In this document: in pieces, positions 1-46,678 of the stretch
How the letters are laid out: each line of letters starts with the position of its first letter
How positions within the stretch are numbered: the stretch's first letter is position 1
Assembly (NCBI GenBank): GCA_947644645.1
Contig: CANSAF010000016.1
Location: 1 to 46,678, forward strand
Direction of reading: 5' to 3'
DNA from: an uncultured Sporosarcina sp.
GTDB taxonomy: Bacteria > Bacillota > Bacilli > Bacillales_A > Planococcaceae
DNA length: 46,678 nucleotides
Notes under the pieces: generated by a model
Seen by the model: only the letters and a program-made list of their open reading frames with translations
Databases searched by the model: none
What the model was told of the DNA's origin: nothing
Translations under genes and position numbers: made by a program

Positions 1-30
1 GCAAAATATATGTCAATGATGACAAACTAA
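1..30 (+). CDS. 3' end of an upstream flagellar gene (possibly ylxF), partial
   Basis: Only about nine codons are visible, read in frame 1 and ending at TAA 28-30 (AKYMSMMTN). In Bacillus the gene before fliK is ylxF, a MgtE-N-domain chaperone-like protein, and a tail of this kind would fit it. The stop leaves 24 nt that hold the fliK ribosome binding site. Another frame stays open from 3 to 62 and would overlap the fliK start, so the choice of frame is an inference. Confidence 0.3.
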   Translation, partial: AKYMSMMTN

Positions 31-54
31 ACTTTAAAGGAGGTGAAATGATTA

Positions 55-1365
55 ATGATTAACGGAATGGTTTTACCGATGCAAGTTCCGGTAAACGCGA
101 CTTCAAAAGTCGATACGGCAGTAAATTTGGGACAAAGTGCAAATTCAAATAAATTTGGTGCTGTCCTCGCATCGATGACAGCAAATGAGCCGATTGTTGG
201 AGAAGTGCCACTTGGCGTAAGTGAAGTTACGGATGCGATTATGGAACTTCTTGAAATGACTACAATTGAAGAAATTGTGGGCTTTCTTGAAGAAAACATT
301 AAAGGCGATCTTGAGTTACCAGAAGTTATTGATGGACACTTCATTATTCATGATGAAAAATTGATGTCTTTACTCGCTTCAGTGTTCCCAAACTTAAGTC
401 AATTAGAAGTGATGGCATTAGATATAAGGGATTTACTTTCTCAAATTGAGCAGTTTGGTGAAAATGTTTTTGCGAGTTTATCACAGTTAAATTTAACACA
501 AACAGATGTAGAAACAGCGCTTACTGAACTGAAAGAACTGTTTACGCAATTGAATATTCATGTGAATGAAGAGAAGTATAAGAATCTTGAAAGTTTATCG
601 AAGGATGACTTGATTACTTTATTTGCAGTGATGCAAATGATATCAATCGAAGGTCCAAAAACAGACTTAATGTTGAAACAAGAGCAGCAACTACATTCTT
701 TACAAGAAATGCTGAAAAGTTTAAGCGGATTTTTAAATGAAAATACACAAATGACAGCACAAACAAAGTCCACTTTACCATTTATGGAAACAAAATTACC
801 TGTTCACTTAGCAGAGTCTATTAGCAATGCTGGACAACAATTTAAAGATTCATTGACAGAAACCGCGAACCAGTCCGCGCATCATAATATGACGGCGGCA
901 AAAGTAGAGGGGGCGCAACTTGTTAGTGAAAGTCAAAACAATAGTCGTGCTGAACAATTAATGAAAGAATTACAAAATATTTTCAAACGCGCAAACTTAG
1001 GGCAAACAGGCGGCACAAACCGAATTTCGATTAAACTTTATCCTGAACATTTGGGGCAATTACGAATCGAATTACTGCAAACAAACGGATTATTAACAGC
1101 GCGTATTTTAGCATCGAATGTACTTGGAAAAGAAATGCTAGAAAGCCAGTTACATCAACTACGTCAAGCATTTTTACAACAAAATATCCAAGTGGAGCGT
1201 ATTGATATTTCACAAATGCTAACGGAAACGCCGTATCGAGAACGTGAGCAAGCATTTAATGAGCAATTTAAACAGCAACAAGAACAGATGAAAGATCAAA
1301 GTTCAACTGAACAAGAAGAAGAGTCAATGAGCTTTAGTGAATATATGATTGAACTGGAGGGATAA
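55..1365 (+). CDS. fliK: Flagellar hook-length control protein FliK
   Basis: FliK is a secreted molecular ruler. It measures the growing hook and, through FlhB, switches the export gate from rod/hook to filament substrates. The 436-residue product has a poorly conserved, Gln/Leu-rich N-terminal two thirds. The C-terminal Flg_hook domain lies at about residues 310-400 and contains the diagnostic RISIKLYPEHLGQLRIEL stretch. The tail is acidic and Gln-rich. The start at 55 follows GGAGGTG (39-45) with 9 nt spacing. An ATG at 48 opens only a five-codon frame. The gene ends 2 nt before flgD, so the two are probably translated together. The family call rests on the C-terminal domain and on gene order. 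Confidence 0.93.
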   Translation: MINGMVLPMQVPVNATSKVDTAVNLGQSANSNKFGAVLASMTANEPIVGEVPLGVSEVTDAIMELLEMTTIEEIVGFLEENIKGDLELPEVIDGHFIIHDEKLMSLLASVFPNLSQLEVMALDIRDLLSQIEQFGENVFASLSQLNLTQTDVETALTELKELFTQLNIHVNEEKYKNLESLSKDDLITLFAVMQMISIEGPKTDLMLKQEQQLHSLQEMLKSLSGFLNENTQMTAQTKSTLPFMETKLPVHLAESISNAGQQFKDSLTETANQSAHHNMTAAKVEGAQLVSESQNNSRAEQLMKELQNIFKRANLGQTGGTNRISIKLYPEHLGQLRIELLQTNGLLTARILASNVLGKEMLESQLHQLRQAFLQQNIQVERIDISQMLTETPYREREQAFNEQFKQQQEQMKDQSSTEQEEESMSFSEYMIELEG

Positions 1366-1367
1366 AG

Positions 1368-2090
1368 ATGCCAGAAGTAGGAAAACAGTCACCAATTACA
1401 GATTCGATGTATTTGATCAATAAACAGCGTGATGAACGTCAAACAGGTGATGGGACATTAGGGAAAGATGATTTCATGAAAATCTTAATTGCCCAATTAC
1501 AAAATCAAGACCCAACTAATCCGATGCAAGATACAGATTTCATCGCTCAAATGGCGCAGTTCTCTGCACTTGAACAAACGATGAACTTAACAAAAGCATT
1601 TGAAAGGTTTGCGGAATCACAAAACCAATCACAACTGATTCAATATAATAGTTTCGTTGGAAAAAATGTCAAATGGCATGAGATTCAAACCGACGACAAA
1701 GGAAAACCTGTTGTTGGCGAAGATGGAAAGCCGGTTATTAATGAAGGAACGAGTACAATTGTTGGAGTGAAATATGTCGATGGTTCTGTTGTATTCACAA
1801 TGAGTGATGGCAAAGAGTTAACACCAGGTAATATTTCGGAAGTACTTGCAGGTACTGCAGGGAATAATAGTTTAGTAGAAGCAAGTATGCTCATTGGCAA
1901 AAATGTTACGTATCGTGTATTGCAGGAAAATGAAGAAAATGAAGAAAATGAAGACGACAGCGAGGAAAAAGTAACAGAAGGTACAGGGAAAGTCGTTTCT
2001 GTTTCCAATAAAGACGGAAAAATCATCTATGTGTTAGACAATGATGAACGCATTACAGCAGACCAACTGATTTCAATTAGTAATCAATAA
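1368..2090 (+). CDS. flgD: Hook capping/assembly scaffold protein FlgD
   Basis: FlgD caps the growing hook and guides polymerisation of hook subunits. The 240-residue protein carries the conserved N-terminal FlgD region at about residues 30-85, with LGKDDFMKILIAQLQNQDP and the following PMQDTDFIAQMAQFSALEQ. The middle holds two similar beta-rich modules (roughly 110-160 and 175-235) that describe a ligand-independent 'cap' domain. Between them is a run of acidic ENE repeats encoded by a 9-bp tandem repeat. A GGAGGG sequence overlaps the fliK stop and precedes ATG 1368. The position between fliK and flgE is the standard one; in B. subtilis the gene was called ylxG. Confidence 0.95.
   Translation: MPEVGKQSPITDSMYLINKQRDERQTGDGTLGKDDFMKILIAQLQNQDPTNPMQDTDFIAQMAQFSALEQTMNLTKAFERFAESQNQSQLIQYNSFVGKNVKWHEIQTDDKGKPVVGEDGKPVINEGTSTIVGVKYVDGSVVFTMSDGKELTPGNISEVLAGTAGNNSLVEASMLIGKNVTYRVLQENEENEENEDDSEEKVTEGTGKVVSVSNKDGKIIYVLDNDERITADQLISISNQ
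1927..1953 (+). repeat. 9-bp in-frame tandem repeat, three units, inside flgD
   Basis: The unit AAAATGAAG occurs three times without interruption. It encodes Glu-Asn-Glu repeats in the acidic linker of FlgD. Because the unit is a multiple of three, changes in copy number would lengthen or shorten the linker without a frameshift. Confidence 0.8.
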
Positions 2091-2110
2091 AATGAAAACG
2101 GAGTGACGGG

Positions 2111-2491
2111 ATGGATAAAATCAATTTACATCGTATACCTTCGCAGCCGTTCATACACAATCAAACAACTAGAAAACCAGCTGAAACGACGAAAAACTCG
2201 TTTCAATCTCATTTACAAAAAGCGACGGATACATTAGAAGCTTTAAAAGTGAGTAAGCATGCGCGCGAACGTTTAGCTGAACGTAATATAACTATTTCAG
2301 AAATGGAATGGACAAACGTCGCAGCTAAAGTGGATGAAGCGAAAGCGAAAGGTGTAAGGGAATCATTAGTATTACTTGACCAAGCTGCACTCATTGTCAG
2401 TGCTAAAAACGGGACAGTCATTACAGCGATGGACCGAACTGAAGCAAAGTCACAAATCTTCACCAATATTGACGGAACGATTCTTTTATAA
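2111..2491 (+). CDS. Conserved flagellar operon protein, TIGR02530 family
   Basis: This 126-residue soluble protein has no signal peptide or membrane segment. Its centre (about residues 35-125) matches my memory of the TIGR02530 'flagellar operon protein' family, found between flgD and flgE in many Firmicutes: FQSHLQKA, then KVSKHARERLAERNI, then a C-terminal AKNGTVITAMDRTEAK. The N-terminal 30 residues are variable and polar. The family has no well established biochemical role. The position between hook cap and hook subunit suggests help in hook assembly, which is inference. The start at 2111 follows a weak GGAGTG. Confidence 0.8.
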   Translation: MDKINLHRIPSQPFIHNQTTRKPAETTKNSFQSHLQKATDTLEALKVSKHARERLAERNITISEMEWTNVAAKVDEAKAKGVRESLVLLDQAALIVSAKNGTVITAMDRTEAKSQIFTNIDGTILL

Positions 2492-2494
2492 TAT

Positions 2495-2547
2495 TTGGCA
2501 GGACCTTAACAGGATGCCAACGTACTGCCGACTGATTGACGCAGTAC
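2495..2547 (+). promoter_or_regulatory. Two adjacent perfect hairpins in the flgE leader
   Basis: TTGGCA (2495-2500) pairs with TGCCAA (2515-2520). Directly after it, GTACTGC (2522-2528) pairs with GCAGTAC (2541-2547). No T-run follows, so neither is a good intrinsic terminator. The flgE ribosome binding site lies about 13 nt downstream. An RNA-processing or translation-control role is possible but not shown. Confidence 0.5.
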
Positions 2548-2575
2548 ACTTAAAATCGAGAGGGGAAATTTATCA

Positions 2576-3397
2576 ATGTTAAGATCAATGTACTCAGGAA
2601 TTACAGGACTTAGAAACTTCCAAACGAAATTAGACGTAATTGGGAATAATATCGCTAACGTTAACACTTACGGGTTTAAAAAAGGGCGTACGGTGTTTAA
2701 AGATTTAGTATCGCAGACAGTGGCAGGGGCTTCAGCACCGGGAGATAACCGTGGTGGAGTTAACCCGAAACAAGTTGGGCTGGGTGCACAACTGGCAACG
2801 ATTGATACGATTCATGGACAAGGATCTATGCAGTTTACTGGAAATACATTGGATTTAACGATTTCTGGAGATGGTTTTTTTATTGTGCAGGATGGTGAAG
2901 CAGGAAATAATTTGTATACACGTGCAGGAAATTTTTATTTAGATGCTGGTGATGGTGGGGCAGATGCTAATGCTACTTTAGTAGATGGTGATGGTCGTCA
3001 TGTTATGGATGTGGATGGTGGTGAGATTCTAATTCCAAGTACAGCTACTTCAATATCAATAGGGCAAAAAGGAGAAGTGAAATATGTTGATGAAAATGGT
3101 GACTTACAAGGAGACCAGGTTATTGGAATTGCTAAATTTAACAATCCTGGGGGACTAAATAAAGTTGGCGGGAATTTATTTCAAGAATCAGCAAACTCTG
3201 GTGAAGCTTTAATCTCTGAACCTGGCGGAGAACATAGTCAAGGTTTCATCGAATCCGGCTTCCTAGAAATGTCCAACGTTGACTTATCTGAAGAATTCAC
3301 AGAAATGATTGTTGCACAGCGTGGATTCCAGGCGAATACACGTATTATTACGACGTCGGATGAGATTTTGCAAGAGCTTGTGAACTTGAAACGATGA
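2576..3397 (+). CDS. flgE: Flagellar hook protein FlgE (FlgG-like)
   Basis: This is the hook subunit; B. subtilis FlgE, of similar length, was first named FlgG. The 273-residue protein starts with the rod/hook N-terminal motif LRSMYSGITGLRNFQTKLDV, then IGNNIANVNTYGFKK. A flg_bbr core with DLTISGDGFFIV lies at about residues 95-107. The C-terminal helix contains EMIVAQRGFQANTRIITTSD. These terminal helices form the coiled D0 core of axial proteins. GAGGGGA precedes the start with about 10 nt spacing. The middle (about 100-220) is Gly/Asp-rich and uses more T-ending codons than its surroundings, as expected for a variable surface domain. Some pipelines may call it FlgG; its place after flgD supports the hook assignment. 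Confidence 0.92.
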   Translation: MLRSMYSGITGLRNFQTKLDVIGNNIANVNTYGFKKGRTVFKDLVSQTVAGASAPGDNRGGVNPKQVGLGAQLATIDTIHGQGSMQFTGNTLDLTISGDGFFIVQDGEAGNNLYTRAGNFYLDAGDGGADANATLVDGDGRHVMDVDGGEILIPSTATSISIGQKGEVKYVDENGDLQGDQVIGIAKFNNPGGLNKVGGNLFQESANSGEALISEPGGEHSQGFIESGFLEMSNVDLSEEFTEMIVAQRGFQANTRIITTSDEILQELVNLKR

Positions 3398-3655
3398 TTA
3401 AGTAAAAGTGGAAGAAGACGGTTAAATGCGACAAGCATAAGACCGGGCGACGAAATTGTGAGTTTTGCCGCGTAGGGTTTATAACTTGGGCATTTATCCT
3501 CTGCAGCTGGATATTGATAGGGTTTGAGTTTTGAGCGAGAGTTAATGCGTTGAATGGCAAATTGTCACTCGGCGTACGCGATGCTTTAGAGGATTCGTAA
3601 CCCAGAAAAATGCAAAGGAGGGTCGGGCCGGCTCTTTATGCCCGGCCCCTTACAT
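3398..3655. other. 258-nt gap between flgE and swrD, mostly unexplained
   Basis: I see no convincing gene in any frame here, and open frames are short or run antisense into flgE. The distal end (3614-3655) holds a strong AAAGGAGGG followed by a GC-rich hairpin that belongs to swrD translation. The central part is unusually G-rich and T-rich for this operon and could be the remains of a degraded gene or repeat. I could not match it to anything. Confidence 0.5.
3614..3648 (+). promoter_or_regulatory. Shine-Dalgarno plus spacer hairpin in front of swrD
   Basis: AAAGGAGGG at 3614-3622 is followed by a 7-bp GC stem, GGGCCGG (3625-3631) with CCGGCCC (3642-3648), and a 10-nt loop. The homologous swrD start is at 3656, 33 nt from the Shine-Dalgarno in linear distance. 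If the stem forms, the effective spacing is about 9 nt. An alternative ATG (3638) lies inside the loop. Confidence 0.55.
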
Positions 3656-3880
3656 ATGATAGAAGTGACACGGTTAAATGGGACGACGTTTACTTTGAAT
3701 GCGTTGTACATTGAGAGAATGGAATCTGCCCATGACACAACGATTACGTTAACGACTGGGACTAAATATATTGTAAAAGATTCAGAGGAAGAAATTCGAA
3801 AAAAAATTTGGAAGTTTTATCAGGAAGTTCATTTATTAGCGAATCCGCATGTCAGGGGTGAAGAAGAAAGTGAAGAATAA
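3656..3880 (+). CDS. swrD: SwrD/FlbD-family flagellar power protein
   Basis: This 74-residue FlbD-family protein (SwrD, formerly YlzI, in B. subtilis) begins with the family hallmark MIEVTRLNGTTFTLNALYIE. In B. subtilis SwrD is reported to raise motor torque and is needed for swarming. The start was set at 3656 because homologues start at MIEV. An in-frame ATG at 3638 would add six residues and sits in the loop of a GC-rich hairpin. The gene overlaps fliL by 11 nt. It follows flgE after an unusually long gap for this operon. Confidence 0.88.
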   Translation: MIEVTRLNGTTFTLNALYIERMESAHDTTITLTTGTKYIVKDSEEEIRKKIWKFYQEVHLLANPHVRGEEESEE

Positions 3881-4304
3881 GTTACTTACGATTATACTCA
3901 TTGTGCTTGTAACAATTACACTTGTTGCTGTTATTGTTTTTGCATTAGCTTGGCAGATGAATAAAAAAGAAGATACGGGTCAAGGGAAAGAGCCTTCGAT
4001 TGATGAAGTGATTGCCGCCTCTGTCGATATACCTGAAATTACCACAAATTTGGCGGGCAGGCAATTTATCCGTTTGTCGTTAAAAATTCAAACGGATAGT
4101 GAAGAAGCTGCTGAAGAACTTGAAAAACGAGAATTCCAAGTAAATAATATTGTCATACATGAACTATCAGAGATTACTAGAGAAGAACTTGAAGGGAAAG
4201 CTGGGAAAGAAGCTTTCGAATCAACCATTCAATCATTATTAAATCCGCTCATGCAAGAAGGCGAAATTGAGCGCGTTTATATCGTCTCTTATATTATTCA
4301 GTGA
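3870..4304 (+). CDS. fliL: Flagellar basal body-associated protein FliL
   Basis: FliL is a single-pass membrane protein that surrounds the stator units and supports motor function. With the GTG start at 3870 the product is 144 residues. One transmembrane helix comes directly after a basic N-terminus (KNKLLTIILIVLVTITLV). The periplasmic-side FliL domain ends in a YIVSYIIQ strand. AGGGGTG (3854-3860) sits 9 nt before this GTG. An in-frame ATG at 3849 would add seven residues but has no good ribosome binding site. The start overlaps the swrD stop, which suggests coupling. Confidence 0.93.
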   Translation: MKNKLLTIILIVLVTITLVAVIVFALAWQMNKKEDTGQGKEPSIDEVIAASVDIPEITTNLAGRQFIRLSLKIQTDSEEAAEELEKREFQVNNIVIHELSEITREELEGKAGKEAFESTIQSLLNPLMQEGEIERVYIVSYIIQ

Positions 4305-4323
4305 CGAATAAGGAGGTGAGAAT

Positions 4324-5322
4324 ATGTCAGGGGACATACTATCTCAAAACGAAATTGATGCGCTGTTGTCAGCCTTATCAACAGGTGAAATGTCAGCGGA
4401 GGAAATGAAAAAAGAAAAACAAACACAAAAAGTTAAAGTATATGACTTTAAACGTGCACTTCGTTTTTCAAAAGATCAAATTCGAAGTTTAACAAGAATT
4501 CATGAAAACTTTGCTCGATTATTGACGACTTATTTTTCAGCACAACTTCGAACATATGTCCAAATTGATGTTGCATCTGTTGACCAAATTCCGTTTGAAG
4601 AATTTATCCGGTCAATTCCCAATATGACATTGATTAATATATTTGAAGTTTCTCCGTTAGAAGGCAATATTTTAATGGAAGTGAATCCAAATATCGCATA
4701 TTCTATGTTGGATCGATTAATGGGTGGTGTTGGAGAGAGCCCGAGTAAAGTAGATAATTTAACGGAAATTGAAACGAAGATTATGATGAATTTATTCGAA
4801 AAATCATTTGACAATTTACGAGAGGCATGGGCAGGAATTACAGATATTGATCCGTATTTAGCGGAGATGGAAGTAAATCCACAATTTTTACAAATGATTT
4901 CACCGAACGAAACAGTTGTTGTTATTTCATTTAATATTATTATTGGTGAATCAAGTGGAATGATTAATATTTGTATTCCACATGTTGTGTTGGAGCCGGT
5001 TGTGCCAAATTTATCTGTTCGATATTGGATGCAGTCGAATAAAAAAGAGCCAACACCGGAACAAAGCTTGGCGTTAAGACAAAGAGTGAAAAAAGCCGAG
5101 TTACCGATTATTGCTGAACTTGGAAATGGACAAATGACCATTGATGAGTTTTTGCATTTAGAAGTTGGCGACGTACTTTCATTAGATCGTAAAATCGATG
5201 AGCCACTGATTGTAAAAGTTGGCGATTTACCAAAGTTTACAGCGCAGCCGGGTCATTTAAAGAGTTGGTCAGCTGTTCAAATTATTGATGTATTGACAGG
5301 AGGGGATGAAGATGATGAGTGA
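4324..5322 (+). CDS. fliM: Flagellar motor switch protein FliM
   Basis: FliM forms the middle of the C-ring and binds phosphorylated CheY to set the direction of rotation. In the 332-residue product the CheY-binding peptide is at the extreme N-terminus (ILSQNEIDALLSAL, residues 5-18). The CheC-like middle domain spans about 45-230 and includes LMGGVGESP, a form of the GGXG loop. A SpoA/FliN-like C-terminal domain covers about 245-325. An AGGAGGTGAG ribosome binding site precedes ATG 4324. The stop overlaps the start region of fliY. Confidence 0.98.
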   Translation: MSGDILSQNEIDALLSALSTGEMSAEEMKKEKQTQKVKVYDFKRALRFSKDQIRSLTRIHENFARLLTTYFSAQLRTYVQIDVASVDQIPFEEFIRSIPNMTLINIFEVSPLEGNILMEVNPNIAYSMLDRLMGGVGESPSKVDNLTEIETKIMMNLFEKSFDNLREAWAGITDIDPYLAEMEVNPQFLQMISPNETVVVISFNIIIGESSGMINICIPHVVLEPVVPNLSVRYWMQSNKKEPTPEQSLALRQRVKKAELPIIAELGNGQMTIDEFLHLEVGDVLSLDRKIDEPLIVKVGDLPKFTAQPGHLKSWSAVQIIDVLTGGDEDDE

Positions 5323-6496
5323 TGACATATTATCCCAAGAAGAAATTGAAGCATTATTAAGTGGTAAAGGCTTGGAGGAAACAGAAAGTTCGGATGCGTC
5401 AACTTCAGAAGAAACAGAAACAGCAGATTTCAAGGAACTAACAGAGCTAGAAAGTGATACAATTGGAGAGATTGCAAATATTTCTTTCGGTAGTTCTGCA
5501 ACAGCGTTATCTTCGCTATTAGGACAAAAAGTTGAAATAACGACACCACAAATTTCATTAATTAACCATTCGATGTTAGAAGAAGAATTTGTTCTTCCAT
5601 ACGTTGCGATTAAGGTTGAATATACACAAGGGCTAAGAGGTATGAACCTATTAGTCATTAAACAATCAGATGCGGCAATTATTGCGGATCTTATGCTTGG
5701 TGGAGACGGATTATCACCAAATCCTGAGTTAAGTGATATTCACTTAAGTGCGGTACAAGAAGCGATGAACCAAATGATGGGTTCAGCTGCGACGTCAATG
5801 TCATCTGTTTTCAATGTTAAAGTAGACATTTCGCCGCCAACGATTGATTTAATGGATGTTCAAGAACAAAAAGGTGTTGACAATATTCCAGAATCAGATG
5901 CGCTCATTAAAGTCGCATTCCAATTAAAAGTGGGCGAGTTAATTGACTCAGAAATTATGCAAGTGATTCCGTTTGAGTTTGGTAGAGAACTTGTTTCAAC
6001 ACTTTTAAATGGTGATGATGAGGAAGAAACGGCAGCAGCAGTGGAAGAAGCACCAGCGCCGACGCCACAGCAGGCACCACCTGTACAACAAGCGCCGCCA
6101 GTTCAACAAGCACCACCAACGCCTCAATATGAGCAGCCGGCAGCAGCACCACGAGCGCCAAAACAAAAGCCGCAAGTGGCAGTTGAGAAAGCGCAATTTG
6201 CAAGTTTTGAACCTGTTGCTTTAAATGATGCTGAAGCGCAAAATTTAGATATGTTATTAGATATTCCGCTTCAAGTAACGGTTGAACTTGGTAGAACAAA
6301 ACGTTCGGTGAAAGAAATTCTTGAAATGTCTAGCGGTTCAATTATTGAACTTGATAAACTAGCAGGTGAACCAGTAGATATTCTTGTCAATAACCGTTTA
6401 ATCGCAAATGGTGAAGTGGTTGTTATCGATGAAAACTTTGGTGTTAGAATTACGGATGTTTTAAGTCCGAAAGAACGCATTCATAATTTACGGTAA
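5315..6496 (+). CDS. fliY: Flagellar motor switch phosphatase FliY
   Basis: FliY is a switch component and a CheY-P phosphatase in Gram-positive bacteria. From ATG 5315 it has 393 residues. A FliM-like CheY-binding peptide (LSQEEIEALLSG) opens the protein. Two complete CheC-type active sites follow, each fitting D/S-x3-E-x2-N-x22-P: DTIGEIAN near residue 49 and SAVQEAMN near 147. Then come a Pro/Gln/Ala-rich linker with VQQAPP repeats (about 240-290) and a C-terminal FliN/SpoA domain. ATGs at 5306, 5312 and 5315 are in frame; 5315 lies 9 nt after AGGAGGGG. It overlaps fliM by 8 nt. Confidence 0.97.
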   Translation: MSDDILSQEEIEALLSGKGLEETESSDASTSEETETADFKELTELESDTIGEIANISFGSSATALSSLLGQKVEITTPQISLINHSMLEEEFVLPYVAIKVEYTQGLRGMNLLVIKQSDAAIIADLMLGGDGLSPNPELSDIHLSAVQEAMNQMMGSAATSMSSVFNVKVDISPPTIDLMDVQEQKGVDNIPESDALIKVAFQLKVGELIDSEIMQVIPFEFGRELVSTLLNGDDEEETAAAVEEAPAPTPQQAPPVQQAPPVQQAPPTPQYEQPAAAPRAPKQKPQVAVEKAQFASFEPVALNDAEAQNLDMLLDIPLQVTVELGRTKRSVKEILEMSSGSIIELDKLAGEPVDILVNNRLIANGEVVVIDENFGVRITDVLSPKERIHNLR

Positions 6497-6517
6497 TTAT
6501 TTTTGGAGGGATTGTAG

Positions 6518-6880
6518 ATGAGTAAAAAGATTTTAATAGTAGATGACGCAGCATTCATGAGAATGATGATTAAAGATATTTTAGTGAAAAATGGTTTTGA
6601 TGTTGTAGGAGAAGCTGCAGACGGTGCACAAGCTGTCGAAAAATATGCGGAACTAAAACCAGATCTAGTGACAATGGATATTACAATGCCAGAAATGGAT
6701 GGTATTCAAGCATTAAAAGCAATTAAGGAACAAGATCCTTCAGCAACAATTATTATGTGTTCAGCGATGGGCCAACAAGCAATGGTTATTGACGCGATTT
6801 CTGCAGGTGCAAAAGATTTCATCGTAAAACCATTCCAAGCTGACCGTGTAATCGAAGCGATTGAAAAAGCGCTAAGTTAA
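6518..6880 (+). CDS. cheY: Chemotaxis response regulator CheY
   Basis: CheY is a single-domain receiver phosphorylated by CheA. CheY-P binds FliM/FliY and sets the direction of rotation. All receiver residues are visible in the 120-residue product: the acidic pair D9-D10, phospho-acceptor D54 (in VTMDITMPEMDG), S82 and K104 (FIVKPF). Position directly after fliY, its phosphatase, is the normal B. subtilis arrangement. A GGAGGG ribosome binding site lies about 8 nt before the ATG. There is no output domain. Confidence 0.98.
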   Translation: MSKKILIVDDAAFMRMMIKDILVKNGFDVVGEAADGAQAVEKYAELKPDLVTMDITMPEMDGIQALKAIKEQDPSATIIMCSAMGQQAMVIDAISAGAKDFIVKPFQADRVIEAIEKALS

Positions 6881-6881
6881 G

Positions 6882-7580
6882 ATGAATGCGCAACAACATA
6901 TAAAGCGTCACTCGGTATGGGGACTTCTCTTCATTGTATTATTCAGCTTCTTTCTATTACCCACTGTCAGTTTTGCAGAAGGCAGTGCTTATGATTGTCT
7001 GGAAAACAAAGAAGGGTGTATAGAAGAAGGTGTCGATGAAGAAGAGAATGCCCCAAACGATGACGTTACGCCGGTTCAAAATAGTAAACCTAAAGTAGGG
7101 TTAACAGCGGGCGATTATATACGAGCGTTCTTTGCTTTAATTTTTGTCGTTGGGTTATTGTATGCATTGCTTAAATTTATGAATCGTAAAAATCGACTGT
7201 ATGATAAAAATCGATTGATGAAAAATTTAGGTGGTATTTCACTTGGTCAACAAAAATCGATTCAACTTATTATTGTTGGCGATACCTATTATTTAGTAGG
7301 TGTAGGAGAAGACATTCGTTTATTAAAAGAAATTACCGATGAAAATGAAATTGCTGCGCTACTTGAGTATTATGAAGAAGCGGAAGAGATTCCATTTCAA
7401 GGTCCAATGGAAAAGTTAATTTCGAAACTTTCACCGATGAATAAAAAACAACCGAAAAAAGAAGGACAAGCAACAGAAGATTTCAGTGAGATTTTGAATC
7501 ATCGTTTAAGTGAGATTAAAAAAGAAAGAAAAAAACAATTTAATCGACTGACGGAAAAGGAGCGCGGCAAAGATGATTAA
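6882..7580 (+). CDS. fliO: Flagellar type III export protein FliO (FliZ)
   Basis: FliO helps assemble the FliP ring of the export gate. This 232-residue protein matches what B. subtilis calls FliZ. It has a cleavable-looking signal peptide (residues about 13-32, ending VSFAEG). A short acidic extracellular segment carries two Cys (DCLENKEGC). The transmembrane helix spans about 80-98 and is followed by a basic cytoplasmic FliO domain. The start lies 1 nt after the cheY stop with only a weak ribosome binding site, so it probably depends on translation of cheY. It overlaps fliP by 8 nt. Confidence 0.92.
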
Positions 7581-8238
7581 TTTTGTTCAATTTTTCGCAG
7601 ATAGTGATGCGGCGAACGTGGCAACTTCAGTCAAGCTGATGCTCCTTTTAACTGTTTTGTCACTCGCGCCAGCGATTTTAATTTTAATGACATCATTTGC
7701 GCGAATTATTATCGTTTTATCATTTGTGCGAACGGCACTTGCGACTCAACAAATGCCGCCGAACCAAGTACTTGTCGGTTTAGCATTATTTTTAACATTT
7801 TTTATCATGGCGCCAACTTTCCAGGAAGTGAATGATGTTGCGCTTACGCCTTTATTTGCGGAAGAAATTTCGTTGGAAGAAGCATATACAGAGGCGAGTG
7901 TGCCGTTAAAAGAGTTTATGAGTAAGCATACGAGACAGAAAGACTTGGAATTATTTATTAATTATAATGGTGGGGAACGACCGGAGTCACTCGAAGATGT
8001 ATCGCTGACAACGCTCGTACCTGCATTTGCATTAAGTGAAATTAAAACGGCATTTCAAATGGGCTTTATGATTTTTATTCCATTTTTAGTCATTGATATG
8101 ATTGTTGCAAGTGTGCTCATGTCGATGGGGATGATGATGCTACCGCCAGTAATGATTTCATTACCTTTTAAAATATTATTATTTGTTTTAGTAGATGGCT
8201 GGCATCTCATTATTAAATCATTATTGCAAAGCTTTTAG
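7573..8238 (+). CDS. fliP: Flagellar export gate protein FliP
   Basis: FliP is the core subunit of the type III export channel, five copies per gate in solved structures. The 221 residues equal the B. subtilis length. Motifs include [20 protein letters not shown] and, near the C-terminus, [19 protein letters not shown]. The membrane helices fall at about 20-45, 65-85, 165-190 and 190-215. The start overlaps the end of fliO by 8 nt and its ribosome binding site lies inside that gene. Confidence 0.98.
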
Positions 8239-8249
8239 GGGGGCTTCAA

Positions 8250-8519
8250 TTGACAGGTGAAACGATTATCGCACTAGCTGAACGATCCGTCACAACAATA
8301 TTATTGACAGCTGGGCCTCTCTTAGTTGTTGCATTAGTGACGGGGTTAGCAGTGAGTATTTTCCAAGCAACAACACAAATTCAAGAGCAAACATTGGCAT
8401 TTGTACCGAAGATTATTGCGGTTCTCGTAGGCATTGTTTTTTTCGGTTCATGGATGCTAGGGACAGTGACAAATTTTGCAACGGAAATCTTTGAAAATTT
8501 AGTACGGTATATCGGGTGA
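8250..8519 (+). CDS. fliQ: Flagellar export gate protein FliQ
   Basis: FliQ is a small two-helix gate subunit of 89 residues that packs around the FliP-FliR ring. Two hydrophobic hairpin segments (about 14-38 and 50-72) flank the conserved SIFQATTQIQEQTLAFVPKI. Translation starts at TTG 8250 about 7 nt after a GGGGGG run; there is no upstream ATG in a sensible place. It lies between fliP and fliR as usual. Confidence 0.97.
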   Translation: MTGETIIALAERSVTTILLTAGPLLVVALVTGLAVSIFQATTQIQEQTLAFVPKIIAVLVGIVFFGSWMLGTVTNFATEIFENLVRYIG

Positions 8520-8520
8520 G

Positions 8521-9300
8521 ATGATGGAAGAACTCATTCCCGCTATGTCGGCTTATTTATTAATTTTGACAAGAATTACTGCGTTTTTTGTTACTGTTCC
8601 ATTGTTTTCCTATCGTGCAATTCCAACAACACAACGTATCATGTTAGCTGCCGTTTTAGCTTGGATTATGACGTATACGATTGATATGCCTGAAATTGCG
8701 ATAGACGGTGAATATATTTTTTTAGTCATAAAAGAAGCGACCATCGGCTTATTTATTGGCATACTTGCTTTTATTATTATGTCAGCAATTCAAATTGCAG
8801 GAGGATTTATTGACTTTCAAATGGGATTTGCGGTGGCGAACGTCATTGACCCGCAAACAGGTGCACAATCCCCGTTACTTGGTCAGTTTTTCAACTCTCT
8901 TGCAATGTTATTATTACTTGCTTTAAACGCGCATCATTTATTATTAGACGGTATTTATTATAGTTATGAGTTTTTACCAATCGAAGGCAATTGGCCGGCA
9001 ATTGGCTCGGGGCGCGTTGTTGAGTTCGTTTTAACAACATTCACTGCTTCGTTTGCCATTGCGTTTCAAATGTCTATTCCGATTGTGGCAACATTATTTC
9101 TTGTCGATTTAGCACTCGGAATTACGGCAAGAACAGTTCCACAACTGAATATTTTTGTCGTCGGTTTCCCAATTAAAATTACAGTGAGTTTTTTAGTTTT
9201 ATCGATTATGATGGCTGTAATGATTGGCGTGATGCAAAAACTATTTGAGTTTATGATTATTAGCATGCGAGATTTGATGATACTTTTAGGAGGCGGATGA
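8521..9300 (+). CDS. fliR: Flagellar export gate protein FliR
   Basis: FliR is the single-copy subunit that closes the FliP-FliQ-FliR export channel. It has 259 residues and about six membrane helices. The signature GGFIDFQMGFAVANVIDPQ sits near residue 93, followed by SPLLGQFFN. Two adjacent ATGs (8521, 8524) are possible; the GGGTGA sequence overlapping the fliQ stop serves either. It ends 1 nt before the flhB start codon. Confidence 0.97.
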   Translation: MMEELIPAMSAYLLILTRITAFFVTVPLFSYRAIPTTQRIMLAAVLAWIMTYTIDMPEIAIDGEYIFLVIKEATIGLFIGILAFIIMSAIQIAGGFIDFQMGFAVANVIDPQTGAQSPLLGQFFNSLAMLLLLALNAHHLLLDGIYYSYEFLPIEGNWPAIGSGRVVEFVLTTFTASFAIAFQMSIPIVATLFLVDLALGITARTVPQLNIFVVGFPIKITVSFLVLSIMMAVMIGVMQKLFEFMIISMRDLMILLGGG

Positions 9301-9301
9301 T

Positions 9302-10384
9302 TTGAAGTTGCGCCTAGATTTACAGTTTTTCGCAGGTGAAAAAACCGAAAAAGCAACCGATAAGAAACGCCAAGATTCACGTAAGAAAGGTCAAGTTTTA
9401 AAAAGCCAAGACGTTACAAGTGCGCTCGTTATTTTATCGGTTTTCTTGTTTTTATTTTTTGCTTCGAGTTTTTTACGAGATCGTTTTTTTAATTTTTTCC
9501 AGCATTCATTTACACATTATTTTTCAATTGAGCAATTTGATATGCACGGAGCGATGGCGATTTATCGAGAACTTTTAATTGAACTTGCATTTATCTTACT
9601 GCCGGTTATGGTCATTGCGGTGATTGCCGGTATAGCGGGAAATTTATTTCAATTTGGTTGGTTATTTACAACGGAACCGCTGAAGTTTGACTTGAAAAAG
9701 ATTGATCCGATTAAAGGGCTTAAACGAATGTTTTCAATACGTGCCATTGTTGAGTTAATGAAATCCGTATTGAAGATTTCTTTTATTGGAACGGTGACTT
9801 TTCTCATCGTCTGGATGAATATCGATAAAGTGCTGTCACTGGCGTTTAAAAGTGCATGGGATACTTTATCAACGGTAGCAAGATTAACCGCAATGATGGG
9901 GATTGCTGCATCATTCACTCTTTTATTCATTGCAATATTGGACTATTTTTATCAAAAATATGATTATGAAAAAAACCTTCGAATGTCTAAACAAGATATC
10001 AAGGATGAGCATAAAAATACTGATGGTGACCCGTTGATTAAATCTCGGATTAAACAACGACAACGTGAAATGGCGATGCGGCGGATGATGCAAGAAGTGC
10101 CAACAGCAGATGTCGTCATTACCAACCCGACACATTATGCGATTGCGATTAAGTATGATGACGGGAATATGGATGCACCAATCGTTGTGGCCAAAGGTGT
10201 AGATTTTATCGCACAAAAAATTAAAATGATTGCGAAAGAACATGATATCGTAACTGTTGAAAATCGACCGCTTGCAAGAGCGCTTTATGATCAAGTGGAA
10301 GTCGATGAAGCAGTGCCTGAAGAGTTTTTTAAAGCAATTGCTGAAATACTTGCTTACGTATATCGAATACAACGCAAAATTTAA
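9302..10384 (+). CDS. flhB: Flagellar export switch protein FlhB
   Basis: FlhB controls the change of export specificity when the hook is complete. It cleaves itself within an NPTH motif, seen here at residues 275-278 (VVITNPTHYAIAIKY). Four membrane helices (about 35-55, 85-115, 145-170, 190-215) precede the basic cytoplasmic linker and C-terminal domain. The 360 residues match the family. Translation starts at TTG 9302, 5 nt after AGGAGGCG, giving the common MKLRLDLQFFAGEKTEKAT start. Its partner in switching, FliK, is the first full gene of the window. Confidence 0.98.
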   Translation: MKLRLDLQFFAGEKTEKATDKKRQDSRKKGQVLKSQDVTSALVILSVFLFLFFASSFLRDRFFNFFQHSFTHYFSIEQFDMHGAMAIYRELLIELAFILLPVMVIAVIAGIAGNLFQFGWLFTTEPLKFDLKKIDPIKGLKRMFSIRAIVELMKSVLKISFIGTVTFLIVWMNIDKVLSLAFKSAWDTLSTVARLTAMMGIAASFTLLFIAILDYFYQKYDYEKNLRMSKQDIKDEHKNTDGDPLIKSRIKQRQREMAMRRMMQEVPTADVVITNPTHYAIAIKYDDGNMDAPIVVAKGVDFIAQKIKMIAKEHDIVTVENRPLARALYDQVEVDEAVPEEFFKAIAEILAYVYRIQRKI

Positions 10385-10405
10385 CGAAAAGAAAGAGGAG
10401 ACGGC

Positions 10406-12439
10406 ATGCAATATAGAGATATCGGAATTTTAGCAGCGGTCATTATGATCATTGCGATGCTTGTAATTCCATTACCTCCGTGGCTCTTAAGCTTTCTCAT
10501 CATCATTAATATTACAATTGCTTTAATGGTCTTGTTAACGTCCATGAATATGAAAGAAGCGTTACAATTCTCGATTTTTCCAACTTTATTATTATTGATG
10601 ACTGTATTTAGATTAGGATTAAATATTTCAACGACACGTGCAATTTTAAGTGAAGCCGATGCTGGTGGCGTTGTTGACACATTTGGTTCATTCGTTACGG
10701 GTGGAAATATTGTCGTTGGTCTTGTGATTTTCGCAATCCTCGTCATTATCCAGTTCCTCGTTATTACAAAAGGGGCAGAGCGTGTATCTGAAGTAGCTGC
10801 ACGTTTTACGCTTGATGCGATGCCCGGGAAACAAATGAGTATCGATGCGGACTTGAATGCGGGAATGATTTCCGAGATGGATGCCCGAACGCGTCGTGAA
10901 AAAGTCAGTAATGAAGCAGACTTTTACGGGGCGATGGACGGGGCAACGAAGTTTGTTAAAGGAGATGCGATAGCGGGAATTATTATCGTAATCATTAACT
11001 TAATCGTCGGAATGATTGTTGGGATTGTTCAAATGGATCTTGCATTTGGCGAAGCAGCGATGCTGTTCTCAAGATTAACGGTAGGGGATGGAATTGTTAC
11101 GCAAATTCCAGCTTTATTAATTTCGACTGCGACAGGTATTGTTGTGACACGTGCTGCATCAGAAGGAAATCTTGGTGCTGACATTACGAACCAATTACTG
11201 GGTCAGCCAAAATTATTATACGTTGCAGCTGTGACATTATTTTTACTCGGTGTCTTTACGCCAATACATATTATGCTGACGCTACCAATTGCTGCAGCAC
11301 TTGCATTTGGGGCTTATATGATGTCACGTAAAGAAGAGGAAGACCCTGAAGAATTGCTTGAAATGGAAGAAGAAGAGGAAACAGATGAGCTGAAAAGTCC
11401 TGAGAATATCGTCAACTTGTTGAATATTGATCCGATTGAATTTGAATTCGGTTATGGATTAATACCGCTTGTTGATGCGACGCAAGGTGGAGATTTATTG
11501 GACCGCGTAGTGATGATCAGACGTCAACTTGCTGTGGAATTGGGACTTGTTATTCCAGTTGTACGCATTCGGGATAATATTCAATTACAACCGAATGAGT
11601 ACCGCATTAAAATTAAAGGGAATGAACTCGCAAAAGGCGAATTATTATTAGATCACTACTTAGCAATGAGTCCAGGTGGCGAAGATTCAATTGAAGGAAT
11701 TGAAACGATTGAACCGTCATTTGGTTTGCCAGCGAAATGGATTACAGAAGCGGTGAAAGAAGATGCTGAAATTCAAGGGTATACGGTTGTAGACCCACCA
11801 AGTGTCGTTTCAACGCATTTAACAGAAGTAATTCGCGCGAATGCAGCAGACCTTTTAGGACGTCAAGAAACGAAACAATTAATCGATCACGTCCAAGAGA
11901 CATACCCAATTCTTGTAGAAGAATTAACGCCGACACCGTTATCGATTGGCGAAATTCAAAAAGTATTGTCTAAATTATTAATGGAACAAGTATCCATTCG
12001 TAATTTACCGATTATCTTTGAAACACTAGCAGATTATTCGAAGTATACATCAGATGTCGATGTGCTTGGGGAATATGTGAGACAAGCACTTGCAAGACAA
12101 ATTACGACACAGTATGCAGGTGAAGCTGGGGCTTTAAAAGTCTTAACGGTATCAGGGAAAGTGGAAAAAGCGATTGCCGATAGTATCGAACAAACGGAAC
12201 AAGGAAATTATTTATCATTAGATCCTTCCGTTTCTCAGCAAATTTTAGAATCGATTGCTGGAGAAATTGAAAGAGTCGCGTTAATGAATCAATCGCCTGT
12301 AATCTTGTCATCACCTGCGATTCGCATGTATATGAGACAAATTACGGAGCGTTATTTCCCGCAAATTCCAATCCTTTCCTACAATGAATTAGAACCTTCA
12401 GTAGAAGTACAAAGTGTAGGGGTGGTGAATATCGCATGA
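10406..12439 (+). CDS. flhA: Flagellar export platform protein FlhA
   Basis: FlhA forms the nonameric export platform that docks chaperone-substrate complexes and uses the proton motive force. The 677 residues comprise about eight N-terminal membrane helices and a large cytoplasmic domain from about 330 on. The FHIPEP signature region is present (FRLGLNISTTRAIL, then GKQMSIDADLNAGMI and a conserved DARTRREKVSNEADFYGAMD). An acidic linker (EEEEDPEELLEMEEEEET in essence) joins the halves. It shares ATGA with flhF, indicating translational coupling. Confidence 0.98.
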   Translation: MQYRDIGILAAVIMIIAMLVIPLPPWLLSFLIIINITIALMVLLTSMNMKEALQFSIFPTLLLLMTVFRLGLNISTTRAILSEADAGGVVDTFGSFVTGGNIVVGLVIFAILVIIQFLVITKGAERVSEVAARFTLDAMPGKQMSIDADLNAGMISEMDARTRREKVSNEADFYGAMDGATKFVKGDAIAGIIIVIINLIVGMIVGIVQMDLAFGEAAMLFSRLTVGDGIVTQIPALLISTATGIVVTRAASEGNLGADITNQLLGQPKLLYVAAVTLFLLGVFTPIHIMLTLPIAAALAFGAYMMSRKEEEDPEELLEMEEEEETDELKSPENIVNLLNIDPIEFEFGYGLIPLVDATQGGDLLDRVVMIRRQLAVELGLVIPVVRIRDNIQLQPNEYRIKIKGNELAKGELLLDHYLAMSPGGEDSIEGIETIEPSFGLPAKWITEAVKEDAEIQGYTVVDPPSVVSTHLTEVIRANAADLLGRQETKQLIDHVQETYPILVEELTPTPLSIGEIQKVLSKLLMEQVSIRNLPIIFETLADYSKYTSDVDVLGEYVRQALARQITTQYAGEAGALKVLTVSGKVEKAIADSIEQTEQGNYLSLDPSVSQQILESIAGEIERVALMNQSPVILSSPAIRMYMRQITERYFPQIPILSYNELEPSVEVQSVGVVNIA

Positions 12440-13560
12440 ACATGAAAAAATATACGGCGGATACAATGGTCGAAGCGATGCAAAAAGTTCGCGCAGATTT
12501 TGGCGATCATGCGATTATTTTAAGTTCCAACGTTGTAGAGTCGAAAGGTTTTTTAGGATTATTTAAAAAGAAAAGTGTTGAAGTTGTTGCAGGCTATGAT
12601 ACACCGAAACAACCGTCAACCCGCTTAAATACACGTGAATCATTACAAGCTGATGAAACAAGTGAAACGACAAAACAGCTGAAAAATGAAATGGCTGAGA
12701 TGAAAAAACTATTGGAAAGTATGAAATATGCACCACCAGTAGAATTAAGTCAGTTTCCCGATGAATTACAAACGATGTTACGTTATTTGAAGAAACAAGG
12801 AATTGCCGATGAAGTCATTACTGAAATCGGCAATTCAATGTTTACTTATATGAAAGAAACGAAACAAGATTTAACGATTGATATGCAGCTTGAACATGTG
12901 AAAACATTTTTTAAGGAGCAAATTGAAGCTTTTCCTTTCGGTGGGATTTCATTTGAAAAGAAGTATATTAATGTGCTTGGACCTACGGGAGTTGGAAAAA
13001 CGACAACAATTGCCAAAATTGCAGCCCGTACTTTACTCGAAAAGAAAAAGAAAGTCGGTTTTATTACGACGGATACGTATCGAATCGCTGCAATTGAACA
13101 ATTGCGTACATATGCAAACTTGCTGCAAGCACCTGTTGAAGTCGTTTATAGTCCAAGCGATTTTAAAGCCGCAATCGATAAATTTGCCCATTTGGATTAT
13201 GTATTTATCGATACAGCGGGACGCAATTATAAGGAATCCAAATTCGTTGAGGATTTAAAAGAGATTGTTGATTTCACTTTAGATATGGAAACTTTTCTTG
13301 TTTTATCGATGACATCGAAGGAAGAAGATATGCGTGTGATTATCGAGCAATTTAAAGCGTTCCAAATTGAAAAGTTCATTTTTACCAAAATGGATGAAAC
13401 TAATTCAATTGGCTCGTTATTTAATTTAATGAACGAGTATCACTCTGGTGTCGCTTATTATACGAACGGACAAGAAGTGCCTGAAGATTTAGAAGAAGCA
13501 ACAGTAGGAAATGTCATCGATTTATTATTGGAGGATTTATCCGATGCGCGATCAAGCTGA
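12436..13560 (+). CDS. flhF: Flagellar placement SRP-like GTPase FlhF
   Basis: FlhF is an SRP-type GTPase that helps set where and how many flagella form. The 374-residue protein has a basic N-terminal B domain, a charged linker (about 60-100), an N domain and a G domain. The G domain shows the P-loop GPTGVGKTTT (about residue 180), TTDTYRIAAIEQLRTY, the DTAGRN switch region and TKMDET for guanine specificity. ATG 12436 overlaps the flhA stop; ATG 12442 is an alternative start. It overlaps flhG by 17 nt. Confidence 0.97.
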   Translation: MNMKKYTADTMVEAMQKVRADFGDHAIILSSNVVESKGFLGLFKKKSVEVVAGYDTPKQPSTRLNTRESLQADETSETTKQLKNEMAEMKKLLESMKYAPPVELSQFPDELQTMLRYLKKQGIADEVITEIGNSMFTYMKETKQDLTIDMQLEHVKTFFKEQIEAFPFGGISFEKKYINVLGPTGVGKTTTIAKIAARTLLEKKKKVGFITTDTYRIAAIEQLRTYANLLQAPVEVVYSPSDFKAAIDKFAHLDYVFIDTAGRNYKESKFVEDLKEIVDFTLDMETFLVLSMTSKEEDMRVIIEQFKAFQIEKFIFTKMDETNSIGSLFNLMNEYHSGVAYYTNGQEVPEDLEEATVGNVIDLLLEDLSDARSS

Positions 13561-14410
13561 AATTTTACGTCAGAAAATGTTGGCTGCTGATGGGGCATTG
13601 GCAAGATCGATTGCCGTTGTGAGTGGGAAAGGCGGCGTCGGTAAATCAAATTTTTCAACGAATTTTGCATACGCATTAATTGCAAAGAAGAAAAAAGTGG
13701 TCATTGTTGATATGGATATTGGGATGGGAAATATTCATATACTACTTGGTCAAACGCCTAAATACAATTTAATGGATTATTTAGTCGGTAAAGAGGGAAT
13801 AGAAGCTACAATCAATGAGACGAACGAAGGCTTACATTTTATCTCTGGTGGTTCAGGTTTAGACCAAGTTGTTGAATGGTCAGATAGTATGTTTGAAAAC
13901 TTGATCCATGCTTTCGAATATTTACAAAAAAATTATGATTTCATTTTATTTGATATGGGTGCTGGGGCTACTGAAAAGTCGATTGAACTAATTATGGCGA
14001 TTGATGAAGTCATTGTTATTTCAACGACAGAGCCTACATCGATTACAGATGCTTATTCAATGATGAAATTTATCGTCATGAAAGATCCGGAAACGACATT
14101 CTATTTAGTCAGCAATCGAGTGCCGAAAAAGCAAGACGGTGATGAATCTGTTTTACGTTTACAATTTGCAATGAAAAAATTTTTGCAAAAAGAAACGAAA
14201 ATATTAGGTTATTTACCTGAAGATGCTGCTGTTCAAAAAGCTGTCATTGCACAACGACCTTATTTTTTAGTTTATCCGAATGCTGCAATCTCGAAAAAGC
14301 TATCATTGATGACAGAAGTTTTCACGAGTGTTAACGCTGAACAAAATGAACAACAAGCGTCAAACTTCATTAAAAAATTGAAAAATATATTTGTGAGGGG
14401 GCGTGAGTAA
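13544..14410 (+). CDS. flhG: Flagellum number ATPase FlhG (YlxH), MinD family
   Basis: FlhG is a MinD-like ATPase that stimulates FlhF and limits the number or spacing of flagella. It also contacts FliM/FliY. The 288-residue product shows the deviant Walker A SGKGGVGKSNFSTN near residue 27, switch I VDMDIGMGN, and switch II FDMGAG. The N-terminal helix MRDQAEILRQKM is the usual FlhF-activating motif. ATG 13544 was chosen because it lies 8 nt after TTGGAGGA. An in-frame ATG at 13511 would add eleven residues unlike the family. It ends exactly before cheB. Confidence 0.96.
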   Translation: MRDQAEILRQKMLAADGALARSIAVVSGKGGVGKSNFSTNFAYALIAKKKKVVIVDMDIGMGNIHILLGQTPKYNLMDYLVGKEGIEATINETNEGLHFISGGSGLDQVVEWSDSMFENLIHAFEYLQKNYDFILFDMGAGATEKSIELIMAIDEVIVISTTEPTSITDAYSMMKFIVMKDPETTFYLVSNRVPKKQDGDESVLRLQFAMKKFLQKETKILGYLPEDAAVQKAVIAQRPYFLVYPNAAISKKLSLMTEVFTSVNAEQNEQQASNFIKKLKNIFVRGRE

Positions 14411-15556
14411 ATGGCTTCAATCAGAAAGAAGAAAGCATTGGTTGTCGATGACTCTGCATTTATGCGTAAACTTATCGCAGATTTCTTAAATGATCATCCA
14501 GAAATTGAAGTTGTTGGCACTGCAAGAAACGGTCAAGATGCACTGGATAAATTAACAACTTTAAAACCTGATGTCATTACATTGGATGTAGAGATGCCCG
14601 TTATGGATGGACTTGAAGCGTTAAAAGAGATTATGCGTATTAGGCCGACACCTGTTGTGATGTTATCGAGTACGACTAAAAAAGGCGCTGAAAATACAGT
14701 CATTGCGATGGCTTCTGGTGCGGTGGATTTTGTCGCAAAGCCAGGCGGTGCTATTTCTTTAAATTTAAACACGATTAAAGATGAAATTATAGATAAAGTT
14801 GTCGCAGCAGCTTCAGTGCAAATGACAAAATTAAAACAAGTCCCGTTAAGACAAACAGAACCTAGAAGAGAAAGTCCAACAACGCAACTTAGAAAGCCGG
14901 TCACACCTGCTAGGAAAACAATTGCTGAAACGGAGTCGAAACCATTTGTGAGAAATCATGCGAATAAAAAATTTTCAGCAGGTGGGAAAAAAGTACTTGC
15001 AATCGGTACTTCTACAGGTGGACCACGTGCTTTACAAGAAGTATTGGTAAGTTTACCTAAAAATATTGCTGCACCGATCGTCATTGTGCAGCATATGCCA
15101 GCAGGTTTTACGAAGTCTTTGGCAGATCGGTTAAATAATTTATGTAATATTGCTGTAAAAGAAGTTGCCAATGGTGATGTGCTTGAAGATGGTGTTGCTT
15201 ATATCGCACCTGGTGGAATGCATTTTGCAGTGCGCAAAATGGGTGCAGCACTCGTTGCCCAAGTAGATGATAAAGAAGCGCCGCGTATGGGTCATCGTCC
15301 ATCTGTGAATGTGTTATTCGAATCTTTAGCAACAATTTCTGGCATAAAATGTTTAGCAGTTATTATGACAGGTATGGGAAATGACGGGATGGAAGGCACG
15401 ACAAAGTTAAAAGCAAGTCTTGAGACGATTGTCATCGCTGAATCCCAAGAAACAAGTGTTGTATACGGCATGCCAAGAGCAATTGTCGACGCAAAGCTCG
15501 CAGATGATGTGGTGAGGTTAGAAAATATTGCTATGGCAATTACAGAGATTCTTTAA
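14411..15556 (+). CDS. cheB: Chemotaxis protein-glutamate methylesterase CheB
   Basis: CheB removes methyl groups from, and deamidates, chemoreceptors to reset sensitivity; phosphorylation by CheA activates it. The 381 residues carry a receiver domain with the D13-D14 pair and phospho-acceptor D59 (TLDVEMPVMDG), then a Lys/Arg/Pro-rich linker at about 145-190. The methylesterase domain has the Ser of GTSTGGP (about 198), the His of IVQHMP (about 226) and the Asp of GMGNDGMEG (about 323). This is a complete catalytic triad. It begins right after the flhG stop, with GAGGGGG as ribosome binding site. Confidence 0.98.
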   Translation: MASIRKKKALVVDDSAFMRKLIADFLNDHPEIEVVGTARNGQDALDKLTTLKPDVITLDVEMPVMDGLEALKEIMRIRPTPVVMLSSTTKKGAENTVIAMASGAVDFVAKPGGAISLNLNTIKDEIIDKVVAAASVQMTKLKQVPLRQTEPRRESPTTQLRKPVTPARKTIAETESKPFVRNHANKKFSAGGKKVLAIGTSTGGPRALQEVLVSLPKNIAAPIVIVQHMPAGFTKSLADRLNNLCNIAVKEVANGDVLEDGVAYIAPGGMHFAVRKMGAALVAQVDDKEAPRMGHRPSVNVLFESLATISGIKCLAVIMTGMGNDGMEGTTKLKASLETIVIAESQETSVVYGMPRAIVDAKLADDVVRLENIAMAITEIL

Positions 15557-15577
15557 GTGAAAAAAGGGGGCGGAATG

Positions 15578-17641
15578 ATGGATACAAATCAATATTTAGA
15601 AATGTTTTTGGATGAGAGTAGAGAACATCTACAAGCTTGTAATAAATATTTACTTGAACTTGAGAATAGCCCAGAAGATTTAACGATTGTCAATGAAATA
15701 TTCCGTGCGGCACATACATTAAAAGGAATGTCCGCAACAATGGGATATGAGGATATTGCCGATTTAACGCATATTATGGAAAACGTTCTCGATGCGATTC
15801 GTCATGAAAAACTAAAAGTAACGGCTGAAATGTTAGACGTTGTATTTGAAGCAGTTAGTTATTTAGACGAAATGGTAGAAGATATTGAATCCGGCGGAGA
15901 CGGAAAGAAAGATGTTACGGCAATTGTTGCACAATTAAATCGTATTGAAGCTGGAGAACCGATTGACGCATCAAATGATGAAGTCGCTGCGACAATTACA
16001 GAAGACGCTGTGGTGACAAATGGTCTTCATTATGATGATTTTGAAATGACAGTCATTAGTCAATCATTGGCGCAGAACTTTAATGCATTTGAAATTAAAG
16101 TAACATTACGCGAAGATTGTGTGTTAAAAGCAGCGCGCGTCTTTATGGTATTTGAAATTTTGGAAAACGCAGGAGATGTCATTAAATCCGTTCCTACCGT
16201 TGAAAAATTAGAAGAAGAAGCTTTTGAACAAGAGTTTACGGTCGTTTTAATTACAGAAGAAGAAGAGGATGTTATTAAAACGAAAGTTTCTAAAGTATCT
16301 GAAGTAGAATCGGTAGAAGTTACTGCAATTTCCGAGGAAACTTTAAAAGAAGAAAAACGTTCGCAAGAAGAGCAAATTGTTCAAGAAGCCAAAGAAGCTC
16401 AACAGGCTCAACAAGTACAAAAGAAAGAAACACCTGAAAAAAATGCCAAAGAAGCGAAGCGAAGCCGTCCAGCACAAGCGCAAACAGCGAATCGAACAAT
16501 TCGTGTAAATATTGAAAGACTCGATATTTTAATGAACTTATTCGAAGAGTTAATGATTGACCGTGGACGTTTGCAATCGATCTCAACAGAAATGCATCAT
16601 CCTGAATTAACAGAAACTGTAGAACGAATTACAAGAGTTTCTGGTGATTTACAAAGTATCATTTTAAATATGCGTATGATTCCTGTTGAAACAGTCTTCA
16701 ACCGTTTCCCAACGATGGTTAGACAATTAGTGAGAGAATTAAATAAGAAAGTAGATTTACAAATTATTGGTGCTGAAACAGAATTAGACCGTACAGTCAT
16801 CGATGAAATTGGAGATCCACTTGTTCACTTAATTCGAAATGCGCTAGACCATGGAATTGAAATGCCAGAAGAACGTTTGGCGAAAGGAAAGCCTGAAGTT
16901 GGTACAGTAAAATTAAGTGCTTATCATTCAGGAAACCATGTCTTTATTGAATTAGAAGATGACGGTGCGGGTGTGAACCGCGAAAGAGTATTGAAAAAAG
17001 CGATTGCGAATGGACTTGTTACGGAAGAAGATTCGGAATCATTAACAGATAAACAAGTTGCTGAATTTATTTTAGCGTCTGGTTTTTCAACTGCAGAAAC
17101 AATTTCTGACGTATCGGGTCGCGGTGTCGGACTGGACGTTGTGCGCACAACAATTGAATCTTTAGGCGGACATATTTCGATTGAATCGAAAGAAGGAGAA
17201 GGTTCATTATTCCAAGTTCAATTGCCATTAACATTGTCGATTATTTCGGTAATGCTTGTTGAACTAGAGAAAGAAGTTTATGCAGTGCCTTTATCATCTA
17301 TTATTGAAACAGCTATCGTCCATACTTCGGAAATTATGAATGCACACTCACAACGTGTGATTGATTTTAGAGGCAATATTATTCCGTTATTGGATTTAAA
17401 GGAAATCTTTGAATTACAAGAAGCACAAACAGAGCAAAATGATGAATATCAATCTGTTGTCATTGTACGTAAAGGCGATAAATTAGCTGGACTAATTGTC
17501 GATTCCTTTATCGGTCAACAAGAAATTGTGTTAAAAGGACTGGGTAACTACTTAACAAGTGTCTTTGCAATTTCTGGTGCGACGATTTTAGGAGATGGGC
17601 AAGTTGCACTTATTGTTGATTGTAATGCGCTGATTAAATAA
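15578..17641 (+). CDS. cheA: Chemotaxis sensor histidine kinase CheA
   Basis: CheA senses receptor state and phosphorylates CheY and CheB. From ATG 15578 it has 687 residues. The P1 domain carries phospho-His46 (RAAHTLKGMSATMGY). The P2 domain (about 145-250) and a highly charged Glu/Lys/Gln linker (about 255-305) follow. P3 is a dimerisation helix pair. The ATPase domain has N-box LIRNALDHGIE, G1 DDGAGVN and G2 GRGVGLDVV. A CheW-like regulatory domain ends the protein. ATGs 15575 and 15578 both follow AAAGGGGGCGG. Confidence 0.98.
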   Translation: MDTNQYLEMFLDESREHLQACNKYLLELENSPEDLTIVNEIFRAAHTLKGMSATMGYEDIADLTHIMENVLDAIRHEKLKVTAEMLDVVFEAVSYLDEMVEDIESGGDGKKDVTAIVAQLNRIEAGEPIDASNDEVAATITEDAVVTNGLHYDDFEMTVISQSLAQNFNAFEIKVTLREDCVLKAARVFMVFEILENAGDVIKSVPTVEKLEEEAFEQEFTVVLITEEEEDVIKTKVSKVSEVESVEVTAISEETLKEEKRSQEEQIVQEAKEAQQAQQVQKKETPEKNAKEAKRSRPAQAQTANRTIRVNIERLDILMNLFEELMIDRGRLQSISTEMHHPELTETVERITRVSGDLQSIILNMRMIPVETVFNRFPTMVRQLVRELNKKVDLQIIGAETELDRTVIDEIGDPLVHLIRNALDHGIEMPEERLAKGKPEVGTVKLSAYHSGNHVFIELEDDGAGVNRERVLKKAIANGLVTEEDSESLTDKQVAEFILASGFSTAETISDVSGRGVGLDVVRTTIESLGGHISIESKEGEGSLFQVQLPLTLSIISVMLVELEKEVYAVPLSSIIETAIVHTSEIMNAHSQRVIDFRGNIIPLLDLKEIFELQEAQTEQNDEYQSVVIVRKGDKLAGLIVDSFIGQQEIVLKGLGNYLTSVFAISGATILGDGQVALIVDCNALIK

Positions 17642-17656
17642 AAGGAGTGATTGGAA

Positions 17657-18118
17657 TTGACTGAAACTGTTCAGCAAGATATTAAAAAAGTCATTGTATT
17701 TGAACTATCGAATAAAGAATATGCGATTGAAATCGATGTCGTTCAAGGAATTGAACGTGTTATGGCAATTACAAGGGTTCCACGTACACCTTCTTATGTA
17801 AAAGGCGTTATCAACTTAAGAGGAGTCGTTACACCTGTCATTGATTTACGTGAACGTTTTGAACTTGAGAAAAAGGAATTGGATGACAATACACGTGTCA
17901 TTATTGTTTCACTTGAAAGTTATGACGTTGGTTTAATTGTAGATACAGCAAATGATATTGTCGATGTGCCAACGAGATCGATTGAGTCGCAACCGGAAGT
18001 AGTCGGTTCAGTCGCTTCTGATTTCATCGCAGGGATTGCCAAAGTCGATCAAAGACTCTTAGTCATGCTTGAGTTGGCGAGAGTGTTAGAGCCAATCGGG
18101 CGAGTTGAAGCGCCATGA
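17657..18118 (+). CDS. cheW: Chemotaxis coupling protein CheW
   Basis: CheW links chemoreceptors to CheA in the signalling array. The 153-residue single-domain protein has the CheW core IVFELSNKEYAIEIDVVQGIE and the conserved VKGVINLRGVVTPVIDLR. TTG 17657 was taken as start because it stands 7 nt after AAAGGAGTG. A TTG at 17651 would be only 1 nt away. It shares ATGA with cheC, a typical coupled junction. Confidence 0.97.
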   Translation: MTETVQQDIKKVIVFELSNKEYAIEIDVVQGIERVMAITRVPRTPSYVKGVINLRGVVTPVIDLRERFELEKKELDDNTRVIIVSLESYDVGLIVDTANDIVDVPTRSIESQPEVVGSVASDFIAGIAKVDQRLLVMLELARVLEPIGRVEAP

Positions 18119-18747
18119 GTCCAGATTTTCAAATTACGGACTTCCATTTAGACGTTTTAAAAGAAATTGGAAATATCGGTGCGGCACATGCGGCGACATC
18201 TCTTTCGCAATTATTAAATCGAAAAGTAGATATGTATGTGCCTAGTGTGAAATTAGTAACATTCGATGAAATGTTTGAACTTGCAGGCGGTGCGGAGGAA
18301 CATGTTGCATCAATTTTCCTTCGCATTCAAGGCGATGTAACAGGAAGTATGTTTTTTATGTTATCGATTGAAAGCGCCAATCATTTTATTCAGTTATTAA
18401 CGGGAGATGAAGCCTTCGATTTTCATCAACCGCCCGTGTCTGAAATAGGTGCTTCATCGATGCAGGAACTTGGCAATATTTTATCAGGTTCTTATTTATC
18501 GGCATTATCTGATTTTACAAGCTTAAATATTCAACCAACGGTCCCATCATTAGGTGTGGATATGGTTGGCGCGATTATTAGTTATGGTTTAATTGAGATT
18601 TCCCAATACAGTGACGAAGTGATCGTAATCGATACAGAAATCAGAGAAAATGATAATCCGGATACAAAAGCGATTAAAGGAAACTTCTTTTTACTGCCGG
18701 ACCCTGATTCTTATATGACGATATTTCGTTCGTTAGGCGTGTTGTAA
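18115..18747 (+). CDS. cheC: CheY-P phosphatase CheC
   Basis: CheC dephosphorylates CheY-P and works with CheD in adaptation. The 210-residue product has two intact active-site signatures fitting D/S-x3-E-x2-N-x22-P: DVLKEIGN near residue 10 and SSMQELGN near residue 116. It lacks the FliM-type N-terminal peptide and the FliN domain of its relative FliY, so it is a free phosphatase. ATG 18115 overlaps the cheW stop, and cheD starts 1 nt after the cheC stop. Confidence 0.97.
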   Translation: MSPDFQITDFHLDVLKEIGNIGAAHAATSLSQLLNRKVDMYVPSVKLVTFDEMFELAGGAEEHVASIFLRIQGDVTGSMFFMLSIESANHFIQLLTGDEAFDFHQPPVSEIGASSMQELGNILSGSYLSALSDFTSLNIQPTVPSLGVDMVGAIISYGLIEISQYSDEVIVIDTEIRENDNPDTKAIKGNFFLLPDPDSYMTIFRSLGVL

Positions 18748-18748
18748 T

Positions 18749-19243
18749 ATGATTGCGAGAAATGAAGTTGTACGGGTAGGGATCTCCGATATGAATATTG
18801 TAAAAGCAGGAAAGACAATTAGAACGTCGGGGCTCGGTTCTTGTGTAGGGATTGTACTTTATGATGAGTTTAAAAAGATTGGGGGAATGGTACATATTAT
18901 GTTGCCAGACTCCAGTCTTGATCGCTCAAAAAAGATTAATGAAGCAAAATATGCGGATACGGGTATTTATACATTAATGGAAATATTAAAAGCTGAAGGT
19001 GTACGTCCGATGAGTTTAAAAGCAAAAATTGCTGGAGGTGCACAAATGTTTCAATTTGGTTCAAGCGACACATTAAGGATTGGTCCTAGAAATGTAGAAG
19101 CGGTCAAAAGTGAATTGAAACGTTTGTCAATTCCGCTTATTGCAGAGCAAACGGGTGGCTCTAAAGGAAGAACGATTGAGTTTGATCCGGTAACGGCAAA
19201 ACTATCCATTCGTTCGGTCAATGAAGAGCCAATCGAAATCTAA
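18749..19243 (+). CDS. cheD: Chemoreceptor glutamine deamidase CheD
   Basis: CheD deamidates specific Gln residues of chemoreceptors and is regulated by, and stimulates, CheC. The 164-residue protein shows the catalytic Cys32 in SGLGSCVGIVLYD and His49 in GGMVHIMLP. The AKIAGGAQMF segment is also conserved. It follows cheC almost without a gap, matching their physical interaction. A 71- to 83-nt stretch without obvious signals separates it from sigD. Confidence 0.97.
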   Translation: MIARNEVVRVGISDMNIVKAGKTIRTSGLGSCVGIVLYDEFKKIGGMVHIMLPDSSLDRSKKINEAKYADTGIYTLMEILKAEGVRPMSLKAKIAGGAQMFQFGSSDTLRIGPRNVEAVKSELKRLSIPLIAEQTGGSKGRTIEFDPVTAKLSIRSVNEEPIEI

Positions 19244-19326
19244 TCGGATTGTTTTATGAAGACGTATCATTCATAGATATGAAATAAACAATTACTTATG
19301 GGAGTTTACGGAAAGTGAGGGATTCG

Positions 19327-20106
19327 ATGTCAAAACGGGATCAGGTCAAGGAAGCTGAATATTGGGAACGATGGATGCTAAACCGTGATCCAGATGCGGG
19401 GAACTTACTTGTCGAAAAATATACACCTCTCGTTACCTATCATGTACAAAGGATAAGTGCTAATCTCCCTAAAAATGTTTCACGAGACGATATTATGAGT
19501 CTTGGTTTACAAGGTTTATTCGATGCATTGACGAAATTTGAACCGTCAAGAGATTTAAAATTCGACACGTATGCTTCCTTTCGAATTCGCGGTACGATTA
19601 TAGACGGCTTACGAAAAGAAGACTGGTTATCACGTTCATCTAGAGAACGAACGAAAAAGCTTCAACAAAAAATTGAAGAATTAGAGCAGCAACATATGCG
19701 ACATGTCACGCCCGAAGAAGTTGCTGAGCAGCTCGATGTTACGGTGGATGAAGTGTATGAAACAATGCATGCCCAATATTTTTCGAATGTACTTTCACTT
19801 GATGAAAAAATTCAAGACGATGATAATGAAGACCAACCATTTACAATTAGAGATGATCGTGAAAGAACGCCTGAAGAAGATTTTATGATGAATGAATTAT
19901 TAACCGATTTAGCAGTTAAAATTAAAGATTTGAATGAGAATGAACAACTTGTCTTAAGTTTGTTTTATACAGAAGAATTAACATTAACTGAAATCGGTGA
20001 AATTCTTAGTTTATCAACATCGCGCATTTCACAAATACATTCTCGTGCATTGTTTAAGTTGAAAAAACTTCTAGCACCAGAAGTCATTAACGGAGGGATT
20101 TTATGA
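19327..20106 (+). CDS. sigD: RNA polymerase sigma factor SigD (FliA/sigma-28)
   Basis: SigD directs transcription of late flagellar, chemotaxis and autolysin genes. The 259-residue sigma-28 type protein has region 2 (KYTPLVTYHVQRISANLPKN and the following TYASFRIRGTIIDGLR with WLSRSSRER) and region 3. Region 4 carries the helix-turn-helix LTLTEIGEILSLSTSRISQI. ATG 19327 follows GTGAGG by about 6 nt. GTG 19315 is in frame and would add four residues. The gene is near the promoter-distal end of the operon, as in B. subtilis. Its last bases overlap the next small gene (ATGA). No anti-sigma gene (flgM) is present here. Confidence 0.97.
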   Translation: MSKRDQVKEAEYWERWMLNRDPDAGNLLVEKYTPLVTYHVQRISANLPKNVSRDDIMSLGLQGLFDALTKFEPSRDLKFDTYASFRIRGTIIDGLRKEDWLSRSSRERTKKLQQKIEELEQQHMRHVTPEEVAEQLDVTVDEVYETMHAQYFSNVLSLDEKIQDDDNEDQPFTIRDDRERTPEEDFMMNELLTDLAVKIKDLNENEQLVLSLFYTEELTLTEIGEILSLSTSRISQIHSRALFKLKKLLAPEVINGGIL

Positions 20107-20414
20107 GTTTGAAAAGTATTGAACTACAAATCGCAATTCCGAAAACTTTTGATGCGGGGAAACTTGCAGAGCAAAAACAACAACGTATTCAAGTGATGCA
20201 AGAACACGCAAATATGCAAACTGAAAAACAAGCCGAAAAAGACAAAGAAACGGTTTTGGAAACAGAACATTTCGAGAAAATTAAAGAAGAGCAAGAACGT
20301 GAGAACGAGCAGCGAGAAAAACAGCAAAAGAAAGAAGAAGAAGCGCGTAACGAGGAAGGAAAAAAGAACGCAAAACATCCGTATAAAGGGTCTTTTGTCG
20401 ACTTTAGTGGATAA
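20103..20414 (+). CDS. Small charged protein of unknown function in the fla/che operon
   Basis: I do not recognise a named function. The 103-residue product begins with a conserved-looking SIELQIAIPKTFDAGK. About 70 residues of Glu/Lys/Gln-rich helix follow (roughly 20-90), predicted coiled coil, and the tail is HPYKGSFVDFSG. Short proteins with an 'IPKT/IPRT' head and a charged helix occur at this place in some Firmicutes flagellar operons, as I recall. ATGA overlap with sigD and the tight link to swrB support translation as part of the operon. It has no signal peptide or membrane segment. Confidence 0.75.
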   Translation: MSLKSIELQIAIPKTFDAGKLAEQKQQRIQVMQEHANMQTEKQAEKDKETVLETEHFEKIKEEQERENEQREKQQKKEEEARNEEGKKNAKHPYKGSFVDFSG

Positions 20415-20418
20415 ATAA

Positions 20419-20922
20419 ATGACAACGATTTTTTTAGTAGTATTGTTTATTACCCAAGTCATTAGCTTCTATTTCATTGCGTTACTTTATATGAAAATAT
20501 CAAAGTTTGATGACTTGGAAAAAAAACAAAATAAATTAATGAGTGAAATGGACGATGCGCTCGCCGTTTATTTAGCTGAAATAAAAGATGAAAATGAGCA
20601 ATTCATCGAAGAATTAAAAGCTCAAATGGCAGAAGAAAATAAAGTTATGCCAAAAGCTAAAGCGAGTGTCACCACTATTCCGCAAGATATAGTGGAAGAA
20701 GAGCAAGCACCTGTTGTGCCGATGCCGCAATATACAATGCGCCATCATGCAAGACAGTCTTATGAGGCAGTCAAAAAGAAAACAGTTGAAGAAACACCAG
20801 TTGAAATGGATGATCGTACACGCGCAATTCAAATGTCAGTTGAAGGTTATTCAGTTGAAGAAATCGCAAAGAAACTTGGCAAAGGAAAAACTGAGATCGA
20901 ACTTATTTTAAAGTTTAAATGA
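20419..20922 (+). CDS. swrB: Swarming/flagellar assembly protein SwrB (DUF6115 family)
   Basis: In B. subtilis SwrB (YlxL) promotes completion of the basal body and export activation, and is the last gene of the fla/che operon. This 167-residue product has the same plan. A single N-terminal membrane helix (about 3-25) is followed by a charged coiled-coil stretch to about 75 and a variable linker. The C-terminal helix-turn-helix-like motif is GYSVEEIAKKLGKGKTEIEL. Its ribosome binding site is weak (AGTGGA), and it starts 4 nt after the preceding stop. The next gene, rpsB, has its own promoter. Confidence 0.87.
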   Translation: MTTIFLVVLFITQVISFYFIALLYMKISKFDDLEKKQNKLMSEMDDALAVYLAEIKDENEQFIEELKAQMAEENKVMPKAKASVTTIPQDIVEEEQAPVVPMPQYTMRHHARQSYEAVKKKTVEETPVEMDDRTRAIQMSVEGYSVEEIAKKLGKGKTEIELILKFK

Positions 20923-20970
20923 TTAATGAACGGCCATTGTCAATTTTTCTGTGAAATAAATAGGTATGAG

Positions 20971-20999
20971 TTGCAAATGGAAAGTCAGTATGTTATATT
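20971..20999 (+). promoter_or_regulatory. Sigma-A-type promoter for rpsB
   Basis: TTGCAA (20971-20976) and TATATT (20994-20999) are separated by exactly 17 nt. Transcription would start near 21006 and give a leader of about 105 nt. This fits separate, growth-driven expression of rpsB after the fla/che operon. Confidence 0.75.
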
Positions 21000-21020
21000 A
21001 TCAAATGGTATTACTACACA

Positions 21021-21075
21021 CGTACAATGACTTTAAAATGGTGCCGAAAGGTCGTTTTATCGGATGATTTGTACG
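21021..21075 (+). promoter_or_regulatory. Structured rpsB leader (candidate S2 autoregulatory site)
   Basis: CGTACAA (21021-21027) pairs with TTGTACG (21069-21075). Inside, TAAAA (21034-21038) pairs with TTTTA (21055-21059), and the tip is a GCC-GAAA-GGT tetraloop hairpin (21043-21052). The structure ends 20 nt before the rpsB AGGAGG. Ribosomal protein leaders often bind their own product. Whether S2 binds here is inference. Confidence 0.5.
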
Positions 21076-21109
21076 GAGGGATAATAAACCAAAATAGGAG
21101 GAATTTACA

Positions 21110-21844
21110 ATGGCAGTAGTTTCAATGAAACAATTACTAGAAGCAGGTGTTCATTTCGGACACCAAACACGTCGCTGGAACCCAAAAATGAAAAAATACA
21201 TTTTTGTTGAGCGTAACGGAATTTACATCATCGATCTTCAAAAGACGGTGAAATTACTTGAAGAAGCATATGATTTCATGCGTCAAGTTGGACAAGATGG
21301 TGGAAAAGTTCTTTTCGTTGGTACGAAAAAACAAGCACAAGATGCTATTAAAGAAGAAGCAGAACGTTCAGGAATGTACTACATTAACCAACGTTGGTTA
21401 GGTGGAACACTTACAAACTTCGCGACAATCCAAAAAAGCGTTAACCGCATGAAGAAAATCGAGAAGATGGAAGAAGACGGTACATTTGAAGTACTTCCGA
21501 AAAAAGAAGTAGTTCAATTAAATAAAGAACATGAAAGACTTGAAAAATTCCTTGGTGGAATCCGTGATATGAAATCACTTCCAGACGTAATGTTTGTTGT
21601 TGACCCACGCAAAGAGCGTATCGCTGTTGCGGAAGCAATCAAACTAAACATTCCAATCGTTGGAATCGTTGATACGAACTGTGATCCGGACGAAATCGAT
21701 TACGTTATTCCTGCGAATGACGATGCGATCCGTGCGGTACGTCTATTAACTGGTAAAATGGCGGATGCTTTAATCGAATCTAGACAAGGTGAAGACGAAG
21801 CTCCTGCTGAAGAAGTTGTAGAAGAAACAGTATCAGCTGAGTAA
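21110..21844 (+). CDS. rpsB: 30S ribosomal protein S2
   Basis: S2 joins the 30S subunit late and bridges head and body. The 244-residue protein carries the S2 signatures [20 protein letters not shown] near the N-terminus and the [15 protein letters not shown] and [12 protein letters not shown] stretches. The C-terminal tail is acidic. A strong AGGAGG lies 8 nt before the ATG. A terminator follows, so S2 and EF-Ts need not be made at equal levels. Confidence 0.99.
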
Positions 21845-21862
21845 TAAAAACGTAACACTTTC

Positions 21863-21899
21863 AAAAGACGATAAGCGGTCAGCCCTTATCGTCTTTTTT
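21863..21899 (+). terminator. Intrinsic terminator between rpsB and tsf
   Basis: GACGATAAG (21867-21875) pairs perfectly with CTTATCGTC (21885-21893), with a 9-nt loop and a T6 run after it. The A-run before the stem makes it also readable on the other strand. It would reduce transcription into tsf. Confidence 0.85.
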
Positions 21900-21933
21900 A
21901 GAATTGATGACACATATTGGAGGAATGGAAAAA

Positions 21934-22821
21934 ATGACAAAGATTACAGCACAAATGGTTAAAGAATTACGTGAAAAAACAGGCGCAGGTATGATGGACT
22001 GTAAAAAAGCACTTACAGAAGTAAACGGTGATATGGATGCAGCTGTTGACTTCCTACGTGAAAAAGGTTTATCAAGCGCTGAGAAGAAAGCAGACCGCAT
22101 CGCAGCTGAAGGTTCTGCATACATTCATGTTGATGGAAACGAAGCAGTTCTTGTTGAAGTAAACGCAGAAACAGATTTCGTTGCGAAAAACGAAGGTTTC
22201 CAAACACTTGTTAAAGAACTTGCAGAGCATTTACTAGCAACTAAACCAGCAACAATCGAAGAAGCACATGATTCAAAATTAGAAAACGGTCATACTGTAG
22301 CTGAACATATTTCAAACGCAGTAGCGAAAATCGGTGAGAAAATCACTTTACGTCGTTTCGAAATCCGTACGAAAACAGACGCTGATGCATTCGGTCCTTA
22401 CCTTCATATGGGTGGAACAATCGGTGTTCTTGTAACTTTAGAAGGTACAACTGACGAGCAAGCAGCAAAAGACGTTGCAATGCATATCGCAGCTATGAAC
22501 CCGAAATACATTTCACGCGACGAAGTACCAGCTGATGAAGTTGAGCGCGAGAAAAAAGTTCTTACTGAGCAAGCATTAAACGAAGGTAAACCAGAAAACA
22601 TCGTTGCGAAAATGGTTGAAGGCCGTATCGGTAAATTCTTCGAAGAAATCTGTGTACTTGACCAACCATTCGTTAAAGACTCAGATCAAAAAGTTTCGGC
22701 TTTCGTTAAATCAACAGGCGGAACTTTAAAAGACTTCGTTCGCTACACTGTTGGTGAAGGAATCGAAAAACGCGAAGAAAACTTCGCAGACGAAGTACTA
22801 AGCCAAGTAAAAGGTAACTAA
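21934..22821 (+). CDS. tsf: Translation elongation factor Ts
   Basis: EF-Ts exchanges GDP for GTP on EF-Tu. The 295-residue protein begins with a UBA-like domain ([20 protein letters not shown]) and contains the EF-Tu contact motif [16 protein letters not shown] at about residue 73. Two core subdomains and the C-terminal module follow. ATG 21934 matches the family start MTKITAQ and is 10 nt after GGAGG. In-frame ATGs at 21904 and 21925 would add residues not found in the family. Confidence 0.98.
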
Positions 22822-22827
22822 TTATCT

Positions 22828-22951
22828 AAAAGTGAAAAGCGCCGTTCAGGCTCGGCAGGCGTTGGAGGTCTTTTTCAAAAGGTGTGCACTTTCACCTTTT
22901 GAAAAAGACTGAAACGACCCGAGAGGCTGGCGCTTGTAACTGGATATCATT
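22828..22951. repeat. Palindromic intergenic repeat, copy 1 (diverged, long inner hairpin)
   Basis: The repeat opens with AAAAGTGAAAAGCGCCGTTC and closes with GGCGCTTGTAACTGGATAT. AAGCGCC (22837-22843) pairs with GGCGCTT (22929-22935). At the centre a perfect 17-bp stem joins 22868-22884 with 22893-22909. It shares ends and spacing with the next copy but has a different core. Confidence 0.8.
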
Positions 22952-23071
22952 AAAAGCTGAAAGCGGCGTTTAGCTCCGACAGGCATAAGTCGGTTTAGCG
23001 TCGTGGCGCACTTTGCCACATAGCTAAACTGCTTATGACCCGAGGAGCTGCCGCTTGAAGCTGGATATAAT
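22952..23071. repeat. Palindromic intergenic repeat, copy 2 (complete, about 120 bp)
   Basis: It runs from AAAAGCTGAAAGCGGCGTTT to GCCGCTTGAAGCTGGATATA. Outer arms AAGCGGC and GCCGCTT, inner arms AGCTCC and GGAGCT, and GGCATAAG with CTTATGACC build a long stem. Similar GC-rich hairpin repeats are widespread in Planococcaceae intergenic regions, from memory. Confidence 0.8.
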
Positions 23072-23114
23072 AAAAGCTGAAAGCGGCGTTTAGCTTCGAC
23101 AGCATAAACGAAGC
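23072..23114. repeat. Palindromic intergenic repeat, copy 3 (5' part only)
   Basis: The first roughly 33 bases repeat copy 2 almost exactly (AAAAGCTGAAAGCGGCGTTT, then AGCTTCGACAG-CATAA). After this the similarity stops, so the 3' half is lost or replaced. Confidence 0.75.
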
Positions 23115-23128
23115 AAACAAGCTTTAAA

Positions 23129-23161
23129 TTGCAATAAACACCAATATCGGAGAATATTGCA
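23129..23161 (+). promoter_or_regulatory. Possible weak pyrH promoter with inverted repeats
   Basis: TTGCAA (23129-23134) with AATATT (23153-23158) at 18 nt gives a weak promoter-like pair. The same stretch has nested inverted repeats: TGCAAT (23130) with ATTGCA (23156), and CAATAT with ATATTG. The functional reading is uncertain. Confidence 0.3.
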
Positions 23162-23185
23162 TAATAAGTACGAAAAATAAAACGG

Positions 23186-23235
23186 GGGGCGACTGGAAAG
23201 CTTTTGAAAAAACTTTCCAGGCAGCCCCTATTTTT
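23186..23235 (+). terminator. Two-tier hairpin terminator before pyrH
   Basis: The outer stem is GGGGC (23186-23190) with GCCCC (23224-23228). The inner stem is CTGGAAAG (23193-23200) with CTTTCCAG (23213-23220). A TATTTTT tail follows. It lies only 30 nt before the pyrH start, so it would limit read-through from tsf. Confidence 0.75.
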
Positions 23236-23264
23236 CGAGAAATCTGAACTAATAGGAGGGCTAC

Positions 23265-23990
23265 ATGAGCATGCCGAAATATAAACGAATTGTGTTGAAA
23301 TTAAGTGGTGAAGCACTTGCTGGAGAACAAGGCTTTGGACTATCCCCAGAAATTATTAAAAATGTTGCTGAACAAGTAAAAGAAGTTGCTGATTTAGGCG
23401 TTGAAGTTGCCGTTGTCGTCGGTGGTGGAAATATTTGGAGAGGTAAAGTTGGCAGTGAGATGGGGATGGACCGTGCAACAGCAGACTATATGGGAATGCT
23501 CGCAACTGTTATGAATTCACTAGCCCTTCAAGATTCGCTCGAGAACCTTGGAGTTGAAAGTCGCGTTTCCACATCAATTGAAATGAGACAAGTGGCAGAA
23601 CCATACATACGCCGAAAAGCAATTCGTCACCTTGAGAAAAAGCGTGTTGTGATTTTTGCAGCTGGAACAGGTAACCCTTATTTCTCTACAGATACAACAG
23701 CAGCACTACGAGCAGCTGAAATCGAAGCGGATGTCATTTTAATGGCGAAAAACAATGTTGACGGTGTTTATTCAGCAGATCCAATGGTTGATAAAGATGC
23801 TGTGAAATATTCTGAGCTATCTTATTTAGATGTCATTAGCCAAGGATTAGAGGTCATGGATTCCACTGCTTCGACGTTATGCATGGACAATGATATCCCA
23901 CTTGTTGTATTCTCAATTATGGAGAGTGGAAACATTAAGAAAGCCGTACTCGGTGAAGATATCGGGACGGTCGTTAGGAGGAATAAATAA
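23265..23990 (+). CDS. pyrH: UMP kinase
   Basis: UMP kinase makes UDP from UMP with ATP; the bacterial form is a hexamer of the amino-acid kinase fold. The 241-residue protein has [20 protein letters not shown] (Lys and Gly loop for ATP), the [11 protein letters not shown] nucleotide-binding loop and [18 protein letters not shown] for UMP. Starts at ATG 23265 and ATG 23271 both fit the AGGAGGG ribosome binding site; 23271 has the better spacing. The stop overlaps frr by one base (TAATG). Confidence 0.98.
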
Positions 23991-24547
23991 TGGCTAACGC
24001 AGTAATGGACACAGCGAAACAAAAGATGGAAAACACAATTGGTGCTTACACGAGAAGTTTATCTTCAATTCGTGCAGGACGTGCAAATGCATCACTTTTA
24101 GACCGTATTACAGTTGAATACTACGGTGCACCAACGCCAATTAATCAAATGGCTGGAATTTCGGTTCCAGAACCAAGACTTCTTGCGATTCAACCGTATG
24201 ATAAAACAATCATTGGAGATATCGAAAAAGCTATCTTGAAATCAGATTTAGGGATCACACCATCAAATGATGGATCACTAATTCGTCTTGCGATTCCTGC
24301 ATTAACGGAAGAGCGTAGAAAAGACATCGTTAAAACGGTTAAAAAAGAAGCAGAAGATGCAAAAGTTGCAATTCGTAACGTGCGCCGTGATGCAAACGAT
24401 GAATTTAAAAAGCTTGAAAAAAGCGCTGAAATTACAGAAGATGAATTACACCGCTACGGCGATGATATTCAAAAACTGACGGATGATTACATTAAACAAA
24501 TCGATGATATCGCAAAAGATAAAGAAAATGAAATCATGGAGATTTGA
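23990..24547 (+). CDS. frr: Ribosome recycling factor
   Basis: RRF splits post-termination ribosomes together with EF-G. The 185 residues are the full family length, with [20 protein letters not shown] near residue 22, [14 protein letters not shown], and the conserved [12 protein letters not shown] loop. The AGGAGG ribosome binding site lies in the end of pyrH, and start and stop overlap in TAATG. A terminator follows. Confidence 0.98.
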
Positions 24548-24569
24548 TGAAAGAACTTTTTAAATTCCA

Positions 24570-24600
24570 AGACGTCCTAATGTCAGGGCGTCTTTTTCTT
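24570..24600 (+). terminator. Intrinsic terminator after frr
   Basis: AGACGTCC (24570-24577) pairs with GGGCGTCT (24586-24593), one G-T wobble, followed by TTTTCTT. It closes the rpsB-frr part of the operon. Its T-run overlaps the next promoter. Confidence 0.8.
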
Positions 24601-24621
24601 ATTCAATATTAATGGTATAAT
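24593..24621 (+). promoter_or_regulatory. Extended -10 promoter for uppS
   Basis: TATAAT (24616-24621) is perfect and is preceded by TGG, an extended -10. The -35 region 17 nt upstream (TTTTTC) is poor and lies in the frr terminator tail. Transcription would begin near 24628, about 66 nt before uppS. Confidence 0.65.
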
Positions 24622-24693
24622 AGAAAGTAAATTGCCGTAACTAAACACGTAATTATAATTGCTCTCGAAAAGTTGTAGAGTGGAGGAACAAAA

Positions 24694-25488
24694 ATGCTAA
24701 ATAAGCTTATGCGAAAGAAAAATATATTGTCTGAAGGATCGATTGCGGATCAAATTGCAAATGTCAAAAGCAGACAAATCCCTGCTCATGTAGCAATTAT
24801 TATGGATGGCAATGGTAGATGGGCGAAGAAACGCAATTTACCAAGAGTTGCAGGTCATCATGAAGGCATGAAAACGGTCCGGAAAATCGCTAAAATTTCC
24901 AATGAAATTGGGGTTAAAGTACTGACATTATATGCTTTTTCCACTGAAAATTGGAAGCGACCTAAATTGGAAGTCGATTTTCTAATGCGCTTACCTGGTG
25001 AGTTTTTAAATACTTATTTAGGTGAACTCATTGAAGAAAATGTTCGTGTAGAAATGATAGGGGATTTAAGTTTACTGCCTGATCATACGAAAAAAGCAAT
25101 CGAGCAAGCAATTAGAAAAACGAAAGACAATGATGGGATGATTTTAAACTTTGCAATGAATTATGGCAGTAGAGCTGAAATGATTCGTTGCACACAAGAA
25201 CTAGCGAAGATGGCTGCGAGCGGGGAGATTAAGTGGGAAGATATCGATGAAGATATGATTAATTCTTATTTAATGACTGCAGATTTACCCGAGCCTGATT
25301 TATTAATTCGGACGAGTGGCGAAATCAGATTATCTAATTTTATGTTATGGCAACTTGCTTATGCAGAATTTTCATTTACGGACGTGTTATGGCCGGATTT
25401 CGACGAAGCCTGCTTATTAAGTGAAGTAGAAGAATTTCAATCACGTAGTAGAAGATTTGGAAGTGTGGAAGGGGAAGAACCAGTTTGA
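24694..25488 (+). CDS. uppS: Undecaprenyl diphosphate synthase (cis-prenyltransferase)
   Basis: UppS extends farnesyl diphosphate with isopentenyl units to C55, the lipid carrier of peptidoglycan and teichoic acid precursors. The 264-residue protein has the catalytic MDGNGRWAKKR motif with Asp38, then GHHEGMKTVR, YAFSTENWKRP and the C-terminal LIRTSGEIRLSNFMLWQLAY. The first 30 residues are a variable basic leader. GTGGAGGAAC gives the ribosome binding site. The stop overlaps cdsA. Confidence 0.98.
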   Translation: MLNKLMRKKNILSEGSIADQIANVKSRQIPAHVAIIMDGNGRWAKKRNLPRVAGHHEGMKTVRKIAKISNEIGVKVLTLYAFSTENWKRPKLEVDFLMRLPGEFLNTYLGELIEENVRVEMIGDLSLLPDHTKKAIEQAIRKTKDNDGMILNFAMNYGSRAEMIRCTQELAKMAASGEIKWEDIDEDMINSYLMTADLPEPDLLIRTSGEIRLSNFMLWQLAYAEFSFTDVLWPDFDEACLLSEVEEFQSRSRRFGSVEGEEPV

Positions 25489-26279
25489 AGCAAAGAATTA
25501 TTACCGCTGTCATAGCGGCCGCTTTTTTCATTCCACTTGTCATTATCGGAAGTTGGCCATTTACGCTTACTGTTTATTTATTGGCGTCAATTGGACTATT
25601 TGAATTGCTTAGAATGAGAGGGCTTCATTTATTTTCGGTGCCTGGGATTTTGACATGGATTGCATTGGCGATTTTATTATTGCCAACAGAACTTAGTGCG
25701 TCATTGGAAAATACGCTCGGCTATACAAAAGTGGAAATTACATTTGCAGTCGTATTATTGCTGCTTATTTATACGGTCATTGTAAAAAATCGTTACACAT
25801 TTGATCATGCCTCATTTTCAATTTTTGGTGCATTGTATGTAGGAATTGGTTTTTATTATTTAATTGAAACGAGACTTGCGGGTATTGAGTATGTGATTTA
25901 TGCGTTGCTCGTCATTTGGATGACAGATACGGGTGCTTATTTTGTTGGGCGTAAAATTGGTAAAAGAAAATTATGGCCCGAGATTTCACCGAATAAAACG
26001 ATTGAAGGATTTTTCGGTGGTATTGTATCAGCTGTTATTTTTGCGTGTTTATTTCAAATGATTTATCCGATTACTTCTTCTTATATGGTGTTAATCGGCG
26101 TAACAATTGTCGCATCCATTATTGGACAACTTGGTGATTTAGTGGAATCTGCATTGAAACGACATTATGATGTAAAAGATTCCGGTACGATTTTACCGGG
26201 ACATGGCGGTATTTTAGACCGTTTTGACAGTTTATTATTCGTATTACCATTACTGCATTTTTTACATTTTGTTGTTTAA
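25485..26279 (+). CDS. cdsA: Phosphatidate cytidylyltransferase
   Basis: CdsA forms CDP-diacylglycerol from CTP and phosphatidic acid, the branch point of phospholipid synthesis. The 264-residue membrane protein has about eight helices. The CDS signature is near the C-terminus, where KDSGTILPGHGGILDRFDSL carries the metal-binding Asp residues; SPNKTIEGFFGG precedes it. Translation starts at TTG 25485 overlapping the uppS stop. The family start MKQRI is preserved. Confidence 0.97.
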   Translation: MKQRIITAVIAAAFFIPLVIIGSWPFTLTVYLLASIGLFELLRMRGLHLFSVPGILTWIALAILLLPTELSASLENTLGYTKVEITFAVVLLLLIYTVIVKNRYTFDHASFSIFGALYVGIGFYYLIETRLAGIEYVIYALLVIWMTDTGAYFVGRKIGKRKLWPEISPNKTIEGFFGGIVSAVIFACLFQMIYPITSSYMVLIGVTIVASIIGQLGDLVESALKRHYDVKDSGTILPGHGGILDRFDSLLFVLPLLHFLHFVV

Positions 26280-26294
26280 AGAAAGGATAAAACG

Positions 26295-27443
26295 ATGAAA
26301 AAGAAAATTAGTTTATTGGGCGCGACAGGTTCTATTGGCGTGCAAACTTTAGATATACTTAAACGAAACCCAGAAGTTTTTGAACTCGTATCATTTTCAG
26401 CTGGGCGAAATATTCAACAAGTTGAAGAAATCGTACAAACATTTCAACCGAAGCTTGTGTCTGTCATTCTTAAAGAAGACGCAGAAAAATTACAAGTTGC
26501 ATTTCCAAACACGAAATTCGTTTTTGGTGCAGAAGGTTTAAAAGCTGTCGCAAGCCATGAAGACGCGGAAGTTTTAGTGAATGCGGTGATTGGGAGTGTT
26601 GGGCTTGAACCAACGCTAGAAGCGATCCGCCGCGGCATGACGATTGCGATTGCGAACAAAGAAACACTTGTAGCAGCTGGAGAAATTGTGATGGCGGAAG
26701 CGAAAAAATATAATGCACCGATTTTACCAGTAGACAGTGAACATTCGGCTTTATTCCAGTCGTTAAATGGTGAAAATCCAAAAGAAATTTCGAAGTTAAT
26801 TTTAACGGCTTCAGGTGGAAGTTTTAGACATTTAACGCGTGATGATTTAGCTGATGTAACAGTTGAACAAGCACTAGCTCATCCAAACTGGTCAATGGGG
26901 AATAAATTGACAATCGATTCGGCAACGATGATGAATAAAGGGCTTGAAGTGATTGAAGCACATCATCTGTTTAATATGCCTTATGATCAAATCGATGTGT
27001 TATTGCATAAGGAAAGTATTATTCATTCGATGGTTGAATTCCATGATACGAGTGTGATGGCGCAATTAGGTTCACCGGATATGCGTGTGCCGATTCAGTA
27101 TGCCTTGACATATCCGAATCGTATTCCGATGCAAAATGCGAATCGTCTTCGTTTGGAAGAAATTGCACAACTTCATTTTGAGAAGATGGATTTTGATCGT
27201 TTTAAAGCATTGGCACTTGCGTATGCGGCAGGAAGAGCAGGCGGTACAATGCCAACTGCGATGAATGCGGCGAATGAAGTAGCAGTTGGTTTGTTTATGG
27301 CGGGTAAAATCCCATTTTTACAAATTGATGAGCTTGTAGAAAAAGTGATGGACCAACATGAAATCATCACAAAACCAACGCTTGAAGCAATTTTAGCGGT
27401 AGACAAAGAAACGAGAATTCTTGTAGAAGCTATGGTAAAGTAA
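26295..27443 (+). CDS. dxr: 1-deoxy-D-xylulose 5-phosphate reductoisomerase
   Basis: DXR makes 2-C-methyl-D-erythritol 4-phosphate with NADPH, the committed step of the MEP isoprenoid route that feeds UppS. The 382 residues show the NADPH loop [27 protein letters not shown], the metal/substrate motif [17 protein letters not shown], the mobile loop [20 protein letters not shown], and [17 protein letters not shown]. All expected catalytic residues are there. A GAAAGGA site precedes the ATG. Confidence 0.98.
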
Positions 27444-27555
27444 GAATTGAAAAGTGCTTTTCTGGAAAGTTAAATTTTGCGGGAAAGTATTCGAAGAAAA
27501 ACAGGAAGCGTTTAGTGATTTACTAAACAGCTATGGCCAGTAAAGGTGGTTATTT
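27444..27555. other. dxr-rasP gap with two small hairpins
   Basis: GAAAAG (27449-27454) pairs with CTTTTC (27457-27462), and GTTTAGT (27510-27516) pairs with ACTAAAC (27522-27528) inside a short AGC/GCT outer stem. TTCTGGAAAGTTA here also occurs in the polC upstream hairpin. No T-run is seen, so these may be decayed members of the two-tier hairpin family. Confidence 0.4.
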
Positions 27556-28818
27556 ATGGAGACCGTGCTTGCGTTTATCGTCGTATTCGGAACGCTTGTC
27601 TTTTTTCATGAGTTAGGACATTTTCTATTTGCGAAAAAAGCCGGGATTATGGTACGCGAGTTTGCAATCGGATTTGGTCCGAAGATTTTAGGCATTCAAA
27701 GAGGCGAAACGATTTATACAATTCGATTATTACCGCTTGGCGGATATGTTCGTATGGCGGGAGAAGATTTTGATAAAGTAGAATTACAACCAGGTTACCG
27801 TGTTGGCTTATATGTCAATGCTGCAGGTGAAGTGGAGAAATTGTATTTAAATCAAAATGTGTCAAACCCAGATGTATTATTTTTAGAGACGGAGAAATCT
27901 GATCTAGATAAAGAGTTGTTTATTGAAGGGTATAGTGATGACGGGGAACTTGTGCGTTATCCAATTGCAAGAAATGCAGTTATTGTTGAAAAAGGACAAG
28001 AACTTTTAATTGCGCCTTATGATCGTCAGTTTGAGTCAAAGCCACTCATGAGTCGTACGATGACAATTTTTGCAGGACCTTTATTTAACTTTATTTTATC
28101 ATTTTTTATTTTCTTGACAATTGGTTTAATTCAAGGTGTACCGACATATGAACCAATTATTTCTGAAGTGCAAGACAAAGGTCCGGCATTTGAAGCAGGG
28201 ATGCAGGACGGCGACTTAGTTAGAGAAGTTGAAGGAAGTCCAATTACTTCATGGCAAGAATTTGCAAAGGTAGTTCAAGAGCATCCTGAAGAAGAATTAT
28301 CATTTGTCGTTGAGCGTGGCGGGGAGCTTATTCCACTTCAAATTACGCCTTCTTTAATGGAAGAAGCTGGGCAAAAGTATGGGCAAGTGGGTGTCTATTA
28401 TACAAGTCCGACGGAAGATAATCCGTTAAAAGCAATTGCTTACGGAGCGGAGCGAACTTGGTGGTGGATGACAGAAATTCTTAGCTTACTCGGTCAGCTA
28501 ATTACAGGTAAGTTTTCAATCGATGCATTATCGGGACCGGTCGGAATCTATCAAGCGACTGGAGAAGTTGCAAAGTATGGCATTGTCAACTTAATGCATT
28601 GGGCGGCAATTTTAAGTGTAAACTTAGGGATTATGAATTTATTGCCACTACCAGCACTTGATGGTGGACGTTTATTATTCTTCTTATTTGAAGCAGTTCG
28701 TGGGAAGCCAGTCGATAAACAAAAAGAAGGTATGGTTCATTTTGTAGGAATTGTGCTTTTAATGGTTTTAATGATTGTCGTCACATGGAATGATATTCAA
28801 AGATTCTTTTTTAACTAA
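27556..28818 (+). CDS. rasP: Site-2 intramembrane protease RasP (RseP family)
   Basis: RasP is a zinc metalloprotease that cuts within the membrane. In B. subtilis it cleaves anti-sigma factor RsiW, FtsL and signal peptide remnants. The 420-residue protein has the zinc motif HELGH (His18, Glu19, His22) in the first helix. One PDZ domain at about 195-265 contains EAGMQDGDLVREVEGSPI. The NLLPLPALDGGRL motif supplies the third ligand near the C-terminus. Four membrane helices fit the family. GGTGG precedes the ATG. Confidence 0.97.
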   Translation: METVLAFIVVFGTLVFFHELGHFLFAKKAGIMVREFAIGFGPKILGIQRGETIYTIRLLPLGGYVRMAGEDFDKVELQPGYRVGLYVNAAGEVEKLYLNQNVSNPDVLFLETEKSDLDKELFIEGYSDDGELVRYPIARNAVIVEKGQELLIAPYDRQFESKPLMSRTMTIFAGPLFNFILSFFIFLTIGLIQGVPTYEPIISEVQDKGPAFEAGMQDGDLVREVEGSPITSWQEFAKVVQEHPEEELSFVVERGGELIPLQITPSLMEEAGQKYGQVGVYYTSPTEDNPLKAIAYGAERTWWWMTEILSLLGQLITGKFSIDALSGPVGIYQATGEVAKYGIVNLMHWAAILSVNLGIMNLLPLPALDGGRLLFFLFEAVRGKPVDKQKEGMVHFVGIVLLMVLMIVVTWNDIQRFFFN

Positions 28819-28880
28819 AGGTTTTGGAAAGCGAATTTTAAACCGGTAATGGATGATTTAAACAGCATGAACAAAAAAAC

Positions 28881-28936
28881 GGGGAGCGCTAGAAAAAGTC
28901 TAAACTTGGACTTTTTCTAGCAGCTCCATTTCGTTT
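28881..28936 (+). terminator. Two-tier hairpin before proS
   Basis: The inner stem is a perfect 12-bp pair, CTAGAAAAAGTC (28889-28900) with GACTTTTTCTAG (28909-28920). The outer stem is GGAGC (28883-28887) with GCTCC (28123 offset +800, that is 28923-28927). The following ATTTCGTTT is a weak T-tail, so termination may be partial. No T-box specifier or GGGTGG-type antiterminator motif is visible. Confidence 0.6.
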
Positions 28937-28953
28937 AAAAGGTGGGAAAATAT

Positions 28954-30657
28954 ATGAAACAATCACGAGCGTTTATACCGACAATGCGTGAAATCCCCGC
29001 AGATGTTGAAAAAAAATCACATCAGTTATTATTACGAGCGGGATTTTTGCGTCAACATACGAGTGGCATATATTCATATTTACCTTTTGGGTTAAAAGTG
29101 CTTAAAAAAATCGAAACAATTATTCGGGAAGAAATGGAAGCAATCGATGCTGTGGAAATGCGGAGCTCTATTTTACATAAAGAAGCGCTCGTTGAAACAT
29201 TTACGACAGATGAAAAAATAGATGCGCGCCTTATCCAAGTCGAGGACCGTAAGCATCGACAATATGTGATCGGTGCACTTCATAAAGAACTGATTACATC
29301 ATTGATCCAGGAAGAAGTGCATTCTTATAAACAATTACCTTTAATGCTTTATCAAATTGTGACATCGATTCAAGATGAGTTGCGCCCGCGTTTTGGCTTA
29401 ATTCAAAGTCGTGAATTTGTGAAACAAGAAGCCTATTCGTTTCATGATTCAAAAGAAGACTTACAAGAAAAATATGAGCAAATGAAAGAAGCATATAGCG
29501 CTATATTCAGTAGACTTCATTTAAAGCAATTTGCTGTTTCGTATGATGCGAAAGATTTACAATATGCACATCAATTTATCGCTCCAGCAGACGATGGGGA
29601 TGAGAGAATTGCTTATAGTCACATGGGAACTTATGCCGCACATATCGATGAAGCGGCGGTGAGCATTGAGTATGAAAAAACAGATGAAGCGCCGGAATTA
29701 TTGGAGAAAATCCATATAGTGTTTGAAGGCGAAGCGAAAGATATTGCGAAAGAACTGAAAATCCCCGCTGAAAAATGTATGCAAACATTTCTTTATGAAG
29801 TGGACGGGGAATTAGTTGCTGTGATTAATCGATGTGATTATCAAATTAGTGAGCAGAAATTGAAAAAGGCATTGAATGCTTCTCTTGTTCAATTGGTCGA
29901 GAATTCGGCGGTCGAGGCTCTACTAGCTTGTGATGTCCATTCAATTGGTCCAATTCAATTGCCAGTTGGTCTTAAGGTCATTGCAGATTATGCTGTTTCA
30001 TCGATTGTGAATGGTGTTTCTGGTGCCAATGAAAATGGTGTTTATTTTATCAATGTCAATCCAGAACGTGATTTTGCGGTGAATGAATATTTAGATTTGC
30101 GGCAAGCGTTAGAAGGAGATCCTGCACCAGACGGCATTGGGGAACTTCATTTTACAGAAGGTTTTGAAGTAGGGCGAATCGCTTCTTTAGGGACTTCTTA
30201 TAGTGAAGGTGGACAAGCGAGTTATATTGATGAGAATGGTGAAAAGAAACCGTTCGTGATGGGCGTTTATGAGTTGAATTTGTCACGTATTATGGCAATC
30301 CTTGCAGAACAATACCATGATGAATCGGGGCTTAAATGGCCTAAAAATTTAGCGCCATACGATATTCATCTTGTGCCAATCGATTTAAATGATGAACATC
30401 AATTTGAGTTTGCGACGAATCTTTATCATTTGCTTCAATCGTATCGGTTTGGTGTTTTATTTGACGATCGAGTTGAACGAGCGGGTGTGAAGTTTCAAGA
30501 TGCCGATTTAATCGGGTTGCCTGTTCGTATTACGATTGGCCAGAAAGCCAAAGAAGGTATTTTAGAAGTGAAGTTTCGAGATACTGGTGAGACCGTTGAA
30601 TGGCAAATTGGAGAAGTGACGGAGAAATTACAAGCTTATTTTACGATGCATGAATAA
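28954..30657 (+). CDS. proS: Prolyl-tRNA synthetase-like protein with degenerate active sites
   Basis: The 567-residue product aligns end to end with bacterial ProRS (FIPTMREIPADVEKKSHQLL start, YbaK-like insertion at about 255-375, C-terminal anticodon-binding domain) and sits at the usual proS locus. The catalytic signatures are changed, however. Motif 1 has lost its Pro (EMRSSIL). GATHEE has become GALHKE (residues 107-112). Motif 2 FRDE has become IQDE, with Gln140 for the Arg. Motif 3 CYGIG has become VYELN (438-442). The insertion-domain editing Lys is Gln277, and GHIF is GRIA. The frame is intact and codon use is ordinary. I infer a non-canonical or inactive synthetase, with a real ProRS elsewhere. 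Start ATG 28954 follows GGTGGG; GTG 28942 is less likely. Confidence 0.85.
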   Translation: MKQSRAFIPTMREIPADVEKKSHQLLLRAGFLRQHTSGIYSYLPFGLKVLKKIETIIREEMEAIDAVEMRSSILHKEALVETFTTDEKIDARLIQVEDRKHRQYVIGALHKELITSLIQEEVHSYKQLPLMLYQIVTSIQDELRPRFGLIQSREFVKQEAYSFHDSKEDLQEKYEQMKEAYSAIFSRLHLKQFAVSYDAKDLQYAHQFIAPADDGDERIAYSHMGTYAAHIDEAAVSIEYEKTDEAPELLEKIHIVFEGEAKDIAKELKIPAEKCMQTFLYEVDGELVAVINRCDYQISEQKLKKALNASLVQLVENSAVEALLACDVHSIGPIQLPVGLKVIADYAVSSIVNGVSGANENGVYFINVNPERDFAVNEYLDLRQALEGDPAPDGIGELHFTEGFEVGRIASLGTSYSEGGQASYIDENGEKKPFVMGVYELNLSRIMAILAEQYHDESGLKWPKNLAPYDIHLVPIDLNDEHQFEFATNLYHLLQSYRFGVLFDDRVERAGVKFQDADLIGLPVRITIGQKAKEGILEVKFRDTGETVEWQIGEVTEKLQAYFTMHE

Positions 30658-30740
30658 AATTTGTGTTCTTTGAGGTGACGTTGTATTTGGGAAAGCCCAA
30701 AAGAAAACCAGCGACCTGTCAAGAATGCTAAATGAAATGG

Positions 30741-30792
30741 GGGAGTGTTCTGGAAAGTTATGGTAAAGACTTTTCAGTTAGCTTCCTTTTTT
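30741..30792 (+). terminator. Two-tier hairpin terminator between proS and polC
   Basis: Inner stem CTGGAAAGT (30750-30758) with ACTTTTCAG (30769-30777), one wobble. Outer stem GGGAG (30741-30745) with CTTCC (30782-30786). A T6 run follows. About 80 nt before it lies a small TTTGGG-AAAG-CCCAAA hairpin (about 30687). Confidence 0.7.
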
Positions 30793-30817
30793 CGCTAAAA
30801 ATGAAGGAGGAATCTAA

Positions 30818-33800
30818 ATGGATGAGCAACAAGATGACAAGATGAAACTCCATCTTTTATTGCAACAAATTGAAATGACAGACGACGAGTATGTCCGTCA
30901 TTTTGAAAATGCTTTATTAGAACGTGTCAGTATTCACCGGAAGTCGCGTGTTTGGCAATTTAACATACGCTTAGAAAAATTATTGCCCGTTGACGTCTAT
31001 ACGATATTTAGTCAACGCGTTCGGCAATCTTTTGCGTCAATTGCGACAGTGCGATTCAATATGAGTTGTCAAAACCCGGTCATTGATGAATCATTGGTCA
31101 TTGGCTATTGGCCATTTATTGTTGACGAATTAAAAGAAATGTCTCCGCCGATTCGTGAGCGTTTGACGAGTCAGCAACCGACTGTGACGGGTGGGAAATT
31201 GACATTAGTTTGTATGAATGAAATGGAATTCCAAACGATGAAATCAAAGTATGCACCGCTTATTTCAGATGCATTTGAATCATTTGGTTTTCCAAGACTC
31301 GCAGTGGAGTTCCAGTTAACGGATAACTTAAGTGAAGCTGCAGAAGCCCAGAGACGCTTTTTAGAAGAGCGTCAAGCGGAAGAAGAAGCGATTGGTCGAA
31401 AAGCATTGGAAGACTTGCAGAAGCGTGAAGAAAGCCGTAAAGAACAAGGAGATATGCCGTCGGGTCCATTCCAATACGGAACACCAATTAAACATGATGA
31501 GCCGTTAATGGATATTAAAGAAATTCAAGACGAAGAACGCAGCGTTGTCATTGAAGGGTATGTATTCGATGCGGAAGTAAGAGAACTCCGTAGTGGTCGT
31601 TCACTCTTAACGATTAAAATTACCGATTACACAGATTCAATTATTGTGAAAATGTTCTCACGGAATGAAGAAGACGGAAAGTATATGGCTACGCTTAAGA
31701 AAGGTGCTTGGGTACGTGCACGTGGAGGCGTTCAAAATGATTCGTTTGTGCGTGATTTAATCATGATGGCCCAATCAATTACTGAAATCAATCCCGTCAT
31801 TAGACGTGATACAGCGTCTGAAGATCGTAAACGTGTAGAACTACATGCGCATACGATGATGAGCCAAATGGATGCGGTTGTATCGGCATCTGCACTTGTT
31901 GAACAAGCAGCGAAATGGGGCCATCCTGCAGTGGCAATTACAGATCACGGGAATGTTCAAGCATTTCCAGAAGCTTATTCTGCGGGGAAGAAAAATGGCA
32001 TTAAAGTATTATTCGGGATGGAAGCGAATTTAGTCGATGATGGTGTGCCGATCGCATACGGTGAAACAGAAGAGCTATTAGATGACGCAACTTATATCGT
32101 CTTTGACGTAGAGACGACAGGCTTATCGGCAGTTTATAATACGATTATTGAACTTGCCGCGGTGAAAATAAAAAACGGCGAAGTCATTGATACATTCGAA
32201 AGTTTTGCCAATCCGCATGAGCCAATTTCAGCGCTTATTACCAACTTAACGGGTATTACAGACGATATGGTAAAAGATGCACCAAATGTCGATGAAGTTG
32301 TGAAGAAGTATTATGAGTGGATCGGGGAAGGCAGTATTCTTGTTGCGCATAATGCGGCGTTTGATATGGGCTTCTTATATGAAGCTTATAAAAAAGCGGG
32401 CATCCCGAGTATTGTTTATCCGGTTATTGATACGCTTGAACTTGCACGTTTCTTACATCCGGAACTTGGGAATCACCGTTTGAATACGTTAGCCAAAAAA
32501 TACAATATTGAATTGACGCAGCATCACCGTGCCATTTATGATGCGGAAGCGACAGGACATTTGTTCTTGAAATTACTAGAAGGTGCGAAAACTGAAGGCA
32601 TTTCTTATTTAGCTGATTTTAATGAACATATTGGTGAAGGAGATTCCTTTAAACGGGCTAGACCATCCCATTGTACAATTATCGCAACGGATGATATCGG
32701 GATTAAAAATTTATATAAACTCGTTTCTTATTCACATATGGATTATTTTTACAGAGTTCCTCGAATTCCACGTTCATTATTAACGAAGTATCGACAAGGC
32801 TTAATTATCGGGTCGGGTTGTTCGAATGGTGAAGTGTTTGAAGGGCTTATGCAAAAAGCACCTGAAGAAGTAGAGGAAATTGCGAGGTTTTATGATTATA
32901 TTGAAATTCATCCGAAGGCAGTCTATTCTCATTTAATCGATATGGAACTGATTCGTGATGAATGGAATATGGAAGATATTATGCGCAAACTCATTAAACT
33001 AGGGAAAAAAGTCGGGATTCCTGTTTGTGCAACCGGAAATGTTCATTATATCAATGAGACAGATGCGACATTTAGAGAAGTATTGGTTCGTTCACAAGGC
33101 GGGGCGAATCCTTTAAATCGTCATTCTTTACCAGCTGTACATTTTAGGACAACTAATGAGATGTTAAAAGAGTTTTCGTTTTTAGGTGAGGCGATTGCGG
33201 AAGAGATTGTCATTGATAATCCACAAAAAATTGTAGATCTTGTCGGTGAAGTGAAGCCGATTAAAGATGATTTATATACACCTGAGATTGAAGGTGCGGA
33301 AGAGGAAGTAAAAGATTTAACGTATTCAATGGCGCATAAAATTTACGGTGAGGAATTGCCGAAAGTTGTGACAGATCGTGTTGAAAAAGAATTGAAGTCG
33401 ATTATTGGTCACGGATTTTCGGTAATTTACTTAATTTCACATAAATTGGTGAAAAGGTCATTGGATGACGGTTATCTTGTTGGATCACGTGGTTCGGTCG
33501 GTTCATCTCTTGTTGCAACCATGATGGAAATTACAGAAGTAAATCCATTACCGCCACATTATGTATGCCCAACTTGTAAAAAAGCCGAGTTCTTCGATGA
33601 TGGTTCGGTGAGTTCGGGTTATGATTTACCGGATAAAAATTGTGCAGATTGCGATGTTCCATATAAAAAAGACGGACAAGATATCCCTTTCGAAACCTTC
33701 CTCGGATTCGAAGGAGACAAGGTACCCGACATCGATTTGAATTTCAGTGGTGATTATCAAGCGAAGGCGCATGATTATACGAAGGATTTATTTGGTGAGG

Positions 33801-35146
33801 ATTACGTTTACCGTGCAGGGACGATTGGTACGGTGGCGGAACGAACTGCTTATGGTTATGTTCGTGGTTATATGAATGATAATGGCGTTCATTTCCGCGG
33901 TGCAGAAATTGACCGACTTGTGATTGGGTGTTCAGGCGTAAAAAGAAGTACAGGACAGCACCCTGGGGGAATTATTGTTGTGCCAGATTCGAAAGATATT
34001 TTCGACTTTACACCGATTCAATTCCCAGCTAATGACTTAAGTTCGCCGTGGAAAACAACACATTTTGATTTCCATTCAATAGAAGATAATTTATTGAAAC
34101 TCGATATTTTAGGACATGATGATCCGACAATGATTAAAATGTTGGAAGATTTATCAGGCATTGATCCGCTAACGATTCCACCAGATGATGAAGGTGTTAT
34201 GAAATTATTTAGTGGAACTGAATCACTTGGTGTTACACCCGAACAAATCGGATGTAAAACCGGTACATTAGGTGTTCCGGAGTTTGGAACCCGATTTGTT
34301 CGTCAAATGTTGGAAGAAACGAAACCGAAAACATTTTCCGAGCTAGTTCAAATTTCTGGACTGTCTCACGGTACGGACGTATGGCTTGGGAACGCACAAG
34401 AATTAATTAAAAATAAAACATGTGTGTTATCTGACGTAATCGGTTGTCGAGATGATATTATGGTTTATTTAATTTACCAAGGATTAAAACCAGCAACAGC
34501 TTTCAGTATTATGGAATCGGTTCGTAAAGGTCGCGGTTTATCGCCAGAATTTGAAGAAGCGATGCGTGCGGAAAATGTACCGAATTGGTATATCGAATCA
34601 TGTAAAAAGATTAAATACATGTTCCCGAAAGCCCATGCTGCGGCTTATGTATTAATGGCATTAAGGATTGCATACTTTAAAGTGCATCATCCAATCCTTT
34701 ATTATTCTGCATACTTTACGGTTCGTGCGGCAGATCATGATTTACTGACGATGACGAAAGGTGCGGCATCGATTCGATCGAAAATCCAGGAAATCGATGC
34801 AAAAGGATTAGAAGCATCGCCGAAAGAGAAAAACTTATTAACGGTTTTAGAAATTTCTTTAGAAATGGTCGAGCGTGGATTTACGATGGCTAAGCCTGAT
34901 TTGTATAAATCAGATGCAACGACGTTTATTATTGACGGGGACCAATTAATTCCACCGTTTAATGCGATTCCTTCGCTTGGAACGAACGTCGCATTATCGA
35001 TTGTAGAAGCGCGAAAAGATGGTGAGTTTTTATCTAAAGAAGATCTGCAGCAAAGAGGGCGCGTTTCAAAAACAGTGATTGAATATATGGATGACCTTGG
35101 CTGTTTAGAAGGAATGCCAGAAGCGAACCAGCTGTCATTGTTTTAG
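30818..35146 (+). CDS. polC: DNA polymerase III alpha subunit PolC
   Basis: PolC is the main replicative polymerase of low-GC Gram-positives, with built-in 3'-5' proofreading. The 1442 residues contain, in order, an N-terminal domain, an OB fold (about 235-325), a PHP domain ([15 protein letters not shown]) interrupted by a DEDD exonuclease (FDVETTG at about 430, [20 protein letters not shown]), a Cys-rich zinc site ([10 protein letters not shown] and CADC) and the polymerase core. The core has catalytic [11 protein letters not shown] near 970. The [20 protein letters not shown] and [14 protein letters not shown] stretches follow. All catalytic acids appear intact, which contrasts with the gene before it. 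GGAGGA precedes the ATG. Confidence 0.99.
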
Positions 35147-35266
35147 TGTTTAATCAATCAAAAATGTTTTTCAGGAAGAAACGTGAATGCTGAACACAGC
35201 CATAAAAATGGAAGAAATTATCCAGTGTGACAGCGCGTTTTTCCCGTCATTGTTGGTGCGATTGAT

Positions 35267-35295
35267 TTGCATACAGGTTTTACCTATGATATGAT
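35267..35295 (+). promoter_or_regulatory. Sigma-A promoter of the rimP-nusA-infB operon
   Basis: TTGCAT (35267-35272), 17 nt spacer, TATGAT (35290-35295) preceded by TGA, an extended -10. The predicted start near 35302 is about 160 nt before rimP. This is among the best promoter matches in the window. Confidence 0.75.
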
Positions 35296-35323
35296 TAAAT
35301 CAACTTTTGTAATAAGTCTTGCG

Positions 35324-35355
35324 AAAAGAGTGGGATTTCCCGCTCTTTTCTGTTG
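35324..35355 (+). terminator. Terminator-like hairpin in the rimP leader
   Basis: AAAAGAGTGGG pairs with CCCGCTCTTTT across an ATTT loop (about 35324-35349), with one T-G wobble. CTGTTGTTCT follows, a broken T-run. It begins about 20 nt after the predicted start of transcription, so it could be an attenuator rather than the end of polC. Confidence 0.6.
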
Positions 35356-35464
35356 TTCTAAAAGAAAATGAGCATTAAATAGGTATTAATTGTAAAAAGT
35401 GAGATCAGCACATAAGTAGTTTAAATGATGTTAAAAATAGGATGAAATGATTGGGAGGGATAAA

Positions 35465-35941
35465 ATGACACAAGTAATAGACGTTGTCGAACAACTTGTT
35501 CAACCAATTGTCGATGATTTATCATTGGAGTTAGTTGATGTAGAGTTTGTGAAAGAAGGTAGTGATTGGTTTTTACGCGTTTATGTAGATACACCTGAGG
35601 GAAATATTGATATTGACCAATGTGCATTAGTGAGCGAGCGGTTGAGTGAAGAATTAGACCGAGTAGACCCAATCGAACAAAATTATTTTTTAGAAGTTTC
35701 TTCCCCAGGAGCTGAAAGGCCTTTAAAGAAAGAGCAAGATTTTGAAAAAGCAATTGGCGAATATGTATTTATTAAAACATATGCACCAATTGATGGGATG
35801 AAGGAATTTGAAGGCTATTTGCGTTCGTATAGTGAAGAGGGCGCAGAAGTGGAAGTACGTATTAAAACAAGAACTGTGACAGTATTAATAGACAAGAAAA
35901 AAATTGCGTTTGCACGATTAGCAATTGACTTTTCCGCGTAA
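35465..35941 (+). CDS. rimP: Ribosome maturation factor RimP
   Basis: RimP assists 30S subunit maturation. The 158-residue protein has the N-terminal alpha/beta domain (LELVDVEFVKEGSDWFLRVY, then DIDQCALVSERLSEELD) and the LEVSSPGAERPL motif. A C-terminal SH3-like domain ends it. ATG 35465 follows GGGAGGGA; an in-frame ATG at 35447 lies before that ribosome binding site. It is first in the nusA-infB cluster, as in most bacteria. Confidence 0.97.
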   Translation: MTQVIDVVEQLVQPIVDDLSLELVDVEFVKEGSDWFLRVYVDTPEGNIDIDQCALVSERLSEELDRVDPIEQNYFLEVSSPGAERPLKKEQDFEKAIGEYVFIKTYAPIDGMKEFEGYLRSYSEEGAEVEVRIKTRTVTVLIDKKKIAFARLAIDFSA

Positions 35942-35962
35942 AGAATAATAGGAGTGATGACT

Positions 35963-37135
35963 ATGAGTAGCGATCTACTCGATGCGCTAACTGCTCTTGA
36001 AAAACAGAAAGGTATTTCAAGAGATGTGTTATTAGAAGCGATTGAAGCAGCACTTGTGACTGCATATAAAAGAAACTTTAACCAAGCACAAAATGTAAGG
36101 GTCGATATGAATGCTGATATCGGTTCCATGAAAGTATTGGCACGTAAAGACGTCGTTGAAGAAGTGGAAGATGAGCGTTTACAAATTTCAATCGAAGATG
36201 CACAACGCGTGAATCCAGCGTATGAAATTGGCGACATATTGGAAGAAGAAGTAACACCAAAAGATTTCGGACGTATTGCGGCACAAACTGCGAAACAAGT
36301 TGTAACACAGCGTGTACGTGAAGCAGAACGCGGTATGATTTACGATGAGTATGTTGATCGTGAAGAAGATATCGTCAACGGTATTGTAGAAAGAACGGAC
36401 CCAAGAAACTTATACGTTAGCCTTGGAAAAGTGGAAGCAGTTTTACCGTTAAGCGAGCAAATTCAAGCGGAAAACTATAAGCCGCATGATCGCATTAAAG
36501 TCTTTATTACAAAAGTAGAACGTACATCACGTGGACCACAAGTATTCGTTTCAAGAACACATCCTGGATTACTTCGTCGTCTATTTGAACTTGAAGTACC
36601 TGAAATTTACGAAGGAATCGTAGAAATTAAAACGATTGCACGTGAAGCGGGCGATCGCTCAAAAATTTCTGTACACACAACACATGAAGATGTCGATCCA
36701 ATTGGCTCATGTGTAGGGGCAAGAGGTGCACGTGTACAATCGATTTCGACAGAATTAAACGATGAGAAAATCGATATCGTTGAGTGGTCTGAAGATCCAG
36801 TCGTATTTGTAGCGAACGCTTTAAGTCCATCACAAGTATTAGATGTTCAAGTGAATGAAGAAGAACGTTCAACAGTTGTCGTTGTGCCGGATTATCAATT
36901 ATCACTAGCAATTGGTAAACGTGGACAAAACGCAAGACTGGCTGCAAAACTAACAGGTTGGAAAATCGATATTAAGAGTGAAGAAGATGCGCGTGAATTA
37001 GGCATTTATCCTCGTGAAGTTGAAACGGAAGCACCCGTTACAGAGGAAGTATCTTATTATGATGAAGATATTTACGAGTCGGATGAAGTAACAGAAGACG
37101 AGTCCTTCGACTTATACCGAGATGAAGAGCAATAA
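35963..37135 (+). CDS. nusA: Transcription termination/antitermination factor NusA
   Basis: NusA binds RNA polymerase and nascent RNA and affects pausing, intrinsic termination and antitermination. The 390 residues hold the N-terminal polymerase-binding domain (about 1-125), S1 (about 135-200), and KH1 with [18 protein letters not shown]2 contains [19 protein letters not shown]. An acidic Asp/Glu/Tyr tail follows that is longer than in B. subtilis (371 residues in total there). ATG 35963 lies 6 nt after AGGAGTG; GTG 35954 and ATG 35957 are less likely. The terminator-like hairpin in the leader of its own operon is a possible target. Confidence 0.98.
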
Positions 37136-37154
37136 ATAGAAGGGAAGAACACAT

Positions 37155-37433
37155 ATGACGAAAATGAAAAAAGTACCTTTACGTAAATGTGCAGCGACTG
37201 GTGAAATGTACCCGAAAAAAGAAATGATTCGGATTGTCCGCTCAAAAGAAGGGGAAGTTTCCGTCGATCTTACGGGGAAGAAATCAGGCCGTGGGACGTA
37301 TGTGTCAAAAACCGAGGAAGCAATTGAGCTCGCTCGTCGAAATCGTTCAATTCAAAGTCAATTAAAAGCTGAAGTACCTGAAGAAATTTATGATGAACTT
37401 CTTCATGCGGTAAGACGGGAGTCTATTAAATGA
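37155..37433 (+). CDS. rnpM: RNase P modulator RnpM (YlxR family)
   Basis: YlxR proteins bind RNA; the B. subtilis member was renamed RnpM for its effect on RNase P. The 92-residue product shows the DUF448 motif RKCAATGEMYPKKEMIRIVR and GKKSGRGTYVS. It overlaps ylxQ by 4 nt (ATGA). The position between nusA and infB is diagnostic. Confidence 0.95.
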   Translation: MTKMKKVPLRKCAATGEMYPKKEMIRIVRSKEGEVSVDLTGKKSGRGTYVSKTEEAIELARRNRSIQSQLKAEVPEEIYDELLHAVRRESIK

Positions 37434-37750
37434 ATGTATCAGAAAAAGCTTTACAATTGCTTGGACTAGCGATGAGGGCGGGGAAAATTGTAACTGGAGA
37501 AGAATTAGCAGTCCGTGAAATTCAAGGAAGAAGAGCGCATCTCGTCATTTTATCTGAAGATGCATCTTCGAATACTGCTAAGAAAATTACAGATAAATGT
37601 AAGTTTTTTAACGTTGAGTGGCATGTTTTTTGCAGTCGAGAACAATTAGGGCATGCAATCGGAAAGGAAGCACGGGTCGTTTTAGCAATCACGGACGCAG
37701 GCTTTGCCAAAAAACTCTCCGAATATCTCAACGAATACAACCGGAGGTGA
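37430..37750 (+). CDS. ylxQ: L7Ae-family RNA-binding protein YlxQ
   Basis: This 106-residue L7Ae/L30e/S12e-fold protein probably binds kink-turn RNA in ribosome or RNase P context. Visible signals are [15 protein letters not shown], the [15 protein letters not shown] segment and a C-terminal [13 protein letters not shown]. It is coupled to rnpM by ATGA, and its 3' end contains the infB ribosome binding site. Confidence 0.94.
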
Positions 37751-37754
37751 TCGC

Positions 37755-39959
37755 ATGACAAAAGTGCGTGTACACGAATATGCGAGACGAGTGAAAAAAA
37801 CAAGTAAAGATGTTGTTGAGGAGCTCGAAAAACTAAATATCAAAGTAACGAATCATATGTCAACATTAGAAGACAAAGATATTGAGAAGTTGGATAAAGT
37901 ATATGGTGTGAAAAGTAAACCAAATACAGATAAAAAACCAGCATCTTCAAATCAAAAATCTTCTGGGCAACAAAAACGTCCAGCGGCTAAACAAGGAGAT
38001 AAACCACAAGCTACAGGTGGCAATCGTCCAGCAGGAAACCAACAAAGTCGCCCGGGACAAAACCGTGGACCAGGACAGTCAGGACCAGGTCGTCGCGGCG
38101 GACGTCCACCAGCAAGAGGGATTAACCAAGGGAGAAGACGATACCGTCCAACGAACCCGGAACCGAAAGTACAAAAAGAATTACCAGAAAAAATTACTTT
38201 TTATGAATCATTATCGGTTAGTGAATTAGGACAAAAGCTAGGCCGCGAACCATCAGAAATCATTAAAAAGTTATTAATGCTTGGTGTAATGGCTACAATA
38301 AACCAAGAGCTTGATAAAGATACAATCGAGTTAATTTGTGCGGATTACGGGGTAGAGGTTGAAGAAGAAATTCGCGTAGACGTAACAGACCTTGAAGTGT
38401 ACTTCGAAGAGACAGAAGGACTTGAAGAAGAACAACCATCACCTGAAAACATGGAAGAACGTCCACCAGTCATTACAATTATGGGGCATGTTGACCATGG
38501 TAAAACAACGCTTTTAGACTCGATTCGAAACACAAAAGTAACACAAGGTGAAGCAGGCGGAATTACACAACATATCGGTGCTTACCAAATCGAACATGAC
38601 GGCAAAAAGCTGACATTCCTCGATACACCGGGACACGCGGCGTTCACAACAATGCGTGCGCGCGGAGCGTCAGTAACAGATATTACGATTCTTGTTGTTG
38701 CGGCAGATGATGGTGTAATGCCACAAACTGTGGAAGCAATTAGCCACGCACAAGCAGCTGAAGTACCAATTATCGTTGCAGTGAACAAAATTGATAAGCC
38801 AACTGCTAATCCAGACCGTGTTATGCAAGAATTAACAGAGCATGGCCTCGTTTCAGAAGATTGGGGCGGAGATACAATTTTCGTACCAATTTCGGCATTA
38901 ACAGGCGACGGAATTGACACATTATTAGAGATGGTTCAACTTGTTTCTGAAGTTGCAGAACTAGAAGCAGATCCAACAATCCGTGCACGTGGAACAGTAA
39001 TTGAAGCAGAACTTGACCGCGGTCGTGGTTCAGTTGCAACTTTACTCGTACAAAACGGAACATTGAAAGTGGGAGACCCAATCGTTGTCGGTAACACATA
39101 CGGCCGTGTCCGTGCGATGATTAATGATGTTGGTCGCCGCGTTCAAGAAGCTGGACCGTCAACACCGGTTGAAATTACTGGACTAAGTGATGTGCCACAA
39201 GCTGGAGATCGTTTCGTTGTATTCGAAGACGAGAAAAAAGCGCGTCAAATTGGTGAGTCTCGTGCAGGCGATGCATTACAAGAACAACGTGATGTGAAAA
39301 ACCGTGTAACGCTTGATAACTTATTTGATCAAATGAAACAAGGTGAAATGAAAGAACTAAACTTAATCGTTAAAGCTGACGTTCAAGGAACAGTTGAAGC
39401 AATGGCAGCATCTTTAATGAAAATTGAAGTTGAAGGTGTTAACGTTAAGATTATTCATACAGGCGCGGGTGCGATCAATGAATCAGATATTTCACTTGCT
39501 GCAGCATCGAACGCAATTGTTATTGGATTCAACGTTCGTCCAGATGCAAACGCGCGTCGTGCAGCGGAAGAAGAAGGCGTTGATATCCGTCAACACCGCG
39601 TTATTTATAAAGTGATTGAAGAAATCGAATCTGCAATGAAAGGTTTACTAGATCCTGAATACGAGGAAAAAGTAATCGGTCAAGCAGAAGTACGCGAAAC
39701 ATTCCATGTATCGAAAATCGGTACGATTGCGGGAAGTTATGTAATGGAAGGTAAAATCACACGTGACTCAGGCGTTCGTGTCATTCGAGACAATATTGTT
39801 ATTTATGAAGGCGAATTAGAAGCATTAAAACGTTTCAAAGATGATGCAAAAGAAGTCGCTAAAGGTTATGAATGTGGAATCACAATCCAAAAATATAATG
39901 ACATTAAAGAAGGCGACATCATCGAAGCCTTCATTATGGAAGAAATTAAACGCGTATGA
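37755..39959 (+). CDS. infB: Translation initiation factor IF-2
   Basis: IF-2 brings fMet-tRNA to the 30S subunit and promotes subunit joining. From ATG 37755 it has 734 residues. The N-terminal IF2_N module ([20 protein letters not shown]) is followed by a Gly/Pro/Gln/Arg-rich disordered linker (about 60-135) and a second IF2_N domain. The GTPase domain has GHVDHGKTT at about 244, DTPGHAA and NKID, and the C-terminal domains complete the protein. GGAGGTG lies 5 nt before this ATG; the in-frame ATG at 37704 lies inside ylxQ. It overlaps ylxP by 4 nt. Confidence 0.98.
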
Positions 39960-40234
39960 TTGTTCATGCGGAATGTTCGTTTTTTATTCCGATGGCCATG
40001 TCATTGAAAGAGAAGCGTTCCGTGTTGAAGCGGATGATTGACCGCACGAAAAATAGTTATAATGTGTCAATTGCTGAAATTGACCATCAAAACTTATGGC
40101 AGCGTACAACGATTGCCATCGTTGCGGTCGCATCTGCTAAAGAACCAGCTGAAAGAGAAATTAAACGGGCGATTCGCTTATTGGAATCCAATCCAGAGTG
40201 GGAAATGACCGAATACAACATTGATTATTACTAA
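39956..40234 (+). CDS. ylxP: DUF503 family protein YlxP
   Basis: YlxP is a 92-residue DUF503 protein of unknown exact role, conserved between infB and rbfA. The N-terminal [20 protein letters not shown] with [11 protein letters not shown] and the central [19 protein letters not shown] are the family core. The ATGA overlap with infB shows coupling. A link to ribosome assembly is suggested only by neighbours. Confidence 0.93.
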
Positions 40235-40255
40235 TGTGAATCGGGGTGACAAACT

Positions 40256-40603
40256 ATGTCAAAACGTGTAAATCGCGTCGCAGAGCAAATGAAAAAAGAA
40301 CTTGGTGACATTATTATTCAAAAAGTAAAAGATCCGAGAATCGGCTTTGTAACCGTTACTGATGTTGAAGTTACAGGTGATTTACAAAACGCAACAATCT
40401 TCATTTCTGTTCTTGGAAAAGAATATGAAAAAGAAGAGACGTTAAAAGGGCTGAATAAAGCAAAAGGTTTTATTCGTTCAGAGGTAGGCAGACGAATTAG
40501 ACTGCGTAAAGTACCTGAAATTGAATTTGAATTCGATGAGTCCATTGAATACGGTAATAAAATTCAAACTTTACTTACACAAGTAAACCGAGAAGAAGAA
40601 TAG
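40256..40603 (+). CDS. rbfA: Ribosome-binding factor A
   Basis: RbfA is a KH-fold protein that helps mature the 5' end of 16S rRNA in the 30S subunit. The 115 residues have the family start [20 protein letters not shown], then [20 protein letters not shown], and [25 protein letters not shown] precedes the ATG. A terminator follows. Confidence 0.97.
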
Positions 40604-40611
40604 CACTTTAG

Positions 40612-40656
40612 AGGAAGTCGGCGTCCATATGGGGACTTTTCGACTTCCTTTTTTTG
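40612..40656 (+). terminator. Intrinsic terminator after rbfA
   Basis: AGGAAGTCG (40612-40620) pairs perfectly with CGACTTCCT (40641-40649), followed by a T-run. The 20-nt loop itself can form a small GTCC/GGAC hairpin. It lies 20 nt before truB and would reduce downstream expression. Confidence 0.8.
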
Positions 40657-40675
40657 ATGAAATGGAGGGATCTTG

Positions 40676-41587
40676 ATGCATGGAATTTTACCGCTTTGGA
40701 AAGAAAAAGGAATGACATCCCATGACTGTGTATTTAAATTAAGAAAGATTTTAGGAACAAAAAAAGTAGGACATACAGGAACTCTTGACCCAAGCGTAGA
40801 AGGTGTTTTACCGATTTGTGTGGGTCATGCGACGAGAATTGCAGAATATATTACAGATAGTGGTAAAGAGTATATTGCAGTCGTTTCGATTGGGGCATCG
40901 ACAGAAACAGAAGATGCGGATGGTGAAATTGTCGAGAGTGACGATACACATAAAAGCTTTAGCCGCGAAGACATTGAATCGGCATTGAAACAATTAACTA
41001 GAGAAATTACACAAATCCCACCGATGTATTCTGCCGTGAAAGTAAATGGCAAAAGATTATATGAATATGCACGAAAAGGCATTGAAGTGGAAAGACCCAC
41101 CCGTAAAGTAATGATTTATGAAATTGAACTATTAAGTGAAGAATTAACGTTTGAAGGATCTGACATTCAATTTAAAATTCGCGTCAAATGCGGAAAAGGC
41201 ACGTATATCCGTACACTTGCTGTTCAAATCGGTGAATTATTAGGCTATCCTGCACATATGGCTTCACTCGTGCGTACAATGTCAGGGTCATATGTACAAG
41301 AAGAATGCTTCACATTGGCAGAACTTGAAAGCGTAAAAAGTGAGGGCAATCTCCAAACATGTTTACGTCCAGTTGAAACTGCATTAAAGGAATTTCCATT
41401 TATTGAAGTGGATGAAGAAATATATGTTAAAATAAAAAATGGACAAGTTTTGCCCGCCCATTCGGAACTTGAAATAGCGTCAAAACTTGTATTTACTAAA
41501 AATGCCCGAGCATTAGCTGTTTATATTAAACATCCGACAAAAACGGGGCTAATGAAACCGGAAAAAATGTTTCCAATTGAGGAATGA
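40676..41587 (+). CDS. truB: tRNA pseudouridine-55 synthase TruB
   Basis: TruB makes pseudouridine 55 in the T-loop of tRNAs. The 303-residue protein has the catalytic Asp38 in GHTGTLDPSVEGVLPICVG, the YSAVKVNGKRLYEYARKG motif and KCGKGTYIRTLAVQIGELL. A PUA-like C-terminal region follows. ATG 40676 follows GGAGGGA by 5 nt; TTG 40673 is in frame but too close to it. Confidence 0.98.
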   Translation: MHGILPLWKEKGMTSHDCVFKLRKILGTKKVGHTGTLDPSVEGVLPICVGHATRIAEYITDSGKEYIAVVSIGASTETEDADGEIVESDDTHKSFSREDIESALKQLTREITQIPPMYSAVKVNGKRLYEYARKGIEVERPTRKVMIYEIELLSEELTFEGSDIQFKIRVKCGKGTYIRTLAVQIGELLGYPAHMASLVRTMSGSYVQEECFTLAELESVKSEGNLQTCLRPVETALKEFPFIEVDEEIYVKIKNGQVLPAHSELEIASKLVFTKNARALAVYIKHPTKTGLMKPEKMFPIEE

Positions 41588-41603
41588 ATGAGGAGGGACT
41601 CAC

Positions 41604-42539
41604 GTGAAAATTTATGAATTAAGCTATCCCGATCATGTTTTAAAAGATCATACCGAATCTTATGCCTTAGCAATTGGTTTTTTCGATGGCTTACATAAAG
41701 GACATCAAACCGTCATTCAAAACGCGGTGAAAGAAGCGAAACGATTAGGCGTTCAATCAGCCGTAATGACGTTTAATCCGCATCCATCTCATGTGCTTGG
41801 TGGCGGGAAAAATAAAGTGGGATATATTACACCCTTTAAAGAAAAAGTAGCCATTTTAGAAGCATTAGGGGTGGAAGCACTTTTTATCGTAGAATTTGAC
41901 AAAGCACTTGCTTCATTATCACCGGAACAATTTGTTGAAGTATTTATTAAACAATTAGGCGTGAAACATGTCACAGCAGGCTTTGATTATTCGTTTGGTG
42001 CGAAAGGTGCAGGCACGATGGAAGATATGGCTAATTTATCTAAAGGTGTTTACGAAACGACAGTCATTAAAAAAGTAACTGATGAAGAAGATAAAATTTC
42101 ATCGACACGAATTCGTCAACTGCTTGGTGAAGGTAAAATAGAAGAAGCTGCTCAGTTGCTCGGTCGAAACTTCCGCACAATTGGCACAGTCGTACACGGA
42201 GAGAAAAATGGACGGAAACTTGGTTTTCCAACGGCAAATGTGCAACCGCCAAAAGATTCTATTTTACCGTTAAACGGTGTGTATGCAGTTCGCTTTACAG
42301 TTCAAGGTGAAACATATAACGGCGTTTGTAATGTCGGTTTAAAGCCTACGTTTGATAAGAAATATGAGCAAGCAACTGTAGAAGTGCATATTCTTGATTT
42401 TGACGAAGATATTTACGGAGAAGAAGTAACAGTTGAATGGCTGTACTTTATCAGAGAAGAGAAGAAATTCGATTCATTTGATGCGTTAATTACACAAATT
42501 GGTCAAGATAAAGCGCAAGCAGAAAAGCTTTTAAGTTAA
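41604..42539 (+). CDS. ribF: Bifunctional riboflavin kinase/FAD synthetase (RibF/RibC)
   Basis: The enzyme makes FMN from riboflavin and then FAD. The 311 residues comprise an N-terminal FMN adenylyltransferase with AIGFFDGLHKGHQTVI (nucleotidyltransferase HxGH-like motif), FNPHP and SSTRIRQLL. The C-terminal kinase domain has GRKLGFPTANV and the NGVYAV segment. Translation starts at GTG 41604 after GAGGAGGGA. B. subtilis calls it ribC. No FMN riboswitch is seen upstream, as expected for this gene. Confidence 0.97.
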   Translation: MKIYELSYPDHVLKDHTESYALAIGFFDGLHKGHQTVIQNAVKEAKRLGVQSAVMTFNPHPSHVLGGGKNKVGYITPFKEKVAILEALGVEALFIVEFDKALASLSPEQFVEVFIKQLGVKHVTAGFDYSFGAKGAGTMEDMANLSKGVYETTVIKKVTDEEDKISSTRIRQLLGEGKIEEAAQLLGRNFRTIGTVVHGEKNGRKLGFPTANVQPPKDSILPLNGVYAVRFTVQGETYNGVCNVGLKPTFDKKYEQATVEVHILDFDEDIYGEEVTVEWLYFIREEKKFDSFDALITQIGQDKAQAEKLLS

Positions 42540-42543
42540 TTCC

Positions 42544-42572
42544 TTTACAATAAAAAAAGAGCATGTTATGAT
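42544..42572 (+). promoter_or_regulatory. Sigma-A promoter for rpsO
   Basis: TTTACA (42544-42549), 17 nt spacer, TATGAT (42567-42572), starting 5 nt after the ribF stop. The transcript would begin near 42579 with a leader of about 88 nt. Confidence 0.75.
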
Positions 42573-42577
42573 AAGTC

Positions 42578-42660
42578 TGTACTTCGGTATGAACCGTTTC
42601 TTGGCATATCGCATCACCAACGTATGCGAGGAGATTGGGGATATTTTGTATTAGGAGGTG
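42578..42660 (+). promoter_or_regulatory. Structured rpsO leader (candidate S15 autoregulatory site)
   Basis: GTAC (42579-42582) pairs with GTAT (42587-42590) around a TTCG tetraloop right at the predicted 5' end. TCGCAT (42609-42614) pairs with ATGCGA (42624-42629). S15 represses its own mRNA in several bacteria through different structures. Here binding by S15 is an inference from place and folding. Confidence 0.5.
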
Positions 42661-42666
42661 AAAAGG

Positions 42667-42936
42667 ATGGCTATTACACAAGAACGTAAACATGAGTTAA
42701 TTGAAGAATTCAGAACACATGAAAACGATACTGGATCTGCAGATATTCAGATCGCTATCCTTACTGAAGAGATTAACAACTTAAACCAACATTTATCTAC
42801 ACACAAAAAAGACCACCACTCACGTCGTGGACTTATGAAAATGGTTGGAACACGCCGTAAACTTCTTAAGTACTTACGTACGAATGAAATCGAGCGTTAC
42901 CGTGATCTTATCGCTAAACTCGGTTTACGCCGATAA
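42667..42936 (+). CDS. rpsO: 30S ribosomal protein S15
   Basis: S15 is a primary 16S rRNA binder that organises the central domain. From ATG 42667 it has exactly the usual 89 residues and the hallmark [20 protein letters not shown] followed by [27 protein letters not shown] ends 6 nt before this ATG. The in-frame GTG at 42658 overlaps the ribosome binding site and was rejected as start. Confidence 0.99.
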
Positions 42937-42950
42937 TAAGATGACTATTT

Positions 42951-42980
42951 AAAAAGCGGGCATTGCCCGCTTTTTATTTT
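42951..42980 (+). terminator. Intrinsic terminator after rpsO
   Basis: AAAAAGCGGGC (42951-42961) pairs perfectly with GCCCGCTTTTT (42965-42975) with an ATT loop, and ATTTTT follows. It is the strongest terminator in the window. Confidence 0.92.
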
Positions 42981-43024
42981 TCTATGTTCATTTATAAAAA
43001 ATAAGCTATTTCAATTACGAATAT

Positions 43025-43054
43025 TTAGCATCATATTGCCTTATTTGGTACACT
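43025..43054 (+). promoter_or_regulatory. Possible promoter for pnp
   Basis: TTAGCA (43025-43030), 18 nt spacer, TACACT (43049-43054) preceded by TGG as extended -10. The match is moderate. A separate pnp promoter is expected because rpsO ends in a strong terminator. Confidence 0.4.
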
Positions 43055-43068
43055 ACTAATAATACATA

Positions 43069-43281
43069 CAACAGATTTAACTTGATTCAGCAGAAGTCCT
43101 CTACTTCTATAAGTAGGGGATGAATGCCAAGTGTTGTCTTTAAAACAGGGGGAGTTCAAACTCCTTGCTGATTCAAGTTAAAGCCTCCGGCGGATGTCAG
43201 GGATTTTGAAGGGAAGCTAATTGAGCAAGCTCAATTCAAAATCCCGACTCAGATCACGCCGAGGCGTGATTTAATCTGTTG
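43069..43281. repeat. Composite multi-branched palindromic element in the pnp leader
   Basis: CAACAGATT (43069-43077) and AATCTGTTG (43273-43281) form perfect outer arms of a 213-nt element. The left half is bounded by AACTTGATTCAGC (from 43079) and GCTGATTCAAGTT (to 43179). It contains CCTCTACTT/AAGTAGGGG and GGAGTT/AACTCC hairpins. The right half has an 11-bp stem, 43200-43210 with 43235-43245, enclosing TTGAGC/GCTCAA, then ATCACGCC (43253-43260) with GGCGTGAT (43263-43270). The left part resembles IS200/IS605 ends. There is no transposase. Confidence 0.65.
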
Positions 43282-43303
43282 AGAAATGGAAAGGGGTTCA
43301 CTC

Positions 43304-45421
43304 ATGACAGAACAGAAAAAAGTTTACACGCTCGATTGGGCAGGTAGACAATTAGTTGTTGAAACAGGACAATTTGCAAAGCAAGCAAACGGAGCTGTTT
43401 TAGTACGTTACGGAGATACTTCTGTGCTTTCTACAGCTACAGCTTCAAAAGAGGCAAGAGGCTTAGATTTCTTCCCACTTACTGTAAACTACGAAGAACG
43501 TCTTTATGCAGCGGGAAAAATTCCTGGAGGCTTTATCAAGCGTGAAGGTCGTCCATCGGAAAAAGCAGTTTTAACGAGCCGTTTAATTGACCGCCCGATT
43601 CGTCCTTTATTCCCAGAAGGATTTAGAAATGATGTACAAGTTATTTCACTTGTGCTGTCAGTTGACAATGATAGCTCGCCGGAAATGGCAGCGATGATTG
43701 GTTCTTCATTGGCATTATCGGTGTCAGATATTCCGTTTGATGGACCGATTGCAGGTGTTCAAATTGGACGTATTGACGGTGAATTTATCGTTAACCCAAA
43801 TTTAGAACAACAAGAAAAAAGTGATTTAGACTTAATCGTTGCAGGGACAAAAGACGCGATTAACATGGTTGAAGCTGGCGCATCTGAAGTAGAAGAAGAT
43901 GTGATTTTAGAAGCGATTATGTTTGGTCATAACGAAATTATTCGTTTAGTTGAATTCCAAGAAATGATCGCAGCTGAAATTGGTAAAGAGAAGTCTGAAA
44001 TTCCTTTATTTGAATTAGATGAAGCATTAAAAGCTGAAATCGAAACAGCATACGGTGCAAAATTAACGGATGCGATTCAAACGAAAGAAAAGCATGAGCG
44101 TGAAGATGCAATTAACGCTGTCAAAGCTGAAGTTGTTGAAAAATACGAAGCCGCTGAAGCAGAAGAAGACGAATTAAAACAAGTAAAAGCAATTTTATCT
44201 GAACTTGTGAAAGCAGAAGTTCGTCGTCTAATCTCGGATGAGAAAATCCGTCCTGATGGGCGTAAACCAGATGAAATTCGTCCACTTGAGTCGCATGTGG
44301 GTCTTTTACAACGTACGCATGGTTCTGCGTTATTTACACGTGGACAAACGCAAACATTAAGTGTTTGTACATTAGGCGCACTTGGTGAAGTTCAAATTAT
44401 TGACGGTCTAGGTGATGAAGAATCGAAACGTTTCATGCATCACTATAACTTCCCGAACTTCAGTGTCGGTGAAACAGGCCCAATTCGTGCACCAGGTCGT
44501 CGTGAAATTGGTCACGGTGCATTAGGTGAGCGCGCTTTAGAAGCTGTGCTTCCTGATGAAGCAGACTTCCCGTACACAATGCGTCTTGTTGCCGAAGTGC
44601 TTGAGTCAAATGGTTCTTCATCACAAGCATCAATTTGTTCATCGACAATGGCACTGATGGATGCAGGGGTTCCATTAAAAGCACCAGTTGCTGGGATTGC
44701 GATGGGACTTGTGAAGCGCGAAGACAATTACTCCATTTTATCGGACATTCAAGGAATGGAAGATGCACTGGGCGATATGGACTTCAAAGTAGCTGGAACT
44801 GAAAAAGGAATTACAGCACTTCAAATGGATATTAAAATTGACGGATTATCACGTACAATTCTTGAAGAAGCTTTAACACAGGCGAAAATTGGTCGTTTGC
44901 ATATTTTAAACCATATGAACGAAGTCATTGGTAGACCACGTGAAGAGCTTTCAGAATACGCACCGAAAATTGTTAAAATCCAAATTAATCCAGACAAAAT
45001 CCGCGATGTCATCGGACCTGGTGGAAAAGTGATTAATAAAATTATCGAAGAAACAAATGTTAAAATTGATACAGAGCAAGATGGTACAATTTACATTTCA
45101 TCTTCAGATAGTGCGATGAATAAGAAAGCAAAAGAAATGATTGAAGATATCGTTCGTGAAGCGAAAGTAGGCGAATACTACTTAGCGAAAGTAAAACGTA
45201 TCGAAAAATTCGGTGCATTTTTAGAAATCTTCAACGGAAAAGATGGTTTACTCCATATTTCTCAAATTGCAGAAGAACGTACAAAAGCAGTAGAAGATGT
45301 CTTGAAACTTGGCGATGAATTACTCGTTAAAGTCATTGAAATTGACAATCAAGGCCGCGTAAACTTATCTCGAAAAGAAGTCATTCTTGAAGAGAAAAAA
45401 GCTGCTGAAGAAGGAAAATAA
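43304..45421 (+). CDS. pnp: Polyribonucleotide nucleotidyltransferase (PNPase)
   Basis: PNPase degrades RNA 3'-5' by phosphorolysis and can add tails. From ATG 43304 the length is 705 residues, equal to B. subtilis. Two RNase PH domains (about 1-230 and 310-545) flank the helical PNPase domain. The second contains [18 protein letters not shown], with the active-site [10 protein letters not shown] and [22 protein letters not shown] ([17 protein letters not shown]) and S1 ([20 protein letters not shown]) domains end the protein. ATG 43304 follows AAAGGGG; ATG 43286 lies before it. The long structured leader may matter for control. Confidence 0.98.
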
Positions 45422-45423
45422 TT

Positions 45424-45483
45424 GGAGCTATCCTAGAAAAGTTGACAATTTCACTTTCTAGGGAAGCTCCCTTTTTTATTTTT
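45424..45483 (+). terminator. Two-tier hairpin terminator after pnp
   Basis: Outer stem GGAGCT (45424-45429) with AGCTCC (45465-45470). Inner stem CCTAGAAA (45432-45439) with TTTCTAG plus G (45455-45462). A long T-rich tail (CTTTTTTATTTTT) follows. It belongs to the same design as the hairpins before pyrH, proS and polC. Confidence 0.8.
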
Positions 45484-45502
45484 AAATTAAGGGAGAAAAA
45501 AT

Positions 45503-46617
45503 ATGATTTTGAAAAAACATTGTCATAACGGTGTACGCATCGTTCATGAGCATATGCCCGAAGCGCGTTCTGTATCGATCGGCGTTTGGGTGCAAGCCGG
45601 TTCGAATGATGAACTTGTGGGAGAAGAAGGATTAGCCCATTTTATTGAGCATATGTTATTTAAAGGAACTGAAACAGAAACAGCAAAAAGCATCGCCGAG
45701 CAATTTGACCGAATGGGCGGAGAGTTAAATGCTTTTACGTCGAAGGAAGCGACTTGCTATCATACGACAGTGTTGGCGGAAGATGGTAAACAAGCGATTT
45801 ATTTACTCGCGGATATGCTTTTTAACTCAACTTTTTTAGAAGAGGAAATGATGAAAGAAAAGTCAGTTATTCTTGAAGAAATTGCGATGTGTGAAGATGC
45901 AGCGGATGATGAAATCCATGAACAATTATGGAAGACGATGTATCCTAATCATCCACTTGGAAGGGCTGTACTTGGAAGAAGAGATTCAGTTATTCATTTT
46001 ACAAAAGATGCTGTCGAAAATTTTATGACGCGACTCTATCGTCCGGAAAGAATTGTGTTATCGCTGGCTGGAAATTATGATGAAGCTTTATTAACGTATA
46101 TGCATGAATTATTCGAGTCATTTACACGTTCAGGTAAAATCGATCAAGCGTCAACGATAGCTCTTCCGGTATTTCAAGCGAATACTTCTGTAGTGGAAAA
46201 AGAGATTGAGCAAGCGCATGTATGTATTGGATTTCCAAGTATTCCATTACAAGATCCACGTCAATACGAACTAGCAATGATGGATAGTATCATTGGTGGA
46301 GCAATGTCGTCTCGTTTATTTCAAGAAGTGCGTGAAAAACAAGGGCTGGCTTATTCAATCTATTCTTATTTTTCGTCATATGAAACGGGAGGCGCTTTTG
46401 TGATTTATGGTGGAACAGCGCCGGAAAAATTAAAAACATTAGAGCAAACGATCCAAAATGTTTTAGCTGATGCGGTTGAAAAAGGAATTAGCGAACAAGA
46501 GTTAGCGCATGCAAAACAATCGGTTAAAAGTAGTTTTTTATTAGGTTTAGAAAGTGTTGAGTCTCGCATGATGAGAAATGGACATCAAGAACTTTTATTG
46601 AAAAGACATCGTTCTGT
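45503..46617 (+). CDS. mlpA: M16-family zinc metalloprotease MlpA (YmxG), 3' end missing
   Basis: This is a pitrilysin/processing-peptidase-like zinc protease, a regulator of aprE and related exoprotease genes in B. subtilis by report. About 371 codons are visible of a usual total near 410. The inverted zinc motif is HFIEH in GLAHFIEHMLFKGT near residue 49, and the downstream Glu lies in SVILEEIAMCEDA. The RLFQEVREKQGLAYSIYS stretch of the second half is conserved. The reading frame continues to the window end, but the sequence after about 46617 is sequencing adapter, so the true C-terminus is not here. B. subtilis has ylxY between pnpA and this gene; it is absent in this window. Confidence 0.93.
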
Positions 46618-46678
46618 CCGTCCCTTATACACATCTCCGAGCCCACGAGACGGACTCCTATCTCGTATGCCGTCTTCT
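46618..46678 (+). other. Illumina Nextera adapter contamination at the contig end
   Basis: Positions 46618-46636 match the Tn5 mosaic end (17 of 19 bases, CCGTCCCTTATACACATCT). CCGAGCCCACGAGAC (46637-46651), an 8-base i7 index GGACTCCT (46652-46659) and the P7 sequence ATCTCGTATGCCGTCTTCT (46660-46678) follow without a gap. This is read-through adapter, not genome. Confidence 0.97.

Follow-up and report, generated by a model that had tools for sequence, protein, structure and literature searches.

The window, the whole stretch of 46,678 nucleotides analysed here, comes from the genome of an uncultured member of the genus Sporosarcina (G000) and carries a P-type prolyl-tRNA synthetase (ProRS) gene, proS, whose synthetase residues are eroded. 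Genes of the uppS, cdsA and dxr types lie upstream of it, and rimP and nusA lie downstream. The features at the locus are given below; the domain boundaries were set by us, and the ribosome-binding site was read from the sequence.

27556..28818, + strand: rseP-type M50 peptidase gene, the upstream neighbour
28940..28945, + strand: ribosome-binding site AGGTGG, 8 bases ahead of the ATG at 28954
28954..30657, + strand: eroded P-type ProRS coding sequence, 567 amino acids and a stop
28954..29619, + strand: class II core, first part (residues 1-222), with P72S, T109L, E111K, R140Q, R151Q, K158Q and deletion of a loop Gly pair
29620..30132, + strand: INS editing domain (residues 223-393), with a Pfam PF04073 match of 49.3 bits (residues 261-370); Gln277 stands in place of the catalytic Lys and Tyr364 in place of the His
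30133..30351, + strand: class II core, second part (residues 394-466), with motif 3 CYGIG changed to VYELN (438-442) and the final Arg445 retained
30352..30654, + strand: anticodon-binding domain (residues 467-567), with 22 of 24 invariant sites retained
30818..35146, + strand: polC, the downstream neighbour and the source of the species tree

The translation of 567 residues contains no internal stop, so the intact frame of 567 codons reported in the initial annotation is real. The protein is a full-length match to the P-type ProRS model TIGR00409 (514.6 bits), and it also scores above the cut-off of NF006625, the NCBI equivalog for proline--tRNA ligase (564.5 versus 558 bits). The PF04073 match is above its cut-off of 25.5 bits, and an HGTP anticodon-binding domain is found at 59.5 bits. 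Misassembly or contamination was considered and rejected, because the gene adjoins polC as it does in relatives and the same synthetase sites are changed in three sister species. An Rfam search of the genome's two proS loci at gathering thresholds returned nothing at the window gene. Inspection by eye of the spacer between rseP and the eroded proS revealed a long hairpin-like inverted repeat (28883-28927); the same spacer carries a different, GGCGCC repeat in the sister species G019 and G067, whereas the intact G008 and G041 (the G040/G041 type) have just a short spacer at this place.

Residues were placed by aligning the protein with 33 intact ProRS sequences of the family and with two solved ProRS structures, 5znj from S. 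aureus and 2j3l from E. faecalis; substitutions are written in S. aureus numbering first. The changes in the class II core include the motif-1 Pro (P72S), T109L and E111K, the motif-2 Arg (R140Q), R151Q and K158Q. In the GGxxTHEF loop, Gly 203 and 204 are both deleted and HEF has become HQF, and in motif 3, C439, G441 and G443 correspond to V438, E440 and N442. At the editing site, K279 is replaced by Q277, and H365, the His of GANxxGYH, by Y364. The initial annotation had named the motif-1 Pro, the Thr and Glu of GATHEE, the motif-2 Arg, motif 3, MGGxxSHEF and the editing Lys as replaced, and this alignment to structures and family members bears out each of them. It had also counted the His of QxxxGH as a lost signature residue. 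The S. aureus ProRS itself has Gln there, so this His is not universal. An alignment artefact was rejected as an explanation, as three separate alignments agree on the replaced residues.

For 174 sites that are unchanged across 35 intact enzymes, retention by the window protein varies with the region: 28 of 49 sites survive in the catalytic motifs, 49 of 67 elsewhere in the core, 23 of 34 within INS and 22 of 24 within the anticodon-binding domain. The deficit in the catalytic motifs relative to all other invariant sites has a one-sided Fisher p of 0.017, a value to be read with the caveat that sites are not independent and that we picked the motif windows. This deficit is real but moderate. 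The earlier proposal that exactly these sites had changed is therefore overstated, since invariant residues are also lost elsewhere in the core and in INS. Its view that framework residues and the anticodon-binding domain are kept agrees with the retention of the motif-3 Arg445 and with the site counts, in which the anticodon-binding domain is the best-kept part of the protein.

HisZ is not known to have an anticodon-binding domain. For a HisZ-like regulatory subunit of another enzyme, a role raised in the initial annotation, this domain would be needless, and yet it is what the window protein keeps best; moreover, no partner gene was found at the locus among eight proteins examined, seven of them from the window. 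Such a role is very improbable, and we found no evidence for it, although HisZ shows that a synthetase paralogue is capable of one (as described in PMC7373986).

Thr109, Glu111, Arg140 and the motif-3 Gly residues, by which a functional P-type ProRS is recognized, are missing from the window protein, as are the catalytic Lys279 and His of an INS-type enzyme that edits Ala-tRNA-Pro. The protein might nevertheless be a still-active ProRS with unusual motifs, in keeping with its equivalog score and its motif-3 Arg. However, Thr109, Glu111 and Arg140 are replaced in all four species of its clade, the motif-2 Arg is to our knowledge near-universal among class II synthetases, and the genome encodes a second ProRS whose motifs are in place. 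Continued activity is extremely improbable, and a working synthetase site is, judging from these residues, very unlikely. The gene is thus an annotation trap: its product passes the NCBI proline--tRNA ligase cut-off, yet very likely charges nothing.

The second ProRS is of the E type. The G000 assembly (3.36 Mb, 99.88% complete) has a single TIGR00409 match above the cut-off, which is the window gene, and one E-type ProRS of 478 amino acids on contig C15 (TIGR00408, 589.5 bits). The latter matches the T. thermophilus ProRS at 1e-161 and has RPTSET, GTSHYLG and TTSWG all present; a search of it for an INS editing domain found none. The presence of this gene supports the earlier suggestion that a second ProRS elsewhere in the genome may have taken over charging. 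A Bacillaceae-1 RNA (RF01690, 51.5 bits) is located upstream of the E-type proS gene (L002:435-502) and is the only Rfam match at the two proS loci. Two proteins of G000 match PF04073. One is a stand-alone YbaK (TIGR00011, 167.3 bits; nearest solved structure 2dxa, 'Protein ybaK'), and we assume that the other is the product of the window gene, as that protein has the domain. A genus-mate, G021, has two full-length E-type ProRS genes (on C41 and C42) together with an intact P-type gene.

The distribution of both enzymes was examined in 261 genomes of the family, 68 of which belong to Sporosarcina. Within the genus, TIGR00409 is matched in 68/68 genomes and TIGR00408 in 62/68. Five of the six genomes with no TIGR00408 match (G026, G037, G038, G052 and G057) have a P-type ProRS with 22/22 synthetase sites; in the sixth, G050, the P-type gene is cut by a contig end and the visible motifs are intact. 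Across the family, the corresponding counts are 235/261 and 179/261. The P-type gene is absent from genera g14 (19 genomes, four of them assigned by elimination) and g4 (4 genomes), in all of which the E-type gene is present. In genus g18, the P-type gene is found in 23 of 25 genomes and is eroded in all 23.

For each genome, 22 synthetase, 7 editing and 12 anticodon-domain sites were scored, and a gene that keeps 20 or fewer of the 22 synthetase sites was called eroded. Changes were counted on a polC tree built with FastTree from 92 genomes (91 scored, all but G214), in which 15 of 88 inner branches are open. The polC set includes short matches from G053, G234, G237 and G256. G247 and G249 are absent from the tree, and L215, a piece from G249, was left out of the alignment. 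G050 and G059, the latter with its gene split into two pieces in an assembly of 83% completeness and 9% contamination, stand outside the tree and the counts.

The P-type ProRS is eroded in 57 of the 91 scored genomes (36 in the window's genus and 21 in a second genus), among which species from the same clade do not count as independent cases. On the tree, the fewest changes to the eroded state number six (and also six at a cut-off of 19). The E-type gene is present in 57/57 of these genomes, so the sample contains no eroded genome that lacks a second ProRS. The editing Lys and His are both kept in 40 of the 57. One or the other is changed in 17 of the 91 genomes (fewest changes, five), and all 17 are eroded at their synthetase sites. 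These counts indicate that synthesis is lost first, while the editing and anticodon-binding parts persist. In eight of nine eroded groups, INS has retained a larger share of its invariant sites than the catalytic motifs have. The exception is G129, with 45/49 catalytic and 29/34 INS sites; at 21/22 scored synthetase sites, it is not among the genomes counted as eroded. The G129 protein (L195, from a third genus) has Thr109 changed to Ala (AAAQEE for GPTHEE) and keeps most other synthetase sites, which perhaps represents an early stage.

Two clades within the family differ in character. In a clade of 15 genomes (G003, G016, G017 and others), the motif-2 and motif-3 Arg residues are kept in 15/15. 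With its core tightly held and both class II Arg residues present, this protein may still be an enzyme, though an altered one. The other clade consists of ten genomes of Sporosarcina (L096-L105) in which the frame is uninterrupted, 538 codons long (547 in a single genome), and scores only 209-227 bits against TIGR00409. Their consensus is shorter by about 26 residues behind motif 1 and shows new invariant motifs that the clade shares, GKSDEM, TGYxYxDxTRLF and GANExDTF. Both Arg residues are kept in 10/10, the editing His is lost in 10/10 and the Lys in 9/10, and of the 12 sites scored in the anticodon domain only 6 or 7 remain. Nowhere else in the family is a new function indicated as strongly as in this 538-residue clade.

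Selection on the gene was gauged from NG86 dN/dS in 42 chosen pairs; the values are rough, as several pairs have dS above 1.2. Intact pairs (n = 11) range from 0.027 to 0.076. The eroded groups give 0.024-0.093 (15-genome clade, 9 pairs), 0.076-0.101 (538-residue clade, 6 pairs), 0.027-0.166 (g18, 7 pairs), 0.050-0.179 (three pairs, G018/G023, G004/G044 and G039/G012) and, highest of the groups, 0.129-0.221 (the window's own clade, 5 pairs). A seventh pair of the 538-residue clade, G060/G061, has 0.608 at dS near 0 and is excluded from these ranges. The 30 informative eroded pairs thus span 0.024-0.221, far below 1. For polC, the matching pairs give 0.011-0.058, except for G060/G061 (0.112) and one undefined pair. 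When neutral substitution of the window gene was simulated, 0.6 changes per site produced a mean of 21.5 stops, and with as little as 0.05 changes per site the probability of no stop was 0.035 (substitutions only). Because neutral change usually yields stops, the open frame of the window gene exceeds chance, in line with the earlier argument that random decay would have spoiled it. Neither a disrupted frame nor a dN/dS near 1, the marks of a pseudogene, is seen. The old P-type gene has been under purifying selection, as the initial annotation anticipated: orthologues with the same synthetase changes exist, and dN/dS within their clade is far below 1.

The order of events in the window's own lineage can be read from its clade, which comprises G000, G046, G019 and G067 and is sister to the intact G008, G040 and G041 in the polC tree. 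The synthetase replacements at positions 109, 111 and 140 are common to all four species, whereas G046, G019 and G067 keep 7/7 editing sites and the Gln and Tyr at the editing site occur in G000 only. The synthetase site was therefore lost in the common ancestor and the editing Lys and His later, in the G000 lineage; the initial annotation had treated the two losses as one event, and they are two. Branch lengths for each domain were computed on a fixed tree derived from polC. The stem of the clade, where most of the change in the synthetase core took place, has lengths of 0.664 (core), 0.381 (INS), 0.122 (anticodon domain) and 0.056 (polC); on the stem of the intact G008/G040/G041 group the same four values are 0.062, 0.082, 0.168 and 0.082. 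On the terminal branch of G000, INS reaches 0.743 and the core 0.220, and the anticodon domain (0.085) is the only domain that is no faster than polC (0.090). The short stem of G000 and G046 has 0.206 for the anticodon domain versus 0.023 for polC, a noisy figure because this domain has only about 100 residues. INS is also fast in G046 (0.471), and this rate, together with that on the clade stem, suggests that editing was relaxed before the private loss of Lys and His in G000.

The fast INS of G000 would be expected if the E-type enzyme had taken over charging and the old gene were functionless here, in slow terminal decay with disruption still to come. The dN/dS of the clade, the highest of any group, and the disappearance of the P-type gene from g14, g4 and two g18 genomes point the same way. 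Against this stand 567 stop-free codons where about 0.05 neutral changes per site would usually give a stop, the low dN/dS within the clade and the slow anticodon domain on the G000 branch. Together, these three observations leave room for decay only if function was lost recently, and we regard this explanation as somewhat unlikely. It is also possible that Gln277 and Tyr364 shift the specificity of editing instead of abolishing it. A change of His to Tyr or Phe combined with a change of Lys does recur, in G000, in 9/10 of the 538-residue clade, in G246 and in G255. However, the E. coli ProRS variant K279A is described as editing-defective, so that the Lys is needed for editing (PMC3973320), and on the G000 branch no domain has changed faster than INS. 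Altered INS chemistry is accordingly improbable.

We consider it somewhat probable that the window gene is the lineage's own P-type ProRS, retired from charging and past a trans-editing stage, and that it now serves as a tRNA-Pro-binding accessory or is late in decay. The first step of this scenario is visible in the sequences: beside an E-type ProRS, the P-type enzyme lost synthetase residues through at least six changes while its frame stayed open. In a second step, INS and the anticodon-binding domain of most eroded lineages would clear the Ala-tRNA-Pro made by the E-type enzyme; a whole synthetase would thereby have turned into a trans-editing factor. This step is suggested by the persistence of INS beyond the catalytic motifs in eight of the nine eroded groups, even though INS dN exceeds core dN in 11/11 pairs of intact enzymes. 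It also agrees with descriptions of INS editing of Ala-tRNA-Pro as relying on anticodon elements through the anticodon-binding domain (PMC3973320), of ProXp-ala as used by many bacteria with an INS-less ProRS (PMC3973320) and of a complete ProRS as able to edit in trans (PMC4787780). In the third step, the editing Lys and His were replaced in the G000 lineage, which would leave a tRNA-Pro-binding accessory with no chemistry of its own, for example one that presents tRNA-Pro to YbaK, or a gene nearing loss. Selection has kept the old gene intact, probably through a role in tRNA-Pro quality control rather than charging, toward which the retained parts of the protein point. Several points count against this scenario: the window protein has no editing Lys or His, its INS was fast before their private loss, the anticodon domain far outpaced polC on the stem of G000 and G046, G129 has the opposite pattern, and the protein of the 15-genome clade may be an altered enzyme.

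A more specific accessory role would be to guide YbaK, which by itself does not discriminate between tRNAs: by keeping its dimer and its binding of tRNA-Pro, the window protein would let YbaK clear Cys-tRNA-Pro while sparing Cys-tRNA-Cys. G000 encodes a YbaK, and the anticodon-binding domain is the part of the window protein that such a role would use. In E. coli, one YbaK is described as joining two ProRS and one tRNA-Pro in a ternary complex, and the specificity of YbaK is proposed to come from the ProRS dimer with tRNA-Pro (PMC6344894). Against it, all 19 g14 genomes encode a stand-alone protein in the match range of the G000 YbaK (the TIGR00011 identity check was applied to the latter alone) and have no P-type ProRS. 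We judge a scaffold for YbaK unlikely. We also looked across the family for clean complementarity between loss of INS and stand-alone INS-like proteins, and found none. Many genomes with an intact INS also encode a second stand-alone INS-like protein, and so loss and replacement fail to match cleanly. No PF04073 match is found in 4/4 g4 genomes, and 5/19 g14 genomes have a single stand-alone PF04073 protein only, which suggests that trans-editing is dispensable in these relatives. Together with the g14 genomes that have a YbaK-range protein and no P-type ProRS, this implies that neither trans-editing nor a scaffold role is indispensable.

For the family as a whole, we propose tentatively that ProRS may have turned at least six times into a full-length trans-editing factor beside a second ProRS, and that several lineages, including that of the window, may then have lost editing, to be kept as a noncatalytic tRNA-Pro binder or, in the 538-residue clade, to gain a new job. 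If true, this series would be a natural replay of how synthetase-like proteins arise. Trans-editing factors and synthetase-like proteins are already known, as PMC7373986 describes, and are usually known only as finished products; what appears new is that a whole ProRS is converted repeatedly and by degrees without leaving its locus. A search of the open-access literature, a scope that most subscription papers fall outside, returned no paper joining prolyl-tRNA synthetase and Sporosarcina, and its titles and abstract openings contained no description of such a graded series. One locus in one family offers intact forms, forms with an eroded synthetase and intact editing, and forms past editing, so that the order of events is readable and can be tested at the bench.

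The window protein resembles functional P-type ProRS (TIGR00409 and NF006625) in ancestry, locus, domain plan, frame and most residues of the fold, and differs from it by its replaced synthetase and editing sites and by the E-type ProRS alongside. HisZ differs from it in that it is not known to have an anticodon-binding domain, the very part that the window protein has preserved best. The two are alike, as are other synthetase paralogues, in having a synthetase fold that is not put to synthetase function (PMC7373986). The eroded relatives with an intact INS are similar to ProXp-ala and YbaK in that their INS domain could act in trans on tRNA-Pro. However, ProXp-ala and YbaK are single-domain proteins, whereas an eroded ProRS is an entire synthetase that includes an anticodon-binding domain, and the window protein further differs by its missing editing Lys and His. 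Archaeal ThrRS-ed and the apo-T1 ThrRS of Anabaena are comparable in that, as described, they edit in trans for a synthetase that is unable to edit, and Anabaena T1 is, like the eroded ProRS, a whole synthetase, in its case a duplicated one (PMC4787780, PMC7373986). They differ in acting on another amino acid, and apo-T1 loses synthesis reversibly with zinc (PMC4787780, PMC7373986), whereas the loss in the eroded ProRS is written into the sequence, through at least six changes.
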